Source of the DNA: an uncultured delta proteobacterium
GTDB lineage: Bacteria; Desulfobacterota; Desulfovibrionia; Desulfovibrionales; Desulfovibrionaceae
Direction of reading: 5' to 3'
Assembly: GCA_903835685.1 (NCBI GenBank)
Contig: CAILNX010000054.1
Span: 62,001-126,000, forward strand
Length of the DNA stretch: 64,000 nt
In this document: in pieces, positions 1 through 64,000 of the stretch
Layout of the letters: each line of letters starts with the position of its first letter
Numbering within the stretch: position 1 is the first letter of the stretch
The notes under the pieces: generated by a model
Database searches by the model: none
Told to the model about the DNA's origin: nothing
What the model saw: only the letters and a program-made list of their open reading frames with translations
Position numbers and translations under genes: made by a program

Positions 1-1
1 C

Positions 2-637
2 CGGGGGGTGCTCTTCCTGGACGAGCTGCCGGAATTCAAGAAGCATGTGCTGGAGGTCCTGCGCCAGCCCCTGGAGGCCGGGGAGGTGACCATCTCCCGG
101 GCGGCCGGGTCCCTGCGCTATCCTGCGGATTTCATGCTGGTGGCGGCCATGAACCCTTGCCCTTGCGGCTATTTCTCCGATCCGCGACATACCTGCACCT
201 GTCGTCCGGAAGCGATTCAGCGCTACCGCTCCCGGCTCTCCGGCCCGCTTTTGGACCGCATCGACCTCCAGGTGGAGGTCCCGGCCGTTCCCTACGAGGA
301 TTTGAAGCGCACCCGGGGCGGGTCAGGCTCGCGCCAGATCAGGGAGCGGATCATGCGCACCCGGGAGCGCCAGGCCGAGCGCTACGCCGCGGCCGGTTTT
401 TTGACCAATTCCCAGCTTTCCGGCGCGCTCCTGGAAAAACATTGCCCCCTGACCGAGACCGAGCACGCCTTTCTGGAACAGGCCGTGCGCGCCCTGGGGC
501 TTTCGGCCCGGGCCTACACCCGGGTGTTGCGCATCGCCCGGACCATCGCGGACCTGGAGAGCGCCGAGCGCCTGGGCGTGGACCATCTGGCCGAGGCCAT
601 CAACTACCGCATCATGGACCGTCAGCGGGAAGCCTAG
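2..637 (+). CDS. YifB/ComM-family Mg-chelatase-like AAA+ ATPase, C-terminal part (5' end outside window)
   Basis: The frame is open from the first bases of the window, so this is the C-terminal part (about 211 residues) of a roughly 500-residue protein. The visible part opens inside the Walker B region (VLFLDELPEF), followed by the family's AAMNPCPCG segment and a CTC cysteine cluster. The last 90 residues form the helical Mg-chelatase C-terminal domain (ARAYTRVLRIARTIADL). Relatives (YifB, ComM) are hexameric helicase-like ATPases; ComM promotes branch migration during natural transformation. The stop lies one base before the start of the next gene, a histidine kinase. The family assignment is firm; the role in this organism is inferred. 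Confidence 0.93.
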   Translation, partial: RGVLFLDELPEFKKHVLEVLRQPLEAGEVTISRAAGSLRYPADFMLVAAMNPCPCGYFSDPRHTCTCRPEAIQRYRSRLSGPLLDRIDLQVEVPAVPYEDLKRTRGGSGSRQIRERIMRTRERQAERYAAAGFLTNSQLSGALLEKHCPLTETEHAFLEQAVRALGLSARAYTRVLRIARTIADLESAERLGVDHLAEAINYRIMDRQREA

Positions 638-638
638 C

Positions 639-2591
639 ATGGACGCCCCGGGTCTCATCCTCGGCCTTGGGAGCCTGGCCTTGGCCTTGACCCTGGGAGG
701 ACTTGGCCTGGCCCTCTTTCGCCAGGGCCGCGCCCGGCGGGGACTTGAGGCCAGCCTGGCCGTGGCCACCGAGCGCCTGGGCCATCTGGAAGAGGCCCTG
801 GAGGCCTGCGGGGACCGGGCCTGGGTCCTGTATCCGGACCAGGAGCGGGGGACCATCTATTTCGGCCGTTCAGCCCAGACCAGGCCCGGGGAGGAGTCCC
901 TCCTGCTGGAGACGGCCCTGGAGCGGGTGCATCCCGAGGACATGGCCGCTGCGCGCCAGATCCTGCGCGCCCACAGCCAGACCCCGGACGCGATCTGCGA
1001 GGTGGAGTACCGCCGGGCCTCGCTGACCGGAGACGGGACCTGGGTCTGGATGGAGCTGCGGGGCCGCGCCCTGGCGCGCCATCCCGACGGCCGGGCCATC
1101 CGGATGGCCGGGGTGATCCGGGACATCACCCGGCGCAAGGAGGCGGAAGAGACCCTCAAGGCCAGCGAACGCCTGTACCGCACCATTGTGGAGGACCAAA
1201 CCGACCTCATCTGCCGGGCCACGCCCGAGGGGGTGCTGACCTTTGTGAACGAGGCCTATGCCCTGGCCTTTGATCGGTCCCCGGCCGAACTGATGGGCGT
1301 GAATTTCTTCGACCTGGTCCCGGAGGCCGACCGGCCGGACCTGTGTCGGCACCTGGACGGAATCTCCCTGGACCAGCAGACATCGGCCGTGGAGCATCGG
1401 GTCAATCTTCCGGGCGGGGGAGTCGGCTGGCAGCGATGGGTGGACCGGGGCATCTTCGACGCCCGCGGCCGTTTGAAGGAGTATCAGAGCGTGGGCCGGG
1501 ACGTGACCAAGCGCAAGGAGGCCGAGCTGGCCCTGGCCCAAAGCGAGGACAAGTACCGGCGGGTCTTCGAGACCACGGCCGACGCCATGATCCTCATGGA
1601 TTACGAGACCCGGCGCATCCTGGACGCGAACAGCGCCGCCTGCCGCCTCTACGGGTACCAGCGGGACGAGCTTGTGGGCCTGGACATGATGATCCTCTCG
1701 GCCGAACCGGCCCGGACCCTGGCCTCCATCAATGCGGCCGAGTCCCACGTGCCCCTGCGCTACCACGTGCGCAAGGACGGGGCCATCTTTCCGGTGGAGA
1801 TATCCATGAACCGTTCGCGCCGAAACGGCCGCCATTTGGGCGTCTGCCTGATGCGGGACATCTCCGGCCGCATCGAAGCCGAGCGGGGCAAGGACGAATT
1901 CCTGGCCACCGTGGCCCATGAACTGAAAACCCCCCTGACCTCTTTGTACGGCTCCCTGGGGCTGTTGCAGGCCAATGTCGAGAAGATGCCCCGGGACAAA
2001 TTGCTCTCCCTCCTGACCATCGCCCACGGCAACAGCCGGCGGCTCATCCGGCTGGTCGGGGACATCCTGGACAATGAAAAGCTCCAGTCCGGCAAACTGG
2101 TCTTTCACCGGACCCTGGTGCGCCTCGGCCCGGTGCTCCAGCGGGCCACGGAGGAGATGCGTTTCTACGCCCAGACCCGGGAGGTGGGCCTGACCCTGGA
2201 CCTCCCCCTGGGGGACGTGCAGGTCTGGGCCGATCCGGATCGGGTGGAGCAGGTGCTCATCAACCTCCTGTCCAACGCCATCAAGCACGCGCCCGGCGGG
2301 TCCGAGGTGGGCATCGGGCTGGAAGCGGCCGCAGGCCTGGCCCGGATCAGCGTGCGGGACCAGGGGCCGGGTATTCCGGCCGAGTTCCAGGGCCAGATTT
2401 TCGAGCGTTTCGTCCAGATCGGAATCTCCGGCACCTCCTCCCGGGGAGGCTCGGGCCTGGGCCTGACCATCGCCAAGGCCCTGGTGGAGAGAATGGGCGG
2501 GCGCATGGATTTTGAAAGTCAGGACGGCCGGGGCGCGGAGTTCTGGTTCGAGCTGCCCCTGGCCGGGTCCGAGGCCGCCCATGAGCGCTGA
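639..2591 (+). CDS. Membrane-anchored multi-PAS sensor histidine kinase
   Basis: This 650-residue sensor kinase has one hydrophobic N-terminal helix (about residues 4-28), three successive PAS domains (about 50-165, 172-292 and 300-415, the first two ending in DITRRKEAE and DVTKRKEAE) and a HisKA domain with phospho-acceptor His427 in AHELKTPL. The HATPase domain has N-box NLLSNAIKH, DQGPGIP and GSGLGL near residue 605. It has no receiver of its own. The stop codon overlaps the ATG of the following receiver gene, and an Hpt gene follows that, so the three probably form one phosphorelay. The first PAS is atypical at its start. The ligand is unknown. Confidence 0.93.
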   Translation: MDAPGLILGLGSLALALTLGGLGLALFRQGRARRGLEASLAVATERLGHLEEALEACGDRAWVLYPDQERGTIYFGRSAQTRPGEESLLLETALERVHPEDMAAARQILRAHSQTPDAICEVEYRRASLTGDGTWVWMELRGRALARHPDGRAIRMAGVIRDITRRKEAEETLKASERLYRTIVEDQTDLICRATPEGVLTFVNEAYALAFDRSPAELMGVNFFDLVPEADRPDLCRHLDGISLDQQTSAVEHRVNLPGGGVGWQRWVDRGIFDARGRLKEYQSVGRDVTKRKEAELALAQSEDKYRRVFETTADAMILMDYETRRILDANSAACRLYGYQRDELVGLDMMILSAEPARTLASINAAESHVPLRYHVRKDGAIFPVEISMNRSRRNGRHLGVCLMRDISGRIEAERGKDEFLATVAHELKTPLTSLYGSLGLLQANVEKMPRDKLLSLLTIAHGNSRRLIRLVGDILDNEKLQSGKLVFHRTLVRLGPVLQRATEEMRFYAQTREVGLTLDLPLGDVQVWADPDRVEQVLINLLSNAIKHAPGGSEVGIGLEAAAGLARISVRDQGPGIPAEFQGQIFERFVQIGISGTSSRGGSGLGLTIAKALVERMGGRMDFESQDGRGAEFWFELPLAGSEAAHER

Positions 2592-2994
2592 TCCCCTGCG
2601 CCGCATCCTGCTGGTGGAGGACGACCTGGACATCCAGGCCGTGATCCAGCTCAGCCTGGAGATGAACGGAGGATTCACGGTCGCGACCTGCGCCCGGGCC
2701 AGCCAGGCCCTGGACCTGGCCCGGAGCTTTGGCCCGGACCTCATCCTGCTGGATGTGATGATGCCGGACCTAAACGGCCCGGCCCTGCTGGGGGCCATGC
2801 GCCAGGACCCGGACCTGGCCGGGATTCCAGCCGTGTTCCTGACCGCCAAATCCCTGGACGAGGACCCCTGGCTGGAGCGCCTGCCCGGGGTCCTGGCCCG
2901 CATCTCCAAGCCCTTTGATCCCCAGGAGCTGGTTCCGGCCCTGCTGCGCATCTGGGCGGGCCGGGTCCGGGACCCGGGGAGTCCCCGGCCATGA
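2581..2994 (+). CDS. Stand-alone response regulator receiver
   Basis: This 137-residue CheY-like receiver has no output domain. Acidic residues sit in LLVEDDLD near the N-terminus, the phospho-acceptor is Asp58 in LILLDVMMP, the switch Thr lies in FLTAK, and Lys110 lies in ISKPFDP. The ATG at 2581 overlaps the end of the kinase gene, so translation is coupled. The stop overlaps the ATG of the downstream Hpt gene (ATGA). With no output domain, it probably passes phosphate between the kinase and the Hpt protein or binds a partner directly. Confidence 0.92.
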   Translation: MSADPLRRILLVEDDLDIQAVIQLSLEMNGGFTVATCARASQALDLARSFGPDLILLDVMMPDLNGPALLGAMRQDPDLAGIPAVFLTAKSLDEDPWLERLPGVLARISKPFDPQELVPALLRIWAGRVRDPGSPRP

Positions 2995-3389
2995 CCGAGG
3001 AATTGACCTCGGACATGGCCCCGGAAGACGCCTTTTTGGCCCAACTGGACGTCCTGCGCCACAGATACCTGGCCCGGCTGCCCGGCCTTGTGGCCCGGAT
3101 CGCGGACCTGTCCGGGCTGGCGCTGGAGACCAAGGAACGGGAGCAGTGGCGGGAAGCGCACCGTCTCCTGCACTCCCTGGCCGGCACGGCCCCGACCTAT
3201 GGGTTTACGGCCGTGGCCCAGGCGGCCAGGGGCTTGCTGGCCCTGATGACCGTTGTCCTGGACGATCCCTCGGCCTCTTTTCCCGGCCCCAAGGAACTGG
3301 ATCAGGCCCTGGAACGACTCCGACAGGCCGAGGCCGAATCCGAGCCCTTGCCTAACCCCGAAGGTCCGATTATAGCACCCGCACCATGA
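2991..3389 (+). CDS. Hpt (histidine phosphotransfer) domain protein
   Basis: This 132-residue helical protein carries a recognisable Hpt motif, AHRLLHSLAGTAPTYGF. His61 aligns with the phospho-accepting histidine of the HxLKGSSxxxG consensus; His57 also lies nearby. The lysine usually found three residues after the histidine is replaced by alanine, which occurs in divergent Hpt domains. It overlaps the receiver gene by four bases (ATGA) and overlaps the topA start in the same way, so it is probably co-transcribed with both. The likely role is the third component of the local His-Asp-His relay; the final output regulator is not visible nearby. Confidence 0.82.
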   Translation: MTEELTSDMAPEDAFLAQLDVLRHRYLARLPGLVARIADLSGLALETKEREQWREAHRLLHSLAGTAPTYGFTAVAQAARGLLALMTVVLDDPSASFPGPKELDQALERLRQAEAESEPLPNPEGPIIAPAP

Positions 3390-5782
3390 CAAAGGACCTC
3401 ATCATCGTCGAGTCACCGGCCAAGGTTAAAACCATTAAGAAATTCCTGGGCCGCAACTACGAGGTGGCTGCCTCGGTAGGACATGTGCGCGACCTGCCCA
3501 AAAAAGATTTCGGGGTGGACGAGGGCAACAATTTCGCCCCCCGCTACGAGATCATCGAGGGCAAGGAGGAGGTGGTGCGCAAGCTGCGCGCCGCTGCGGC
3601 CAAGGCCCACACCGTGTACCTTGCGCCCGACCCGGACCGCGAAGGCGAGGCCATCGCCTGGCACGTGGCCCAGGCCATCAAGGACAAGAACTCCAACATC
3701 CGGCGCATCCGCTTCAACGAGATCACGGCCCGGGCGGTGAAAGAGGCCTTGAACGACCCTCGGGACATCGACGAGAATCTCTTCAACTCCCAGCAGGCCC
3801 GGCGCATCCTGGACCGGCTGGTGGGTTACAAGCTTTCCCCCCTGCTCTGGAAAAAGGTCAAGCGGGGCATCTCGGCCGGACGGGTGCAGTCCGTGGCCCT
3901 CAAGGTGGTGGTGGAGCGGGAGAAGGAGCGCCAGCGCTTCGAATCCCAGGAATACTGGGTGTTCAAGGCCCTGGTGGAAGGCTCGGTGCCGCCTCCCTTT
4001 GCCCTGGAGCTGTGGAAAGTCGGGGGCAAGAAGCCGGTCATCAGCTCGGCCGACGAGGCCCTGGCCCTGGAGGCCGCAATCGCCGGGCACCCCTTCACCG
4101 TGTCCGAGGTGGAGCCCAAGGAGCGCAAGAAGACCCCTCTGCCGCCCTTCATTACCTCCACCTTGCAGCAGGACGCCAACCGCCGCCTGGGCTATTCGGC
4201 CAAGAAGACCATGACCCTGGCCCAGAGGCTCTACGAGGGCGTGGAACTGGGCGAGGCCGGGACCGTGGCGCTGATCACCTACATGCGCACCGACTCCGTG
4301 CGCATTGCCGACGAGGCCCGCCAGGCCGCCCAGGAGTTCATCCTGGAGCGTTTCGGCCCGGAATTCTATCCGGCCAAGGCCCGGGTATTTAAGTCCAAGG
4401 GCTCGGCCCAGGACGCCCACGAGGCCGTGCGGCCCGTCGAGGTGTCGGTCACCCCCCAGGACGTCAAAGGCCATCTGCCCGCCGACCTGTACCGACTCTA
4501 CACCCTGATCTGGGAGCGGTTCATGGCCTCCCAGATGGCCGAGGCCCGGTTCCACGACACCGTGGTCACCGTGGCTTCAGGCCCGGTCCAATGGCGGGCC
4601 AAGGGCGAACGCCTGCTCTTTCCGGGCTTCCTCAAGGTCTACGGCCGGGCCGAGGAGGAGGAGAACGCCGAACTGCCGCCCCTGGCCGCTGGCGAGGTCC
4701 TCAAGCTGGACCGGGTGGACAAGGAGCAGAAGTTCACCCAGCCCCCGGCCCGGTACACCGAGGCCACCCTGGTCAAGGAGCTGGAGGACAAGGGCATCGG
4801 GCGGCCCTCCACCTATGCCGCCATCTTGTCCACCATCCAGGACCGGGAATACGTCCGGCTGGAAGAGAAGAAATTCGTGCCCACTGAACTCGGGTTCACG
4901 GTCAGCGACCAGCTTTCCGACCATTTCACCGAGCTCATGGACATCGGGTTCACGGCCCAGATGGAGGACCGCCTGGACGAGGTGGCCGAGGGCAAGCAGG
5001 ACTGGGTGACCCTGCTCAAGGATTTTTCCGCAGGCTTTGGCGCAGCCCTGGACAAGGCCCAGGAGGGCATGACCCGGGGCGGACAGGCCACGGGCATTGT
5101 CTGCAACCTGTGCGGCAAGCCCATGCAGATCAAGTTCTCCAAGTCCGGGGGCGAGTTTTTGGGCTGCACCGGGTTTCCGGAGTGCAAGAACATCCTGAAC
5201 TTCACCCGCACCGAGTCCGGCGAGATCAAGGCCACGGAAAAGGTGGAGGAAAAGACCGACATCGTGTGCGACAAATGTGGCGCACCCATGCTGGTCAAGC
5301 GCAGCCGCATGGGGGATTTCCTGGGCTGCTCGGCCTACCCGGAGTGCAAGAACATCAAGAATTTCACCCGGGACTCCGAGGGCAAGATCACGGTCCAGGA
5401 GGCCCGGGAGCCGGAAGTGGTGGGCGTCTGCCCGGATTGCGGGGGCAACCTGGTGCTCAAGCGGGCCAAGACCGGCAGCCGGTTCATCGCCTGCGCCAAC
5501 TACCCAAAATGCAAGCACACCGAGCCCTTTTCCACGGGCGTGCCCTGCCCGGTGGAGGGCTGCGGGGGCCTGCTCATGGAAAAAAGCTCGGGCAAGGGCA
5601 AGCTGTTCTATTCCTGCGGCCGCTACCCCCAGTGCAAGTTCGCCTTGTGGAACTGGCCTGTGCCCGGGACCTGCCCCCAGTGCGGGTCCAAGATTCTGGT
5701 CAGGAAGACCCTCAAGGGCCGGGGCGAGGTCGTCGGCTGCCCGGAAAAGGGCTGCGGCTACGTCCTGGAACCCGAGGAGTAA
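3386..5782 (+). CDS. topA: DNA topoisomerase I (type IA)
   Basis: This 798-residue enzyme relaxes negative supercoils by single-strand passage. The TOPRIM domain starts with IIVESPAKVKTI and carries the acidic DPDREGEAIAW site. The catalytic tyrosine is Tyr299 in TYMRTDSVRI. The C-terminal third holds five zinc-ribbon repeats of the C-x2-C...C-x(4-5)-C type (for example CDKCGAPM...CSAYPEC), more than the three of Escherichia coli TopA. The fourth and fifth have slightly altered spacing. The ATG overlaps the Hpt stop codon. The length and all motifs are normal for bacterial topoisomerase I. Confidence 0.98.
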   Translation: MTKDLIIVESPAKVKTIKKFLGRNYEVAASVGHVRDLPKKDFGVDEGNNFAPRYEIIEGKEEVVRKLRAAAAKAHTVYLAPDPDREGEAIAWHVAQAIKDKNSNIRRIRFNEITARAVKEALNDPRDIDENLFNSQQARRILDRLVGYKLSPLLWKKVKRGISAGRVQSVALKVVVEREKERQRFESQEYWVFKALVEGSVPPPFALELWKVGGKKPVISSADEALALEAAIAGHPFTVSEVEPKERKKTPLPPFITSTLQQDANRRLGYSAKKTMTLAQRLYEGVELGEAGTVALITYMRTDSVRIADEARQAAQEFILERFGPEFYPAKARVFKSKGSAQDAHEAVRPVEVSVTPQDVKGHLPADLYRLYTLIWERFMASQMAEARFHDTVVTVASGPVQWRAKGERLLFPGFLKVYGRAEEEENAELPPLAAGEVLKLDRVDKEQKFTQPPARYTEATLVKELEDKGIGRPSTYAAILSTIQDREYVRLEEKKFVPTELGFTVSDQLSDHFTELMDIGFTAQMEDRLDEVAEGKQDWVTLLKDFSAGFGAALDKAQEGMTRGGQATGIVCNLCGKPMQIKFSKSGGEFLGCTGFPECKNILNFTRTESGEIKATEKVEEKTDIVCDKCGAPMLVKRSRMGDFLGCSAYPECKNIKNFTRDSEGKITVQEAREPEVVGVCPDCGGNLVLKRAKTGSRFIACANYPKCKHTEPFSTGVPCPVEGCGGLLMEKSSGKGKLFYSCGRYPQCKFALWNWPVPGTCPQCGSKILVRKTLKGRGEVVGCPEKGCGYVLEPEE

Positions 5783-5824
5783 AGGCGGCCTCAAACTCCC
5801 CAACCGGCCAGTCTCGGAGGTTCC

Positions 5825-6889
5825 ATGCAGGCGATGGGCATCCATGAGCGCATCGAGTGGCTGTGGCGGCTGGGCCGGGAGCATTCCCTGGACTACTGCC
5901 AGCCCGAGGCCGACCTGGCCCGCAGGCGCTACCTGGCCGAGCATCCCACGCACATCATGGTGCTCAAGTGCATGGACGGCCGCATCCACATCCCCTACGC
6001 CACCCGCACGCCTTTAGGGATCATCGAGCCCTTCCGCAACCTGGGCGGCATGTTCAACCTGGGCTGGCCCTATCTGGGCGAGGTGGTGGCCAATTCCGTG
6101 GCCGAGGCCGTGGACGCGGGCAAGCGGGTGCTGCTGGTCATCACCTACCATTTCTCCAAGGGTGATCCGGCGCGGGGCTGCGCCGGGTTCAACCACGACA
6201 CGGCCGCCTCCATCCGCTACGTGCAGGACATCCGCCGCCAGGTGGAATACACCTTCGGGGCCGCGCACCAGACCGTATACCCCCTGGTCATGGGCTTTGA
6301 GACCGACGAGGACGCGCTCATCCTGCACGGGGAGGGCGACCCCCTGAATCTGGCCGAGGTCCGGGAGGACGACGAAGGGGTGCTGACGTCCCACCTGGCC
6401 GCCCTGTTCCCGGACATGCCCGGCCGCATCCTGGCCGACCTTGTGCCCCTGGTTCTGGGCAACATCCGGCATGTGGCGGAGACCCGGGCGGAGACCCGGG
6501 CCTCCAGGCGGAACCTGGCCACCGAGCACCGGGAATGGATGATTTGCATCGGCCGGGGCTTTGATTTCCTGCACGTGCCCAACGTGGCCCTCATCGTGGG
6601 TCCCTACAGCCCGGACTTGAGCGGCCCCATCATCAAGGCCGCTGGCATCATCCAGGCCAACATGCAGGCCGGGCGCGTCCCGGACGACGGGTTCCTGCTC
6701 CTGGCCTCGGCCCCCTATCGCGAGGGTGGGGTGGACCGGGCCAGGGCCGAACTGAAATCCCGTTTCCTGTCCGCCTTTGCCCACGAGGTCATCGCCCGGG
6801 AATTGCCGGACCTGCACCCGCGCATGATCCGCCGCACGGCGGTCCTCCACTGGGAGACCCGGGCCTTGGAGCTCATCGAACAGGATTGA
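5825..6889 (+). CDS. Carbonic-anhydrase-like protein (beta/carboxysomal CsoSCA-type zinc site)
   Basis: This 354-residue protein starts at an ATG five bases after a CGGAGG ribosome site. Cys49, Asp51 and Arg53 in LKCMDGRIH, His109 in TYHFSKG and Cys119 in ARGCAGF reproduce the Cys / Asp-Arg dyad / His / Cys layout of beta-class carbonic anhydrases. The H-to-C spacing (10 residues) resembles the carboxysomal CsoSCA type (11) rather than the usual H-x2-C. No carboxysome, RuBisCO or microcompartment gene lies nearby, and there is no signal peptide. It may be a cytoplasmic carbonic anhydrase or a derived zinc enzyme. The fold is inferred from residue spacing, not from a search. Confidence 0.6.
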   Translation: MQAMGIHERIEWLWRLGREHSLDYCQPEADLARRRYLAEHPTHIMVLKCMDGRIHIPYATRTPLGIIEPFRNLGGMFNLGWPYLGEVVANSVAEAVDAGKRVLLVITYHFSKGDPARGCAGFNHDTAASIRYVQDIRRQVEYTFGAAHQTVYPLVMGFETDEDALILHGEGDPLNLAEVREDDEGVLTSHLAALFPDMPGRILADLVPLVLGNIRHVAETRAETRASRRNLATEHREWMICIGRGFDFLHVPNVALIVGPYSPDLSGPIIKAAGIIQANMQAGRVPDDGFLLLASAPYREGGVDRARAELKSRFLSAFAHEVIARELPDLHPRMIRRTAVLHWETRALELIEQD

Positions 6890-6952
6890 TTGGGCGGGCG
6901 TTGGGGCCGGGGTCGTTTCTGCCGTGTTCAGGCCTGACGGCCCAAAGAAGCG

Positions 6953-6973
6953 GAAGAAAAAATATTTTTCTTC
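6953..6973. terminator. AT-rich hairpin between convergent genes
   Basis: A perfect 9-bp inverted repeat GAAGAAAAA / TTTTTCTTC with loop ATA sits between two genes whose 3' ends face each other. It would give a U-rich tail on both strands. Similar AT-rich elements lie at three other convergent junctions in this window. It is probably a bidirectional terminator. Confidence 0.55.
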
Positions 6974-7024
6974 TTCGTTTGCAGTGGCCGAAGGCCGCGC
7001 GGGATCTGGCCGGATAACGGGAGG

Positions 7025-7870
7025 CTAGTCGTGGGAATGGTCCGGGCAGCCGCAGGCCGGGATGCCCCGGTCCTGGTGCGGTCCCAGGACCCGGTGGGGG
7101 ATGGGGCCGTGGGCCAGAAGCTCCACCGGGCAGGCATGGGCGCCGTGGCCGTAGACAGTCTGAAACATCTCCTCGGTCAGCTTCGATCCCTGGTGGTAGT
7201 GCAAGGTCTGGTTCACGCAGGCCACGGACTTCACCGCGCTTGAGATCACCGACAGGTCGTGGCTGACCATGACGATGGTCATGTCCTGGTTGAGCTTGGC
7301 CAAAAGCTCGTAGATGCAGTGCTTGCCCTCGTGGTCGATGCTGGCCGTGGGCTCGTCCAGGAGCAGGAGCCGGGGGCCGGCGGCCAAGGCCCGGGCCAGG
7401 AGCACCCGCTGTTTCTGCCCGCCGGACAGGTCCGAGACCCGGTGCCCGGCATGGGCCAGCATGGCCACGCTGTCCAGGGCCTGCCGGGCCTTGTCCCGGT
7501 CTTCCGGGCTGGTGCGCAGGCCCTTGGCCCCGAAAAGTCCGGGCCGGGTCAGGCCCAGGAGCACGGCGTCCAGCACGGTGATGGGAAAGGAGGGCGAGAC
7601 GTGGGTGTGCTGGGGCAGATACCCGGACAGGCCCCCGCTTTTGCCCGCCGGACGGCCGTACACCCGGATGGAGCCCGAGGCCGGGGCCAGGAGGCCCAGG
7701 ATGAGCTTGAGCAGGGTGGTCTTGCCCCCGCCGTTGGGACCGAGGATGGCCAGGAATTCGCCGTGGGGCAGGGCCAGATTGATATTGGAAAGCACCGGGA
7801 CGCCGTTGTAGGCAAAGCTTGCGTCAATGATTTCGATGGCCGGGCTCTGGTCCATGGGGGCGGTGTGCAT
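7025..7870 (-). CDS. ZnuC-like metal ABC transporter ATP-binding protein with His/Cys-rich tail
   Basis: This 281-residue ATPase has Walker A GPNGGGKTT, Q-loop YLPQHTHV, signature LSGGQKQR, Walker B LLLLDEPTAS and H-loop VSHD. The sequence, especially YLPQH and the His after it, places it with the ZnuC/MntB family of metal importers. After about residue 230 comes a tail with many His and Cys residues (HGAHACP...CGCPDHSHD) that could bind metal. No permease (ZnuB) or binding protein (ZnuA) gene is adjacent on either side, which is unusual. An ATG at codon 6 (MDQSP) is an alternative start. Zinc is the most likely substrate; manganese or another metal is possible. Confidence 0.85.
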   Translation of the reverse strand: MHTAPMDQSPAIEIIDASFAYNGVPVLSNINLALPHGEFLAILGPNGGGKTTLLKLILGLLAPASGSIRVYGRPAGKSGGLSGYLPQHTHVSPSFPITVLDAVLLGLTRPGLFGAKGLRTSPEDRDKARQALDSVAMLAHAGHRVSDLSGGQKQRVLLARALAAGPRLLLLDEPTASIDHEGKHCIYELLAKLNQDMTIVMVSHDLSVISSAVKSVACVNQTLHYHQGSKLTEEMFQTVYGHGAHACPVELLAHGPIPHRVLGPHQDRGIPACGCPDHSHD

Positions 7871-8017
7871 GGGGCCAGTGTAGCCATGCGGCCGGGCTTT
7901 GTAAATCAGGCCGAAGCCAGATGATCCCGAGGGGAGCCCGGTTGATTCGGCCTCCTAGCCCAAGAATCCACTTGACGGTGCGGGAGGGCTTGTTTTACTT
8001 GCTTGTCCCTCACGTCC

Positions 8018-8093
8018 GCCAGCGTAGCTCAGATGGTAGAGCAGCTGATTCGTAATCAGCAGGTCCGGAGTTCGAATCTCCGCGCTGGCTCCA
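8018..8093 (+). tRNA. tRNA-Thr (anticodon CGU)
   Basis: The 76-nt cloverleaf includes an encoded CCA. The acceptor stem is GCCAGCG/CGCTGGC, the D arm GCTC...GAGC, and the anticodon stem GCTGA/TCAGC with loop TTCGTAA, giving anticodon CGT (reads ACG). The T arm is CGGAG-TTCGAAT-CTCCG. A strong terminator follows after ten bases, so it is a single-gene unit. Confidence 0.97.
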
Positions 8094-8103
8094 GAGAACG
8101 AAA

Positions 8104-8142
8104 CGGGTCAGGACACCATGTCCTGACCCGTCTTTCTTTTTT
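8104..8142 (+). terminator. Rho-independent terminator of tRNA-Thr
   Basis: A perfect inverted repeat CGGGTCAGGACA / TGTCCTGACCCG with a 3-nt loop is followed by a T-rich run (TCTTTCTTTTTT) just after the tRNA. Confidence 0.93.
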
Positions 8143-8245
8143 CCTGATTTGGTCTGAGGCTTCGCACCGGTCCCGGCCGGTTTTTCCCGGGCGTCCTTGG
8201 ATCGGTCGGCCGCTCTCAGCCCGGCCCCTGTGACGCAGGCGGTTA

Positions 8246-8911
8246 TCAGTCCTTGCCCGCCACATCTTGCTGCGTTTTGGCCAGATTTTCGTGTTTGAGC
8301 ACAAGATTCCGGATCTTCACTTCCAGGCCTTCCCAGGGGCTTTGCACCAGGCCCTTCTTCAGCAGGCCCGCGTGCGTGGATTCCTTGACCTCGCCGACCA
8401 ACTGGCCGACGGGATTGAAAATCCTGGCCTTGGCCCAGCGCGCCTCCTGGGGATTCAGGTCCTCGTCGCCGCTGTCTTCGGTGTCGATCCGATACCCGTG
8501 AATATGATGAGGTTGCGCAGGAAGCGCACTGGTTTTCACGACCTTCCTGGTATCTTCCCCGGCGTTCAGGCGTTCCCTGATCTTGCGTGACAGGGCCAGG
8601 TGTTCGTCGCGGTATTTGCGGAGCCCGATCAGCAGGTTCAAGACCGTGTTGGCCATGTCCTTGTCCATCCGGCCGATGGCCTCCGGGGCGACCTCGAAAC
8701 TTTCATAAAGCTGCTGGGCCTGCTGCATGGTCGCGCCCCCGGAGATGCCCGTGGTCCAGGCTTCACGCCGTCTTTTGGCCAAGGCCTCGTTCTCGGCCCG
8801 GGTCTGGCGCTTTCTGGAGTGCGGGATTTGGCGGGCGGGCTCCTGTTCAGAAGCGCCTTGCCCTTCCATGCTGGTGTCTGGTTCGGTTGAAACATCTTGT
8901 GTGGTGGTCAT
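8246..8911 (-). CDS. Hypothetical protein
   Basis: This is a 221-residue protein I do not recognise. The chosen start is the ATG at 8911 (MTTTQDVST); the frame stays open upstream, but that stretch overlaps the oppositely oriented ArsR gene and its promoter and looks non-coding. The N-terminal 60 residues are polar and probably disordered. They are followed by a helical segment with a Gly-rich turn (SGGATMQQAQ), a charged helix (KYRDEHLALSRKIRERL), an acidic linker (DTEDSGDEDLN) and a C-terminal lysine-rich helix. There is no signal peptide or membrane segment. It lies between the tRNA terminator and the metalloid island, pointing at the tRNA. Confidence 0.6.
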   Translation of the reverse strand: MTTTQDVSTEPDTSMEGQGASEQEPARQIPHSRKRQTRAENEALAKRRREAWTTGISGGATMQQAQQLYESFEVAPEAIGRMDKDMANTVLNLLIGLRKYRDEHLALSRKIRERLNAGEDTRKVVKTSALPAQPHHIHGYRIDTEDSGDEDLNPQEARWAKARIFNPVGQLVGEVKESTHAGLLKKGLVQSPWEGLEVKIRNLVLKHENLAKTQQDVAGKD

Positions 8912-9080
8912 GTGCTGGGCTCCCGGTGAGGGTATGGAATCGGGCACGGTCGCCCCATCCTCTGCTCTTTGATCTCTTCTAGCCTGTCCTGCGCAAAATG
9001 CCCACCGAAGAAGTGAGTGACCCCCAGATTTCTCTCTGTGCGTGCTGAACAAGGAATTGAGGCCGGGGGGGAAGAAAATG

Positions 9081-9109
9081 TTGACAGGCCCCAAGGCCGT
9101 ATTTATATA
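9081..9109 (+). promoter_or_regulatory. Sigma70 promoter of the first ars operon
   Basis: A consensus -35 TTGACA (9081-9086), a 17-bp spacer and -10 TATATA (9104-9109) lie just upstream of the arsR gene. The -10 box overlaps the start of the operator. Confidence 0.8.
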
Positions 9110-9126
9110 TCGCCATATGACGATAT
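9107..9126. promoter_or_regulatory. Palindromic ArsR-type operator
   Basis: The 20-bp inverted repeat ATATCG-CCATATGA-CGATAT matches its reverse complement at 18 of 20 positions. It overlaps the -10 box and probable +1, as expected for repression by the ArsR protein encoded just downstream. The operator role is inferred from position and symmetry. Confidence 0.65.
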
Positions 9127-9136
9127 GGAGGTACAG

Positions 9137-9487
9137 ATGAAGGCGCTGCTCAAGGCCACCAAGGCCCTGTCTGACGGCAACCGGCTGAAGATGCTCAAGC
9201 TTCTGGAAGCACGGGATTTGTGCGTCTGCGAACTCACGGCCGCCCTGGGCCTGGCCCAGTCCACGGTGTCCAAGCACCTGGCCCTGCTGGAGGACGCCGG
9301 GCTGGTCCAAGGGATCAAGGAAGGGCTGTACGTCAATTACCGCCTGGTGCGGGAGGGGGACTCCCCCTACGCCCGGCCCCTGCTGGACCTTTTGGCCGGG
9401 TGGCTCAACCAGGAGCGGGACATCGCGGCCCTCAAGGCCTCCCTGCTCGGCATCGACCGGCAGGTGCTGTGCCGGAGGCCTGCGTGA
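9137..9487 (+). CDS. arsR: ArsR/SmtB-family transcriptional repressor
   Basis: This 116-residue winged-helix repressor has the metal-sensing motif ELCVCEL-type (DLCVCELTAALG) in helix alpha-3, with Cys residues two apart as in ArsR of plasmid R773, and recognition helix QSTVSKHLALLEDAGL. Start at 9137 is preferred because GGAGGT lies four bases upstream; the ATG at 9125 falls inside the operator. It should dissociate from DNA on binding As(III) or Sb(III). It heads an operon of the ArsP-like permease, mini-thioredoxin, DGC protein, thioredoxin, CcdA-like protein, ACR3 and cytochrome. Confidence 0.92.
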   Translation: MKALLKATKALSDGNRLKMLKLLEARDLCVCELTAALGLAQSTVSKHLALLEDAGLVQGIKEGLYVNYRLVREGDSPYARPLLDLLAGWLNQERDIAALKASLLGIDRQVLCRRPA

Positions 9488-10623
9488 AACCCTTGCAGCC
9501 TCTTCAGTCCCCCGGGCCTCGCCAAACACTCCAGCCCCTCGGCCCCCTCGGTTTTTTTCCAGGAGCGCCCGCAGCCGCCCCGGCCCGGGAGGCGTTGGGC
9601 GGAAAAGTCTCCTGGGGCAGGCCCCTCTTGCTGGTCCCGATCCTGGTCCTCTGGGTCCTGGTCTATGGCCAGTTGGAGGACTTTTCCCGGGTCCTGGCCT
9701 TTCAGGTCCTGGGGCTTGAGCCCGGCAGCCATCTGGGCCAGGCCGTGCAGTTCTTCGCCTACGACACGCCCAAGGTCCTCCTGCTTCTGGCTCTGGTGGT
9801 CTTCGGGGTGGGCGTCCTCCGCTCTTTTTTCACCCCGGCCCGAACCCGGCGGATTCTGGCCGGGAAACGGGAGTCCGTGGGCAATGTCCTGGCCGCCCTG
9901 CTGGGGATCGTCACCCCGTTCTGCTCCTGCTCGGCCGTGCCTCTGTTCATCGGATTCGTGACCGCCGGGGTTCCCCTGGGCGTGACCTTCTCCTTTCTCA
10001 TCTCCGCGCCCATGGTCAACGAGATCGCAGTGGTCCTCCTTTACGGCCTCCTGGGCTGGAAGGTGGCGGCCATCTACATGGGTACCGGCCTCCTGGTGGC
10101 CATGGGTGCTGGTTGGGTCATCGGCCGGATGGGCATGGAAGAGCACATCGAGGACTGGGTCCGGCACATCCGGGCCGGGGCCGACGACTGCTCCGAAGGA
10201 GCGTTGGACCTCGCCGCAAGGGTCCAGTTCGGACTGGACGCGGTGCGGGACATCCTGCGCCGGGTCTGGAAATGGGTGGTGCTCGGGATCGCCGTGGGCG
10301 CGGCCATCCACGGCTACGTGCCCGAGGGCTTCATGGCTGACGTGATGGGCAAGGGGGCCTGGTGGTCCGTGCCCGTGGCCGTGCTGGTGGGCATCCCCAT
10401 GTATTCCAACGCGGCCGGCATCGTGCCCGTGGTCCATGCCCTGCTGGAAAAAGGCGCGGCCCTGGGCACGGTCCTGGCCTTCATGATGAGCGTCATCGCC
10501 CTGTCCCTGCCCGAGGCCATCATCTTGCGCAAGGTGCTGAAACCCCGCCTCATCGTGACCTTTTTCAGCGTGGTCGGGGCCGGGATCGTCCTGGTCGGGT
10601 ATCTTTTCAATCTGTTGTTCTGA
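9484..10623 (+). CDS. DUF318/ArsP-family permease
   Basis: This 379-residue inner-membrane permease begins at a GTG that overlaps the arsR stop (GTGA). After a Pro-rich leader it shows about eight hydrophobic segments in two halves. The family hallmark TPFCSCSAVPLFIGF in the first half and the matching GIPMYSNAAGIVP in the second mark a PF03773 permease. ArsP members export trivalent organoarsenicals; others are linked to mercury, copper or thiol export. A soluble loop with DDCSEGALD separates the halves. Co-transcription with arsR supports a metalloid substrate. An internal ATG is a possible later start. Confidence 0.85.
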   Translation: MKPLQPLQSPGPRQTLQPLGPLGFFPGAPAAAPAREALGGKVSWGRPLLLVPILVLWVLVYGQLEDFSRVLAFQVLGLEPGSHLGQAVQFFAYDTPKVLLLLALVVFGVGVLRSFFTPARTRRILAGKRESVGNVLAALLGIVTPFCSCSAVPLFIGFVTAGVPLGVTFSFLISAPMVNEIAVVLLYGLLGWKVAAIYMGTGLLVAMGAGWVIGRMGMEEHIEDWVRHIRAGADDCSEGALDLAARVQFGLDAVRDILRRVWKWVVLGIAVGAAIHGYVPEGFMADVMGKGAWWSVPVAVLVGIPMYSNAAGIVPVVHALLEKGAALGTVLAFMMSVIALSLPEAIILRKVLKPRLIVTFFSVVGAGIVLVGYLFNLLF

Positions 10624-10649
10624 CCCGGGAGACGGGCAAGGAGACACCC

Positions 10650-10883
10650 ATGGAGATACAAGTCCTGGGGCCGGGATGCCCCAAATGCCATCAGACCTTG
10701 AAGGTGGTCCAGGAGGCCCTGGCCCAGGCCGGGGTTGTGGCCGAGGTGGAAAAAGTCACTGATTTTCAGGCCATTGCCTCGCTCGGGGTCTTCGCCACGC
10801 CCGGGGTGGTCATGGACGGCCGGGTGGTCTGCTCGGGCCGGGTCCCGACCCACGCGGAAGTCCTGGGCTGGCTCGGGAAATAG
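10650..10883 (+). CDS. Mini-thioredoxin / redox-active disulfide protein
   Basis: This 77-residue thioredoxin-fold protein has the active site GPGCPKCHQT at residues 8-16 and the cis-Pro loop FATPGVVMDG, as in the archaeal small redox-active disulfide proteins. There is no signal peptide, so it is cytoplasmic. It follows the permease by 26 bases, with AAGGAG upstream of its ATG. Such proteins commonly accompany DUF318 permeases. It may reduce the substrate or the ArsC proteins encoded downstream; this role is inferred. Confidence 0.88.
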   Translation: MEIQVLGPGCPKCHQTLKVVQEALAQAGVVAEVEKVTDFQAIASLGVFATPGVVMDGRVVCSGRVPTHAEVLGWLGK

Positions 10884-10917
10884 CCTTTGGCTTAAATTCT
10901 CATCAAGGGGGAACATC

Positions 10918-11340
10918 ATGTCGAACGCTTGCGCTTGCGGTTCGGAACCGCTCATGATCCTGGCCTGCTCCGGAGGGTCCAACGTGGGACAACTCACCAA
11001 CCAGGCCGCCGTGGAGCTGACCAGGGAGGGGCAGGGCAAGATGTTCTGCCTGGCGGGGATCGGAGCCCAGTTGCCCCCCATGGTCAAGGCCGGAGCAAAG
11101 GCCTCCGGCGTGGTGGTCCTGGACGGTTGCCCCATTGGCTGCGCCAAAAAGATCATGGAAAACGCCGGGCTTTCTCCAGGCCGTTATGTGGTGGTCACGG
11201 ACCTGGGCATCGAAAAAATCAAGGATCAGGCTTTGGCCATCCAGGCCAGGGATGTGGACGCGGTCAAGGCCGCGGCCCTGGGTTGCGCCCCGGCCCCGGC
11301 TGCTGAGTCCACCTCTGGGGGATGCGGTTGCCAAGGCTGA
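10918..11340 (+). CDS. DGC-domain putative zinc-binding protein
   Basis: This 140-residue cysteine-rich protein has the DGC motif in VVLDGCPIGCAKK, an N-terminal CACG pair, CSGGSN and a C-terminal GGCGCQG tail. These match the DGC family (PF08859), annotated as putative zinc- or metal-binding and often found beside metalloid permeases and thioredoxins. The biochemical role is unknown. AAGGGGG lies eight bases before the ATG. Its many cysteines could chaperone As(III) or hold Zn, but no direct evidence is visible. Confidence 0.85.
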   Translation: MSNACACGSEPLMILACSGGSNVGQLTNQAAVELTREGQGKMFCLAGIGAQLPPMVKAGAKASGVVVLDGCPIGCAKKIMENAGLSPGRYVVVTDLGIEKIKDQALAIQARDVDAVKAAALGCAPAPAAESTSGGCGCQG

Positions 11341-11387
11341 GCCCGGCTCCCGGCCAACTTCTCCCGACAGGCGACAAGGAGCATCTG

Positions 11388-11771
11388 ATGCGCTATTTTT
11401 CCCTGGCTTTGTGTGCTTTTCTCTCGCTCATGGCTTTCCCTGCCGAGGGAAAGGATGAGGGGCTTCCGGCCGAGATACCGGCCCCAGGCCAGGTCACCAT
11501 GGTGGACCTGGGAGCCAAGTCCTGCATCCCATGCAAGATGATGGCCCCGATCCTGACGGAATTGGAAAAAGAATATGCGGGCCGGGCCGTCATCGCCTTC
11601 ATCGACGTGCGGGAGCGGCCGGAACAGGCGGAAAAATACCATCTCCGGGCCATCCCCACCCAGATATTCTATGAGCGGGACGGCCGGGAACAATGGCGGC
11701 ACGAGGGGTTCCTGGATAAGGAGAGCATCGTGGCCAGGCTCAAGGGCCTTGGGGTGGACGGGGGCCAGTGA
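11388..11771 (+). CDS. Periplasmic thioredoxin-like protein
   Basis: This 127-residue protein has an N-terminal signal sequence (hydrophobic residues 4-17, ending near AEGKDE) and a thioredoxin fold with CXXC in AKSCIPCKMM, followed by the cis-Pro segment AIPTQIF. It should act in the periplasm. Its stop codon overlaps the start of the CcdA-like gene (TGATG), so the pair probably forms an electron relay in which the membrane protein reduces the thioredoxin. Nearby periplasmic targets are the multiheme cytochrome and the molybdoenzyme. Confidence 0.9.
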   Translation: MRYFSLALCAFLSLMAFPAEGKDEGLPAEIPAPGQVTMVDLGAKSCIPCKMMAPILTELEKEYAGRAVIAFIDVRERPEQAEKYHLRAIPTQIFYERDGREQWRHEGFLDKESIVARLKGLGVDGGQ

Positions 11772-12475
11772 TGGACCAGGCCTTCCTCGCCATCAACGCC
11801 TGGATCACCCAGGCCGGGGCCATGGCCGCCCTGGGTGCTTTTCTCTGGGGCCTAGTCAGCGTGCTCTTTTCCCCCTGCCACCTGGCCTCCATTCCCTTGA
11901 TCGTGGGCTATGTGGCCGGACAGAACCGCATCCTGGAAGGCCGGGAGGCGGCCGGGTACGCGGGCTTGTTCAGCCTGGGGCTCTTCGTGAGCATCGCCCT
12001 GGTGGGCGTCCTGTGCGCGCTCCTGGGGCGCATGCTCGGGGACGTGGGGCCGTTCTGGACCATGCCCGTGGGGGCCGTGCTCCTCTGGGTGTCCCTGGAC
12101 ATGCTGGGCGTGGTCACCTGCTCCATGCCCGGCAGCGGCCTGTCCCGGTTCAAGCCCAGAGGCCTGTCCGGGGCCTTCGCCCTGGGCCTGGCCTACGGGG
12201 TCCTGTCCGGGGCCTGCACCTTCGGGTTCATCGCGCCCATCCTGGCCATGGTCACAGTACAGAAGCAGGTGAGCATGGGTCTTGGCCTAATTCTGCTCTT
12301 CGCCCTGGGGCACTGCCTGCCCATCCTGGCCGCCGGAAGCTCGGCCGCTCTGGCCCGGCGAATCTTGGAAACCCGCGCGGTGTCCACGGGCGGGGCATGG
12401 GTCAGAAAATGCGCGGGCGGCATGGTGGCCCTGCTGGGCGTCTATTTCCTGATGCAGCCCTTCTTCACTGCCTGA
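11771..12475 (+). CDS. CcdA/DsbD-like thiol-disulfide transmembrane protein
   Basis: This 234-residue polytopic protein has about six membrane segments. The two conserved redox cysteines are in LFSPCHLASIP and LSGACTFGFIAP, the CcdA signature. It moves electrons from cytoplasmic thioredoxin across the membrane to periplasmic thiol proteins. The ATG at 11771 overlaps the stop of the periplasmic thioredoxin gene; a GTG three bases earlier is an alternative. The setting between thioredoxin and ACR3 suggests service to the metalloid system or to maturation of the adjacent c-type cytochrome. Confidence 0.9.
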   Translation: MDQAFLAINAWITQAGAMAALGAFLWGLVSVLFSPCHLASIPLIVGYVAGQNRILEGREAAGYAGLFSLGLFVSIALVGVLCALLGRMLGDVGPFWTMPVGAVLLWVSLDMLGVVTCSMPGSGLSRFKPRGLSGAFALGLAYGVLSGACTFGFIAPILAMVTVQKQVSMGLGLILLFALGHCLPILAAGSSAALARRILETRAVSTGGAWVRKCAGGMVALLGVYFLMQPFFTA

Positions 12476-12493
12476 CCGAGGAGGACCGATTCC

Positions 12494-13627
12494 ATGAACA
12501 CGGCCACGACCAAGAAATTGTCCTTTCTGGACCGCTTTCTGACCCTGTGGATCTTCTCGGCCATGCTGGTCGGGGTGGGCGCGGGATATTTCCTGCCCGG
12601 GGTCAAGAATTTCATCAACAGCTTCAATGTGGGGACCACCAACGCGCCCATTGCCGTGGGCCTCATCCTGATGATGTACCCGCCCCTGGCCAAGGTGCGC
12701 TACGAGGAGCTGCACCGGGTCTTCCGGGACGGCCGGGTCCTGGCCCTGTCCCTCGTCCAGAACTGGGTCATCGGGCCGGTGTTCATGTTCGTCCTGGCCG
12801 TGGTTTTTCTGGGCGGGGCCAGGGAGTACATGGTCGGGCTCATTTTGATCGGCCTGGCCCGGTGCATCGCCATGGTCATCGTGTGGAACGACCTGGCCGA
12901 GGGCGACCGGGAGTACTGCGCCGGGCTGGTGGCCTTCAACTCCATCTTCCAGGTGCTCTTCTTCTCGCTCTACGCCTGGGTGTTCATCACCGTGCTGCCC
13001 CGGGTCCTGGGCCTGGAAGGGGCCGTGGTGGACATCTCCATGGGCCAGATCGCCGAGAGCGTGTTCATCTACCTGGGCATCCCCTTTCTGGCCGGGGTGC
13101 TCTCCCGGTTTATCGGGCTCAAGACCCGGGGGAAGGAGTGGTACGAAACGAAATTCATACCGGCCATCAGTCCCTTCACCCTGATCTTTCTGCTCTTCAC
13201 CATTCTGGTCATGTTCTCCTTCAAGGGCGAGGTCATCGTGAAGCTGCCCTTGGACGTGCTGCGCATCGCCCTGCCCCTGGGCATCTACTTCCTGTCCATG
13301 TTCCTGGTCTCCTTCTGGCTCTCGCGCAAGGCCGGGGCCACCTACGAGCAGTCGGCCACCCTGTCCTTTACCGCCGCCTCGAACAATTTCGAGCTGGCCA
13401 TTGCCGTGGCCATCGCCGTGTTCGGCATTGACTCGGGCCAGGCCTTTGCGGCGGTCATCGGCCCCCTGGTGGAGGTGCCGGTGCTCATCGGGCTGGTCAA
13501 CGTGTCCCTGTGGATCAGGCGCAGGTATTTCCCGCACCAGGTGGCGACCCCTATCGGGGTCTGCCATGTGGCCTGCCCGGTCCCGTCTGAAGCCGCCCCG
13601 GCCAAAACCCATGGAGGCCCGGCATGA
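12494..13627 (+). CDS. acr3: ACR3-family arsenite efflux transporter
   Basis: This 377-residue transporter has ten hydrophobic segments of the bile-acid/ACR3 fold. Family hallmarks are [15 protein letters not shown], which contains the Cys essential for arsenite transport, and [19 protein letters not shown] with the conserved Asn-Asn-Glu. It exports As(III) by the membrane potential. AGGAGG lies seven bases upstream of the ATG. The C-terminus is longer than usual and contains two extra cysteines (GVCHVACP). The stop overlaps the cytochrome start (ATGA). Confidence 0.96.
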
Positions 13628-14829
13628 CCGCGCATCTGCGGGTTCTGCCCTTGGCGGCCAGGCTGTTTGCCTGTCTGGCGGCCCTGCTCATGACCGCCGG
13701 GATGGTCCAGGCCGGTGAAAAGAAGGTGGAGATCCGGACCCTCAAGGAACTGATCGCCAAATACAGCTCCAAGCCCTGCCAGAAGTGCCACCCGGAAATC
13801 TACGGGCAGTGGGAGAAATCCCAACACGCCAAGCCGCTCATGGGGTTGGGGGGAGATGTATTCCTGGCCCGAATCCTGAAGAACGGGCCATTGGCGATCA
13901 AGGACGGTCACAAGGCCACCAAGGAAAACCTCATCTGCGCCAAATGCCACCTGCCGCAGCTTCTGGGCGCTTCGGACGCCGTGGCCGCCGAACTGGCCAG
14001 CGCCATCCTGAACGGGGACACGGCCACCTTGGGCCAGCTCAACATCGGCTGCCCGGTCTGCCACCAGGACAAGGCCGTGGTGCACAGCCGCCCGGAACGC
14101 GGGGTGCTCTACGGGTCCAGGGACCTGCCCAACCACCCCGGAGCGCCGGTCAAGAAAAGCCCGCTGCTGAAGGACCCGTTGGTCTGCGGCCAATGCCACG
14201 GACTGGGGCCGGTCCTGGAATTCGAGCATCCCGAGCAGTGCGCCACTCTCTATGGCAGCTATCTGCACGCCTACATCCCCAGCGGCGGGACCCAGACCTG
14301 CCAGGACTGCCACATGAAGGGCAAGAACCATTACCTGCCCCCCAACTTTGAGAACAGGAACGAGACGGCGGCCTTGTACCGGGCTGCCCTGCCCCTGGAG
14401 GTCCAGGCCCTGGGCTATGTGTTCGCGAACGGGAACGGGGAATCCGTGCCGAAAGTGGTGGTCAAGACCAGGATCGCCAACAGGGCCGGGCACCGTATCC
14501 CGGACGGCTGACCGACCAAGACCGCAGTCGTCCTGGATGTGACGGCCCAGACCCCTGAAGGTATCCCCCTGTATCAAATCACAAAGATGTACATGCCTCA
14601 GTCTACAAACGCCCTGGGATCGGCCATGGTCCTTGGCCCGGACAAGAAGCTGGGCCTGATCCGGGACACCAGCATACAGCCCTTTGCGCCCCGGGAGGAG
14701 ACCCTGGAATTTGATCTGCCCCCGGGCGTCAGGGCGGTGGTGGTCAAGGCCGCCTTGAGCTACCAGCTCCGGCCGGGAGACGGGTACCCCTTGCAGGAGC
14801 AGGTGGTGAGGGTGAGCCTGGACCGGTGA
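13624..14829 (+). CDS. Pentaheme c-type cytochrome, probable selenoprotein (UGA at codon 296), ExtKL-like
   Basis: This 401-residue frame carries an in-frame TGA at 14509-14511. The reading frame is identical on both sides and both halves look coding, so the TGA is read as selenocysteine (Sec296, context RIPDG-U-PTKTA) rather than as a stop. The protein has a cleavable signal peptide (residues 1-34) and five CXXCH haem sites (CQKCH, CAKCH, CPVCH, CGQCH, CQDCH), then a beta-rich C-terminal domain. The layout matches what I recall as the (seleno)protein ExtKL cytochromes of Geobacter ext / selenite-tellurite loci; that link is from memory. A SECIS-like hairpin follows the TGA. The ATG overlaps the acr3 stop. 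If selenocysteine is not inserted, the product is a 295-residue truncated cytochrome. Confidence 0.8.
14527..14546 (+). promoter_or_regulatory. Candidate bacterial SECIS hairpin
   Basis: GTCGTC / GACGGC forms a 6-bp stem (one U-G pair) with an 8-nt loop CTGGATGT. The loop starts 21 nt after the TGA, within the range for bacterial SECIS elements, and contains GG. It lies within coding sequence, as bacterial SECIS elements do. No folding was computed. Confidence 0.45.
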
Positions 14830-14918
14830 AAAGGCGTGCTGATGAGCGCCTCTTGACAAGGGATCGTAACAAACTGGCGGTATGAGAGGGAAAACCCCTA
14901 TTGCCAGGAGGATCTTCC

Positions 14919-15389
14919 ATGGACCGAGTCTTGTTCGTCTGCGTGCATAACAGCGCCAGGAGCCAAATGGCTGAGGCCTATCTGAAACTGCTGGGGGCCG
15001 AGGAATTCACGGTGGAAAGCGCCGGGTTCGAGCCCACGGAGATCAACCCCTTGGTGGTCGAGGTCATGCAGGAAGAGGGCGTGGACCTCTCGGAAAAGAA
15101 GACGCAGAAGGTCTTTGACCTGTTCAGGGCCGGGAAAATCTATAACTATGTCATCACGGTCTGTTCGGAATCAGCAGCAGAGCAATGCCCGATATTTCCG
15201 GGCATGACCCACCGGCTCCATCTGCCCTTTGAAGACCCCGCCAGTGTTCAGGGGAGCCATGAGGAACGCCTCCAGAAGACCCGGATCATACGAGACCAGA
15301 TCAAGGCCATGATCCAGGAATTCGTGGACTGGGTCGGTTCAGGAGGCACAACACCATTGGGGGACATGTGGGGGCTGAAAAAACCGTGA
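14919..15389 (+). CDS. arsC: Thioredoxin-coupled arsenate reductase ArsC (LMW-phosphatase fold), copy 1
   Basis: This 156-residue protein begins at an ATG eight bases after AGGAGG. The P-loop is CVHNSAR (CX5R, residues 8-14), followed by SQMAEA. The second and third redox cysteines are in VCSESAAEQCP, spaced eight apart against seven in the Staphylococcus pI258 enzyme. It reduces arsenate to arsenite through a Cys relay finally reduced by thioredoxin. A C-terminal extension (GGTTPLGDMWGLKKP) is unusual. It is separated by 90 bases from the cytochrome gene and may be its own unit or read through from it. Confidence 0.92.
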   Translation: MDRVLFVCVHNSARSQMAEAYLKLLGAEEFTVESAGFEPTEINPLVVEVMQEEGVDLSEKKTQKVFDLFRAGKIYNYVITVCSESAAEQCPIFPGMTHRLHLPFEDPASVQGSHEERLQKTRIIRDQIKAMIQEFVDWVGSGGTTPLGDMWGLKKP

Positions 15390-15452
15390 AGGGATGGGCG
15401 AGGAACTCGCCGGGAAGCTGCGGGCCTTGGTCCAACGGGTTCAAGAGAACAT

Positions 15453-15857
15453 ATGAGAACGATTTCGTTTCTCGTAGTCGAAGACAACAACTTGGCCATG
15501 GATGTGGTTGGAAAACTCCTTGTATACATAGGGGCTTCCCATGTTCAAACTTTCTGTGAACCAAAGAAAGTGGTGGATGTCGCCCTGTCCAAGCATTTCG
15601 ATTTGATCATCGCGAATTATCGCGTTTCGAGCAAAAAAGAGCTGGAATTTTTCAAAAAAATCAGAAAGGCAGGCTGCGAGACACCATTCTTGCTCATCAC
15701 GACTGACCTCGACAATGATCGGCTGCAAAAACTTGCTGCATCTGGTCTTCATTATGTGATTCAGAAGCCTTTTGATCTGGAAACTTTTTCTGAGGCGGTT
15801 TATGCTGCGCTGTGGAATAAGTGGGTACCCGGACACCGGAAGGATTCACTGGAATGA
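15453..15857 (+). CDS. Degenerate receiver-domain protein (phospho-acceptor Asp replaced by Asn)
   Basis: This 134-residue single-domain receiver keeps the acidic pair in FLVVEDNN, the switch Thr in LLITTD and Lys in IQKPFDL. The phospho-acceptor position in FDLIIANYRV is Asn instead of Asp, so ordinary phosphorylation is unlikely. Its base composition is visibly AT-richer than its neighbours (runs such as TTTTTCAAAAAAATC), with less biased codon use, suggesting separate acquisition. It lies between two arsC genes with gaps of 63 and 95 bases. It may act as a phosphorylation-independent binding module; there is no output domain. Confidence 0.85.
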   Translation: MRTISFLVVEDNNLAMDVVGKLLVYIGASHVQTFCEPKKVVDVALSKHFDLIIANYRVSSKKELEFFKKIRKAGCETPFLLITTDLDNDRLQKLAASGLHYVIQKPFDLETFSEAVYAALWNKWVPGHRKDSLE

Positions 15858-15952
15858 CAGGCATTGACCAGATATATTTGAGATCAGACCAGAGAGATGA
15901 TCCAAGGCTATGTGATGAGTAGTGCTCGGAAACAGTATCATTGGGGGGGATT

Positions 15953-16390
15953 GTGAGGCCTGAAGAAGTCGTAAGAAAGCGGGTGCTTTTCCTGTGTACT
16001 GGCAACTCCTGTCGCAGTCAGATGGCCGAGGGCTTCGCCCGGATGTTCCGAGCCAAAGACATGGAACCGTACTCGGCCGGGGTGGTGAAACACGGGATGA
16101 ATCCTCTGGCCGTGAAGGTCATGGCCGAGGCCGGGGTGGACATCTCGGCGCAGTTCTCCAAGACCGTGGAGGAACTGCCGGTCCAGGAGTTCGACGCCGT
16201 GATCACCCTCTGCGGTCACGCGAATGAGAACTGCCCCTATTTCCCGGGCAAATTCCAACGCCTGCACGCCGGGTTCGACGACCCTCCGGCCCTGGCGAAG
16301 GACGCCAGGACCGAGGAGGAGGCCCTGGGCCACTACCGCCGAGTGCGGGACGAGATCAGGGAGTTCGTCCGGACTCTCGCCCTAGAATAA
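15953..16390 (+). CDS. arsC: Thioredoxin-coupled arsenate reductase ArsC, copy 2
   Basis: This 145-residue enzyme has P-loop CTGNSCRSQMAE and redox pair LCGHANENCPYFPG with the seven-residue spacing of pI258-type ArsC. It shares only the core motifs with the first ArsC copy, so the two are not a recent duplication. GTG at 15953 is chosen because a G-rich stretch lies just upstream; TTG at 15941 is possible. It reduces arsenate with thioredoxin as electron donor. A second arsR gene follows after a 68-base regulatory gap. Confidence 0.93.
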   Translation: MRPEEVVRKRVLFLCTGNSCRSQMAEGFARMFRAKDMEPYSAGVVKHGMNPLAVKVMAEAGVDISAQFSKTVEELPVQEFDAVITLCGHANENCPYFPGKFQRLHAGFDDPPALAKDARTEEEALGHYRRVRDEIREFVRTLALE

Positions 16391-16394
16391 CCCT

Positions 16395-16443
16395 CGGATG
16401 AAGGCAGTTATATTTTTTTCGCTTGCTTTCATCCGGATATCCG
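16395..16443. promoter_or_regulatory. Inverted repeats upstream of the second arsR
   Basis: An 8-bp inverted repeat CGGATGAA (16395-16402) / TTCATCCG (16428-16435) flanks an AT-rich stretch (TATATTTTTTT). It abuts a perfect 10-bp palindrome CGGATATCCG (16434-16443), all just before the arsR start. This is likely the operator and promoter region for the second ArsR. Confidence 0.55.
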
Positions 16444-16458
16444 AATTAAGGAATAAAT

Positions 16459-16803
16459 ATGGAGACAACCATCAGGTCGCTCAAGGCCCTGGCCGAGGAG
16501 ACCCGGCTGCGCATCGTCATCCTGCTGACCACGGGGGAGCTTTGCGTCTGCGATCTCAAGGAGGCCCTGCTTCTGCCTCAGTCCACGGTTTCCCGGCATC
16601 TCTCCCTGCTCAAAAGCGCCGGGATCATATCCGACCGCAAGGCCGGAGTCTGGACTTACTACCGGCTGGCAACCCCTTGCCCGTCACTGCCTTCGGGCAT
16701 GCCGGAGGGACTGGCCGTTCATCTGGTCAACAGCGGGAGGGTGCAAGAAGACTTGGCCCGGCTCCGGGCTTTTAAGGCAAGCAAAGAAAGGAAGTGTTCG
16801 TAA
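16459..16803 (+). CDS. arsR: ArsR-family transcriptional repressor (second)
   Basis: This 114-residue winged-helix protein has metal-sensing motif ELCVCDLKEAL and recognition helix QSTVSRHLSLLKSAGI. It resembles the first ArsR in helix alpha-3 but diverges elsewhere. The C-terminus ends KERKCS, adding another possible thiolate. The ribosome site AAGGAAT precedes the ATG. It heads the Fe-S / NrfD / molybdoenzyme genes, suggesting that the reductase operon is controlled by a metalloid; this is inferred from gene order. Confidence 0.92.
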   Translation: METTIRSLKALAEETRLRIVILLTTGELCVCDLKEALLLPQSTVSRHLSLLKSAGIISDRKAGVWTYYRLATPCPSLPSGMPEGLAVHLVNSGRVQEDLARLRAFKASKERKCS

Positions 16804-16824
16804 ACCGCAACGCGGAGGAACGTC

Positions 16825-17580
16825 ATGGGTAGGACGCTGCCGATCGAGGACCCGTTGATCCGGATGCAGCGGGATTTGAAAAAAGCCAAGGCCGCCGACC
16901 CGGCCAAGGTCCGTTGGATCATGGTCATCGATCAGGCCAAATGCGCCGGGTGCCAAGCCTGCACCGTGGCCTGCGTGGCCGAAAACAAGCTCCCGCCCGG
17001 CGTGGTCTACCGCCCGGTCATCGACGAGGAGCTCGGCACGTACCCCTCGGTGCGCCGCCGGTTCCTGCCCCGCCCCTGCATGCAATGCGACAACCCGCCC
17101 TGTGTCGGCGTCTGCCCGGTCCACGCCACGACGAAGAACGAGCAGGGCGTGACCGTTATCGACTACAACCGGTGCATCGGCTGCCGCTACTGCCTGTCGG
17201 CCTGCCCCTACGGGGCGCGCACCTCGGACTTCGGGGAGTGGTACACGGCCAAGACCGCTGATGCCCCTGGCGTTCTGGTGGGCAAGACCGGCGCGGCCCA
17301 GGGCTATGAGGAGAATCCCGCCGCCGAGTACGGCAAGGAATGGGCCGCGCGCAGCCGCCGGGACTCGCCCATCGGCAACGCCCGCAAATGCCATTTCTGC
17401 CTGCACCGCCTGGCTGTGGGCATGCTGCCGGCCTGCGTGACCACGTGCATCGGCCGGGCCACCTTCTTCGGGGACCGCAACGACCCGGACGCGCTGGTGC
17501 GCGAACTCCTGGGCTCGCCGCGCATCCATCGCCTGAAGGAAGAGATGGGCACCAAGCCTGCGGTCTATTACCTGGGCTAA
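16825..17580 (+). CDS. 4Fe-4S ferredoxin subunit of a molybdopterin reductase (TtrB/ArrB-like)
   Basis: This 251-residue electron-transfer subunit has four Cys clusters ([35 protein letters not shown], and CHFC...CVTTC) expected to bind four [4Fe-4S] centres, as in DmsB, TtrB, ArrB and PsrB. There is no signal peptide; such subunits usually ride across with the Tat-exported catalytic subunit. It is followed by an NrfD-like membrane subunit after ten bases, then the catalytic subunit, giving the B-C-A order seen in ttrBCA. It should carry electrons from the membrane subunit to the molybdenum enzyme. Confidence 0.92.
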
Positions 17581-17590
17581 GGGGGGAGAC

Positions 17591-18727
17591 ATGGACGCAA
17601 AACGCAAGATGCTGATGATCCTGGCCCTGGCCGGACTGGCCGTGGGCGCCTTCGGCGTGGTCGAAGCGCTCATGCACGGAACGAACGCTACAGCCCTGAC
17701 CTCCTCTGTGCCGTGGGGGCTTGGCGTGGTCGTCTACCTCTACTTCCTCGGCCTTTCCGCCGGGGCATTCCTGGTTTCCATCCTGGTCTACGTCTTCGGG
17801 CTGAAGCGCTACGAGCCCCTGGGCAAGATCGCGGCCTGGGCCGTGGTGGTCACCGAGGTCTGCGCGGGCGGGGCCATCGCTCTGGATCTGGGCCGCTGGG
17901 GCCGCATGTACCGCTTTGTGCTCAGCCCGAGCCTGGATTCTCCCATGCTCTGGATGTTCGTGTTCTTCACCCTGCTGCTGGTCATCTACCTGCTCAAGAT
18001 CAAGGCCATCACCCAGGGGTGCGATGAGTGCGTGCGCAAGCTGTCCATCGTGGCCCTGCCCGTGGGTCTCCTCTTCTACGGGACCAACGGCTATTTCTTC
18101 TCGGTCCTGGCCTCCCGGCCCATATGGAACAACCCACTGGTGCCTTTCCAGTTCGTCCTGGCCGCGCTCCTGACCGGAGGGGCGCTTCTGGCCGTTCTGG
18201 CCCTGGCCTTCCCCCCGGAAGGGGATGACTATGACGGGCTCATGCGCGGCCTGGGCAAAAGCATCCTGTTCCTGCTCGTGGTCTTCCTGCTCGTGGAGGC
18301 CGTGACCATCACCTCCGGGCTCAAGTCCGGCAAGGCCGATGTGGTCGTGGCCATCAACGCTGTAGTCTGCGGGCCGCGCTGGTGGAGCTTCTGGATCATC
18401 CACCTAGTCCTGGGCGGGCTCCTGCCCTTCCTGCTTCTGGTCAAGAACGGAAGCGGCCCCAGGGACGTGTGCCAGGCCGGGCTGCTCATCCTGGCCACCT
18501 TTCCCTTTGCCCGCTACGACTTCGTCATCCCGGCCCAGGGCCTGCCCATGCTGCCTGGCCTGGATACGGCCTTCATTCATCCCCGCCTGAGCCTGTCCTA
18601 CTCTCCGGACATGGGCGAGTGGCTGGTGACTGTCTTCTTCTTGGCCCTGGCCCTGTTCGGATTCCTGATCGGCCCCAAGCTCATCCCCGCCCTGTTCGGG
18701 AGCAAAGAAGGAGACGCGCATGCCTGA
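17591..18727 (+). CDS. NrfD/PsrC-family quinol-interacting membrane subunit (TtrC-like)
   Basis: This 378-residue integral membrane protein has about nine hydrophobic segments of the NrfD/PsrC type, beginning with a helix at residues 8-26. SSVPWGLGVVVYLYFLGLSAGAFL-type residues in the second and third helices match the family. It would oxidise menaquinol and feed the Fe-S subunit. GGGGGAG lies upstream of its ATG, and its last eight bases overlap the catalytic subunit's start. Arsenate reductases of the Arr type often lack this subunit, while tetrathionate and polysulfide reductases have it. Confidence 0.9.
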   Translation: MDAKRKMLMILALAGLAVGAFGVVEALMHGTNATALTSSVPWGLGVVVYLYFLGLSAGAFLVSILVYVFGLKRYEPLGKIAAWAVVVTEVCAGGAIALDLGRWGRMYRFVLSPSLDSPMLWMFVFFTLLLVIYLLKIKAITQGCDECVRKLSIVALPVGLLFYGTNGYFFSVLASRPIWNNPLVPFQFVLAALLTGGALLAVLALAFPPEGDDYDGLMRGLGKSILFLLVVFLLVEAVTITSGLKSGKADVVVAINAVVCGPRWWSFWIIHLVLGGLLPFLLLVKNGSGPRDVCQAGLLILATFPFARYDFVIPAQGLPMLPGLDTAFIHPRLSLSYSPDMGEWLVTVFFLALALFGFLIGPKLIPALFGSKEGDAHA

Positions 18728-21700
18728 TCGCACCCGCAAACATACGTCCGAGGCTGGGACCGAAGAGGTCATGGATCGCCGCCGCTTCATGAAGTGCGCG
18801 GCCATGGCCAGCGGAGTGGCGGCCGTGGCCGGTCCCGGGGCCTTCCTGTTCCAGCAGCCCGGGGCCGAGGCCTGGGCCGCTCCGGCCGAAGGCTCGGCCT
18901 ATACCCATCACTTGCCGGAAAACCAGCTCTATACCGTCTGCCAGCAGTGCAACACCAACTGCGGCATCAAGGTCAAGATCGCGGACGGCCGAGTGGCCAA
19001 GATCGACGGCAACCCCTTCAACCCCTGGACCCTGGCCCCCCACCTGCCGTTCAAAACCGCCATGGCCGATGCGGCGCTGGTAGAGGGTGCCCTGTGTCCC
19101 AAGGGCCAGGCCGGAATCCAGACCCTGTACGACCCCTACCGCATCGTGAAGGTTCTCAAGCGGGCCGGGAAACGCGGTGAGAACAAATGGAAGTCCATTC
19201 CCTTCGACCAGGCCGTGGCCGAGCTCGTGGAGGGCGGCGACCTCTTTGGCGAGGGCAAGGTCGAGGGACTGAAGGACATCTGTCCCTTGAAGGACTCGGC
19301 CGTGGCCAAGGCCCTGGCCGAGGACGCCGAGGAGGTGGTCAAGAAGAAGATGCCCCTGGACGAGTTCAAGACCAAGCACGCCGAGAACCTGAAGTGCCTG
19401 ATCGACCCGGACCACCCGGATATGGGATTCAAGAACAACCAGTTCGTGTTCAACTGGGGCCGCCTCAAGGGCGGGCGCAGCGACTTCGTGCAGCGCTTCT
19501 GCTCCGGCCTGGGCACCAACAACCGCCACGGCCACACCACGGTCTGCCAGGGCTCCCTGTACTTCACCTGCAAGCTCATGAGCGACCAGTTCGTGGACGG
19601 CAAGTGGACCGCCGGAAGCAAATTCTACTGGCAGGGCGACATCGCCAATTCCGAGTTCGTACTCTTCGTGGGCACGAACCTTTTCGACGCCAACTACGGT
19701 CCCCCGTGGCGCGTACCCAAGGTCACGAGCGGGATCGCTGATGGCGGGTTCAAATTCGCGGTCATCGACCCCCGTTGCTCCAAACTGGCTTCCCGGGCCT
19801 GGAAATGGCTCCCGGTGACGTCCAACGGGGTCGGCGCGACGGCCATGTTCATGATCCGCTGGATCATCGAGAACGCCCGCTACGACGCCCGCTACCTGTC
19901 CAATGCCAACAAGGCCGCCGCCAAGGCGTCCAACGAACCCACCTGGACCCAGACTGCCTGGCTGGTCAAAGTCGGCGAGGACGGCAAGCCTGGGGCTTTC
20001 CTGCGCGGTTCGGACCTGGGCCTACCCAAGGATATTCGCCAGGACAAGGACGGCAAGGACTGGGAGTTCGACGCCTTCGTGGTCCTGAAAGATGGCCAGC
20101 CCGTGCCCTTCGACCCCAACAGCGAAGACAAGCCCGTGACCGGAGACCTCCTGGTGGATGCCGAGGTCAAGGGCATGAAGGTCAAGACCGTGCTCCAGGT
20201 CTACAAGGAGGCTGCTGCCGCCAAGACCGGGGCCCAGTGGGCCGAGATCGCCGGGCTCAAGGAGTCCGATCTGGCCGAGGTGGCGCAGGAGTTCACCAGC
20301 CACGGGAAGAGGGCGGTGGCCGACATTCACCGGGGCGTGTCCCAGCACACCAGCGGATTCTACAACGTGCTGGCCTGGATGTTCGTGAACATCCTCATCG
20401 GCAACCATGACCACATGGGCGGCATGTGCAAGGCCACCACCTACGATCCCTCGGGAACCAAGAAGGGCCAGCCCTACGACGTTGGCAAGCAAAAGGCCAT
20501 CAAACCCTATGGCATCGACATCATCCGGGGCGGCAAGGTCTTCGACAAGAGCACCCTGTTCGACAAGTTCCCGGCCAAGCGGGTCTGGTATCCCTTCTGC
20601 TCGGACGTGTACCAGGAGGTCATCCCCAGCATCGGCGACGCCTACCCCTATCCGATCAAGGCCTTGTTCCTGTACATGGGCACCCCGGTCTACTCCCTGC
20701 CCGCCGGGCACGCACTCATCGACATCCTCTCGGACGTGAAGAAGCTGCCGCTGTTCTTCGTCTCGGACATTACCGTGGGCGAGACCAGCATGTACGCGGA
20801 CTACATCTTCCCGGATCTGACCTACCTGGAGCGCTGGGAGTTCTCGGGCTCGCATCCCTCGGTGCCCTTCAAGGTATTCCCGGTGCGCCAGCCCGTGGTG
20901 GCCCCGCTGACCGAGACGGTCACGGTGTACGGCCAGAAGATGCCTTTGTCCCTGGAGACCGTATTCCTGGGCCTTGCCGAGAAGATGAAGCTGTCCGGGT
21001 TCGGCGAGAACTCCTTTGGTGAGGGCAAGCACCTGAAGCGCGAGGAGGACCTCTATCTGCGCATGTTGGCCAACGTGGCCTTCGGCGAGAAAGAGGACGG
21101 TTCGGACAAGGTCCCGGCCGCGAATGCCGAGGAGATAGCCCTGTTCGAGAAGTCCCGGCGGCATCTGCCGGACACGGTCTTCGACGCCAAGCGCTGGAAG
21201 GAGGCCGTGGGCGAGGAGCTTTGGCCCCATGTCGTCTATCTGCTCAACAGGGGCGGACGCTTCCAGGACTTCGCCAAGGCATACAAGGACGGGCAGTTGG
21301 CGAACAAGTACGGCAAGCAGCTCGGCATCTACATGGAGAACCTGCTCAAGACCAAGAACTCCATGACCGGCAAGACCTACCTGCATTTCGCCGACTACGT
21401 GGCCGGCCCGGTGGACTGCACGGGCAAGCCTTTGGATGACGAGAAGCAGGGCTTCGAGTTCACCCTGATAACCTACAAGTCCGTGGTCCAGACCAAGAGC
21501 CGCACCACGGGCAACTATTGGCTCCAGGCGACCTACCCCGAAAATGCCATGGAGATGAACAGCGTCGATGCGGAAAGGCTGGGCATCAAGACCGGCGACC
21601 TGGTCAAGGTGGTTTCCGCCTCCAACCCGGAAGGGACCTGGATGCTCCAGCCGGGCAAGCCCAAGCCCATGATCGGCAAAGCCAAGGTCATCGAAGGCAT

Positions 21701-21929
21701 CCGTCCAGGGCACGTGGCCTTCACCCTGGGCCATGGACACTGGGCCAACGGTGCCGGGGCGGTGACGGTTGACGGGGTGCTGGTGCCGGGCGACCCCAGG
21801 CGGGCCACGGGCATCCACGCCAACGCGGCCATGCGCCTGGACCCGGTCCTGAAGAATACCGGCCTCGTGGACCCGGTGGCCGGGAGCGCGGTCTTCTACC
21901 AGAGTCAGGTCAAGATCGTGAAGGCCTAA
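18720..21929 (+). CDS. Tat-exported molybdopterin oxidoreductase catalytic subunit (TtrA/ArrA/selenate-reductase group)
   Basis: This 1069-residue subunit has a twin-arginine signal (DRRRFMKCAAM near residue 19) and an N-terminal [4Fe-4S] motif CQQCNTNC...CPKGQAG. A probable molybdenum-ligand Cys lies in HGHTTVCQGS, and the molybdopterin-dinucleotide-binding domain is at the C-terminus (NYWLQATYPENAMEMN...). The length and B-C-A gene order resemble tetrathionate reductase TtrA and long selenate/arsenate relatives more than ArrA (about 850 residues). It would reduce an oxyanion in the periplasm. Location behind arsR suggests arsenic or selenium, the order suggests tetrathionate; the substrate is unresolved. 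A strong terminator follows. Confidence 0.88.
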   Translation: MPDRTRKHTSEAGTEEVMDRRRFMKCAAMASGVAAVAGPGAFLFQQPGAEAWAAPAEGSAYTHHLPENQLYTVCQQCNTNCGIKVKIADGRVAKIDGNPFNPWTLAPHLPFKTAMADAALVEGALCPKGQAGIQTLYDPYRIVKVLKRAGKRGENKWKSIPFDQAVAELVEGGDLFGEGKVEGLKDICPLKDSAVAKALAEDAEEVVKKKMPLDEFKTKHAENLKCLIDPDHPDMGFKNNQFVFNWGRLKGGRSDFVQRFCSGLGTNNRHGHTTVCQGSLYFTCKLMSDQFVDGKWTAGSKFYWQGDIANSEFVLFVGTNLFDANYGPPWRVPKVTSGIADGGFKFAVIDPRCSKLASRAWKWLPVTSNGVGATAMFMIRWIIENARYDARYLSNANKAAAKASNEPTWTQTAWLVKVGEDGKPGAFLRGSDLGLPKDIRQDKDGKDWEFDAFVVLKDGQPVPFDPNSEDKPVTGDLLVDAEVKGMKVKTVLQVYKEAAAAKTGAQWAEIAGLKESDLAEVAQEFTSHGKRAVADIHRGVSQHTSGFYNVLAWMFVNILIGNHDHMGGMCKATTYDPSGTKKGQPYDVGKQKAIKPYGIDIIRGGKVFDKSTLFDKFPAKRVWYPFCSDVYQEVIPSIGDAYPYPIKALFLYMGTPVYSLPAGHALIDILSDVKKLPLFFVSDITVGETSMYADYIFPDLTYLERWEFSGSHPSVPFKVFPVRQPVVAPLTETVTVYGQKMPLSLETVFLGLAEKMKLSGFGENSFGEGKHLKREEDLYLRMLANVAFGEKEDGSDKVPAANAEEIALFEKSRRHLPDTVFDAKRWKEAVGEELWPHVVYLLNRGGRFQDFAKAYKDGQLANKYGKQLGIYMENLLKTKNSMTGKTYLHFADYVAGPVDCTGKPLDDEKQGFEFTLITYKSVVQTKSRTTGNYWLQATYPENAMEMNSVDAERLGIKTGDLVKVVSASNPEGTWMLQPGKPKPMIGKAKVIEGIRPGHVAFTLGHGHWANGAGAVTVDGVLVPGDPRRATGIHANAAMRLDPVLKNTGLVDPVAGSAVFYQSQVKIVKA

Positions 21930-21941
21930 TACTGGATCAGT

Positions 21942-21976
21942 GGCCCCTGGGAAACCCCGGGGGCCGCTTTCTTTTT
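21942..21976 (+). terminator. Rho-independent terminator after the molybdoenzyme operon
   Basis: GGCCCCTGGG pairs with CCCGGGGGCC (10 bp, one T-G pair) around a short loop, followed by GCTTTCTTTTT. It starts 12 bases after the stop codon. Confidence 0.88.
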
Positions 21977-22042
21977 GTCCGCCGGGAGAGAAGTCCGGCC
22001 AGCCTCCCCTTTCGTTTCGCGTCATCGCACCGGAGAAAACAA

Positions 22043-22207
22043 GTGAACATCGGCCCCCATACGTTTGCAGAGCTCAAGGAGAAAGCAACGGCATTCCACG
22101 GGTTGCCGGCTCCCGGTCTTCTCATCGGCGGTTACATGGTGGAAGAGGCCAAAGCTCAATTGCCGCCTGGAAGGGGCTCTTCTAGATGCTGCCCAGGGCG
22201 CTCTTGA
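22043..22207 (+). pseudogene. Truncated FmdE-family gene remnant
   Basis: From the GTG at 22043 the frame reads NIGPHTFAELKEK...FHGLPAPGLLIGGYMVEEA, which I recognise as the N-terminus of FmdE-family proteins (formylmethanofuran dehydrogenase subunit E-like, normally 150-200 residues). Similarity stops after about residue 43 (near 22171). The frame then runs into the antisense 3' end of the EF-hand gene and terminates at 54 codons. The Cys-containing core that follows in intact FmdE proteins is missing. This is probably a deletion or recombination scar at the edge of the metalloid island. Confidence 0.7.
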
Positions 22208-22520
22208 TGAGGCTGTATTTCTGGAGCTTGACGCTCTTGCCGGACAACAGGCGGTAGACCGTGCTCTCGTTGTTCGTGAGCGTGGCCTTGATCTCCCCCT
22301 CGTCAACGTGTCCGTCCTTGTTGACGTCGGCCTTGTCAAAGGCCTCGGCGGACCATTTGACCTCATCCTTGGTCAGAACCCCGTCCTTGTTGGCGTCGTT
22401 CTCCTTGATGTACTTCTGGGAGGCAGCCTTGAGCAGGGAGTCGGGGACGGCGGTCTCGCTTGATCCAGACAGATAGGACGAGGTCAGGGCACAGTAATTG
22501 GCTGCGGTGATCTTGGTCAT
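22182..22520 (-). CDS. EF-hand calcium-binding protein
   Basis: This 112-residue protein contains two adjacent canonical EF-hand loops, DANKDGVLTKDEV and DVNKDGHVDEGEI, with acidic residues at loop positions 1, 3, 5 and 12. The ATG at 22520 is chosen because GGGGGA lies five bases upstream; an ATG at 22559 is in frame. There is no signal peptide, and the termini are helical. Its 3' end overlaps the remnant of the fmdE-like frame. It may be a calcium sensor or buffer; no partner is evident. Confidence 0.85.
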   Translation of the reverse strand: MTKITAANYCALTSSYLSGSSETAVPDSLLKAASQKYIKENDANKDGVLTKDEVKWSAEAFDKADVNKDGHVDEGEIKATLTNNESTVYRLLSGKSVKLQKYSLIKSALGSI

Positions 22521-22728
22521 ACTTTCCCCCTTGGCCCATGCAAGCAATTCCTGTTCCATACGGCCCGGGGCCGCCCCGAATCCTCTGGCTGGATTCGTCT
22601 GGTCGCCCGGAGAGAAAACCTCGAATCCAGCCCTTGCCTAATGCCGGACAAAAAGGATAGTGGTACGGATTGTTTTGGGGATGACGGGGATGGAAGAAGT
22701 CCAAAACCCGTCGACGAGGAGGACGAGT

Positions 22729-22947
22729 ATGCCCAAAGAGGAAGCCATTGAGGTCGAAGGGACCATCCAGGAATCCCTTCCCAACGCCATGTTCAGGGTG
22801 GAGCTGCAAAACGGCCACACCATCCTGGGCCACATTTCAGGCAAGATGCGCAAGCACTACATCCGCATCCTGCCCGGGGACAAGGTCAAGGTGGAGCTTT
22901 CCCCTTACGACCTGACCCGGGGCCGCATCACCTACCGCATGCGCTGA
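22729..22947 (+). CDS. infA: Translation initiation factor IF-1
   Basis: This 72-residue single S1/OB-fold protein reads [19 protein letters not shown], then [28 protein letters not shown] and LTRGRITYR, which covers the whole IF-1 family. The ATG at 22729 is chosen over an upstream in-frame ATG because it matches the family start and has GAGGAGGA seven bases before it. It binds the ribosomal A site during initiation. It stands apart from any ribosomal protein operon and is followed by a cold-shock gene, as often happens for infA in this group. Confidence 0.98.
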
Positions 22948-22993
22948 TCGCCAAACGCCCCGGCCCGTCCCTTCGCGGCAAGGAACCCTGGTC

Positions 22994-23206
22994 ATGAAAC
23001 GGCTTGGAGTGGTCTCTTGGTTCAGCGACCCCAAGGGGTTCGGCTTCATCATTGACGAGGCCGAGGGCTTTGACGTGTACGTGCACTACTCTCAGGTCCG
23101 GCGTCAGGGTTTCTTGACCCTGAGCCCCGGCGAGCGGGTCAGCTACATCTTAAAAGACGAAGACGGGGCCTGCAAGGCCGAGGAAGTGGACATCCTGCCC
23201 GCCTGA
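22994..23206 (+). CDS. CspA-family cold-shock domain protein
   Basis: This 70-residue OB-fold protein keeps RNP1-like KGFGFII and RNP2-like DVYVHYSQV, the nucleic-acid-binding faces of cold-shock proteins. The start differs from standard CspA (MKRLGVVSWF rather than MxxGxVKWF), and the second motif has Tyr in place of the usual Phe. It probably binds single-stranded RNA. The gene lies 46 bases after infA and may be co-transcribed with it. Confidence 0.93.
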   Translation: MKRLGVVSWFSDPKGFGFIIDEAEGFDVYVHYSQVRRQGFLTLSPGERVSYILKDEDGACKAEEVDILPA

Positions 23207-23322
23207 TTTTTCGCGTATTCCATCTGATCAAAGAGCCTGGTTCCAGGGCGGCCGTCCAGGCCGGGCCGGAGGGACTCTGTCCTGAACAGCATCCCCCCGG
23301 CTCCAGTCAGGCTTGAAGTCCC

Positions 23323-23787
23323 TTATCCCTTGGAGCAGCAACCGCAGGTCAGAGCTTGGCCGCCCCCTTCCTGGCTTCCGAGCAGGTCCCAGAGCAGGCC
23401 AGCCGCCCTGGCCGTGAGGCGCTTGCACTGCTCCATGTTCTCCTGGGGTCCCAGGGCCTCGAGCACCTCCTTGCAGCGGATGCGTCCGCACAGTCCCTCG
23501 AAGCGGCTCCGGTATTGGGCGGCAGAGGCCGCCACGGCGTCCCAGTTCTCACCAGCCTGGGAGCGGCCGTTCAGCAGGCCCAGGGCCATGAGCCCGCCCG
23601 AGAGGGCCCCGCACATCTCCTCCTGGCTCCGGCCCACCCCGCCCCCGAAGGCCGTGGCCATTCTGGGCGTGACTGCGTTGCCAGGGTTCCCTGAGGCCTC
23701 CATGATGGCCGCCAGCACGGATTCCGCGCAGTGCAGCCCGCCCTGGAAAAAGTCATAGGCCCGTTGCTCCACCTGTTCCGTGTTCAT
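23323..23787 (-). CDS. C_GCAxxG_C_C family redox/metal protein
   Basis: This 154-residue protein matches the C_GCAxxG_C_C family: GGLHCAESVL near the N-terminus, ATAFGGGVGRSQEEMCGALSGG in the middle, CGRIRC later, and a cysteine-rich tail LTCGCCSKG. Family members are short, cysteine-rich and probably bind a metal or Fe-S centre; their function is unknown. The gene is divergent from a LysR-type regulator 156 bases away, which likely controls it. Start at 23787 has GGAGAACG upstream. Confidence 0.9.
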   Translation of the reverse strand: MNTEQVEQRAYDFFQGGLHCAESVLAAIMEASGNPGNAVTPRMATAFGGGVGRSQEEMCGALSGGLMALGLLNGRSQAGENWDAVAASAAQYRSRFEGLCGRIRCKEVLEALGPQENMEQCKRLTARAAGLLWDLLGSQEGGGQALTCGCCSKG

Positions 23788-23884
23788 GATCGTTCTCCTG
23801 TTTTTGGGCCGCCCGGCCTGTCCTGCACGGAGGACCGGTTGACCGCGTGATTTGATCTTGATAATTGATTAAGAACTCGTATCG

Positions 23885-23899
23885 ATCGTGTCCAACGAT
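23885..23899. promoter_or_regulatory. LysR-type T-N11-A box in a divergent intergenic region
   Basis: ATCGT-GTCCA-ACGAT is a perfect 5-bp inverted repeat with T-N11-A spacing, nested inside a wider TATCGA (23880-23885) / TCGATA (23905-23910) repeat. It lies between a lysR gene and the divergent C_GCAxxG gene, as expected for a LysR regulator site. Confidence 0.65.
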
Positions 23900-23943
23900 T
23901 GTTTTCGATAGGGCTGATCGGAAATCCAGAACAGGAGTCGAGC

Positions 23944-24909
23944 ATGGAACTGCGGGATATCCGGACCTTTGCGGCCGTGGCCAAGCTGCTGAGCTTCCAC
24001 CGGGCGGGCGAGGCCCTGCACGCGGCCCAGTCCACGGTGTCGGCGCGGGTGGCGGCTTTGGAGGGGGAACTGGGGCTGCGGCTCTTCGAACGGCTGGGAC
24101 GCCGGGTGGCCCTGACCGAGGCCGGGGAGCGCCTCCTGGATTATGCGCGCAAGATTCTGGACCTGGAGGACGAGGCCCGGGCCTGGGTCATCGGGGCCTC
24201 GGAATCGCGTGGGACCCTCTCGGTTCGGGTGCCCGAGTCACTGTGCGCCTACCGCATGGGCAGCGTGATCCGGCGCTTCCGCGAGACCTTCCCGCACGTC
24301 AGTTTAAGCTTCACGGCCTGCACCATGGAGGGCCTGGACAAGGATTTGCGCCGGGGGGTGACGGACCTGGCCTTTCTCATGACCGACACCATTCGGGCCG
24401 GGGACCTGGTGGTGGAGGCCCTGGGCGTGGAGCGTCTGGTGCTGGTGGCCGCGCCCGGGCATCGCCTGGCCGGACAGGCCGGGGTGGGGCCAGAGGATTT
24501 GCAGGGGGAAACCCTGGTGCTGTCCAAGGCCGACTGCTCCTACCGCAGGCTCTTCGAAAGTCTGCTCTCTGATAAGGGCGTGGTCACGGCGGCCGGGGTG
24601 GAGTTCTCCAGCGCGGCGGCCCTGCGGGGCTGCGTCATGGGCGGAGTGGGGGTGAGCCTTTTGCCGGAATTGGCCGTGCGCACTGACCTGGCCGCCGGGC
24701 GATTGGTGGTCCTGCCTTGGGCCGAGGGCGATTTGGAGACCGCAGTGCTCATGATCCGGCACAAGGACAAATGGCTGTCCCCGCCCCTGACGGCGTTCAT
24801 GGACATGGTGCGGGCCGGGCTCATGGACGGCGCGGCCACGGAGGCCGGGCCGGAAATCCGGGAAGGGGGAGGGGAAAACGTTCCGGCAGGCAAGGATCGC
24901 TGTTGTTGA
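23944..24909 (+). CDS. LysR-family transcriptional regulator
   Basis: This 321-residue regulator has the N-terminal winged helix (ELRDIRTFAAVAKLLSFHRAGEAL-type start, recognition segment AAQSTVSARVAALE) and a C-terminal type 2 periplasmic-binding fold. The ATG at 23944 is the usual LysR start, with AGGAGTCGAGC upstream. The C-terminal end (GKDRCC) carries two cysteines. It is divergent from the C_GCAxxG gene and probably regulates that gene and itself through the T-N11-A box between them. The effector is unknown. Confidence 0.94.
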   Translation: MELRDIRTFAAVAKLLSFHRAGEALHAAQSTVSARVAALEGELGLRLFERLGRRVALTEAGERLLDYARKILDLEDEARAWVIGASESRGTLSVRVPESLCAYRMGSVIRRFRETFPHVSLSFTACTMEGLDKDLRRGVTDLAFLMTDTIRAGDLVVEALGVERLVLVAAPGHRLAGQAGVGPEDLQGETLVLSKADCSYRRLFESLLSDKGVVTAAGVEFSSAAALRGCVMGGVGVSLLPELAVRTDLAAGRLVVLPWAEGDLETAVLMIRHKDKWLSPPLTAFMDMVRAGLMDGAATEAGPEIREGGGENVPAGKDRCC

Positions 24910-24924
24910 TCCCCAAAAAACTGC

Positions 24925-24955
24925 GAAGAAAAGAATAAGAAAAAATTTTCTTTTG
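24925..24955. terminator. AT-rich element at a convergent junction (second copy)
   Basis: GAAGAAAAGAATAAGAAAAA followed by ATTTTCTTTTG forms AGAAAA/TTTTCT inverted repeats between the lysR and minus-strand 3' ends. It resembles the elements at 6953, 34958 and 39879-39968. Confidence 0.5.
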
Positions 24956-24983
24956 CGTGTCGTTCTGCGTAGGGGACTTGGCC

Positions 24984-25313
24984 CTAGCTTCCGATCTCGT
25001 TCAGTAGCGGCTCCAGCACGTTGTCCGGCTTGACCTTCTTGATGCGCACCGAGCCCTTGCGCAGGACGTAGCGGGTCACTTCCCACTCCACGTGGTCGAT
25101 GAAGTCCACCCCGCCCCAGCCGTTCTCGTCCATGAGCTCCACGACCTTTTCGATGAAGGGCTCCACGTCGATGTAGACGCCCTCGTGGTCCACGCTGAGC
25201 TTGCCGTTGGCGTACTTGACCTGGGGAAAGGGGATGTGGGGTTTGAGTTTCTCATAGGCCTCGGGTGAGATGCCCATGATGTCCCCGTAGGTCCGCACGT
25301 CGTCCATGGCCAC
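24984..25313 (-). CDS. Hypothetical protein downstream of mrp
   Basis: This 109-residue protein is one I do not recognise. It begins at GTG (25313), chosen because AGGAG lies eight bases upstream; an ATG two codons later is an alternative. It is soluble, mixed alpha/beta and charged, with an acidic middle (DVEPFIEKVVELMDENGWGG) and a basic segment VRIKKVKPDN near the end. It follows the Mrp ATPase gene by 11 bases in the same orientation, so co-transcription and a linked role in iron-sulfur protein maturation are plausible but unproven. Confidence 0.75.
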   Translation of the reverse strand: MAMDDVRTYGDIMGISPEAYEKLKPHIPFPQVKYANGKLSVDHEGVYIDVEPFIEKVVELMDENGWGGVDFIDHVEWEVTRYVLRKGSVRIKKVKPDNVLEPLLNEIGS

Positions 25314-25324
25314 CTTAAAAGCTC

Positions 25325-26203
25325 CTACCCCTGGTCCAGGGCCAGCAGGGGCGCGATGATGGCGCTTAAGGCCTTGCCCGTGGGGCTGTCCGGATGGATC
25401 TTGACCAGGGGAAAGCCCTCGTCGGCCGAGCGGACCACTTCCGGATCGATGGGAATCTTGCCCAGAAAGGGCACGCCCATCTCCCGGGCCAAGGCCTGGC
25501 CTCCGCCCGAGCGGAAGATGTCGTGGGTGGTCCCGCAGTCCGGGCACACAAACCCACTCATGTTCTCCACGATCCCGGCCACGGGGTTGCCGAGCTGGCG
25601 GCAGAAGGTCACCGAGCGGCGCACGTCGTCCACGGCCACGTCCTGGGGGGTGGTCACGATGACCGCCCAGGCCCCGGGTCCCAGGGTCTGGAGCGCGGTC
25701 AGGGGCTCGTCGCCCGTGCCCGGGGGGCAGTCCACCACCAGATAGTCCAGGTCGCCCCAGTCCACGTCGCGCACGAACTGTTTGATCATCCCGATCTTGG
25801 CCGGGCCGCGCCAGATGACCGCGTCCTCGGGCGAGGGGATCATAAATCCCAGGGACATGACCCAGAGATTGCTGCTGTAGGGCACGGGCTCGATGGAGTC
25901 CCGGGTGATGTGCGGCTTTTCGGCCGAAAGGCTTAAGAGCCTCGGGATGCTCGGGCCGTGCACGTCCACGTCCAGGAGGCCGACCTTTTTCCCGGCCAGG
26001 GACAGGGCCACGGCGATGTTGGTGGACACCGTGCTCTTGCCCACCCCGCCCTTGCCGGACAGGACCACGATCTTGTGCTTGATGCGGCTGAGTTTGCCTT
26101 GCAGCTTCTCCTCGGCCGGGTTGGGCTGGCAGTTGTCGCTGGGCTTGCCCACGGACCCGCAGGTGGGGGCCTTGCCACAGCTCTTGCAACCGTCCTTGCT
26201 CAT
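25325..26203 (-). CDS. Mrp/NBP35-family iron-sulfur cluster carrier ATPase
   Basis: This 292-residue P-loop protein has the deviant Walker A SGKGGVGKST, DVDVHGPS and the GDEPLTALQ region of the Mrp family. The Fe-S-binding cysteines are C in GFVCPDCG near the C-terminus, as in Nbp35/ApbC. An N-terminal cysteine-rich segment (CKSCGKAPTCG...NC) resembles the Nbp35 N-terminal cluster motif. It assembles and delivers [4Fe-4S] clusters. Nearby hypA and hypB suggest a role in hydrogenase or other metalloenzyme maturation. Confidence 0.94.
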   Translation of the reverse strand: MSKDGCKSCGKAPTCGSVGKPSDNCQPNPAEEKLQGKLSRIKHKIVVLSGKGGVGKSTVSTNIAVALSLAGKKVGLLDVDVHGPSIPRLLSLSAEKPHITRDSIEPVPYSSNLWVMSLGFMIPSPEDAVIWRGPAKIGMIKQFVRDVDWGDLDYLVVDCPPGTGDEPLTALQTLGPGAWAVIVTTPQDVAVDDVRRSVTFCRQLGNPVAGIVENMSGFVCPDCGTTHDIFRSGGGQALAREMGVPFLGKIPIDPEVVRSADEGFPLVKIHPDSPTGKALSAIIAPLLALDQG

Positions 26204-26327
26204 GATGTTCTCCTCGTGGGGGAGGTCCTGGCGCGGAAGCGTCCAGATTCATCCCGCCACTTCATGGATAAGATGTCTGCGGCCAAGGGCAAGGGGCGGC
26301 CTTGGGGCCAGCCCCTGGGCGGCAGGC

Positions 26328-26981
26328 CTAATTCTTGGTGGCCCGGGCCGCGCGCAGCCAGGCGTACCAGTCTTCCAGCCCTTCGCGGGTGCGGCAGGAC
26401 ACCGGGAAGATTTTCAAGTCGGCGTTGAGCTTGCTGGCGTGCTGGCGGGCCTTGTCCATGCTGAAATCCACGTAGGGCAGCAGGTCCACCTTGTTCAGGA
26501 CCATGACCGCCGAGAGGTGGAACATGAGCGGATATTTTTCGGGCTTGTCGTCGCCCTCGGTCACGGACAGGAGCGTGACCTTGGAGTCCTCGCCCAGGGA
26601 GAACTCGGCCGGACAGACCAGGTTGCCCACGTTCTCGATGAACAGGATGTCCAGGCCGTCCAGGTTGAGCTTGTCCAGAGCCTCCAGAATCATGGAACTG
26701 CTCAAATGGCAGCCCCCGTCGGTATTGATTTGAACGGCCTGGGCCCCGGTGGCGGCTACCCGGCGGGCGTCGTTGTCGGTCTGGAGGTCGCCCTCGATGA
26801 CCGCCATCTTGAACTCACCGGCCAGGTCGGCCAGGGTGCGCTCCAGGATGGAGGTCTTGCCCGCGCCCGGGGAGCTCATGAGGTTGAGCACGAGCATCTT
26901 GCGGGAGGCGAAGAGTTTTTTGAGCTGGTCGGCCAAACGGTCGTTGGCCTCCAGAATGTTTCTGACCACGGGGATTTCCAT
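26328..26981 (-). CDS. hypB: Hydrogenase nickel-incorporation GTPase HypB
   Basis: This 217-residue SIMIBI GTPase has Walker A MSSPGAGKTS, EGDLQTDNDARR, the metal-site region GCHLSS, ENVGNLVCP and NKVDLLPY. It lacks the long His-rich N-terminal nickel-storage segment of some HypB proteins. The conserved Cys of the GTPase-domain metal site is present in GGCH. With HypA it loads nickel into [NiFe] hydrogenase. hypA lies 30 bases upstream, in one operon. Confidence 0.97.
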   Translation of the reverse strand: MEIPVVRNILEANDRLADQLKKLFASRKMLVLNLMSSPGAGKTSILERTLADLAGEFKMAVIEGDLQTDNDARRVAATGAQAVQINTDGGCHLSSSMILEALDKLNLDGLDILFIENVGNLVCPAEFSLGEDSKVTLLSVTEGDDKPEKYPLMFHLSAVMVLNKVDLLPYVDFSMDKARQHASKLNADLKIFPVSCRTREGLEDWYAWLRAARATKN

Positions 26982-27011
26982 GCGGGGCTCCTTGTCCGGG
27001 GGATTCGCGCC

Positions 27012-27365
27012 TTATTCGGCGTCGATGGAATCGATGTACATTTCCTTGCCTGAGAGGACCGTATGGCCGAGTTGCTCGCCGCAGGCCGTGCAGGGCATGA
27101 GATGGGAGATGGGATGATCCGGGGCGAACTCGTGCTGGCAGGCCCCGCATTTCAGGACCAGGGGGATTTCCTCCACCACCAGCACGGACCCGGCCAGGGG
27201 TCCGGTCTTGGTCAGCACCTCCCAGGCAAAGGCCAGGGAGTCCGAGACCACGCCCGCCAGGCGGCCGTTCTTCAGCACCACGCGGCTGACCTTGGTCAGG
27301 CCGTTCTTCTCCATCTCGTCCTGGATGATGGACGCGATGTTCTGGGCAATGGACATTTCATGCAT
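27012..27365 (-). CDS. hypA: Hydrogenase nickel chaperone HypA
   Basis: This 117-residue protein starts MHEMSIAQNI, giving the conserved nickel-binding His2, and carries the zinc site as C-x2-C pairs in KCGACQHEF and PCTACGEQ. It delivers Ni2+ to hydrogenase with HypB, whose gene follows 30 bases downstream. The ATG at 27365 gives the exact family N-terminus. No hydrogenase structural genes or other hyp genes lie in the window. Confidence 0.97.
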   Translation of the reverse strand: MHEMSIAQNIASIIQDEMEKNGLTKVSRVVLKNGRLAGVVSDSLAFAWEVLTKTGPLAGSVLVVEEIPLVLKCGACQHEFAPDHPISHLMPCTACGEQLGHTVLSGKEMYIDSIDAE

Positions 27366-27455
27366 GGGAGGGGGCAATACCTGAAAAGCCCGGGTGGGGC
27401 AAGGGCGGGTCGGGCAAAACCCAGGCCGGGACGGCCCGAGCTGCAAGGTTCCGGG

Positions 27456-27485
27456 AAAGGGGCGACCCGGGCGGGCCGCCCCTTT
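27456..27485 (-). terminator. GC-rich hairpin downstream of ppsA
   Basis: A perfect 9-bp inverted repeat AAAGGGGCG / CGCCCCTTT with a 12-nt GC-rich loop begins four bases after the ppsA stop on the minus strand, between ppsA and hypA. The T-run is short, so termination may be partial. Confidence 0.45.
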
Positions 27486-27488
27486 GGT

Positions 27489-29900
<2,412 letters not shown>

Positions 29901-30052
29901 GATCGACTCCGGCAGGGGGTTTTGCGATCTTAGAAGCCTACGCCCGGTCCAGGGGCGCGTCAATATCCCCCGTGGTCGCGGCCACATTGACCCGCTCCCT
30001 GGTTGTCACGTAGAGGCAGGGAAAGAATCCCATTTTCCCGCAGCGAGGATGC

Positions 30053-31918
30053 ATGTCGCGGATTAAGCACTCCACTTCGGCCCTGGTCCTGGGCTCCCTG
30101 GGCGTGGTTTTCGGGGACATCGGCACCAGCCCGCTGTACGCCTTCAAGGCCTGTTTCTTTGGCCTGGCCATGGTGGAGCCCACCCCGGCCAATGTCCTTG
30201 GCCTGGCCTCGCTCATCTTCTGGTCCCTGGCCCTGGTGCTGGGCGTGCAGTTCGCCTGGTTCATGCTCAAGGTGGAGGACGAGGGCGAGGGCGGGATCTT
30301 TCCCATGCTGGCCCTGTTGCAGCGGGCCTTGGGCAGCAAACTCGGCGGGCGGCTGGTGCTCACGGCCCTGTTCGGGGCGGCCCTTTTGTACGGGGACGGG
30401 GTCATCACCCCGGTCATTTCCGTGCTCTCGGCCGTGGAGGGCCTGGGCCTGGCCACCAAGGCCCTGGAACCGGCCGTGGTGCCCATCACCTGCGCGGTCC
30501 TGGTGGGCCTGTTCTGGATGCAGAGCCGGGGGACCCACCATATTGGCAAGCTGTTCGGGCCGGTCATGGTCTGCTGGTTCGTGGTCCTGGCCTGGCTGGG
30601 CGCAGCAGCCATCGGGCGCAAGCCTGAGGTGCTTCTGGCCTTGAACCCCGTGTTCGCCCTGGGGTTCTTCTGGGAGAACGGCATCCTCTCCTTTTTCATG
30701 CTGGGCAATGTGGTGCTCTGCGTCACCGGGTGCGAGGCCCTGCACGCGGACATGGGCCATTTCGGGCCTCGGCCCATCCGCCTGTCCTGGTTCTTCCTGG
30801 CCATGCCCGCCCTGACCCTGAATTACCTGGGCCAGGCCGCCAACATCCTGCTTGATCCAGCGGCAGCGGCCGAGCCTTTCTACGCCCTGGTCCCGGAACA
30901 TCTGCTCTACCCCATGGTGGCCCTGGCCACGGCCGCCACCATCATCGCCTCGCAGGCCATCATCTCCGGGGTCTTTTCCCAGACCCGGCAGGCCGTGCAG
31001 CTCGGGTTCATGCCCCGGGTGCGGGTGGTGCATACCTCGGAAATGGCCGAAGGGCAGATCTACATCCCGGAAGTCAACGCCATGATGCTGGTGGCCTGCC
31101 TGGCCCTGACCCTGATCCTGCGCAAGTCCGAAAACCTGGCCGACGCCTACGGCCTGGCCGTGACCACCACCATGCTGGTCACCTCGGTGCTCTTCTACCA
31201 TGTGGCCCGCAGGGTCTGGCGCTGGCGGATGGCTCCGGCCCTGCTCCTGTCCGCGGCGTTCATCGCCTTGAACGGGGCCTACTGGCTGGCCTGCCTGGCC
31301 AAGCTCTTCACCGGGGGCTGGCTGCCCATCTCCATTGGCATCTTCATCATGACCGTGATGATCACCTGGAAGGACGGGTGGCGGGTGGTGGGCCGCAAGA
31401 TGTACCAGATGCGCATGCCCATTGATAAGTTCATCGAGATGCTCAAGATCTCCAAGCCCTTGCGCGTGCCTGGGACCGGGGTGTTCCTGTCCACCTTCAA
31501 GCGGGAGATCCCGCCCATGCTCCTCTACCACGTGAACCACAACAGCTCCCTGCACAAGCAGGTGGTCATCCTGTCCGTGGTCACCGAGAACGTGCCCCAT
31601 GTGGACGCGGAAAAAACCCTGGACGTGGCCCCCTTGGGCCAGGGGGTTTTCCGGGTGACCATGCACACCGGGTTCATGGACATCCCGGACGTGCCCCACC
31701 TGCTGAAAATGGCCGAGGCCCATGGTCTGGTCTGCCATCCCAAGAATACCAAGTACTTCCTGGGCCGGGTCTCCCTGATTCCGGCGGCCCGGTCCAGCCT
31801 CATGCCCTGGCGGCGTTTTCTCTTCTCTTTCCTCCAGCGCAACGCGGTCAGTCCGGCGGTCTACTACCACCTGCCCCCGGAACAGGTCCTGGAACTTGGG
31901 GTGCAGCTTAAATTTTAA
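30053..31918 (+). CDS. kup: KUP-family potassium transporter
   Basis: This 621-residue K+:H+ symporter has about twelve membrane helices and the N-terminal signature LGVVFGDIGTSPLYAF, then GEGGIFPML, YGDGVITP and ALNYLGQ-type segments (LTLNYLGQAA) typical of KUP/HAK proteins. A cytoplasmic C-terminal domain of about 180 residues completes it. It imports potassium. The start at 30053 follows a G-rich stretch in a 152-base region divergent from ppsA. Confidence 0.97.
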   Translation: MSRIKHSTSALVLGSLGVVFGDIGTSPLYAFKACFFGLAMVEPTPANVLGLASLIFWSLALVLGVQFAWFMLKVEDEGEGGIFPMLALLQRALGSKLGGRLVLTALFGAALLYGDGVITPVISVLSAVEGLGLATKALEPAVVPITCAVLVGLFWMQSRGTHHIGKLFGPVMVCWFVVLAWLGAAAIGRKPEVLLALNPVFALGFFWENGILSFFMLGNVVLCVTGCEALHADMGHFGPRPIRLSWFFLAMPALTLNYLGQAANILLDPAAAAEPFYALVPEHLLYPMVALATAATIIASQAIISGVFSQTRQAVQLGFMPRVRVVHTSEMAEGQIYIPEVNAMMLVACLALTLILRKSENLADAYGLAVTTTMLVTSVLFYHVARRVWRWRMAPALLLSAAFIALNGAYWLACLAKLFTGGWLPISIGIFIMTVMITWKDGWRVVGRKMYQMRMPIDKFIEMLKISKPLRVPGTGVFLSTFKREIPPMLLYHVNHNSSLHKQVVILSVVTENVPHVDAEKTLDVAPLGQGVFRVTMHTGFMDIPDVPHLLKMAEAHGLVCHPKNTKYFLGRVSLIPAARSSLMPWRRFLFSFLQRNAVSPAVYYHLPPEQVLELGVQLKF

Positions 31919-31953
31919 GGGTTTTCGGCCCGGATGGGGGGCTGTTCCCGCTT

Positions 31954-31973
31954 GACAGGGTCAGGACCCTGTC
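31954..31973. promoter_or_regulatory. Perfect hairpin between kup and a small gene
   Basis: GACAGGGT-CAGG-ACCCTGTC is a perfect 8-bp inverted repeat 14 bases before the ATG of the small protein. There is no T-run, so it is more likely a binding site or leader hairpin than a terminator. Confidence 0.4.
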
Positions 31974-31986
31974 CTAGCTCTCGATT

Positions 31987-32244
31987 ATGTCCAAAGTGCA
32001 CAGACGCTACAAAGGCGAACAGAACCTGACCGGTCCCGAGGCCATTCAGCGTGACGTCGAGATCACTCAGAAGACCAACACGGAAGCGGCTGTGGAACGC
32101 AGCACCTACCGCAAGAAGGTCTCGGGCTACCCCGACCCTCTGACCGACTCCATTCTCAAGGCTTCGGCCAAAAGCCAGGCCCACGCCAAGGATATGAGCA
32201 CATTTTTGATCGGGCTCGGCCGGGTCATCCAGGGCGACGTCTAG
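31987..32244 (+). CDS. Small hypothetical protein
   Basis: This 85-residue hydrophilic protein is one I do not recognise. It is rich in Lys, Thr, Gln and Ala with no membrane segment, signal or cysteine (MSKVHRRYKGEQNLTG start). It contains a possible amphipathic helix at the C-terminus (DMSTFLIGLGRVIQ). The gene is convergent with, and overlaps by four bases, the 3' end of the methyltransferase gene. Codon use fits the host, so it looks real. Confidence 0.6.
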   Translation: MSKVHRRYKGEQNLTGPEAIQRDVEITQKTNTEAAVERSTYRKKVSGYPDPLTDSILKASAKSQAHAKDMSTFLIGLGRVIQGDV

Positions 32245-32999
32245 GCCCCGCCCATCCCGGCCTCGGTGGTCCAGGCCGGCAGGGGGGTGAGGGGCTTCTC
32301 TCCGATGAAATCCACGCGCACCACGGTGAAGGCCCCCAGGAACGGGGGGCAGATCAGGCTGTTCATCTGGCGCAGCCCGGGGCGGTCCTTCCAGGTGGAG
32401 GGGGGACCGGCCAGGATGGAGCGGGCCAGGGTCGGCTTGTGGCCCACGTGGGCGCAGATGAGGCGGCTGATTTCCGGCCAGGAGAACCAGCGGGCCTGGC
32501 TCAAGGTGGTGTCCAACCCATTCTTTTGGCCGTTCTTTTGGCCGACCTTGCGCTGTTCCCGGGCGTACAGGGACCAGCGGTTCAAAAAGGCCAGGACTAG
32601 GCCCTTCTTGGCTGTCCGGGTGGCCTCGCGCAGCACGGCTCCGGGGTCCGGGCAGAACTCCAGAAGGGTGACCAGGGCGGCATAGTCGAATTCCTTGTCC
32701 TCAAAGGGCAGGTGGTCGGCATTTCCCAGGAACAGTTCGGCCCGGTGGCCCAGCCTCTCCCGGCAGGCCGCGATCATGGCCGGTGAATTGTCCAGGCCGG
32801 TGATGTCCAGGCCTCCCCGCCAGAATTCCTCCAGGAAGATGCCCAGCCCGCAGCCGATTTCCACCAGCCGCTGGTTGCGCCTGGGCCAGTCGGCAATGAC
32901 CGTGTCCACCAGATGCAGCTCTCGGGCCAGGGCGAAGCGGCCCACGGGGGAGTCGAACCAGGCCTCGTGGCGTTTGACGGTGTCTTGGTCCCAGGGCAT
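32241..32999 (-). CDS. Class I SAM-dependent methyltransferase
   Basis: This 252-residue Rossmann-fold protein has motif I VEIGCGLGIFLEEF (SAM-binding), acidic motif II region GLDNSPAMI, and motif IV FDYAALVTLLEF. These are typical of the Methyltransf_11 family. A tandem 12-bp DNA repeat gives a GQKNGQKNG stretch in the substrate-binding half. The substrate cannot be told from sequence. It lies 40 bases downstream of the phosphofructokinase gene in the same orientation and may be co-transcribed with it. Confidence 0.88.
   Translation of the reverse strand: MPWDQDTVKRHEAWFDSPVGRFALARELHLVDTVIADWPRRNQRLVEIGCGLGIFLEEFWRGGLDITGLDNSPAMIAACRERLGHRAELFLGNADHLPFEDKEFDYAALVTLLEFCPDPGAVLREATRTAKKGLVLAFLNRWSLYAREQRKVGQKNGQKNGLDTTLSQARWFSWPEISRLICAHVGHKPTLARSILAGPPSTWKDRPGLRQMNSLICPPFLGAFTVVRVDFIGEKPLTPLPAWTTEAGMGGA
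32521..32544. repeat. 12-bp tandem repeat inside the methyltransferase gene
   Basis: TTCTTTTGGCCG occurs twice in direct tandem, encoding a repeated four-residue Gly-Gln-Lys-Asn unit on the minus strand. It keeps the reading frame. Confidence 0.9.
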
Positions 33000-33038
33000 G
33001 GCCGCTGTCCTTTGACGGTGATCCTTTTCCGGCTGGGC

Positions 33039-34367
33039 CTAGCCCTGATTGCGCAAGGAGCGGGGCTGGCCCGTGGATTCCAGCACGGCCCGCCAGAAAT
33101 GGGACTGGATGTCGATCTTCTTGCGTTCCCGGGTGACCAGGGACATGGGGATGTGCACGTAGTGGCTGTTCCATTTGGTCACCACCATGCCGGTCTTCCC
33201 GGCCATGGCCGCGTGCACCGCGTTCTGGCCCAGAAAACCGCAATAGATGCGGTCGTTGGAGTTGGCCGGGATCGAGCGGATGATGTAGCTGGGGTCGATG
33301 TATTTCAAGGTGAAGGGCAGGCGGCCCTTGAAGTATTCGGCGATTTTCCGGCGCAACAGTCCGGTGATGTCCCCGAGCACCACGTTGCCCGAGGCGTCCG
33401 TGGCCGCCTCGGCCCGGACCAGTTCCTGGCCCGCGCCCTCGGCGCAGACGATGACCGCGTGTCCCCGGGAGCGGAGCCGCTTTTCCAGCACGGGCAAAAA
33501 TCCCTTCTCCCCTTCCAGGTCAAAGGGGTCTTCCGGGACCAGCACGTAGTTGACTTCCTTCAAGGCCAAGGCGGCCTGGGCCGCGATGTAGCCCGATTCC
33601 CGGCCCATGAGCTTGACCAGGCCGATGCCGTAGGGCACGCCCTGGGCCTCCACGTGGGCGCAGCGGATGGCCTCGCAGGCCTTGTCCACGGCCGTGTCGA
33701 ACCCAAAGGAGCGGGGCACGAAATTGATGTCGTTGTCGATGGTCTTGGGGATGCCGATGACCGCGATGCGCCGGTTGCGGTCCCTGATCTCCTCCACCAC
33801 CGAGGCCGCGGCCTTCATGGTCCCGTCGCCCCCGACCATGAACAGGGCCGAGATGTTCATGCGCTCCAGAAAGTCCACGATGGCCGAGGGGGACTGGGGT
33901 CCGCGCGAGGAGGCCAGGATGGTCCCCCCGAATTCGTGGATGTTGGAGACCGAGCGCGGGGTCAGCTCCATGAGGGGATGCCCGTAGGAGGGGATGAAGC
34001 CCTGGAGCCCATAGCGCACGCCCAGGACCGAGGAGACCTTGTAGTTGAAATGGGCGTCCATGACGATGGCCCGGATCACGTCGTTTAAGCCCGGGCAGAG
34101 TCCGCCGCAGGTGACCACGGCGCATTTGGTCTTGGAGGGGTCGAAATAGAGTTTTTCCCGGGGTCCGGCTTCCTCGAAATAGGTGGGCTTGTTGTTGCAC
34201 CGTTTCATGGCCTCGGGGGTGATGTAGGCCTGCACCCGGGAGTCGTCGGCAGTGAACTGGCCAAACTGCAAGGGGGATGGTATCTTGGCCGGACCCAGGG
34301 AGGCGATCAGGGCGTCCTTGGGCGTGAGATGGTCCGGGGGGCAGACGGTCTGGGCTTTTTTCACCAT
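33039..34367 (-). CDS. 6-phosphofructokinase (ATP-type, plant/TP0108-like group)
   Basis: This 442-residue enzyme has GGLCPGLNDVIR, the nucleotide loop GGDGTMK and PKTIDND. The Gly in GGDG predicts ATP rather than PPi as phosphoryl donor, although KTIDND is shared with PPi enzymes; the mix marks the long group that includes plant ATP-PFKs and spirochaete homologues. A C-terminal segment with EGAGQELV continues the family. It phosphorylates fructose-6-phosphate in glycolysis. It is divergent from hsp20 and sits near glycogen phosphorylase, consistent with glycogen use. Confidence 0.93.
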   Translation of the reverse strand: MVKKAQTVCPPDHLTPKDALIASLGPAKIPSPLQFGQFTADDSRVQAYITPEAMKRCNNKPTYFEEAGPREKLYFDPSKTKCAVVTCGGLCPGLNDVIRAIVMDAHFNYKVSSVLGVRYGLQGFIPSYGHPLMELTPRSVSNIHEFGGTILASSRGPQSPSAIVDFLERMNISALFMVGGDGTMKAAASVVEEIRDRNRRIAVIGIPKTIDNDINFVPRSFGFDTAVDKACEAIRCAHVEAQGVPYGIGLVKLMGRESGYIAAQAALALKEVNYVLVPEDPFDLEGEKGFLPVLEKRLRSRGHAVIVCAEGAGQELVRAEAATDASGNVVLGDITGLLRRKIAEYFKGRLPFTLKYIDPSYIIRSIPANSNDRIYCGFLGQNAVHAAMAGKTGMVVTKWNSHYVHIPMSLVTRERKKIDIQSHFWRAVLESTGQPRSLRNQG

Positions 34368-34393
34368 GCGTTCTCCCGTTCGCCTCGAATCGG

Positions 34394-34422
34394 TTGAGAA
34401 GTGTCTCGTTTTCGCGTATATT
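34394..34422 (+). promoter_or_regulatory. Sigma70-like promoter of hsp20
   Basis: TTGAGA (34394-34399), a 17-bp spacer and TATATT (34417-34422) sit 48 bases before the hsp20 start in the region divergent from phosphofructokinase. No CIRCE or obvious heat-shock operator was seen beside it. Confidence 0.65.
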
Positions 34423-34469
34423 GTCTGTATCCTGCGTGGAATGAAAGATCAAGGCAGCATGGGACGACT

Positions 34470-34913
34470 ATGGCCAAAATGAATCGCACCCCCTGGATGA
34501 GCTTGAGCGAGTTCAGCGAGCAGCTGGACCGTTTGGAGGATGTGCTGGACGCCGCGACCTTTGGCCTGGGCGTGGGCGACAAGGGCTACGTCTGGACTCC
34601 GGCCGCCGATGTGCTGGAAACCGAACAGGAATTCATCATCCTGCTCGAACTTCCCGGCCTGGACTTAAGCGACGTGACCGTGGAGGCCAAGGCCGGGGAC
34701 ATCCTGGTCTGGGGTGAGCGGCGCATGGAGCGGGACCAGGACCAGAGCGTGTACCATATGCTGGAGCGCTCCTACGGCCCCTTTGCCCGGCGCTTCAGCC
34801 TGACCCGGGAGGCGGACCCGGCCAGCATCCGGGCCACCCTGAAGGACGGGCTGCTCACCGTGGTGGTGGGCAAGAAGGGCGGGGGCGGTTCGGGCCGCAT
34901 CCTGGTGGAATAG
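34470..34913 (+). CDS. Hsp20/alpha-crystallin small heat-shock protein
   Basis: This 147-residue protein has a helical N-terminal arm of about 45 residues and an alpha-crystallin domain (YVWTPAADVLETEQEF to RRFSLT). The conserved A-x-x-x-x-G-L motif is ATLKDGLLTVVV, and a short C-terminal tail carries the I-x-V motif RILVE. It is an ATP-independent holdase that protects unfolding proteins. The ATG at 34470 is preferred; an ATG three codons later is possible. It is convergent with glgP. Confidence 0.95.
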   Translation: MAKMNRTPWMSLSEFSEQLDRLEDVLDAATFGLGVGDKGYVWTPAADVLETEQEFIILLELPGLDLSDVTVEAKAGDILVWGERRMERDQDQSVYHMLERSYGPFARRFSLTREADPASIRATLKDGLLTVVVGKKGGGGSGRILVE

Positions 34914-34957
34914 CCTGCTCGCCTGGAAGAGGGCGGCCCCCTTCCTCGGACCAGAGC

Positions 34958-34989
34958 CAAAGAATAAGAGAAGTTATTTCTTCTTCTTG
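34958..34989. terminator. AT-rich element at a convergent junction (third copy)
   Basis: CAAAGAATAAGAGAAGTTAT followed by TTCTTCTTCTTGC lies between hsp20 and glgP and runs into the last lysine codons of glgP. It shares the AAGAATAAGA core with the element at 24925. Confidence 0.45.
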
Positions 34990-37520
34990 CGCTTCGACGC
35001 AGGGCTTCCTTTTTGGGGTCTGCCTTGGATCTTGGCGGGTTCATCCCCGCTTTCCCCTGGTCCAGCCGGGACCGGCCTGATCCCCCAGATGTCCTTCGCG
35101 TATTCCTGAATGGTCCGGTCGCTGGAGAATTTGCCCAGGCGGGCCGTGTTCAGCACGGCCTTTTTCATCCACACGGCCGGGTTGGCGTAATCGGCCGCCA
35201 GGCGGGCCTGGGCCCGGGCGTAGTCCGCGAAGTCCGCCAGGTGGCAGTAGCGCTCGTTCATGGCCAGGAGCTTGTCGCTCACCCAGCGGAAGAGGTCGGG
35301 CTCACCCGGGGTGAAGCGGCCCGTGGCCAGGGCCTCCAGGACCCGGGCCAGACCCGGGGAGCGGGTCAGGAAGTCCCGGGGGTTGTAGGCCCCGCGACCG
35401 AGCATCTCGGCCACTTCTGGGGTTTTGAGCCCGAAGATATAGATGTTCTCCTCCCCCACTTCCTCCATCATCTCGATGTTGGCCCCGTCCAGGGTGCCGA
35501 CGGTGAGCGCCCCGTTCAGCCCGAACTTCATGTTCCCGGTGCCCGAGGCCTCGGTTCCGGCCGTGGAGATCTGCTCGCTCACATCAGCGGCCGGAATGAT
35601 CTTCTCGGCCAGGGTGACCCGGTAATCGGGCAGGAAGGCCACCTTGAGGAAGGGGTCGGCCCTGGGATCGGCGTTGACCACCCAGGCCACCCGATGGATC
35701 AGGTGGATGATCTCCTTGGCCTCGAAATACCCGGGCGCGGCCTTGCCCGCAAAGATGTAGGTCTTTGGCCAGACCGGAAATATTCCGTCCTCCACCACGG
35801 CCAGATACTGGTGGATGATGTGCAGGACGTTCAGGAGCTGGCGCTTGTATTCGTGGATGCGCTTGGCCTGGATGTCGAAGATGGAGTCCGGGGACACGAC
35901 CAGGTCCTGGCGGGCGGCGATGTACTGGGCCAGGGCCTGCTTGTTGGCCCGCTTGGCCCGGGCGAAGCGCTCCCGAAAGCCCGCGTCCTCGGCCAGGGGT
36001 TCGAGCTGGCGCAGACGGGACAGGTCCGTGACCCAGTCCGGGCCGATGGCCTCGTCGATGAGCCCGGCCAGGGGCCGGTTGCACAGGTGCAGCCAGCGGC
36101 GCGGGGTGACGCCATTGGTCTTGTTGTTGAATTTTTCGGGCCACAGGGCCGCGAAATCCGGGAACAGCCGCTCCCGGACCAACTCTGAGTGCAGGGCGGA
36201 CACCCCGTTCACCGAATGCGAGCCCACCACGGCCAGGTTGGCCATGCGCACCCGGCGCTCCCCGCCCTCCTCAATGAGGGACATGCGGGTCAGCTTGCCC
36301 GTGTCGCCCGGATGCAGGGCGGCCACCTGATCCAGAAAACGCCGGTTGATCTCGTATATGATCTGAAGGTGCCGGGGCAGGACCCGCTCCAGGAGGCCCA
36401 CGGGCCAAGTCTCCAGGGCTTCGGGCAAAAGCGTGTGGTTGGTGTAGGCGAATGTCCGCCAGGTGGCCTCCCAGGCCTCTTCCCAGGGGAGGTGGTGCTC
36501 GTCCACCAACAGGCGCATGAGTTCGGCCACGGCCAGGGTGGGGTGGGTGTCGTTCAACTGGATGGCCACGAACTCCGGGAACTGGAGCAGGTCATCGTTC
36601 AACTGCCGGAAGCGGCGCAGGATGTCCCGCAGGGCGCAGGCCACCAGGAAATATTCCTGGACCAGACGCAGCTCCCGGCCAAAGGAGATGGATTCGTTGG
36701 GGTAGAGGACCTTGGACACGATCTCGGACTTGATCTTCTGCTCGATGGCGTGGATGTAATCGCCCTGGTTGAAGATATCCATGTCGAAGCTGGTGGAGGC
36801 CTGGGCCGCGTAGAGGCGCAGATAGTTCACGGTCTTGCCCCCGAAGCCCACGATGGGGATGTCGTAAGGCATGCCGATAATATCCTTCCAGTCCAGCCAG
36901 AGAGGCCGCATTCTTCCGTCCGATCCGGGCGCGAACTCCACATGCCCGTAAAGAGGGACCATGACCGCCTGGTCAGCGCGCTTGATCTGGAGCGGCATGC
37001 CCTCGGAGCGCCAGTTGTCCGGCAGCTCCTTCTGCCGCCCGCTCTCAATGACCTGGCGGAACAGGCCGAATTCGTAGTGGATGCCGTAGCCGCAGCCGGG
37101 CATATCCAGGGTGGCCAGGGACTCCAGGAAGCAGGCGGCCAGGCGGCCCAGGCCGCCGTTGCCCAGGGAGGGGTCCCGCTCCTCTTCCTCGATATGCTCC
37201 AGGTTCGCGCCCAGGTCCTTGAAGAGGTCGCCGCACAGATCCTGGAGGCCCATGTTGTTCAGGTTGTTGCCCAGGCAGCGGCCCAGGAGGAATTCGATGG
37301 AGAAATAGTACATGCGTTTGGCCCGGGACTGGCGGTAGCGTTCCCGGGTCGCAAGCATGCCTTCCACCAGCCGGTCGCGCAGGGCCAGGGCCAGGGCCTG
37401 GGCCAGGTCCCGATTGTCCCGGCTGTCCCAGGTCTTGGCCAGGGAGTAAAGCAGATGGGATTTCAAGGAACGCAACAGGCCGTTGGTGCTGTTGTCCTGG
37501 AAAGGGAAGGGCTCGGACAT
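34974..37520 (-). CDS. glgP: Glycogen/starch/alpha-glucan phosphorylase
   Basis: This 848-residue PLP enzyme releases glucose-1-phosphate from alpha-1,4-glucans. It shows RDPSLGNGGLGRLAACF, the region QLNDTHPTLA, AKRIHEYKRQLLN, and the PLP-lysine segment EASGTGNMKFGLNG. The C-terminus carries an unusual Lys-rich extension (SPASKRKKKK) beyond the normal fold end. The ATG at 37520 gives the family N-terminus; the open frame upstream is not conserved-looking. Its product feeds glycolysis with the nearby phosphofructokinase. Confidence 0.97.
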   Translation of the reverse strand: MSEPFPFQDNSTNGLLRSLKSHLLYSLAKTWDSRDNRDLAQALALALRDRLVEGMLATRERYRQSRAKRMYYFSIEFLLGRCLGNNLNNMGLQDLCGDLFKDLGANLEHIEEEERDPSLGNGGLGRLAACFLESLATLDMPGCGYGIHYEFGLFRQVIESGRQKELPDNWRSEGMPLQIKRADQAVMVPLYGHVEFAPGSDGRMRPLWLDWKDIIGMPYDIPIVGFGGKTVNYLRLYAAQASTSFDMDIFNQGDYIHAIEQKIKSEIVSKVLYPNESISFGRELRLVQEYFLVACALRDILRRFRQLNDDLLQFPEFVAIQLNDTHPTLAVAELMRLLVDEHHLPWEEAWEATWRTFAYTNHTLLPEALETWPVGLLERVLPRHLQIIYEINRRFLDQVAALHPGDTGKLTRMSLIEEGGERRVRMANLAVVGSHSVNGVSALHSELVRERLFPDFAALWPEKFNNKTNGVTPRRWLHLCNRPLAGLIDEAIGPDWVTDLSRLRQLEPLAEDAGFRERFARAKRANKQALAQYIAARQDLVVSPDSIFDIQAKRIHEYKRQLLNVLHIIHQYLAVVEDGIFPVWPKTYIFAGKAAPGYFEAKEIIHLIHRVAWVVNADPRADPFLKVAFLPDYRVTLAEKIIPAADVSEQISTAGTEASGTGNMKFGLNGALTVGTLDGANIEMMEEVGEENIYIFGLKTPEVAEMLGRGAYNPRDFLTRSPGLARVLEALATGRFTPGEPDLFRWVSDKLLAMNERYCHLADFADYARAQARLAADYANPAVWMKKAVLNTARLGKFSSDRTIQEYAKDIWGIRPVPAGPGESGDEPAKIQGRPQKGSPASKRKKKK

Positions 37521-37696
37521 GGGGCCTCCAGGCTGGGGGCAGGGGGTGGAAGAAACGCCTCCAGCATATCGAGCGCATCTGCCTCTGTCCATGAGACTTG
37601 TTTGGTTCGGCAGCGCGTTTGGCCTGGCGGAGCAATTTTCTACAAGACGCCCGGCTTGATCCCCGGTAGGAAAGGGGCACAAGGAGCACCGCAGGC

Positions 37697-38515
37697 ATGT
37701 CTTCCCTGGAAATGGTCCGTTTTCAGCGCGACCCGGACATGACCGGGCTGGAACTGGTGGAGGTGCGCGAGAGCGCCCACGCCTTCCCGCCGCACACCCA
37801 CGACCACTACCTGATCGGGGCCATGGAGCACGGCGCGGTCTACTGCGACGCCTCCCGCGACAAGGAAAGCCTGAGGCCCGGTGAAATCTTTCTGGTCAAT
37901 CCCGGCCAGATCCACTCCGGGGTCCCGGTGCGCGGGTCGCGAACCTCCTACCGGGTCCTCCACATCGAGTCCAAATGGATCAGACAAGTGGCCGGGGAGA
38001 TTTCCCTCGGCGACCCCGGGAACTTGGAATTCAAAAGCATGGTGGTGCGCGCCCCGCTTTTGCACCGGCACGTGCAGCATTTCAGCCACTTGGTCGGAGC
38101 CGGGGCCGAACGTCTGGCCAAGGAGTCCACCATGGTCGGGGTGCTGTCCTCGGTGCTGCTCGGCTACGGCGAGATGCGCGCCCGGGTCCCAGCGCCGGGC
38201 CGCGAGCCCGGGGCCGTGGGCCGGGTGCGGGAGTACTTGGCCGCCCATCTGGATTCCCGGGTATCCCTGGACGATCTGGCCCAAGCGGCGGGCTTAAGCC
38301 GCTACCACCTTCTGCGGGTCTTCAAGCGCAGCACGGGCCTCACCCCCCACGCCTTCCACGTGCAGCGCCGGGTGGAGCGGGCCAAATCCCTGCTGCTCAC
38401 CGGCCTGCCCATTGTCCAGGTGGCCATGGACACCGGATTCGTGGACCAAAGCCACTTCACCCGGGCCTTCAAACACCTGGTGGGGGCCACCCCGGGGCAG
38501 TACCTGGCGGGCTGA
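37697..38515 (+). CDS. AraC-family regulator with cupin sensor domain
   Basis: This 272-residue protein has an N-terminal AraC-type cupin (HTHDHYLIG, PGEIFLVNPGQIHSG) and two C-terminal helix-turn-helix motifs (SLDDLAQAAGLSRYHLLRVFKRSTGLTP, then IVQVAMDTGFVDQSHFTRAFK with the AraC signature). Regulators of this build commonly control neighbouring exporter genes. The broken EamA/DMT transporter gene lies just downstream in the same direction, so that is the likely former target. The effector is unknown. Confidence 0.93.
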   Translation: MSSLEMVRFQRDPDMTGLELVEVRESAHAFPPHTHDHYLIGAMEHGAVYCDASRDKESLRPGEIFLVNPGQIHSGVPVRGSRTSYRVLHIESKWIRQVAGEISLGDPGNLEFKSMVVRAPLLHRHVQHFSHLVGAGAERLAKESTMVGVLSSVLLGYGEMRARVPAPGREPGAVGRVREYLAAHLDSRVSLDDLAQAAGLSRYHLLRVFKRSTGLTPHAFHVQRRVERAKSLLLTGLPIVQVAMDTGFVDQSHFTRAFKHLVGATPGQYLAG

Positions 38516-38792
38516 CCCCCTTTCCCGCATCCGGGTCCGGCCCGGGCGCTGTCCAGCAGTCAACCGCAACGATCAGCAATTACCAGTCCGGGCTTGGGTA
38601 TTGTTTATCTACTCAGATGTGACAATGAAATCTGTCCAGCCACCGGCCACGCCACGTGCCCTCTTCCGGCAAGAAGCACAATGAACAGCAAGAAGGTGCG
38701 GTCTTTTGGACAAATGTTCAACCAGGGCAATTTTATCCAATACCTGGCGGCTTCCGAGGGTTAGAACGGGCCATCACATCCGGAGGAACCCC

Positions 38793-39824
38793 ATGACCGT
38801 TTCATCGTCCCTGTCCTCGGCCCGGCCTGACCGGCCCCTGGATATGCATCTGCCCACCCTGGCCATCCTGGCCGCCGTCATCCTGTGGGGCGGGTCTTTC
38901 TCGGCCATGAAGACCGCCGTGTCCGCCCTGGGCGTGTGGACGGTCATGTGGCTGCGCTTGACCATTGCCTGTGTGCTGCTCCTGCCCGCCGTCAAGTCCC
39001 TCCTGCTCTTCACGGCCCGGCCCGGGGACTGGAAGCCGCTCCTGGGGCTCGTGGCCGTGCAGCCCTGCCTGTACTTCCTGCTGGAGGCCAATGCCCTGAA
39101 ATACACCACCTCGGCCCAGGCCGGGGTCATCTCCTCCTCGGTGCCGTTGCTGGTGACTTTGGGCGCGGGCCTGTTCCTGGGCGAGGCCTGGTCCTGGCGC
39201 TCCCTGGGTGGGCTGGCCCTGGCCATGCTGGGCGTGTCCGGCCTGACCCTGGCCGGAAGCCCGGACTCTCATGCCCCGGCCCCGCTGCTGGGCAACGCCC
39301 TGGAGCTTCTGGCCATGGGCTGCGCGGCCGGGTACATGCTTCTGCTCAAGGGCTTAAGCAGCCGCTACGGCCCCTGGACCCTGACCGCGCTCCAGACTTT
39401 GGCCGGAGTGGTCTTCTTCTCTCCCGGAGCCTTGCCTTTGCTGCGCGGGGAGGTGGCCTGGCCCGAGCCCCAGGTGCTGACCGCCCTGGTCTTTCTGGGG
39501 GCCGGGGCCAGCCTGGGGGCCTTTGGCCTGTACAACTGGGGCATGAGCCGCATCCGGGCCGGGCAGGCTGCGGCCTTTATCAATCACTGCGGGTTGATTC
39601 CTCGAAGCTCGCTTCGTTTACTCTTGGTTTGAGGAGTCTGTTCTGGGCCTTATGCCTTTGATGCTCCGCAGCTTGCTGCGGGGTAGTTCACTCTCGTGCC
39701 CGTGGTGGCCGTGCTCCTGGGCTGGGGGCTTTTGGACGAGGCCCTGAACCCGGCCCAGATCGGGGCCTCGGCCCTGGTGGGCCTGGGAATCTGGGTCAGC
39801 CGCAGGGGGGCAACCAAAGCGTGA
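38793..39824 (+). pseudogene. EamA/DMT-superfamily transporter disrupted by a REP-like insertion
   Basis: From the ATG at 38793 (GGAGG upstream) a 10-helix EamA transporter reads intact through two EamA repeats (AAVILWGGSFSAMK..., GLSSRYGPWTL...) to AAFIN at 39584. A 108-bp insertion then introduces TGA (39630-39632) and TAG (39684-39686). After it, the same frame continues as LVPVVAVLLGWGLLDEAL...GIWVSRRG and ends at 39824. Removing the insert restores a 307-residue protein with a perfect junction FIN-LVPVV. As it stands, the product loses its last helix and is probably inactive. Family substrates include metabolites and amino acids. Confidence 0.93.
39585..39692 (+). repeat. REP-type palindromic element pair inserted in the EamA gene
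   Basis: The 108-bp insert contains two direct REP-like units, each with a GTTGAT/TTTGAT head and a stable hairpin: CGAAGC-TC-GCTTCG in the first and CCGCAGC-TT-GCTGCGG in the second. The last unit ends GGGGTAGTTCACT, like widespread bacterial REP sequences mobilised by TnpA_REP (RAYT) transposases. No target-site duplication is needed to restore the gene. Confidence 0.85.
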
Positions 39825-40076
39825 GTTCAGAAGGCCTCGGCAGTCCGGATTTCATTCATTTGTGCGGTCTTGGCCCACGAAGATAAGACAAGAAAAATTA
39901 CAATAAATACTCTGATCTTATGTCCCGGTCACGAAATGGGCCGGAGAGGAAGATAAGAAAAAATTATAGGAATGTATCAGTGTTGCACGCCGTTGCCCGG
40001 CAGAGGGAATGTGAGGACGCGACGCTGTCTTCAGGAGTTGGGAAAAGTCCATGCGTTCTCCGCAGACCAGGGCGGG
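39825..40076. other. Non-coding AT-rich spacer between the EamA remnant and htpG
   Basis: There is no credible gene in this stretch. It holds two direct copies of an AT-rich element, GAAGATAAGACAAGAAAAATTA (39879-39900) and GAAGATAAGAAAAAATTATA (39949-39968), separated by a GATCTTAT inverted half-copy. These resemble the AT-rich elements at the other convergent junctions. Confidence 0.6.
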
Positions 40077-40078
40077 AA

Positions 40079-40112
40079 TGAAAAAGGCCCGGCGGATGGT
40101 CTCCGTCGGGCC
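40079..40112 (-). terminator. Rho-independent terminator of htpG
   Basis: GGCCCGGCGGA / TCCGTCGGGCC pairs (11 bp, one mismatch-like G-T) and is followed on the minus strand by TTTTTCA. A second hairpin, CGGTCC-type (40135-40153, GGTCCG/CGGACC), lies between it and the htpG stop. Confidence 0.85.
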
Positions 40113-40165
40113 GTGAATTTCAGGGGTGAGGCCAGGTCCGAGGTTTTCGGACCAGGCTGGCGGGC

Positions 40166-42070
40166 CTATTTCCCCTCCCGCTCCACGTACCAGCCGCCAG
40201 CCCGGGTGAGCAGGTCCTGGATGCGGCCGACCAGGGCGTGGGGATCGTTCAGATAGCCTTCCAGGAGCAGGGCGGACTCGAAAAGCTGTTCCGTGGACAG
40301 GCCCAGGAATTCGTCCTGGGGGTTCTTCTTGTACACGGCCAGGAGGTTGCGCAGCAGCGCGTGGTCCGGGTTCACCTCCAGGACCTTCTTGGGAATGCTC
40401 GCGTCCTTGGTGATGACCCGCATGATCTTGTCCATGCTTGAAGTGGTATGGCCATCGGGGTTCACCAGGCAGCAGGGGGAGTCGCTCAAACGCTTGGAGG
40501 TCTTCACCTCGGTGACCCGGTCGCCCAGGATGGCCTTCATCTGCGTGAGCAGGCCGTCGAAGTCCCGGGTGTCCTCCTCATTCATGGCCTCGGGCTTGTC
40601 GGTCTTGGCCTCTTCCAGGTCCGGGTAGGCCTCCAGGTCCGCAGGCTGCACGTGCTCGGCGGCCTTGATCTCGAACTCCTTGTGGCTGCGAATGGAGTCC
40701 ATGACGAATTCGTCGATGGGCTCGTAGAGGTACAGGACTTCCAGACCCTTGCGGCGGAAGATCTCCAGGTGCGGATTTAAGCGCACGGCCTCGCGGCTGG
40801 GGCCAAAGGCGTAGAAGACCTGCTTCTGGCCTTCCTTGACCCGGGAGATGTACTCGTCCAGGGAGGTCAGGCCCGTGGCATCCTCGTGGATGGAGGAGTT
40901 GAAGCGGGTCAGGGCCGCGAACTTCTCCCGGTTGGCGTAGTCTGAATACCCCAGCTTGAAGACCTTGGCGTGCTCGGCCCAGAATTCATTGTAGCGCGCC
41001 CCGTCGTCAATGGCCACTTTCTCCAAATGGGAGAGCACCTGCTTGGTCAGGGTGGAGGCGATCTTCTTCAGGACCAGGTTCTCCTGCAGGGTCTCCCGGG
41101 AGATGTTCAGGGGCAGGTCCTCGGTGTCCACCACGCCCTTGACGAAGCTCAAGTACTGGGGGAGCAGGTCCTTGTCCTGGTGCTTGATGAGCACGCGGCG
41201 CACATAGAGGTCCAGGCCCCAGTTCTCCCGGTTCATGCCGAACACGTCCCATTCCTTCTTGGGCACGAACATGAGGCTGGCGAACTGCACCGGCGCGTCC
41301 ACGGTCACGTGCAGGGTCTCGAACGGCGCTTCGGAGTCGTGGGTCAGGAAGGTGTAGAACTCCGCGTACTGTTCCTTCTTCACGTTGAATTTGGGCTCCC
41401 GCCACAGGGCGGACACGGTGTTCACCCGCTCCTCGCCCACAAAGATGGGGAAGGAGATGAAATTGGAGTGGCGCTTGACGATGTCCTTGACCGCGTCCGG
41501 CTCGGCGAAGTCCCGGGACAGGTCGTCCTTGAGATGGACCTCCACGCTCACGCCATGGGGCAGGTCCTCGTCCAGGGCGCGGATTTCATAGGCCCCCTGG
41601 CCGTCGGAACGCCATTCCAGGGCCGGAGCGTCCTTCTGGATGGACCGGGAGCGGACCACCACCTCTTTGGCCACCATGTACACCGAGTAGAAGCCCACGC
41701 CGAACCGGCCGATGAGCCCGTCCAGGCTCTCCTTGGACTCGGCGGCCTGGCGCAGGAAATCGGCCGTGCCCGAATGGGCGATGGTGCCCAGGTTCCTGAT
41801 GAGCTCGTCCCGGGTCATGCCGATCCCTGAGTCGGTCACGGTCAGGAGTTTCTTCTCCTTGTCCAGGGTGATGCGGATTTCCGGGGCCAGGAGGGACGAG
41901 GAGTCGTCCTGCTGGCTGGCGGCCACCCGGGCCTTGTCCAGGGCGTCCGAGGCGTTGGACACCAGTTCACGCAGAAAAATCTCCCGGTTGGTGTACAGGG
42001 AGTGCACTAGGATATCGAGAAGTTGGTTGATCTCGGCCTTGAATTGATACTTTTCCTCGGATTTGGGCAT
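40166..42070 (-). CDS. htpG: Chaperone HtpG (bacterial Hsp90)
   Basis: This 634-residue Hsp90 has the N-terminal GHKL ATPase domain (QLLDILVHSLYTNREIFLREL, DSGIGM, GTIAHSG, GRFGVGFYS), a middle domain with DLPLNISRE, and a C-terminal dimerisation domain. It is an ATP-dependent cytoplasmic chaperone. The length matches E. coli HtpG (624) closely. It is the last gene of a minus-strand run behind a MerR regulator and a PpiD-like foldase, and it is followed by a strong terminator. Confidence 0.98.
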   Translation of the reverse strand: MPKSEEKYQFKAEINQLLDILVHSLYTNREIFLRELVSNASDALDKARVAASQQDDSSSLLAPEIRITLDKEKKLLTVTDSGIGMTRDELIRNLGTIAHSGTADFLRQAAESKESLDGLIGRFGVGFYSVYMVAKEVVVRSRSIQKDAPALEWRSDGQGAYEIRALDEDLPHGVSVEVHLKDDLSRDFAEPDAVKDIVKRHSNFISFPIFVGEERVNTVSALWREPKFNVKKEQYAEFYTFLTHDSEAPFETLHVTVDAPVQFASLMFVPKKEWDVFGMNRENWGLDLYVRRVLIKHQDKDLLPQYLSFVKGVVDTEDLPLNISRETLQENLVLKKIASTLTKQVLSHLEKVAIDDGARYNEFWAEHAKVFKLGYSDYANREKFAALTRFNSSIHEDATGLTSLDEYISRVKEGQKQVFYAFGPSREAVRLNPHLEIFRRKGLEVLYLYEPIDEFVMDSIRSHKEFEIKAAEHVQPADLEAYPDLEEAKTDKPEAMNEEDTRDFDGLLTQMKAILGDRVTEVKTSKRLSDSPCCLVNPDGHTTSSMDKIMRVITKDASIPKKVLEVNPDHALLRNLLAVYKKNPQDEFLGLSTEQLFESALLLEGYLNDPHALVGRIQDLLTRAGGWYVEREGK

Positions 42071-42178
42071 GGGTCTTCTCCTTGGCTTTTCAGGCCGGTT
42101 CCCCCAGGGCAGACCTTGGGCGAACCGATGGATATTGTAGGAATAAAATGGTCCGGGCCAGGGGGCCGGAAGAAGGCT

Positions 42179-42802
42179 TTAGGTAGTCACGCCCTTGATT
42201 TTGTCAAGGATGAACTTCTCCAGCTCCCGGCGGTCCTTGCGCAGGCGGACCAGTTCGGCCTCCAGCACTTCCAGCTTGGAGCGGAACAGGGTGTTTTCCT
42301 CTTCCAGGGCCGTGAGCTTGGTTTCCTGGCCGGCCATGCGGTCCTGGTCGGCCTGGGCCAGGGCCAGGGTCGGGGCCAGCGGAGTGGACGCGCCCGCAGG
42401 CAGGCTGGCCTGGGCCCGGGCCAGGAACTCGCCCAGGTTCTGGGCCAGGGACCGGGCCACCTCGGCCCCGATCTGGGCCCCGATCTGCACGCCGATCTGG
42501 ACGGGGTCCAGGGGCGGCTGGGCCGGAGCGGCAAAAGCCCCGGCCTCGGTGACCGAGGCCGGGGTCATGGGATAGATCGAGGACAGGTGGGCTGTGACCT
42601 CGGCCGGGGCGTGGCCCTGGCGGAGCATGCTGGCGATGGTGCGGAAGGCCTCCAGGGCCTCGGGCTTGAAGCGCTTCTGGCGGCCCTGGCCCAGGCTCGG
42701 CAAAAAGGCGGCGTAGCGGTTTTTCCAATAGTGGAGGGTGGACTCCGGGGCGTCAAGCTCCCGGGCGATTTCCGCTATGGATACGAGCCGCTTCCCAACC
42801 AT
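42179..42802 (-). CDS. MerR-family regulator with coiled-coil C-terminus
   Basis: This 207-residue protein has a MerR-type winged helix at the N-terminus (LVSIAEIARELDAPESTLHYWKNRY) and a second helix pair (RKRFKPEALEAFRTIASM-like). A Pro/Ala linker precedes a C-terminal coiled coil rich in Leu, Glu and Lys (KLTALEEENTLFRSKLEVLEAELV). It lacks the Cys metal site of MerR. It follows the PpiD-like gene by six bases, so it is co-transcribed and may regulate the cluster or act like RacA-type DNA-binding proteins. Confidence 0.85.
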   Translation of the reverse strand: MVGKRLVSIAEIARELDAPESTLHYWKNRYAAFLPSLGQGRQKRFKPEALEAFRTIASMLRQGHAPAEVTAHLSSIYPMTPASVTEAGAFAAPAQPPLDPVQIGVQIGAQIGAEVARSLAQNLGEFLARAQASLPAGASTPLAPTLALAQADQDRMAGQETKLTALEEENTLFRSKLEVLEAELVRLRKDRRELEKFILDKIKGVTT

Positions 42803-42808
42803 GGCCGA

Positions 42809-44710
42809 TCAGTCCAGCATGTCCGGTCGCACGATTTCCACCTTGGCCTGGGCAATGAGCTGGCGGATGAAGGCCTGGAACAACTCCTGGGACTGGCGAT
42901 TCTCCACCAGGCCGAGCCAGGACTCCTTGTCCTTGCTCCAATCGCTGTCCGAGGGCGCGATGCGCTCGGCCAGGCGGGCCACGACAAAGCCTGAACCGGC
43001 CTCATAGGGCTGGGCCAGCCAGGCATTGGGCTTGGCGTTGTAGGCGTCGGTGACCAGCTTCAGATTGGTCCCCAGATTGGGGATGAAGCCCTGACGGGTG
43101 AAGGGGTCCGAGGTCTTCAAATCCTTGCGGACGTCCTTCAGGGCCGCCTCGGCGGTCTTGGGGTCGGACAGCCGGACCAGGGTTTCGGCCGCCTTGGCCT
43201 GGGCCAGCTTCAGGGCCTCGGCCTTCTTGAGAAAAACCTGGATGGTGGGGCGCATGGACTCCAGCGAGGCCAGGGACTCGGGGGTGTCCTCGATCTTCTG
43301 GGCCAGGATGTAGCCGCCTTCCACGGCCAGGGGCATGTCCGGGCTCTTGTTCAGGGGCAGGGCGAAGAGGGTCTCGGCCGCTTCCTTGGTCATGCCAAAG
43401 GCCTGCTGGACGGTGTCCTTGGTGAAGGCCTCGCTCTTCCTGCTCACCAGGCCGAGATCCTCGAAGATCTTGGGCAGGGGCACCGAGGCGCTGAGCTGGT
43501 CCACGGCCTTGTCCAGAAGCTTGTTGATCTGATCCGAGGCCCGTTCCTGGGCCAGGAGATCGCGGATGGTGGACTTGACTTGGTCATAGCCCATGAGCCC
43601 GGCTTCCTTGCGGTCCTCGGCCCGGATGAGATGGAAGCCGAATTTGGTGCGCACGGGCTGGGAGACCTCGCCGATCTTGAGGCCGAACAGCGCGTCCTCA
43701 AAGGGCTTCACGGTCTGACCCCGGCTCAGCCAGCCGAGTTCCCCGCCCTGCTCGGCATTGGGACCCTGGGATTCCTTTTTGGCCAGGTCGTCGAACTTCT
43801 CGCCCATCTGCAAGCGGGCCTGGATTTTCTTGATCTTGGCCTCGGCCTGTTTCACGTCCTGGTCCGAGGCGTCCTCGGCCACCTTGATCAGAATGTGCTG
43901 GGCCCGGGCCTGCTCGTCCTGGCGGTATTTTTCGGCATTGGCCGTGAAATAGTCCTTGATCTCCTGCTCCTGCACGTTCTGGTAGCGGCCCAGGTCCTTG
44001 GGCGTGAGCAGGGCGTACTCGATCTTGATCCGGGCCGGCTGGGTGAAACGGTCCTGATTGGCCTTGTAGTATTCCTCGACCTCCTTGTCCCCCACCTTGA
44101 CCTTGTCCGTGAAGTCGTCGGCGTTGAAGAGGAGGTAGTCGATCTTGGCCTTTTCATTGACGAAATTGAAGATATCCCGGGCCTGGGCCTCGGTGGGCCG
44201 GGCGGGCAGGGTGATATAGGTCTCGAGCTGCTGGTTGCGGATGCTGGCCCCGAATCCGCCCTCGAACTGGCCCGGGGTCTGCCCGCTGCTGGCCAGGGCG
44301 GCTTTGTACAGGGCCGGATCAAAGGCCCTTTGTTCGTTCTGGAAGGCGGGCAGGTTGCCGATGGCGTAGCGCAACTCGGCCGGAGACAGGGAGAGGCCCG
44401 CCTTGGTGGCCCAGTTCTCCACCAGCTTGCTGTTGATGAGCTGGTTCAAGACCACTTTCTTGAACTGGGCCTTTTGCAACTCATCGGCGGTCACGCCCGG
44501 CTGCTGGCGGCGCAGGGCCTCCAGGCCCTGCTCATAGGCCCGGATGAAGGCCTGGGAGGAAATGGGCTCGTCGTTGACGTAGGCCACCACGGCGTCCCGG
44601 TTCTTGCTCAAGTTCCCGGCGCCGAAATAAAAAATGAAGACCAGGATGATGACTCCAAAGGCTATCTTGATGCCCCAGCCTTGGGCATGCCTGCGCATTG
44701 CTTCGAGCAT
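42809..44710 (-). CDS. PpiD/SurA-like periplasmic peptidyl-prolyl isomerase
   Basis: This 633-residue protein has an N-terminal membrane anchor (IKIAFGVIILVFIFYFG, residues 14-30), a SurA-N domain, and a parvulin domain with ARAQHILIKV, GGELGWLSRGQTVKPFEDA and FGFHLIRAED. A second rotamase-like half follows. This is the PpiD architecture: it is anchored in the inner membrane with the chaperone body in the periplasm, and it folds outer-membrane and secreted proteins. It lies between aconitase and the MerR gene with short spacers, in one operon. Confidence 0.94.
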   Translation of the reverse strand: MLEAMRRHAQGWGIKIAFGVIILVFIFYFGAGNLSKNRDAVVAYVNDEPISSQAFIRAYEQGLEALRRQQPGVTADELQKAQFKKVVLNQLINSKLVENWATKAGLSLSPAELRYAIGNLPAFQNEQRAFDPALYKAALASSGQTPGQFEGGFGASIRNQQLETYITLPARPTEAQARDIFNFVNEKAKIDYLLFNADDFTDKVKVGDKEVEEYYKANQDRFTQPARIKIEYALLTPKDLGRYQNVQEQEIKDYFTANAEKYRQDEQARAQHILIKVAEDASDQDVKQAEAKIKKIQARLQMGEKFDDLAKKESQGPNAEQGGELGWLSRGQTVKPFEDALFGLKIGEVSQPVRTKFGFHLIRAEDRKEAGLMGYDQVKSTIRDLLAQERASDQINKLLDKAVDQLSASVPLPKIFEDLGLVSRKSEAFTKDTVQQAFGMTKEAAETLFALPLNKSPDMPLAVEGGYILAQKIEDTPESLASLESMRPTIQVFLKKAEALKLAQAKAAETLVRLSDPKTAEAALKDVRKDLKTSDPFTRQGFIPNLGTNLKLVTDAYNAKPNAWLAQPYEAGSGFVVARLAERIAPSDSDWSKDKESWLGLVENRQSQELFQAFIRQLIAQAKVEIVRPDMLD

Positions 44711-44737
44711 GTACTCTCCAATTTTCTCGATCAGGTA

Positions 44738-46696
44738 TTAGCGGGCGCTTGACTGGCGCACGTAGTTTAAAAGCCCACCGGCTTGAATAATTGCTAGTTC
44801 CTTTTCCGTCAAATCATTTGTGGCCGCAAACTTCCCGCCGGACCCCCGGGTGATGTCCACGGGCTGGCCGGGCCGGATGGACGCGGCCGGGATGGTCAGG
44901 GTCTCGCCCTGGGCCAGGCTTTCGTAGTCGGCCTTGTCCATCAGGAGCAGGGGCAGGATGCCGAAATTGACCAGATTGGCCCGGTGGATGCGGGCCAGGG
45001 ACTTGACGATCACGGCCTTGACCCCCAGGTGGCGAGGGCCTAAGGCCGCGTGCTCCCGGCTGGAGCCCTGGCCGTAGTTCTCGCCGCCCAGGATGAAGCC
45101 CTGGCCCTCGGCCTTCATGCGGCCCACGAACTTTTCGTCCACCCGGTTGAAGATGTACTCGCTGATGGCCGGGATGTTGGAGCGCAGGGCCGTGATCTGC
45201 GCGCCTGCGGGCAGGATGTGGTCCGTGGTGATGTCGTCGCCCACCTTGAGCAGGATCTTGGCCGTGATGCTTTCGGGCAGGGGCGCGAAATCGCCCAGGG
45301 ACTTGATGTTCGGGCCGCGCACGATGGTCACGGCGCTGCGGTCCTTGGGCGGGAAGGTGAAAAGCTTCCTGATGCTCGGGGCCTTGGCCGGGAGATGGAC
45401 CTTGCGCGGCGGGGTGCCCCACTGGGCCGGGTCGGTGAACCGGCCGAACAGGGCCAGGTTGGCCGCGGTCTGGGGGCTGACCAGAAAGACCTGGGCGTCC
45501 TGGGTCCCGCTGCGGCCCTCGAAATTGCGGTTGAAGGTGCGCACGGACACGCCCGCGCTGGTGGGCGAGCCGCCCATGCCGATGCAGGGGCCGCAGGTGC
45601 ATTCCAGAAGCCGCGCCCCGCAGTCCAGCAGGGGCTCGATGAGGTTCTCGGCGGCCAGCATCTTGAGCACCTGCTTGGAGCCCGGGGAGACCAGGAGGTC
45701 CACGTGGGCCGGAAGCCGCTTGCCCTTGAGGATGAGCGCCGTGGTCTTTAAGTCCGCATAGGAGGAATTGGTGCAGGACCCGATGGCCGCCTGGTTCACG
45801 GTCAATCCGTCCCCTTCGGCCAGGGAGGCCACGCTGACCACCCGGTCGGGCATGTGCGGCCTCGCGGCCAGGGGGACCAGGGCGGAGAGGTCGATGTGCA
45901 CTTCGCCGTCGTAGCTGGCGTCCTGGTCCGCGGTCAGGGGCTTGTAGTCCCGCTCCCGGCCCATGGATTTCAGGAAGGCCTTGGTGCGGGCGTCGCTGGG
46001 GAAAATCGAGGTGGTGGCCCCCAGTTCCGCGCCCATGTTGGTGATGGTGGCCCGCTCGGGCACGGTCAGGGTGGCCACGCCCGGGCCGGTGAACTCAAAG
46101 ACCTTGCCCACCCCGCCCTTGACCGTGAACTGGCCGAGGAGGTGCAGGATCACGTCCTTGGCCGAGGCCCAGCCCGTAAACCGACCGGTGAGCTCGACCT
46201 TGACCACCTGGGGGCAGGGGATGAAATAGGGTTCCCCGGCCATGGCCAGGGCCACGGACAGGCCGCCCGCGCCCATGGCCAGGCAGCCCAGGCCCCCGGC
46301 CGTGGGCGTGTGGCTGTCGGACCCGATGAGGGTCTTGCCCGGCTTGGCGAAATTTTCCAGGTGCAGTTGGTGGCAGATGCCGGTCCCGGCCGGGGAGAAG
46401 ACCACCCCGTATTTGGCGGCCACGGTGCGCAGGTACTGGTGGTCGTCGGGATTGCGGAAGCCCATCTGCAAGGTGTTGTGGTCCACGTAGCTCACGGACA
46501 GCTCCGTGCGCACCCTGGGCAGGCCGATGGCCTCGAACTGGAGGTAGGCCATGGTGCCCGTGGCGTCCTGGGTCAGGGTCTGATCTATCTTGATCCCGAT
46601 TTCCTGGCCGGGCACGAGCTTGCCCGAGCGCAGGTGGGAAGAAAGAATTTTCTGGGTCAGGTTCTGGGCCGGTTTCTTGGTCAGTTTTTGGGACAT
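44738..46696 (-). CDS. Aconitate hydratase (monomeric, 3-isopropylmalate-dehydratase-like length)
   Basis: This 652-residue [4Fe-4S] enzyme isomerises citrate and isocitrate. The Fe-S ligands are Cys in IGSCTNSSY and the CTCGPCIGMGG pair. The swivel domain carries GENYGQGSSREHAAL with the catalytic Ser/Arg. It is shorter than AcnA (about 890) and matches the putative aconitase group used in Desulfovibrio-type and other anaerobes. The ATG at 46696 has TTGAGGAGGA upstream. The in-frame extension upstream is Arg/Ser-rich junk overlapping the small gene and is rejected. Confidence 0.94.
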   Translation of the reverse strand: MSQKLTKKPAQNLTQKILSSHLRSGKLVPGQEIGIKIDQTLTQDATGTMAYLQFEAIGLPRVRTELSVSYVDHNTLQMGFRNPDDHQYLRTVAAKYGVVFSPAGTGICHQLHLENFAKPGKTLIGSDSHTPTAGGLGCLAMGAGGLSVALAMAGEPYFIPCPQVVKVELTGRFTGWASAKDVILHLLGQFTVKGGVGKVFEFTGPGVATLTVPERATITNMGAELGATTSIFPSDARTKAFLKSMGRERDYKPLTADQDASYDGEVHIDLSALVPLAARPHMPDRVVSVASLAEGDGLTVNQAAIGSCTNSSYADLKTTALILKGKRLPAHVDLLVSPGSKQVLKMLAAENLIEPLLDCGARLLECTCGPCIGMGGSPTSAGVSVRTFNRNFEGRSGTQDAQVFLVSPQTAANLALFGRFTDPAQWGTPPRKVHLPAKAPSIRKLFTFPPKDRSAVTIVRGPNIKSLGDFAPLPESITAKILLKVGDDITTDHILPAGAQITALRSNIPAISEYIFNRVDEKFVGRMKAEGQGFILGGENYGQGSSREHAALGPRHLGVKAVIVKSLARIHRANLVNFGILPLLLMDKADYESLAQGETLTIPAASIRPGQPVDITRGSGGKFAATNDLTEKELAIIQAGGLLNYVRQSSAR

Positions 46697-46742
46697 GAAC
46701 GATTCCTCCTCAAGGGATGGATGGGAAAGACGCCCGTTCGGA

Positions 46743-47012
46743 TCAGAACAGGGACCCTTCCTGGGTCGGGTACATGTTCTCTTCGGTGAGGCCGAGCTTG
46801 ATGCGGTTGATCTTCTTGCGCTTGAACTCCATTTCCACGCCCAGCCGGAGCTTGTTCTGGGTCGTCTCGAAGATCTCCTTGGCATGGAAGACGCCCGCAG
46901 CCGGGTCTTCGGCCGCGAGCAGTTCGCGGATGCGGAGCTCGCAGGCCTTCTGTTCCTGGGCAAAGGCCTCCATTTCCGCCCGCAGGGCCAGGATGTCAGC
47001 GGATTCGCACAC
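46743..47012 (-). CDS. Small coiled-coil hypothetical protein
   Basis: This 89-residue protein is one I do not recognise. It has an N-terminal charged helix (MCESADILALRAEMEAFAQEQ), then a Lys/Arg-rich segment (EFKRKKINRIKLG). It overlaps the 3' end of the chorismate mutase fusion gene by 17 bases and precedes aconitase by 46 bases, so it is probably translated by coupling within the operon. No membrane or metal motif is seen. Confidence 0.7.
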   Translation of the reverse strand: MCESADILALRAEMEAFAQEQKACELRIRELLAAEDPAAGVFHAKEIFETTQNKLRLGVEMEFKRKKINRIKLGLTEENMYPTQEGSLF

Positions 47013-48663
47013 GGCGCTTCCTTTCCACCGGAGCCGTGGGTTCGGGCTCCTTCTTGGCGGGCATGCCGTGCAGATGCGGCAGGCTATTATACAGGACGAA
47101 GAACTTAGGCCACAAATTGGTCATCTCCCCGGGATTGGCCAGGCGCTGGCCCGGCGCGCCCAGGGCCGCCAGGCACAGGCCCAGGGTGAACCAGGGCGAG
47201 GGCGAGATGAAGGGTGGGGCCTGATCGTCCTGGCGGGTCGGCTCGGGCAGGATTTCCACGGCCTCGTCCTGCAAGCGGTGGGGCTTGCCCAGGGCGCGCA
47301 GGAAAGAGGCCACGGATTCGGCCAGGACCGGGTCCGCCGGGCGGTCCAGGCGCGCGCCTTCCTTGAGGCCCAGGCTCAGGGCCAGGGCCAGGGGGAGCAG
47401 GCGGGGTCCGTCTTCGCCTTGGAAAAGCTCGGCCGGGAACAGGGCCCGGGTCTCCCGCTTGATCACCCGGGAGCGGACCTCGCCGGACTCTACGGTCAGG
47501 TTCATGCCCAGGGAGGTCAGCAGGGTGTGCACACAGGTGGCCCCGGGGCTTCCGACCGGCCAGTTCCCGGTCAGGCGGACCTGGCCGCCGACCATGAAGG
47601 GCATGGCCAGGAAGGTGGCGCAGAGCACCGGGTCCAGGGCCAGGGACGGGGTGCGGGGGGCTTTGGGTTTGGTCTCGGGCACCCGGCACAGCCCGGGCTC
47701 CAGGGTGGCGGCCACGCCGCACTGGTTCAGGATGTTCACGACCTCGGCCAGGGCGGCCTCGTGCGCGCCGCCGGGCTCAACGGCCAGTTCCAGTCCGCCC
47801 GCATAGGACCAGGCGGCCAGGGCCAGGCCTCGGGCCAGGTCCACGGGCGCATCGGTCGGCAGGGTCAGGCGGGAGGCCATGAGGCCCCCGGACTCCAGCC
47901 GGGCCGGAAGTCCAGGCAGGCTCGGGTCCAGGGGGACCAGGCGCGCGCCCAGGGGCACCAGCAGGGCGTTCAGCTTGTCCGCCTCCAGGAAGCGCAGGTC
48001 CGGGCCGCCCACGAACTTGGTCTTGCCCAGGTTGGGCAGGGCCAGGCCCAGGAGCAGGAAGAAATTGAGGGAGTCGTTTCCGGCAAAGATCAGGCGGTTC
48101 TCGAACTCCAGGCCGCTGCCGGCCGTGGCCTCGATCTGCTCCTCTTCCCAGGCCAAGTGCGCCCCGTTCTGGTTGAGGCTCTTGGCCAGGTCGATGAGCG
48201 GGTCGTTCAAGACCACCGGAGTCAGGCGCAGTTCCAGGTTGGCCGCTGCGGCCAGCGCGGTCCACATGCGGGTCTGGCGCAGGGAGCGGGGACCGGGCAG
48301 GTCCACGTCCACGGTCTCCCGGCGGGGGATGAGCAGGAAGGGCTGGGCCCGGTTCTCGGCCGCGGGCGCTTCCAGGGCCAGGGAATTGACCACGCCGAAG
48401 AGGCGGCGCAAGGGACGGGCGTCCAGACCGGCCTCCTGCCAGACGCGGACCCACTGGGCCCAGAGGTGCTTCTCCCGCTCAGGGTCCACCAGGGGCGCCC
48501 CGCGCTCACGCCGGTTGGCCGCCTGGCTGGCGGCAAGACGGGTGCGCTGGGCCAGAAGCGAGAGCAGCCGTTTGTCCAGGGATTCGATGTCCGGGGGGCC
48601 GTCGTGCCGGGAGCCGTGAAAGCCGCCGGGAGAACGCGGTCGTCCTTTGAAGTCGTTGGGCAT
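46996..48663 (-). CDS. Chorismate mutase fused to an EPSP-synthase-like domain
   Basis: This 555-residue protein has an N-terminal AroQ-type chorismate mutase-like helical segment (DIESLDKRLLSLLAQRTRLA..., about residues 25-95). It is followed by about 430 residues of the EPSP synthase fold (NSLNFFLLLGLALPNLG..., ending GMTNL-like motifs such as EMTNLWPKFF). The EPSPS signature LFLGNAGTAxRPL is replaced by IFAGNDSLNFFLLLG, and other substrate-binding residues look altered. The second domain may therefore be non-catalytic or have a new substrate. It heads the minus-strand operon and is divergent from ffh. A regulatory or modified aromatic-pathway role is possible. Confidence 0.72.
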   Translation of the reverse strand: MPNDFKGRPRSPGGFHGSRHDGPPDIESLDKRLLSLLAQRTRLAASQAANRRERGAPLVDPEREKHLWAQWVRVWQEAGLDARPLRRLFGVVNSLALEAPAAENRAQPFLLIPRRETVDVDLPGPRSLRQTRMWTALAAAANLELRLTPVVLNDPLIDLAKSLNQNGAHLAWEEEQIEATAGSGLEFENRLIFAGNDSLNFFLLLGLALPNLGKTKFVGGPDLRFLEADKLNALLVPLGARLVPLDPSLPGLPARLESGGLMASRLTLPTDAPVDLARGLALAAWSYAGGLELAVEPGGAHEAALAEVVNILNQCGVAATLEPGLCRVPETKPKAPRTPSLALDPVLCATFLAMPFMVGGQVRLTGNWPVGSPGATCVHTLLTSLGMNLTVESGEVRSRVIKRETRALFPAELFQGEDGPRLLPLALALSLGLKEGARLDRPADPVLAESVASFLRALGKPHRLQDEAVEILPEPTRQDDQAPPFISPSPWFTLGLCLAALGAPGQRLANPGEMTNLWPKFFVLYNSLPHLHGMPAKKEPEPTAPVERKRRVRIR

Positions 48664-48833
48664 GAAGTTTAGATCCTCGGGTGAAAGATAAGGACAAAGC
48701 CCATAGCCTGAAAACACAGCGGGGGCAAGGCCGGGAAAAGGGGCTTTCCCGGCAGTCGCTTGGGGCTTGCGGGAGGGGCGGCGACAGGCATCGTCAGCAA
48801 GGCGGCGATGAAAAAAAGGGTGGAAATCCGCCC

Positions 48834-48863
48834 TTGACTTCCCCCTTTCTGTTGGGCTAACAC
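48834..48863 (+). promoter_or_regulatory. Promoter of the ffh-rpsP operon
   Basis: TTGACT (48834-48839) is followed after 18 bases by TAACAC (48858-48863), in the region divergent from the chorismate mutase fusion. The -10 is only a partial match. Confidence 0.5.
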
Positions 48864-48918
48864 TCTCTCTCTTTATTTCAATTCGCCCTGGCGGGCGGGA
48901 CGCACGGAGACTGACCCC

Positions 48919-50433
48919 TTGTTCGACAGCTTGACCGACCGTTTGACGGAGACCTTTCGCAAGTTCGCGGGCCGCGCCCGGCTTGACGAGACCAACATCC
49001 AGGAAGGCCTGCGCGATGTGCGCCTGGCCCTTCTGGAGGCCGACGTCAATTTCAAGGTGGTCAAGGATTTCGTGGAGCGCGTCAAGCAGCGCGCCCTGGG
49101 TCAGGAGGTGCTCAAAAGCGTCTCTCCGGGCCAGCAGGTGGTCAAGGTGGTCCACGACGAACTGGTGGACCTCCTGGGCGGAACGAACACCGCGCTCGAC
49201 CTGCGCGGGGCCGTGCCCGCAAGCATCATGCTGGTGGGCCTCCAGGGCTCGGGCAAGACCACCACGGCGGCCAAGCTGGCCCTGTTCCTGCGCCGGGAAA
49301 AGAAGATGAAGCCCTACCTGGTCCCGGCCGACGTGTATCGCCCGGCGGCCATCGACCAGTTGCACACCCTGGCCCGCCAGTTGGACATCCCGGCCTACCC
49401 GTCCACCCCGGACATGAATCCCGTGGACATCTGCGTGGACGCCGTGGAAAAGGCCCGGGAGCTGGGCTGCACCTTGGTGCTCTTTGACACGGCCGGCCGC
49501 CTGCACATCGACGAGCCCCTGATGGACGAACTGGTGGCCATCCGGCGCGGCGCGTCCCCCCAGGAAATTTTGTTCGTGGCCGACGCCATGACCGGCCAGG
49601 ACGCCGTGACCGTGGCCCAGAGCTTCAACGAGCGTCTGGACATCACCGGCGTGGTCCTGACCAAGATGGACGGCGACGCCCGGGGCGGCGCGGCCCTGTC
49701 CATCAAGTCCGTGACCGGCAAGCCCATCAAGTTCGTGGGCCTGGGCGAAAAGCTCTCCGAACTGGAGATTTTCCACCCGGATCGCGCGGCCAGCCGCATC
49801 CTGGGCATGGGCGACGTGCTCACCCTCATGGAGAAGGCCCAGGGGAGCATCGACGCGGCCGAGGCCGAGGCCCTCACGCGCAAGATGGCCAAGGCCCAGT
49901 TTGACCTGGAGGATTTCCGCACCCAGATGCGCCGTTTGAAGACCCTAGGCTCTCTGGACGGGCTCCTCAAGATGATCCCCGGGGTGAGTCAACTGCGGGC
50001 CAAGCTGGGCGAGGTCAGCATGCCGGAGAAGGAGCTGTCCCGTACCGAGGCCATCATCAACTCCATGACCATGGACGAGCGCCGCCGCCCGGCCATCATC
50101 AACGTCAGCCGCCGCACGCGCATCGCCAAGGGCTCGGGCGTGGATCTCGCGGCCGTGAACCAGCTGCTCAAGCAGTTCGAGCAGATGAACAAGATGATGA
50201 AGAAGGTGCTCGGCGGGGGCAAGATGCCGGCCATGCCCAAGATGGGCAAAGGCCTGGGGCAGGGCATGGGGGCTGGAATGGGCCTGCCCCCGGGCATGGG
50301 CCTGCCTCCAGGCATGGGCATGGACGGGATGGATGGCAGCCAGCCGTCGGCCAAGAAGGAACTCAGCAAGAAGACCCTTTTGGCCCGCAAGAAAAAGAAG
50401 CTTTCCAAAAAACAACGTAAAAAACGCTCATAA
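48919..50433 (+). CDS. ffh: Signal recognition particle protein Ffh
   Basis: This 504-residue SRP54 begins at TTG (FDSLTDRLTETFRKF start), with an upstream G/A-rich stretch as ribosome site. The N and G domains show GLQGSGKTTTAAKL, DVYRPAA, DTAGRL and TKMDGDARGG. The M domain is Met-rich and binds signal peptides and 4.5S RNA. The C-terminus is extended by an 18-bp tandem repeat (MGLPPG twice) and a Lys-rich tail (KKLSKKQRKKRS), longer than the usual 450-460 residues. It targets membrane proteins co-translationally. It heads the rpsP-rimM-trmD-rplS operon. Confidence 0.97.
   Translation: MFDSLTDRLTETFRKFAGRARLDETNIQEGLRDVRLALLEADVNFKVVKDFVERVKQRALGQEVLKSVSPGQQVVKVVHDELVDLLGGTNTALDLRGAVPASIMLVGLQGSGKTTTAAKLALFLRREKKMKPYLVPADVYRPAAIDQLHTLARQLDIPAYPSTPDMNPVDICVDAVEKARELGCTLVLFDTAGRLHIDEPLMDELVAIRRGASPQEILFVADAMTGQDAVTVAQSFNERLDITGVVLTKMDGDARGGAALSIKSVTGKPIKFVGLGEKLSELEIFHPDRAASRILGMGDVLTLMEKAQGSIDAAEAEALTRKMAKAQFDLEDFRTQMRRLKTLGSLDGLLKMIPGVSQLRAKLGEVSMPEKELSRTEAIINSMTMDERRRPAIINVSRRTRIAKGSGVDLAAVNQLLKQFEQMNKMMKKVLGGGKMPAMPKMGKGLGQGMGAGMGLPPGMGLPPGMGMDGMDGSQPSAKKELSKKTLLARKKKKLSKKQRKKRS
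50278..50313 (+). repeat. 18-bp tandem repeat in ffh
   Basis: ATGGGCCTGCCCCCGGGC is followed by ATGGGCCTGCCTCCAGGC, differing by two bases and encoding MGLPPG twice in the C-terminal tail of Ffh. Confidence 0.9.
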
Positions 50434-50505
50434 CCTGCCAAAAAAGAGAGCGCTTGCCTTTTGTTTGGCAAATCCGTATCAACAACTAATGGGGGTATAA
50501 AAACA

Positions 50506-50745
50506 ATGGCTTTGAAATTGAGACTGACCCGTATGGGCTGCAAGAAGCGTCCTTTCTATCGCATCGTGGCCATGGACAGCGCCACCCGTCGTGATGGCCG
50601 CGCCCTGGAATACGTGGGGCACTACAATCCCATGGTGAACCCGGTCGAACTGACGGTGGACAAGGAAAAGGTCGCCGCCTGGATCGCCAAGGGCGCTCAG
50701 CCCTCGGACACCGTGCGCGCCCTTTTGAAGAGCGCTGGAGCGTAG
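50506..50745 (+). CDS. rpsP: 30S ribosomal protein S16
   Basis: This 79-residue protein matches bS16 along its length ([34 protein letters not shown]). The ATG at 50506 is chosen because it gives the family N-terminus and GGGGG lies 11 bases upstream; an upstream in-frame TTG is rejected. It is in the classic ffh-rpsP-khpA-rimM-trmD-rplS order. Confidence 0.98.
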
Positions 50746-50858
50746 GGCCTTAAAGCCCGGCATTTCGGCCAGAAGGCCCGGTGCGTGATTCCATGGGTCA
50801 GCCATCCTTGCGGATCAGGAAATACGGACGGAATCTCGGATGATCGGAGGTTGACGTC

Positions 50859-51092
50859 ATGCTGAAAGGACTCATCGAATTCATTGCCAGGGCTCTCGTG
50901 GACAATCCTGACGCGGTGAAGGTTGCCGAGGTCGAGGGCGAACAGACGTCCGTCATCGAACTCAAGGTGGCCAAGGAAGACCTGGGCAAGGTCATTGGCA
51001 AGCAGGGCCGCACGGCCCGGGCCATGCGCACCCTGCTCAGCGCCGCCTCCACCAAGGCCAGGAAACGAGCCGTCCTGGAAATCCTGGAATAG
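50859..51092 (+). CDS. khpA: KH-domain RNA-binding protein KhpA
   Basis: This 77-residue KH protein has the GxxG-type loop [15 protein letters not shown], as in KhpA/YlqC. It sits between rpsP and rimM, where KhpA normally lies. Homologues bind many RNAs and affect cell division and translation. AGGTTGACGTC precedes the ATG. Confidence 0.95.
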
Positions 51093-51105
51093 CTCCGCAG
51101 GCCGC

Positions 51106-51651
51106 ATGCCCGCCAAGGACTGGGTCGTTGTGGGCACGGTGGCCAAGCCCCATGGGATCACCGGGGAGTTGTCCGTGGTCTGCCATGCGCAGTCCCCGGA
51201 CATCTTTGGCCGTGCGCCCCAGGTGTCCGTGCGTGGCAAGGATGGGGGCGTGGTCCAGCGCCGGGTTTTGTCCTGGCGCATGAACAAGGACCGGGTGCTG
51301 CTGCGCCTGGAGGGCTTTGAGGACCGCACCAAGGCCGAGGCCTTGCGGGGCGCGGAGCTGTCCGTGCGCGCGGCTGATCTGCCCAGGCCTGCTCCGGGCG
51401 AGGTCTATCTGCACCAGCTTGAGGGCTGCCGGGTGTTCCTGGAGGACGGGGCGGAAGTCGGGGTGATCCAGGGATTCTTGGAGTCGCCTGGCCAGGAGAT
51501 CTGGGTCATCAAGGCCAAGGGCGGGGAGGAAGTCCTGTTCCCGGCGGTGAGGCAGTTTGTGCGCCGCGTGGACCTGGACCAGGCCCGGGTGGTCATCGCC
51601 CCGCCTGAAGGACTCCTGGAATTGTATCTGGGCGACCAGCCCCAGGGGTAA
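51106..51651 (+). CDS. rimM: 16S rRNA processing protein RimM
   Basis: This 181-residue protein has the N-terminal RimM domain (GTVAKPHGITGELSV) and the C-terminal PRC barrel (GCRVFLEDGAEVGVI, EVLFPAVRQFV). It helps assemble the 30S head with S19. It lies 13 bases after khpA and eight bases before trmD, in the conserved order. Confidence 0.96.
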   Translation: MPAKDWVVVGTVAKPHGITGELSVVCHAQSPDIFGRAPQVSVRGKDGGVVQRRVLSWRMNKDRVLLRLEGFEDRTKAEALRGAELSVRAADLPRPAPGEVYLHQLEGCRVFLEDGAEVGVIQGFLESPGQEIWVIKAKGGEEVLFPAVRQFVRRVDLDQARVVIAPPEGLLELYLGDQPQG

Positions 51652-51659
51652 GGGTCCCG

Positions 51660-52937
51660 GTGCGCTTCAACCTGGTCACGCTTTTCCCCGAGTATTTCGA
51701 CTCGACGCTCACGGCCGGGCTCATGGGCAAGGCCCGGGAGCGGGGCATCGTGGACGTGGCCCTGGTGAACCCCAGGGATTTCGCCCAGGACAAACACCGC
51801 GCGGTGGACGACCGCCCCTACGGCGGAGGACCGGGCATGGTCATGAGCCCGGGACCGTTGAGCGCGGCGCTGGAGAGCCTTAAGACCCCGGGCCGCCTGT
51901 TCTTTCTCACCCCGGCCGGCCGTCCCCTGACCCAGGCCCTGTGCCGGGAGCTGGCCCAGGAAGAGGCCGTGACCGTGATCTGCGGCCGGTACGAGGGTGT
52001 GGACGCCAGGTTGCTGGAGGCCTTTCCCATTACCCCGGTGAGCGTGGGGGATTTCGTGCTCTGCGGGGGAGAGGCGGCTGCCGCCTGCCTGGTGGAGGCC
52101 GTGGCCAGGCTCTTGCCCGGGTTCATGGGACACGAGCAGTCCGGGGACGAGGAGAGCTTTTCCGCCGGGTTGCTGGAATACCCGCACTACACCCGGCCCG
52201 AGGAATTTCGCGGAATGAGCGTGCCCGAGATCCTGCTCTCCGGGGACCACGCCCGCATCGCGGCCTGGCGGCGGGAGCAGTCCCTGGCCATGACCATGCG
52301 CCTGCGGCCGGATCTGTTGCGCCAGACCGAACTTTCCGAGGAGGATGCGCGGTTTTTGCGCACCCAGCCCCGGCTGCGGCGGGGCCGCAACCTTTTCCTG
52401 GCCCTGGTCCACTATCCGGTGATGACCAAATTCGGGGAGAAGGGAGCCGTTTCTTTGACAAACCTGGATATCCATGATATCGGCCGCGTTTCCCGTTCAT
52501 ACGGGATGAGTGGCCTGTATCTGGTCACCCCGCTGGAGGATCAGCAGGCCCTGGCCCACACCCTGCTGGACCACTGGACTAGGGGACCGGGCCGGGCCAG
52601 CAACCCGGACCGGGGCGAGGCCCTGTCCCTGGTGCGCGTGGCCGAGAACCTGGAAGAGGCCGTGCGGGACGTGACCGAGCGAACCGGGGTTCGACCCCGG
52701 GTGGTGGCCACCAGCGCCCGCACCCAGGGCGCCCTGGCCATGAGCCAGGTGCGGGAGTGGCTGACCGACGGGCCGGTGCTCCTGCTGCTGGGAACCGGGC
52801 ACGGACTGGCCCCGGAGGTTTTGGAGGGGGTGGACGGCGTGTTGCCCCCCATACGTTTTCTGGACGGATACAACCATTTGTCGGTGCGGTCAGCCGCAGC
52901 CATCATGGCTGACCGGCTCTTGTCGGATACGGACTGA
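51660..52937 (+). CDS. trmD: TrmD tRNA (guanine37-N1)-methyltransferase fused to a second SPOUT-type domain
   Basis: This 425-residue protein starts at GTG. Residues 1-245 are a normal TrmD ([50 protein letters not shown]), which makes m1G37 in tRNA. After a short linker, residues 247-425 form a second alpha/beta knot-like domain ([45 protein letters not shown]) resembling SAM-dependent RNA methyltransferases of the SPOUT class. This doubles the usual 240-260 residue length. I recall similar fusions in Desulfovibrio-type genomes, but not from a search. Confidence 0.92.
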
Positions 52938-52965
52938 TACCAAGTCTCCCAAAGGAGTAGAGCAT

Positions 52966-53322
52966 ATGAACGTCATTCATCAGATCGAAAGGGAACAACT
53001 GCGCATGGACATGCCGGCCTTCAAGGCCGGGGACACCGTGAAGGTCCACCTGCGCATCATTGAGGGTGAGAAAGAGCGCATCCAGGTCTTCCAGGGTGTG
53101 GTCATGCGCGTGCGCCGCGGGGCCACCAGCTCTACCTTCACCGTGCGCAAGATCTCCGAAGGCGTGGGCGTGGAGCGTATTTTCCCCATGCACTCGCCCT
53201 TCATCGAGCGCGTGGAAGTGGTCTCCGAGGGTCAGGTCAACCGCAGCCGCCTCTATTACCTGCGCAACCTGAAGGGCAAGGCCGCACGCATCAAGACCAA
53301 GACCCAGCAGTTCTCCGCTTAA
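52966..53322 (+). CDS. rplS: 50S ribosomal protein L19
   Basis: This 118-residue protein matches bL19 ([47 protein letters not shown]). AAAGGAG lies eight bases before the ATG. It is in the conserved operon after trmD. Confidence 0.98.
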
Positions 53323-53327
53323 GGCCT

Positions 53328-53969
53328 ATGCAACGGCGGCGTTCCCTGATCGCTGCCGAGGCCGAGGGCCTGTCCGTAGGTCTGGTCGCGGGCGTGGACG
53401 AGGCTGGCCGGGGTTGCCTGGCCGGTCCCGTCGTGTCCGCTGCGGTCATCCTGCCCGAGGTCTATTCCCTGCCTGGGCTGACGGATTCCAAGAAGCTCAC
53501 GGCCGGGAAGCGCCAGGTCCTGGCCGTGGCCATCAAGGCCCAGGCCCTGGGCTGGGCCTTGGGCCTGGCCTGGCCCCAGGAGATCGACCAGGTGAACATC
53601 CTGCAGGCCAGCCTGAAGTCCATGCAGCGGGCCGTGCTGCGCTTAAAGACCCGCCCTGGTCTGGTCCTGGTGGATGGCAACCAGAACATCCCCCTGGACA
53701 TCCCCCAGGAAACCGTGGTGGGCGGGGACCTCCTGGTCCCGGTCATCTCGGCCGCCTCCATCCTGGCCAAGACCTTTCGCGATCATCTCCTGAGCAAGCT
53801 GGACCGGCGCTATCCGGGCTACGGCCTGGCCGGGCACAAGGGCTACGGCACGGCCGAGCACCTGGAGGCCTTAAGGCGTCTGGGGCCGTCCATCATGCAC
53901 CGCCAGACCTTCCGGGGCGTGCGACCCCCGGACAAGCCCAGCGGGCAGCTGTTTCTGCCCGGGTTGTAG
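53328..53969 (+). CDS. rnhB: Ribonuclease HII
   Basis: This 213-residue enzyme has the active-site acids in [19 protein letters not shown] and the [12 protein letters not shown] segment. It removes ribonucleotides from RNA:DNA hybrids. The C-terminal tail [17 protein letters not shown] is slightly longer than in E. coli. It starts five bases after rplS. Confidence 0.97.
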
Positions 53970-53987
53970 GACGAGGCAGGCGCGGCC

Positions 53988-54449
53988 ATGCCCCCGGGAC
54001 CAAAGCCCCTCATTCCCATGGACCCGGCCCAGGACCAGGAGCCCGAGGGGACCCCGGCCCATCTGCTTCTGGGCCGTCGGGGCGAGGACGCGGCCGAGGA
54101 ATTTCTGCTGGCCCGAGGGTTTGCGATTCTGGAGCGGAACTGGCGCTTTCGCCAGTGGGAGATCGACTTCATCTGCGAGCAGGACGGGACCCTGGTCTTC
54201 GTGGAGGTCAAGACCCGGGGGCCGGGCTCCCTGGGGACCCCGGAGGACGGACTGACCGCAGGCAAGCGCAAACGGCTGGTGCGCGCGGCCAGCGAGTATT
54301 TGAGCCGCAAAAAGGCCTGGGAGCGGCCCTGCCGCTTCGACCTGGTGACCGTGACCGAGCGCCAGGGGGCGCTCTGGGTGGAGCATCATGAAAACGCCTT
54401 TGACCTCCAGACTTTACGTGGCGGCCACGCCCATTGGCAACCCTGGTGA
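53988..54449 (+). CDS. UPF0102/YraN endonuclease-fold protein
   Basis: This 153-residue protein carries the YraN nuclease-like motif LGRRGEDAAEEFL and WEIDFICEQDGTLVFVEVKTR, with the D and ExK of a PD-(D/E)xK fold. The ATG at 53988 starts a Pro-rich leader; an ATG at 54018 is possible. It follows rnhB, as in many bacteria, and its 3' end overlaps rsmI by 62 bases. Function is uncertain; related proteins may act in DNA uptake or repair. Confidence 0.88.
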   Translation: MPPGPKPLIPMDPAQDQEPEGTPAHLLLGRRGEDAAEEFLLARGFAILERNWRFRQWEIDFICEQDGTLVFVEVKTRGPGSLGTPEDGLTAGKRKRLVRAASEYLSRKKAWERPCRFDLVTVTERQGALWVEHHENAFDLQTLRGGHAHWQPW

Positions 54450-55224
54450 CGCCTCCAGCCGCCTGCTGGAGGTTCTGACCACGGCCGACCTGATCCTGGC
54501 CGAGGACACCCGCCGGGCCAGCGGCCTGTTCCGGCGTCTGGGCATAAGCGCCGGGCCGGTCAAGAGCTTCCACGACCACAATGAGGAGGGCCGCATCGAG
54601 CAGGTCCTGGCCGCCCTGTCCCAGGGACAGACCGTGGCCCTGATCAGCGACGCCGGGACCCCCCTGCTCTCGGACCCGGGCTATCGCCTGGTGCGGGCCT
54701 GCCGGGAGCATGGATACCGGGTCAGCCCCCTGCCTGGCCCCTCGGCCCCGGTGGCGGCCCTGTCCGTGTGCGGGCTGCCGCCCTATCCCTTCGCCTTCCT
54801 GGGGTTCATGCCCCGCAAGGCCGGGGCCGTGCGCGAGGCCCTGGCCCCCTATGCCCGGCTGGCCCTGACCCTGATCTTTTTCGAGCGCAAGGACCGGCTG
54901 GCCGCGACCTTGGGCCTGGCCCACGAGCTTTTCGGAGAACGGGAGTGCGCCGTGGCCCGGGAGCTGACCAAGGACTACGAGGAAATCCTGGTCCGGCCCT
55001 TGTCCGAATGGGCCGGGTGCAAAGAGGAGCTGCTTGGGGAGATCACCGTGGTCATCGGTCCGCCAATCGGCCCCTGCCTGGACCCCGAGGACCTGGCCCT
55101 GGCGGTGCTGAACGAGGAGCGCGTCGTGGGCGGAAGGCCCCGGGAAGTGGCCCGAAGGGCCGCCACCCGACTCCAGGGCTGGACAGTGAAGGCGCTCTAT
55201 GAAAGACTGAAGACTTTGGGCTGA
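54388..55224 (+). CDS. rsmI: 16S rRNA (cytidine1402-2'-O)-methyltransferase RsmI
   Basis: This 278-residue tetrapyrrole-methylase-fold enzyme has RLYVAATPIGNPGDAS, ILAEDTRRAS, HDHNEE, ISDAGTPLLSDPG and FFERKDRL, the RsmI family signature. It methylates C1402 in the ribosomal decoding centre. The ATG at 54388 overlaps the YraN gene. It ends 29 bases before the HPr gene. Confidence 0.97.
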   Translation: MKTPLTSRLYVAATPIGNPGDASSRLLEVLTTADLILAEDTRRASGLFRRLGISAGPVKSFHDHNEEGRIEQVLAALSQGQTVALISDAGTPLLSDPGYRLVRACREHGYRVSPLPGPSAPVAALSVCGLPPYPFAFLGFMPRKAGAVREALAPYARLALTLIFFERKDRLAATLGLAHELFGERECAVARELTKDYEEILVRPLSEWAGCKEELLGEITVVIGPPIGPCLDPEDLALAVLNEERVVGGRPREVARRAATRLQGWTVKALYERLKTLG

Positions 55225-55253
55225 GAGCCCATTCCAATGCAAGGTGAGAGGAC

Positions 55254-55577
55254 ATGGACGAAAGGTATTCGGCGGATCAATCGGAAATCATGGCGGGTCT
55301 CACCCGCGACGTGGTAGTGGCCAACCAGCTCGGTCTGCACGCCCGGCCGGCGGCCAAACTGGCCCAGGAAGCGCAGAAATTCACCAGCGCGGTGCACATC
55401 CTGTGCGAAGGGCAGAACGGGTCAGAGCCGGTGGACGCCAAGAGCATCCTGGACATCCTGACCCTGGCCGCAGCCCACGGGTCACGGCTGACCTTGAAGG
55501 CCATGGGGCTTGACGCGGCCGACGCCCTGAACCATCTTGAGGGGCTTTTCTTGAGTCGTTTCGGCGAGGAGAGGTAG
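55254..55577 (+). CDS. ptsH: HPr-family phosphocarrier protein
   Basis: This 107-residue HPr has the phospho-acceptor His in NQLGLHARPA and a Ser46-like site in DAKSILDILTL. A 16-residue N-terminal extension is unusual; an ATG at codon 13 would give a standard 95-residue form. The last base of its stop is the first base of the ptsI start. No EII sugar permease lies nearby, suggesting a regulatory PTS or EII genes elsewhere. Confidence 0.94.
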   Translation: MDERYSADQSEIMAGLTRDVVVANQLGLHARPAAKLAQEAQKFTSAVHILCEGQNGSEPVDAKSILDILTLAAAHGSRLTLKAMGLDAADALNHLEGLFLSRFGEER

Positions 55578-57385
55578 TGGCCAGACAGGTCATCTCCGGG
55601 ATTCCGGTCTCAGCAGGCATTGCCATCGGCAAGGCCTTTTTCGTCAACCGCAGCCTGCGGGGGCGCCTGCCGCGCCAGACCGTGGCTTCGGCTCTCATTG
55701 GCGAGGAGATCGAGCGTCTGGAGCGGGCCTTTGTGGAAGCCGAGACCGAACTTATGGCCATCCGGGACCGCATCCCGGACGAGCTTCAGGAACACAAGCA
55801 CATCATCAACTCCCACGTGATGATCCTCAAAGACCCCAAGATCCTGGGATCGGCCAAGAAGTACGTCAACGAGCACCAGCTCAATGCCGAGTGGGCCCTG
55901 GAAAAGGCCGTGGCCGACCTGGAAAAGGCCTTCAGCGCCCTGCACGACACCTACATCCGGGAACGCATGCAGGACGTGCAGGCCGTGGTCGAGCGGGTGC
56001 AGTCCCGGCTCCTGGGCGAACAGCGCGACGCCTCGGCCATCGAGGGCCGGGTGATCATCATGGCCCACGACCTGACCCCGGCCGACACCGTGGTCCTGGA
56101 CGTGAACAAGATCATCGCCTTTGTGGTGGCCATGGGTGGCAAGACCTCACACACGGGCATCATGGCCCGGACCATGGGCATTCCGGCCATGGTCGGGGTC
56201 TCGGAGCTGGAAGCCGAGGTGTCTGACGGCGACCTGGTCATCATCGACGGGTTCAAGGGCAAGGTCATCATCGCCCCGGACGACGAGGAGCTGGCCACCT
56301 ACCACGAACTCCAGGTCCGCTTCGACGTGTACCAGCGCAGCGTGGTCAAGGAATGCCTGCTGCCCGGGGAGACCAGCGACGGGTACCGGGTCAAGGTCCT
56401 GGCCAACATCGAGCTTTTCGAGGAAGTGGCCGTGGTCATCGACAACGGCGGCGAGGGAGTGGGGCTCTACCGCACCGAATACTCCTACATCAGCCGCACC
56501 GAGCTGCCCAACGAAGAGGAGCTGGTCGAGGAATACACGGACATGGCCTCCATCCTCTCCCCCCGCCGGGTGGTCATCCGCACCCTGGACCTGGGCGCGG
56601 ACAAGTTCATGGCCCATTTCGGCAAGCTGGAGGAAGGCAACCCGGCCATGGGCCTGCGGGCCATCCGCTTCTGCCTGACCCATCCCGAGCTGTTCAAGAT
56701 CCAGCTCCGGGCCATCCTGCGGGCCAGCGTGGTGGGCAATATTTCCCTTATGTTCCCCATGATCTCGGGCATGCGCGAGGTGGTGGCGGCCAAGGCTCTG
56801 CTGGACGAGGCCAGGACCGAACTGCGCAACGCGGGCATCCCCTACGACCCGGACATGCCCATCGGTATCATGATCGAGCTGCCCTCGGCGGTCATGGTGG
56901 CGGAATTTCTGGCCAAGGAAGTGGATTTTTTCAGCATCGGGACCAATGACCTGATCCAGTACAGCCTGGGCATCGACCGCACCAACCATCATGTCTCCTA
57001 TCTCTACCAGCCCCTGCACCCGGCCGTGCTGCGCATGATCAAGCAGGTGGTGGACGCCGCCCATCAGGAGGGCATCGAGGTCAGCCTGTGTGGGGAGGTG
57101 GCCTCGGACCCCTATTGCGTGCCCATCCTCATGGGCATGCAGATCGACTGCTTGAGCATGTCGCCCAAGGCCATCCCGGGCATCAAGAGGGTCATCCGCC
57201 AGACCAGCATGGAGGAATGCAAGTCCCTGCTGCGCCAGGTCCTGGAATGCAACACCGTGAGCAAAATCAACAAACTGGTCAAGCAGACCATCTTTCAGCG
57301 CTATCCCGAGGAACTCACCTTCGTCACCTCCCTTCTGGATATTGACGAGGGCGTCCCGGAACATCCGCTCCGTCCTGCCTCATGA
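55577..57385 (+). CDS. ptsI: Phosphoenolpyruvate-protein phosphotransferase (PTS enzyme I)
   Basis: This 602-residue enzyme I begins at GTG ([17 protein letters not shown]). The phosphohistidine loop [20 protein letters not shown] and the C-terminal PEP-binding TIM barrel ([55 protein letters not shown]) are intact. It passes phosphate from PEP to HPr. It overlaps ptsH by one base and smpB by four (ATGA). Confidence 0.97.
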
Positions 57386-57846
57386 GCGCTGACCAGCACC
57401 CGACGAAGCTCATCGGGCAGAACAAGAAGGCCCGCCACCTTTACGAACTCCTGGAGTTCCTGGAGGCAGGCATGATTTTGACCGGCTCCGAGGTGAAATC
57501 CTTGCGGGCGTCCAAGGTGGCCTTCAAGGACAGCTACGTGGAGCTGGTGCGCGGCGAAGCCTATCTGGTGGGCATGCACATTGCGCCCTATGAGAACGCC
57601 GGGTACTCCCAGCACGACCCCGAGCGCCGCCGCAAGCTTCTCCTGCATACCCGGGAGATCCTGGCCTGGACGTCCAAGGTGGAGCAGAAGGGGCTCACCG
57701 TGGTGCCCATCCGGATGTATTTCAAGCGGGGCAAGGCCAAGGTGGAGATCGCCCTGGCCCGGGGCAAGAAGATTTACGACCGCCGGGACGACATCAAGAA
57801 CCGGGACATCGCCCGGGAAACCGCCCGGGAACTCAGCCATTCCTGA
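57382..57846 (+). CDS. smpB: SsrA-binding protein SmpB
   Basis: This 154-residue protein matches SmpB ([61 protein letters not shown]). It carries tmRNA to stalled ribosomes. The start overlaps the ptsI stop. The tmRNA gene itself was not found in the window. Confidence 0.98.
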
Positions 57847-57877
57847 GGCCTCCAGGCGGCCGGTCAGGGGAGGGCGC

Positions 57878-59332
57878 ATGAGCGAGGCCAAGGCCCCCAT
57901 GCTGCGTTTTGGCATCACCTTCAAGCTCCTGGCCTGGTGCCTGGTCCTGGTGGCCATCTTTTACGCCACCACCTCCTTTCTCTTCCTGAACATCCGCGAC
58001 ATCGTGCGGGAGTCCAGCCTGATCACCTCGGTGAACCACGAGATGGACCGTTCCGTGAAGCGGCTCATGCAGCTTCTCCTGTCCCTGGAAGAGAACCGCA
58101 AGCGCTACGAGATCCTCCAGCGCGAGGAGCACCTGGACGCCTTCATCAAGGACCTCACGGCCTTTGGCCAGGCGGTCAAGGCTGTGCTCACCACCCATCC
58201 CGAACTGGCCGAGTCCTGGAAGGATCTGACCGAAGCGTTCACCATCACCCTTTCGGCCGGGGCCTCCCCGGAACGCCTGCTCATCCCGGACAAGACCGTG
58301 AACACCTGGATGGACATCCTGACCCGCACCCGGCAGGCCAACCAGCAGGACACCGAAGCCCGCATCCTGGCCCTGACCGCCCTGGCCCAGCACGCGGCCG
58401 AGGTGGGCCTGTACGGGCTCATCGCCTCCCTGGCCGCCGGGGTGGGGGGCAGCGCCTTCATTGCTTTCCGCCTCAACCGCTCGCTCAGGGAGGTGCGCCG
58501 AGGCATCCGGGAACTGGGCCAGGACTCTCGCATGGACCCGGTGCGGGTCCTGTCCGGGGACGAACTGGGCGAACTGGCCACGGCCTTCAACCAGATGGTG
58601 GAGCGCCTGCGCCAGGAAGACCAGATGCGCACGGATTTTATCGCCATGCTCAACCACGAGATCCGCACTCCCCTGACCAGCATCCGGGAGTCCGTGGACC
58701 TGGTCACCGACGGGGTCTTTGGGGATTTGAACGAGCGCCAGGCGCATTTCCTGGGCATTTCCCGTCAGGAGATCGACCGGCTGACCGGGCTGCTGAACCG
58801 GCTCATGCAGGCCGCAAGCCTGGAGTCCACCCGCATGGTCCTGAACCGAAAAGCCGTGTCCGCAAACGCACTGGTCCTCTCGGCCGTGGAGCGCATGCGG
58901 GCCATGGCCCTGGCCAAGTCCGTGGACCTGGAGGCCGATCTTCCTCCGGCCGAGGCCCGGGTCTGGGCTGACGAGGAATACCTCCGCCAGACCCTGCTGA
59001 ACCTGGTGGGCAATGCCGTGAAATTTTCCCCCGAGGGCGGGCGGGTGCGCGTGGGGTGCGCGGACGAGACCGGGGAAGAGCCCAGGGAAGAAGTCGTGCG
59101 GTTCTTTGTCCAGGACCAGGGACCGGGCATCCCAGAGGAGGAGCGCCCCCTGGTGTTTCACAAATACTACCGGGGCGAGGGGGTCAAGGACCGGGTGGAC
59201 GGGGCCGGACTCGGGCTGTGCATCGCCAAGGAGATCGTGGAGGCCCACGGCGGCCGGATCTGGTTGGAAAGCGCCCCGGGACAGGGGTCGGTGTTCCGCT
59301 TCACCCTTCCCAAGGCCCGGGAGAAGGAGTAA
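57878..59332 (+). CDS. Membrane sensor histidine kinase
   Basis: This 484-residue kinase has a membrane helix at about residues 15-35, a helical periplasmic or extracytoplasmic sensor region, a second hydrophobic helix (about 170-195) with a HAMP-like linker (LNRSLREVRRGIRELGQ), HisKA with AMLNHEIRTPLTSI, and HATPase with NLVGNAVKFSPEGG, DQGPGIPEEE and GAGLGLCIAKE. The downstream NtrC-type regulator is the likely partner. The ATG at 57878 has GGGGAGGGCGC upstream. Confidence 0.93.
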   Translation: MSEAKAPMLRFGITFKLLAWCLVLVAIFYATTSFLFLNIRDIVRESSLITSVNHEMDRSVKRLMQLLLSLEENRKRYEILQREEHLDAFIKDLTAFGQAVKAVLTTHPELAESWKDLTEAFTITLSAGASPERLLIPDKTVNTWMDILTRTRQANQQDTEARILALTALAQHAAEVGLYGLIASLAAGVGGSAFIAFRLNRSLREVRRGIRELGQDSRMDPVRVLSGDELGELATAFNQMVERLRQEDQMRTDFIAMLNHEIRTPLTSIRESVDLVTDGVFGDLNERQAHFLGISRQEIDRLTGLLNRLMQAASLESTRMVLNRKAVSANALVLSAVERMRAMALAKSVDLEADLPPAEARVWADEEYLRQTLLNLVGNAVKFSPEGGRVRVGCADETGEEPREEVVRFFVQDQGPGIPEEERPLVFHKYYRGEGVKDRVDGAGLGLCIAKEIVEAHGGRIWLESAPGQGSVFRFTLPKAREKE

Positions 59333-59335
59333 TTC

Positions 59336-60043
59336 GTGGCTATGACCGAAGCAAGGGCCGGAAGCGGTTTTTTCTGGGTTTTCGTCCTGGTGCTTGTGGG
59401 CCTGGTCGCTTTCGGGGGCTGCGCGGGGTCAAATACGCCCGGCGGTTGGGCAGGCGGCCAGTCCGCAGCCCTGGAACGGTTTGCTTCGGCCCGGGAGGCC
59501 TTTCTGGCCGCTGACTTCGAGCGGGCCGGGGACCTGTTCGAGACCCTGACCGGGAACCGGACCGAACCGGCCCTGGCCAAACGGGCCTTGCTGGGCCTGG
59601 CCTGTGCCCGCCTGGCTGTGGCGGATTCGGACCAGGAAACCACGGCGGCCCTGGAATTGTGGAAGGGCTGGCTGGGCCGGTCCCCCAGGCCCTGGCCCGA
59701 GGAGGACGGCGATCTGCTCCTGGTCCTGTTGACCCGGTTGAGCGCCCAAGGTCCGGGCCATGGAGGTCTGGGCAACCAGACCGCCCAGGTCCAGCCTCTG
59801 GCCGAGGAGCGTGAGCCTGGCGCCTGGACCAACCGCACAGTCAAGCGGGGCCAGCGGCCGGGGGGCCGGGCCGAAGAGCCTGCGGGCCTGCGCCTGCTGG
59901 CCCGGGACAAGGCCCGGGAGAATGAGAAGCTCACGGCCCAGGTCCGGGAGAAGAACCAGGAGATTGAGCGGCTGCGCAAGCAATTGAACGCCCTGGAGCG
60001 TCTGCACCAGGAGATGAACGCCAAGATGAAGGTTCTGGAATGA
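59336..60043 (+). CDS. Hypothetical membrane/lipoprotein-like protein with C-terminal coiled coil
   Basis: This 235-residue protein has an N-terminal hydrophobic segment (FFWVFVLVLVGLVAFGGC), a possible but imperfect lipobox Cys, a TPR-like helical middle (ALERFASAREAFLAADFERAG...) and a C-terminal coiled coil (VREKNQEIERLRKQLNALERL). GTG at 59336 has AAGGAG six bases upstream; an ATG two codons later is an alternative. It lies between the kinase and its regulator, as QseG-like lipoproteins do in qseEGF loci; it may tune the sensor. No family was recognised. Confidence 0.75.
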   Translation: MAMTEARAGSGFFWVFVLVLVGLVAFGGCAGSNTPGGWAGGQSAALERFASAREAFLAADFERAGDLFETLTGNRTEPALAKRALLGLACARLAVADSDQETTAALELWKGWLGRSPRPWPEEDGDLLLVLLTRLSAQGPGHGGLGNQTAQVQPLAEEREPGAWTNRTVKRGQRPGGRAEEPAGLRLLARDKARENEKLTAQVREKNQEIERLRKQLNALERLHQEMNAKMKVLE

Positions 60044-60059
60044 TCGGAGAGAATCCCGT

Positions 60060-61427
60060 ATGGCCCGCGTAAAGCCCATCCCCCGCACCATCCTCATCGT
60101 GGACGACGAGGAGAGCATCCTCCAGGTCCTGGAGGCGCGTCTGGCCTCGGCCGGATACACCCCGCTCAAGGCCCGAAGCGCGGAAAAGGCCCTGGACCTG
60201 CTGCGGGCGCACCCGGTGGACCTGGTCATCTCCGATGTCAAGATGCCGGGCATGGGCGGCAAGGGTCTGCTCCAGGAAATGGCCGCGCACTGGCCCGGGG
60301 TGCCCACCATCCTGCTCACGGCCTACGGGGCCATCCCGGACGCCGTGGCCGCCATTCAGGATGGGGCCGCCGACTATCTGGTCAAACCCTTTGACGGCAA
60401 GGCCCTTCTGGAAAAAGTTGCGACCCTGCTTGGTCCAGCCCGGGAAGAGGACGCGCCCAAGGGTCAGGGTCAGAATTTTAGCACGGTTCTGTGGGGCGGC
60501 CAGAGCCAGAACATGCGCGATTTTTACGACCTGCTGGCCCGGGTGGCCCCCAGCGAGGTGAATGTGCTCATCCTGGGCGAGTCCGGGACCGGCAAGGAGA
60601 TGATCGCCCGCCTTCTGCACGACCAGAGCCCCAGGGCCAAGGCCCCATTCGTGGTGGTGGACTGCGGCTCCACCCCGGCCACCCTGCTGGAGAGCGAACT
60701 CTTCGGCCACGTCAAGGGCTCCTTCACCCACGCCCTGCGGGACAAGAAGGGGCTCATCGAGGAGGCCCACGGCGGGACCCTGTTCCTGGACGAGATCGGA
60801 AACATCTCCCCGGAGATGCAGACCCGGCTCCTGCGTTTCCTCCAGGAGCGGACCATCCGGCGGGTAGGCGATACCAAGCCCATCTCCGTGTCCTGCCGGG
60901 TCATCGCGGCCACCAATGCCGATCTCTCCGCCCTGGTCAGGGATGGACAATTTCGAGAAGACCTGTACTTTCGGCTCAAGGTGGTGACCTTGAGCGTTCC
61001 TCCCTTGCGGGAGCGGCGGGAGGACATCCCCCTTCTGGCCGAGCGGTTCATCACCGCCTTTTGCGCGGCCCAGAAAAAGCCGGTGCCGAGCCTTTCGCCC
61101 GAGGTGGCCAGGCTCATTGAGACCTACGCCTGGCCAGGCAATGTCCGGGAACTCAAAAACGCCCTGGAGGCCGGGGTGGTGCTCTGCCGGGCCGGGGTGC
61201 TCCGGCCCGAGGACCTGCAACTGGAGGCGGACGGGGGAGTTGGGACCCCGGCCCCCATAGACTCCCTGTCCCTGGAGGACAGTGAGCACCAGGCCATTGT
61301 CCGGGCCTTGAAGGAGACTGGCTGGGTGCAGACAGCGGCGGCGGACCTGCTTGGGATCAGCCGCCGGACCATTCATTACAAGATCAAACGATACGGAATC
61401 TCTCTGCCCAAGAAGACTGGCGGTTGA
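60060..61427 (+). CDS. NtrC-family sigma54-type response regulator
   Basis: This 455-residue regulator has a receiver (IVDDEESILQ, phospho-acceptor Asp in DLVISDVKMPG), an AAA+ domain with GESGTGKEM, VDCGSTP, HGGTLFLDEIG and FREDLYFRL, and a Fis-type HTH (TAAADLLGISRRTIHYKIKRYG). The L1 loop reads GSFTHA instead of GAFTGA, which may weaken sigma54 contact. With the upstream kinase it forms a two-component pair. Confidence 0.95.
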   Translation: MARVKPIPRTILIVDDEESILQVLEARLASAGYTPLKARSAEKALDLLRAHPVDLVISDVKMPGMGGKGLLQEMAAHWPGVPTILLTAYGAIPDAVAAIQDGAADYLVKPFDGKALLEKVATLLGPAREEDAPKGQGQNFSTVLWGGQSQNMRDFYDLLARVAPSEVNVLILGESGTGKEMIARLLHDQSPRAKAPFVVVDCGSTPATLLESELFGHVKGSFTHALRDKKGLIEEAHGGTLFLDEIGNISPEMQTRLLRFLQERTIRRVGDTKPISVSCRVIAATNADLSALVRDGQFREDLYFRLKVVTLSVPPLRERREDIPLLAERFITAFCAAQKKPVPSLSPEVARLIETYAWPGNVRELKNALEAGVVLCRAGVLRPEDLQLEADGGVGTPAPIDSLSLEDSEHQAIVRALKETGWVQTAAADLLGISRRTIHYKIKRYGISLPKKTGG

Positions 61428-61468
61428 GCGCCGGAAAATTCATGGGCGAAGGACGTCCAGGAGGCCCC

Positions 61469-62074
61469 ATGCGCATCGTGACCTTTCTGTTGACCCTGTT
61501 TCTGGTGGGCGCCCAGTCCGGAATATGCCTGGGACTGGAAGCCTCGGAAAATCCCGAAGCCAGACCCCTGGCCGTGGGCATGCCCTTCCCCTCCTTTGCC
61601 CTGCATGGGAATCTGACCAAGTCCGGGCGCGCGTATCTCGGCCTGCCCGGGGCCGGGCCGTATTCCCTGGACCAGATCAAGGCCAAGGTCGTGATCGTGG
61701 AGGTCTTCAGCATGTACTGCCCCCACTGCCAGAACGAAGCCCCGGTGGCCAACGAGCTCCATGCCCTGCTCAAAAGCCGCAAGCTGGACAAGAACATGAA
61801 GTTGATCGGCTTGGGAGCGGGCAATTCCGAGTTCGAGGTCAAGGTCTTCGCGGAAAAATACGAGGTGGAGTTCCCCCTTTTCGAGGACCCGGATTTCGTG
61901 GCCCACAAGCTCATGGGACAGGTCGGGACCCCGTTCTTCTACGTGCTGGTGGCTGATCCTGGGCATGCGGGTTTCAGGGTCACGGACACCTACCTGGGAC
62001 GGCTGCCGACAGCCCGGCGGTTTCTGGACCGGGTGATTTCCGTGACCAAGACGGGCAAGGAGGCCAAGCCATGA
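61469..62074 (+). CDS. Secreted TlpA/ResA-like thioredoxin-fold protein
   Basis: This 201-residue protein has a signal peptide (MRIVTFLLTLFLVGAQSGICLG) and a thioredoxin fold with CXXC in FSMYCPHCQNEAP and a cis-Pro region GTPFFYVL. It is periplasmic or lipid-anchored. The ATG at 61469 has AGGAGG upstream. It is 41 bases after the NtrC-type gene and overlaps the next peroxiredoxin gene by four bases (ATGA), so the two form a redox pair. Confidence 0.9.
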   Translation: MRIVTFLLTLFLVGAQSGICLGLEASENPEARPLAVGMPFPSFALHGNLTKSGRAYLGLPGAGPYSLDQIKAKVVIVEVFSMYCPHCQNEAPVANELHALLKSRKLDKNMKLIGLGAGNSEFEVKVFAEKYEVEFPLFEDPDFVAHKLMGQVGTPFFYVLVADPGHAGFRVTDTYLGRLPTARRFLDRVISVTKTGKEAKP

Positions 62075-62673
62075 ATACCCGGCGTCTGTGGGCAACCGCT
62101 CTTTTGGGGTTGACCCTGTGCGTGTCTGTCCAGGCCCTGGCCCAGGAGGATGCCCGGTTCCAGGGGAGCATCTATCAGGTCGGGACGCTCAAGCCCGTGG
62201 ACAGCGTGCTCAAGGTGCGGGTCGGGGACCCTGCCCCGGACTTCACCCTGCCGACCATCCAGGGAACCACGGTCAGCCTGGCCGAATTCAAGGGCAAGAA
62301 GAACGTGGTGTTGTCCTTTGTCCCGGCGGCCTGGACCCCGGTGTGTTCCGGGCAGTGGCCGGGCTACAACATCGTGCGCGAGATGTTCGAGGCCACGGAC
62401 ACGGCCCTCATCGGCTTAAGCGTGGACAACGTGCCCACCCTGTTCGCCTGGGTCAAACAGATGGGCGGGTTGTGGTTCACGGTGGCCTCGGATTTTTACC
62501 CGCATGGCCGCACGGCCGAGGCCTACGGGATCTTGCGCTCCACCGGCGAGGCCGAACGGAGCCTGTTTCTCATCGATAAGCAGGGGATCATCCGCTATCT
62601 CGACGTGCACGACATCAACAGCCGCCCGGACCTGGGGGCCTTGATCAAGGCCATGCGCTCCCTGCCCAAGTGA
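62071..62673 (+). CDS. Secreted AhpC/TSA-family peroxiredoxin
   Basis: This 200-residue protein has a signal peptide (RLWATALLGLTLCVSVQALAQ) and the peroxiredoxin core VGDPAPDFTLP, FVPAAWTPVCSGQWPG (peroxidatic Cys), and SLFLIDKQGIIRYLDVHD. It likely reduces peroxides in the periplasm, with the overlapping thioredoxin-like protein as reductant. Confidence 0.92.
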   Translation: MNTRRLWATALLGLTLCVSVQALAQEDARFQGSIYQVGTLKPVDSVLKVRVGDPAPDFTLPTIQGTTVSLAEFKGKKNVVLSFVPAAWTPVCSGQWPGYNIVREMFEATDTALIGLSVDNVPTLFAWVKQMGGLWFTVASDFYPHGRTAEAYGILRSTGEAERSLFLIDKQGIIRYLDVHDINSRPDLGALIKAMRSLPK

Positions 62674-63022
62674 GACGGGACGCGTGTGGCCAGGGCAGGC
62701 AAAAGAGACGCCTCAGGCTGGGTCTCCGGGGGAAAGGCGCGGGATTCCCGCTGATTGGCCCTCCTGCGGCAGCCAGGGTATTTCACAAGGGAATTTGGGG
62801 GGATATTGCCATCTTGGCCCCTCAAGTGTATTCAGGAAAAATGGAAAGGCACCGGATATGACCCTTCCTGCGGGAGGCATCCTTCACGCGCAAGTCCGTG
62901 CCGGGTCTTTTCATCTTGAGTGAAATCCATTCCTTTCCCTCGTGGGGCCGGGCCAGGGTCTTTCCAGGAGGCTGGGGCCTTTCCTGGGCCACGGATGTGT
63001 TGGCAGCCAGCGGGACTATGCG
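62674..63022. other. Intergenic region before the exosortase
   Basis: No convincing gene is seen in this 349-base gap. The exosortase frame is open back to a GTG at 62942, so part of the gap may be its leader. No clear promoter, terminator or riboswitch was recognised. Confidence 0.5.
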
Positions 63023-64000
63023 TTGAAGCATCTTGTGACCTTTATTCTCTGGGCGGCGGCCTGGCTCTGGTTCTACTGGGCCAGCCTGACCGGTCTGGTC
63101 TCGGTCTGGAAGACCGAAGACTACGCCTATGGGTGGTTTCTCCCTTTTCTGGCCGCTGGACTGGGTCTTGAACGCTGGCGGAAATGCGCTGGCGGCGGTT
63201 GTGATCCCTCCCCTGTGAGCGGCTACATCTGTCTCGGCCTGACCCTGGGCCTGGGCCTGCTCGGCCGGGCAGGTGGCCTGGACAGCCTGAATTTCTGGTC
63301 CCTGTGGCTGTCCATCGTCACCCTGGTCTTGCTCTTATGCGGGGCCATGTCGGTCTGGAACCAGGGCTTGCCCCTCCTGATCCTGTTGTTTTGCCTGCCT
63401 GCCCCCTTGCCCTTGCGGCTGGAGATCGGCCGGACCAGCGCCATGTTTTCGGCTGAACTGGCCGCCCGTCTGCTGCACGCCGTTGGGGTGCCCGCGTTCC
63501 AGGCCGGAGAACTCCTGGATTTGGGCTTCATGCGTCTGAACGTGGCTCTGGAATGTGACGGATTCCGGTTCATGCTTCCGGGCATGATCGTGAGCCTTCT
63601 GCTCGGGATATGGGTGACCCGGGGGCTGGGACGACGGTTGATCCTGGTGGCGGCTGTTCCGTTTCTGGCTGTGCTGGCCAATGGGTTGCGCCTGGCTGCC
63701 GTGGGATATCTGGCCCGCCATGCCTCCATCCACTCGGCCCAGTCCTTTTATCATGAGGCTTCGGGGAGTGCGGTCTTCGGCCTGATGCTGGCGGCCATTC
63801 TCGGCCTGGCCCTGATCCTGCGGATGTCCAGCCGGGCCGGGGCCGGAGATCTGGAACGATTCGGAGGCCCGGGACGGGTCTGCCTGCTGACCCCTCCCCT
63901 GAACCGGGACTGCGTGCTGCATGTCCTGGTCGGGGCCATCTGTCTGGCGGCAAGCGCCCTGTCCTTTCCCCACATCGTGAGCGTCAAGGGGCAGTTCACC
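63023..64000 (+). CDS. Exosortase (EpsH/Xrt family), 3' end outside window
   Basis: The frame stays open to the window end (326 codons from the chosen TTG). It encodes about eight membrane helices (FILWAAAWLWFYW...). The exosortase catalytic triad is present: Cys in ALECDGFRFM, Arg in NGLRLAAVGY and His in SFYHEASG. It cleaves C-terminal sorting signals of exported proteins and is linked to exopolysaccharide production. After the triad, a new hydrophobic stretch suggests a C-terminal EpsI-like fusion. The start is uncertain: a GTG at 62942 in the same frame is the alternative. Confidence 0.82.
   Translation, partial: MKHLVTFILWAAAWLWFYWASLTGLVSVWKTEDYAYGWFLPFLAAGLGLERWRKCAGGGCDPSPVSGYICLGLTLGLGLLGRAGGLDSLNFWSLWLSIVTLVLLLCGAMSVWNQGLPLLILLFCLPAPLPLRLEIGRTSAMFSAELAARLLHAVGVPAFQAGELLDLGFMRLNVALECDGFRFMLPGMIVSLLLGIWVTRGLGRRLILVAAVPFLAVLANGLRLAAVGYLARHASIHSAQSFYHEASGSAVFGLMLAAILGLALILRMSSRAGAGDLERFGGPGRVCLLTPPLNRDCVLHVLVGAICLAASALSFPHIVSVKGQFT

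Follow-up and report, generated by a model that had tools for sequence, protein, structure and literature searches.

An ExtKL-family pentaheme cytochrome c with an in-frame UGA, most likely selenocysteine, lies in an arsenic gene cluster that recurs along one branch of the family

ExtKL is a known family of multiheme c-type cytochrome selenoproteins, which a 2026 review lists among its tabulated selenoproteins (PMC13188914). The member from Geobacter sulfurreducens (GSU2937-2936) has five hemes, and in the locus descriptions of two reports a TGA separates extK and extL (PMC5877670, PMC6148476); as laid out in the first of them, the gene belongs to extHIJKLMNOPQS, together with a porin, a rhodanese and multiheme cytochromes. 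Selenocysteine in this family is already known. A homologue has also been solved, the multiheme cytochrome c selenoprotein MccSep (PDB 9WT8-9WTC; wild type and the U325A mutant), for which our literature search found no publication.

We analysed a 64,000-nucleotide stretch of DNA (the window), in which a single gene at positions 13624-14829 of the plus strand encodes a pentaheme cytochrome c whose reading frame contains a UGA. The original prediction had described such a gene, with the same frame on both sides of the UGA and coding on to 14829, and both points held. The frame is open from the ATG at 13624 through the TGA at 14509-14511 (codon 296) to the terminal TGA at 14827-14829, giving 401 aa with Sec296 when the first TGA is read through. 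Five CXXCH motifs were located from the translation and the alignment (residues 52-56, 105-109, 143-147, 188-192 and 226-230), all of them N-terminal of codon 296. Standard-code ORF calling breaks the gene in two at the UGA. The frame is no product of chance, for a single HMM match passes through the UGA (residues 17-384) and homologues share the UGA column. This match is to the equivalog NF040886 (“multiheme c-type cytochrome (seleno)protein ExtKL”) with 412.9 bits against a cut-off of 250, which bears out the resemblance to ExtKL that had been suggested; judged by its sequence, the window gene is a member of the known ExtKL family.

The window protein is like Geobacter ExtKL in its five hemes, in passing the equivalog cut-off and in the UGA within the gene. 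The settings differ, since the window gene is found in an arsenic cluster with ACR3, thioredoxin and CcdA genes and the Geobacter gene in the ext cluster. MccSep was matched by phmmer with E-values of 3.5e-66 and 6.1e-66; where the window has the UGA, one of its sequences shows X and that of the U325A mutant shows Ala, and it differs by insertions relative to the profile. The predicted model of the window protein (mean pLDDT 81.3, pTM 0.77; residues 196-206 with pLDDT < 50) contains an N-terminal helix at residues 10-29, and the cytochrome is probably periplasmic. Its top VIA-align match was the pentaheme cytochrome c552 of Thermochromatium tepidum (PDB 5ZE8; Z 21.1, 3.2 A, 299 residues aligned), which likewise has a His at the His290 column but differs in having Ala, neither Sec nor Cys, at the UGA column. 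The 50 Foldseek matches listed were chiefly single-domain ones and did not include 5ZE8. MccSep was in neither the Foldseek nor the VIA-align match list, which is not evidence against its homology.

The cytochrome had been predicted to sit directly behind ACR3 in an arsenic operon. It turned out that its ATG lies within the stop of the ACR3 arsenite exporter gene (12494-13627; TIGR00832, 454.1 bits, cut-off 282.8), and this ATGA overlap suggests translational coupling. Gene content supports the label of an arsenic operon, and the identified neighbours of the cytochrome are ars genes. Upstream and on the same plus strand, the block before ACR3 begins with an ArsR/SmtB-family regulator (9017-9487; NF033788, 81.9 bits, cut-off 55), an ArsP_1 or SaoE-like permease (9514-10623; PF03773, 253 bits, cut-off 32.3; SaoE with 142.1 and SO_0444 with 104.7 bits were both below cut-off) and an ArsE-family small thioredoxin (10650-10883; TIGR00412, 90.4 bits, cut-off 62). 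These are followed by a DGC-domain protein (10918-11340; PF08859, 114 bits), a thioredoxin-like protein (11322-11771; PF00085, 54 bits), probably exported as judged by eye from its hydrophobic N-terminus, and a CcdA/DsbD-like membrane protein (11768-12475; PF02683, 48.2 bits; 37.9 bits to the ArsG model, below its cut-off of 200). Downstream, again on the plus strand, there are two ArsC-like proteins, the first resembling thioredoxin-type arsenate reductases (14919-15389, 115.0 bits; 15941-16390, 150.6 bits; both below the TIGR02691 (arsC_pI258) cut-off of 174.3), and a second ArsR-like regulator (16459-16803), whose tblastn matches coincide in position with those of the first regulator. A response regulator is also among the downstream genes.

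A tRNA-Thr(CGT) gene (8018-8093) precedes the ars block by about 0.9 kb. A search of the window for a repeat of the 3' end of this tRNA gene found none, so no integration site is shown for the island. Besides, a C_GCAxxG_C_C redox protein is encoded at 23326-23787 on the minus strand (PF09719, 81.8 bits), a family listed with a selenoprotein form in the table of the 2026 review (PMC13188914).

For the comparison within the family, a contig search gave 78 loci; L032-L087 (n=56) failed the phmmer limit of 1e-8 and enter no count, and L145 yielded no row. The final alignment and tree have 77 rows, which are 73 distinct frames plus more genomes, minus four fragments (two of L020, L021, one of L115). 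The window-like proteins form a clade of 23 rows with an SH-aLRT of 98, in a tree built by a quick method that gave a long-branch warning. A locus was labelled as arsenic-type by our own rule, when it had an ACR3 match, or CcdA together with an ArsE-type thioredoxin, or at least three of ArsC1, ArsC2, ACR3, Trx, CcdA, Trx0 and DGC. The genes were searched by tblastn (1e-5) with window queries, which misses ArsB-type pumps and favours the window's own kin. Among the 23 clade rows, 17 were arsenic-type, 2 partial and 4 without such genes, compared with 1 (L157), 3 and 50 among the 54 rows outside, many rows of both groups being short-flanked. When only loci flanked by at least 5.5 kb to the left and to the right are counted, the label is found in 10 of 12 clade loci, the window included, versus 1 of 32 outside (Fisher p 2.8e-7, with kinship ignored), and it changes 3 times on the tree among well-flanked rows and 7 times over all 77. 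The predicted tie to arsenic export stands as a gene neighbourhood only, one that recurs in the clade.

The clade rows carry the family codes f1, f10, f16, f49, f56 and f108, with 10 of the 23 from f16. In 14 of the 23, a thioredoxin-like and a CcdA-like gene both lie upstream of the cytochrome, with midpoints 0.9-2.7 kb apart; L136 and L137 have the same upstream arrangement and no ACR3 match. The two well-flanked exceptions are L134, which has no ars gene match within 6 kb, and L133, which has only an ArsR match, while the short-flanked rows scored as none or partial are L183, L184, L185 and L138. The arsenic-cluster version is one ExtKL branch, usually accompanied by ACR3, thioredoxin-like and CcdA-like proteins. 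Our literature search, which covered titles and abstract openings of the papers listed, with subscription journals mostly outside its coverage, found no earlier report of a recurrent link between ExtKL and arsenic genes; nor did these titles and abstract openings connect any multiheme selenoprotein with a function in arsenic metabolism. The protein family itself is known, and the recurrent arsenic-gene clade seems to be the new part.

PhnD-family periplasmic binding proteins (PF12974) are also encoded at two of the loci (L147:4162-7336 and L183:1600-2679), and the one in L147 adjoins a HAMP/sigma-54 regulator and is divergent from extKL. These proteins may resemble the AioX arsenite sensor family.

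Of 395 genomes sampled in the phylum, 40 had ExtKL over the cut-off; the same was true in 11 of 21 genomes in one order (that of G282) and 7 of 18 in another (that of G102), and in only 1 of 288 genomes of the window's own family, which is the window genome itself. This last count suggests that the module moves between lineages, and lateral acquisition would be the simplest reading. None of 72,556 plasmid records matched cytochrome residues 1-295, and 659 matched ACR3.

We consider it probable that the window gene encodes an ExtKL/MccSep-type pentaheme cytochrome c with selenocysteine at UGA 296, which belongs to the arsenic-cluster branch and performs Se/S-heme redox chemistry on a periplasmic metalloid beside ACR3. 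Its likely role would be that of a periplasmic selenocysteine/heme oxidoreductase for metalloid detoxification. The strongest competitor is that the cytochrome is a general sulfur, selenium or tellurium redox protein which merely travels in metalloid islands and whose substrate is other than arsenic. The 50 of 54 rows outside the clade without a window-like neighbour gene (many with short flanks) speak for it, as does the clade member L133, which has rhodanese and TauE-type exporter genes beside its ArsR; the G. sulfurreducens authors, from preliminary work, suggest a role in selenite reduction (PMC5877670). Against it are the arsenic neighbourhood at most well-flanked clade loci, with its few changes on the tree, and the overlap with ACR3 in the window, and we regard it as unlikely, yet deserving serious attention.

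How a metalloid oxidoreductase of this kind might work can be drawn from the alignment and the model. Outside the CXXCH motifs, histidines 68 (one row gapped), 171, 236 and 290 are invariant in the 77-row alignment, and so is Cys206. With five hemes and four such histidines, one heme probably has no His sixth ligand, where the count of four leans on the alignment because His171 is invariant in the 77 rows but not in a 21-row alignment. A study of cable bacteria groups its ExtKL-like pentaheme family, sPHC, with cytochromes in which at least one heme is pentacoordinate (PMC11976967). Sec296 comes six residues after His290, on a loop that belongs to the C-terminal beta domain. The five hemes would carry electrons, and Sec296 with the invariant Cys206 would be the best candidates for a redox or metalloid-binding site at the heme lacking a His sixth ligand. 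Electrons could be exchanged between this Se/S site and the heme chain, the thioredoxin/CcdA pair could re-reduce the site, and the protein may in this way transform or buffer periplasmic arsenic (or Se/Te/S) species beside the ACR3 exporter.

A bolder version is that this ExtKL branch, probably laterally moved too, is a dedicated arsenic enzyme, a periplasmic Sec-heme protein re-reduced by the co-encoded thioredoxin/CcdA and converting arsenic species outside the ACR3 pump. We put it forward tentatively, at somewhat less than even chances. If true, it would add a step so far new to ars systems and would assign a multiheme selenoprotein to arsenic metabolism. Through the arsenic link, a selenoprotein family that is poorly understood acquires a physiological setting open to testing. 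The link also suggests that some anaerobes may need a supply of selenium to detoxify arsenic; ars operons may include a periplasmic redox step which standard gene calling cuts at the UGA.

The thioredoxin/CcdA pair could have another use. CcdA/DsbD-type proteins are known parts of cytochrome c maturation, for which PF02683 is named, and the pair might serve heme attachment to the cytochrome by reducing apocytochrome thiols, with no action on Sec296. One genomic maturation set is normally enough for other multiheme proteins, however, and the best NCBIfam match of the CcdA-like protein is ArsG, though below cut-off, so we find this use of the pair improbable.

A last functional alternative comes from the TtrA-like molybdoenzyme genes 3 kb downstream of the cytochrome, arranged B-C-A at 16825-21929 of the plus strand (an Fe-S subunit, PF13247; an NrfD subunit, PF03916; and a molybdopterin subunit of 1069 aa). 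The product of 18720-21929 reached neither identity that was sought, with 449.7 bits to TtrA (NF011567, cut-off 1750) and 111 bits to ArrA (NF041714, cut-off 1600). This possible arsenate or tetrathionate reductase might have the cytochrome as its electron partner. In its favour, subunit genes lie at most some 9 kb from ExtKL in the window and in L131, L147 and L182 (only B and C in L182), with a B-like subunit in L139. But no match to the molybdoenzyme was found in 20 of the 23 clade rows, some of them short-flanked, and enzymes of this kind reach the quinones through an NrfD subunit of their own, which makes the partnership quite improbable in our judgement. Relatives of the 1069-aa subunit (59-66%) lie near ExtKL in L131 and L147.

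The sequence context of codon 296 had been said to fit a Cys-to-Sec position. In the 77-row alignment the column, within the motif GHxxPDG(U/C), holds U in 71 rows, C in 4, I in 1 and V in 1, that is, UGA or Cys in 75 of 77 rows, and the context claim is upheld. L142 is scored as a Cys row despite one TAA in frame. An earlier set of 73 distinct frames gave U 64, C 4, I 1, V 1 and gap 3. Each U row of that set has one UGA within the matched stretch, at the Sec column, and this is true for that stretch only because the sequences were trimmed at the first TGA before and after it.

The genes for the selenocysteine machinery, named in the prediction as a check, are all in the window genome, where SelA (550.2 bits), SelB (368.4), SelD (347) and tRNA-Sec (82.7) scored over their cut-offs. 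The selD gene (G000:C43:153392-154312) and three formate dehydrogenase genes (G000 C39, C64 and C26) have one in-frame TGA each, which suggests that this genome regularly recodes UGA. Among 31 of the 49 other genomes over the ExtKL cut-off, chosen by us, SelA was found in 29 and SelB in 29, with none lacking both; all 21 good-quality genomes of these 31 contain SelA and SelB.

Behind the UGA there is a SECIS-like hairpin at 14527-14546 of the plus strand, with the stem GUCGUC/GACGGC and the loop CUGGAUGU. It starts 16 nt after the UGA, and nt 16-21 are paired with nt 30-35. Folding energy of the window hairpin alone is uninformative (ordinary for the gene, percentile 0.78, z +1.18), so the stem was tested across the family against 300 synonymous reshuffles with the codons of each gene itself, on 64 UGA and 6 non-UGA rows that exclude later-fetched loci. 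The full six-pair stem was intact in 47 of the 64 UGA rows against a mean of 7.4 and a maximum of 14 in the reshuffles, so the hairpin is significant at the family level, whereas in the window alone it is not (six pairs reached in 16% of reshuffles). The full stem is lacking in the other 17 UGA rows, one of which has 2 of 6 pairs. In the non-UGA rows the full stem occurred in 0 of 6 (0.16 expected), with pairs at the reshuffled level (21 versus 19.8). At one position the window pairs C with G while 58 of 64 rows pair G with C, and neither of the two changes alters the protein. The folding percentile within the gene has a median of 0.18 in the 64 UGA rows (19 below 0.1) and is 0.50-0.94 in the six non-UGA rows.

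On the column counts, the family hairpin and the genomic machinery, UGA 296 is most likely translated as selenocysteine via SelA, SelB, SelD, tRNA-Sec and the downstream hairpin, as had been proposed. The rival reading of codon 296 as a genuine stop or a fault of the assembly, with a 295-aa pentaheme product and the downstream 96-aa ORF as a separate gene or debris, may draw on the split made by standard ORF calling, as in the extK/extL gene names of the Geobacter annotation (PMC6148476), and on the unremarkable folding energy in the window, but we reject it on the homologues with UGA at the same column, and the hairpin above reshuffling in UGA rows only, the machinery and the X of solved MccSep at that column also oppose it, which leaves it with hardly any probability.

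L127 (G027 C12:96118-98740) holds two tandem ExtKL paralogues without UGA, with Ile at the Sec column in one and Cys in the other, and the genome of L127 also has a UGA copy of ExtKL.

Follow-up and report, generated by a model that had tools for sequence, protein, structure and literature searches.

Results

The window, a stretch of 64,000 nucleotides of bacterial DNA, carries a gene in which an AroQ chorismate-mutase-like domain is fused to a complete EPSP-synthase (EPSPS) fold. This fusion belongs to a single vertically inherited family that is present in nearly all Desulfovibrionales and is under purifying selection, and neither the aromatic pathway nor sulfate activation explains its retention. 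Our combined findings suggest that it is probably an order-specific pseudoenzyme, which has kept both folds, has lost both sets of catalytic residues and acts by binding.

Two shikimate-type folds in one protein

The fusion gene lies on the reverse strand (46996–48663, ATG start, stop codon included) and encodes 555 amino acids, with a GAGG Shine-Dalgarno-like sequence ahead of the start codon at 48675–48678. The open reading frame is supported by near-full-length matches in 107 of the 120 Desulfovibrionales genomes searched. Residues 24–100 (48364–48594, reverse strand) were assigned as an AroQ chorismate-mutase-like domain from Pfam, a structure match and a residue alignment. The CM_2 model (PF01817) matches residues 26–92 at 37.4 bits, above its cut-off of 27, and the domain folded alone matches the three-helix E. 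coli chorismate mutase 1ecm with a TM score of 0.72. Foldseek E-values for this domain were weak (0.025 only) because it is small, and nearly all of about the top 40 matches were chorismate mutases or their relatives.

The EPSPS fold spans residues 106–532 (47068–48348, reverse strand). Single-sequence queries (Pfam, PDB phmmer) barely detect it, and a family profile is required: the Pfam EPSP_synthase model did not match the window protein, either alone or in a scan of its own genome, and a first contig scan of genomes with the lone window protein as query gave no matches. A profile built from 32 relatives matches solved EPSPS structures across the whole domain (4e-29), and an hhalign comparison of 94 relatives with a set of AroA proteins gave 5.6e-38 over 410 columns. 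AlphaFold, supplied with 27 sequences, returned a model with a pLDDT of 86 and a pTM of 0.81, in which residues 106–532 were placed on solved EPSPS by Foldseek and VIA-align (Z 36–37, rmsd ~3 Å) at 14–18% sequence identity. The predicted structure thus contains the two-domain EPSPS fold of ~425 residues. Pfam CM_2, the family profile, hhalign and the predicted structure therefore confirm the preliminary description of this protein as a chorismate mutase domain fused to an EPSPS-like one. Existing Pfam and NCBIfam models match the two parts separately, and none covers the fusion family.

Both catalytic sites have been lost

The preliminary description also held that the EPSPS active-site motif is missing, and alignment of the ligand-binding and catalytic positions bore this out. 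In E. coli AroA numbering, the family consensus differs at K22, S23, R27, D49, G96, T97, R124, S169, S170, Q171, S197, Y200, D313, K340, E341, R344, H385, R386 and K411, columns that hardly vary, if at all, among 21 real AroA proteins. None of nine EPSPS catalytic residues was found at the aligned column in 67 of 94 family members, one in 25 and two in 2. Single old residues survive by column in a few members, for example the aspartate of D313 in 20 and the glutamate of E341 in 12. By its catalytic and ligand residues, the family thus falls outside EPSP synthase.

Conservation has left the pocket as well. Pocket-equivalent columns stand at the 38th conservation percentile in the family as opposed to the 87th in real AroA, and when one column of slack was allowed they were no better conserved than random columns, so that binding of a new substrate by the former EPSPS cleft was not supported. 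The strongest conservation lies outside the old pocket, at P113, R241, P253, E257 and P519, which are shared by essentially all members, with G195, L223, P424, K161 and N510 nearly invariant.

Catalytic residues are missing from the mutase domain too, a point absent from the preliminary description. The whole AroQ set (R11, R28, K39, R51, E52 and Q88) is complete in none of the 94 members, and only two of its positions, those matching Arg28 and Glu52, never vary (94/94). Arg occupies the Arg11 column in 6/94 members and Gln the Gln88 column in 13/94, while the Lys39 column is mostly Arg or gap. At the Arg51 column, Arg falls outside the seven most frequent residues; of the first 50 members, the window's protein alone has it.

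The low-confidence C-terminal tail, which is probably disordered, carries a conserved basic motif at its very end: its usual form, seen in the majority of members, is RRRI(K/R)(I/V), and almost all others have a close variant. The window's protein has RKRRVRIR there (residues 548–555; 46999–47022, reverse strand). A search for the same C-terminal motif in the window and in loci L054–L099 matched only family members. Some genera have R/G-rich N-terminal extensions, in which the start codons are uncertain.

A single family under purifying selection

Besides the near-full-length matches, the remaining genomes of the order gave weaker matches, which we read as AroA-type proteins or fragments; in the window's own family, the fusion was present in 83 of 99 genomes. 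In a phylum-wide sample of 247 genomes, searched at E up to 1e-25, matches from families other than the window's began no earlier than profile position 78, as those of canonical AroA do, and the fusion was not found beyond the Desulfovibrionales. In a phylogenetic tree, the members grouped as a single clade, set off from AroA by a long stem. The resident AroA proteins of Desulfovibrionales, such as that of locus L003 on contig C8 of the window's genome, grouped separately from other Desulfobacterota AroA in the same tree.

For pairs of close relatives in which the estimate converged, dN/dS was 0.015–0.14 in both domains. Together with a full-length fusion open reading frame in a genome with a chromosome of only 1.46 Mb (G046; 1,457,619 bases), this led us to reject a decaying pseudogene. 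By sequence and predicted structure, the family thus combines a kept fold, lost catalytic residues and purifying selection, as expected of a pseudoenzyme.

The fusion heads a conserved operon

The end of the fusion gene is overlapped by 17 nt by a gene for a small helical protein with a GTG start (46743–47012), which accompanies the fusion gene at 87 of 96 loci. Short gaps lead on to an aconitase gene (44738–46696) and to one for a PpiD/SurA-like peptidyl-prolyl isomerase (42809–44710), the final gene of the conserved run; both were assigned from Pfam and conserved gene order, and all three genes are on the reverse strand. The divergent neighbor, identified by locus comparison and serving as context only, is ffh (48919–50433, forward strand). 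This gene order (fusion, small protein, aconitase, PpiD) is widely repeated in Desulfovibrionales, including families beyond the window's. Since the genes are closely spaced and their arrangement is conserved across the order, the operon with a small protein, aconitase and a periplasmic foldase, as described from the sequence earlier, is sound. In L035, L040 and L049, an aminotransferase gene (named by eye) lies between the fusion/small-protein pair and an ffh-rpsP-rimM cluster.

The small helical proteins form a family of ~75–90 amino acids that is without an accepted Pfam model, occurs widely across the order and adjoins aconitase and often sat. We considered and rejected the small protein as an obligate partner of the fusion. 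It persists in genomes that lack the fusion, where its neighbor is sat, aconitase or a gene that by eye resembles aldehyde dehydrogenase, and no copy of it was found next to the fusion in 9 of the 96 loci.

Neither sulfate activation nor the aromatic pathway explains retention

Genes of sulfate reduction are frequent neighbors: sat or aprB adjoins the fusion, upstream on the same strand or divergently, in 30 of 55 well-flanked loci from several families of the order. In several of loci L034–L099 (e.g., L054, L080, L092) the ppiD-acn-small-fusion run is joined with sat, aprBA and qmoA. The window's genome has sat on contig C37 and aprA on contig C17, both apart from the contig with the fusion. 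The fusion is not confined to genomes with sat and aprA. It was kept in 25 of the 26 genomes without sat and full-length aprA, 16 of these 25 being at least 95% complete, and 14 of the 16 genomes without the fusion have both genes. The role in sulfate reduction suggested by gene order is thus not required, and adjacency to sat and apr is context rather than a requirement. Because the fusion persists in genomes without these genes, sulfate activation cannot be its only reason to exist.

The same holds for aromatic biosynthesis. As to whether a separate aroA exists, the window's genome has an intact one on contig C8, beside pheA (encoding a fused chorismate mutase and prephenate dehydratase, CM-PDT) and a tyrA-like gene, with murA on contig C9. 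Two genomes, G046 (99% complete) and G011 (98%), keep the full-length fusion (loci L050 and L045, respectively), and in these 98–99% complete assemblies we found no AroA, no chorismate synthase (AroC) and no chorismate mutase match. Their sole EPSPS-family gene is MurA, 62–66% identical to that of the window's genome. The fusion therefore occurs where the shikimate pathway is absent, so that this pathway cannot be its only reason to exist, and the allosteric role that had been proposed for the second domain was not supported for this pathway.

A probable orthologue with published mutants

Desulfovibrio alaskensis G20 has a gene annotated as EPSP synthase, Dde_1106 (PMC5193443), whose tag is three below that of aprB (Dde_1109) and four below that of aprA (Dde_1110) (PMC10133479). 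In the loci of relatives the fusion likewise sits near aprBA, and several relatives at such loci exceed the Pfam EPSPS cut-off, which would explain the annotation. By annotation and position, Dde_1106 is a probable orthologue of the fusion. Its pooled transposon mutants were viable. In phosphate-limited growth that lacked yeast extract they scored −0.75, as compared with −4.60 for a histidine-pathway mutant (Dde_1008), and in stationary phase −1.04 to −2.41, worst after 10 days in phosphate-replete medium (PMC5193443). These scores argue against an essential biosynthetic role and for one in stationary phase: mutants in the probable orthologue are not auxotrophs, and the gene is dispensable and matters most in stationary phase, with polar effects on the downstream gene possible. 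An uncharacterized protein of D. vulgaris seen on electrodes, DVU0842 (PMC11705803), may be the product of the fusion gene or of its small neighbor. Our search, covering part of the literature, found no description of the fusion family.

Discussion

Our computations show that a single fusion event, no later than the base of the Desulfovibrionales, brought together the AroQ mutase fold and the complete EPSPS fold, that the catalytic residues of both enzymes were lost, and that the gene has since been kept by vertical inheritance under purifying selection. We infer that the fusion works by binding rather than by its ancestral chemistry. The AroQ helical bundle, judging from its relatives, may be a dimerization module; the EPSPS fold, with its invariant residues away from the former pocket, would be the scaffold; and the conserved basic C-terminal motif may be where a protein or RNA partner docks. 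The single published mutant data set, from the probable orthologue, suggests that the fusion may support stationary-phase fitness and not biosynthesis. RNA 3′-phosphate cyclase belongs to the same superfamily as the EPSPS fold. This relationship, the basic C-terminal motif and the R/G-rich N-terminal extensions raise the possibility of RNA binding, and we tentatively suggest a more specific reading, that of an EPSPS fold turned binding scaffold, possibly RNA-binding, which supports stationary-phase survival in Desulfovibrionales.

Several other explanations were weighed. The fusion could be a new enzyme, with a different active site and substrate on the EPSPS fold and the mutase domain acting as a regulator or in dimerization. 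Purifying selection would fit such an enzyme, and so would the charged residues R241, E257, K161 and R255, which are invariant or nearly so and which, with E227, could form a new active site. However, the ancestral pocket columns are not conserved, the invariant positions are mostly Pro, Gly and Leu, as structure would need, and genomic context suggests no substrate, which makes a new enzyme unlikely. A role as an accessory factor in activating sulfate or reducing APS (alongside Sat, AprBA and Qmo) would account for the recurrent adjacency to sat and aprB, but presence and absence of the fusion do not follow those of sat and aprA, and in the window's own genome these genes are on other contigs; we regard such a role as quite improbable.

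The idea that the fusion regulates aromatic amino-acid synthesis, allosterically or otherwise, draws on the descent of both domains from shikimate-pathway enzymes and on the kept Arg28 and Glu52 of the mutase site. It has very little likelihood given a fusion that is retained without AroA, AroC and PheA in two genomes, lies outside any aromatic operon in the loci examined, and has lost Arg11, Arg51 and mostly Gln88. A working bifunctional chorismate mutase–EPSP synthase, which only fold and annotation favor, is extremely improbable: it is already contradicted by the loss of catalytic residues in both domains, the genome has separate intact aroA and pheA genes, and mutants in the probable orthologue are not auxotrophic.

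The fusion, a probable binding pseudoenzyme, is widespread and conserved among sulfate reducers and related bacteria. It offers a clear example of an enzyme fold that has outlived its own chemistry across the history of an order and is retained even in two genomes without the original pathway. The annotation of at least one probable member as EPSP synthase can mislead metabolic models and gap-filling. Function is directly testable, because the probable orthologue can be mutated without loss of viability in a sulfate reducer amenable to genetics.

Among known systems, the fusion resembles EPSP synthase (AroA, PF00275) in the complete two-domain fold (Z 36–37, 16–18% identity) and differs from it in its replaced active-site residues, its unconserved pocket and its retention where the shikimate pathway is absent. 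With AroQ chorismate mutase (PF01817; E. coli PheA mutase domain, 1ecm) it shares the three-helix fold and the counterparts of Arg28 and Glu52, but it is without Arg11 and Arg51, Lys39 is mostly Arg or gapped and Gln88 is mostly lost. The AroQ-like domains of DAHP synthases (Bacillus 5gmu, Geobacillus 5j6f), found by structure search, likewise pair an AroQ fold with a second shikimate-type domain; their partner is DAHP synthase, whereas that of the fusion is an EPSPS fold without its ancestral active site. Finally, EPSPS domains are also fused in the prephenate dehydrogenase–AroA (PRK14806) and AroA–cytidylate kinase (PRK11860) proteins, whose models a few family members match weakly. In these, unlike the Desulfovibrionales family, the partner domain is a different one and the EPSPS part is named as an enzyme.
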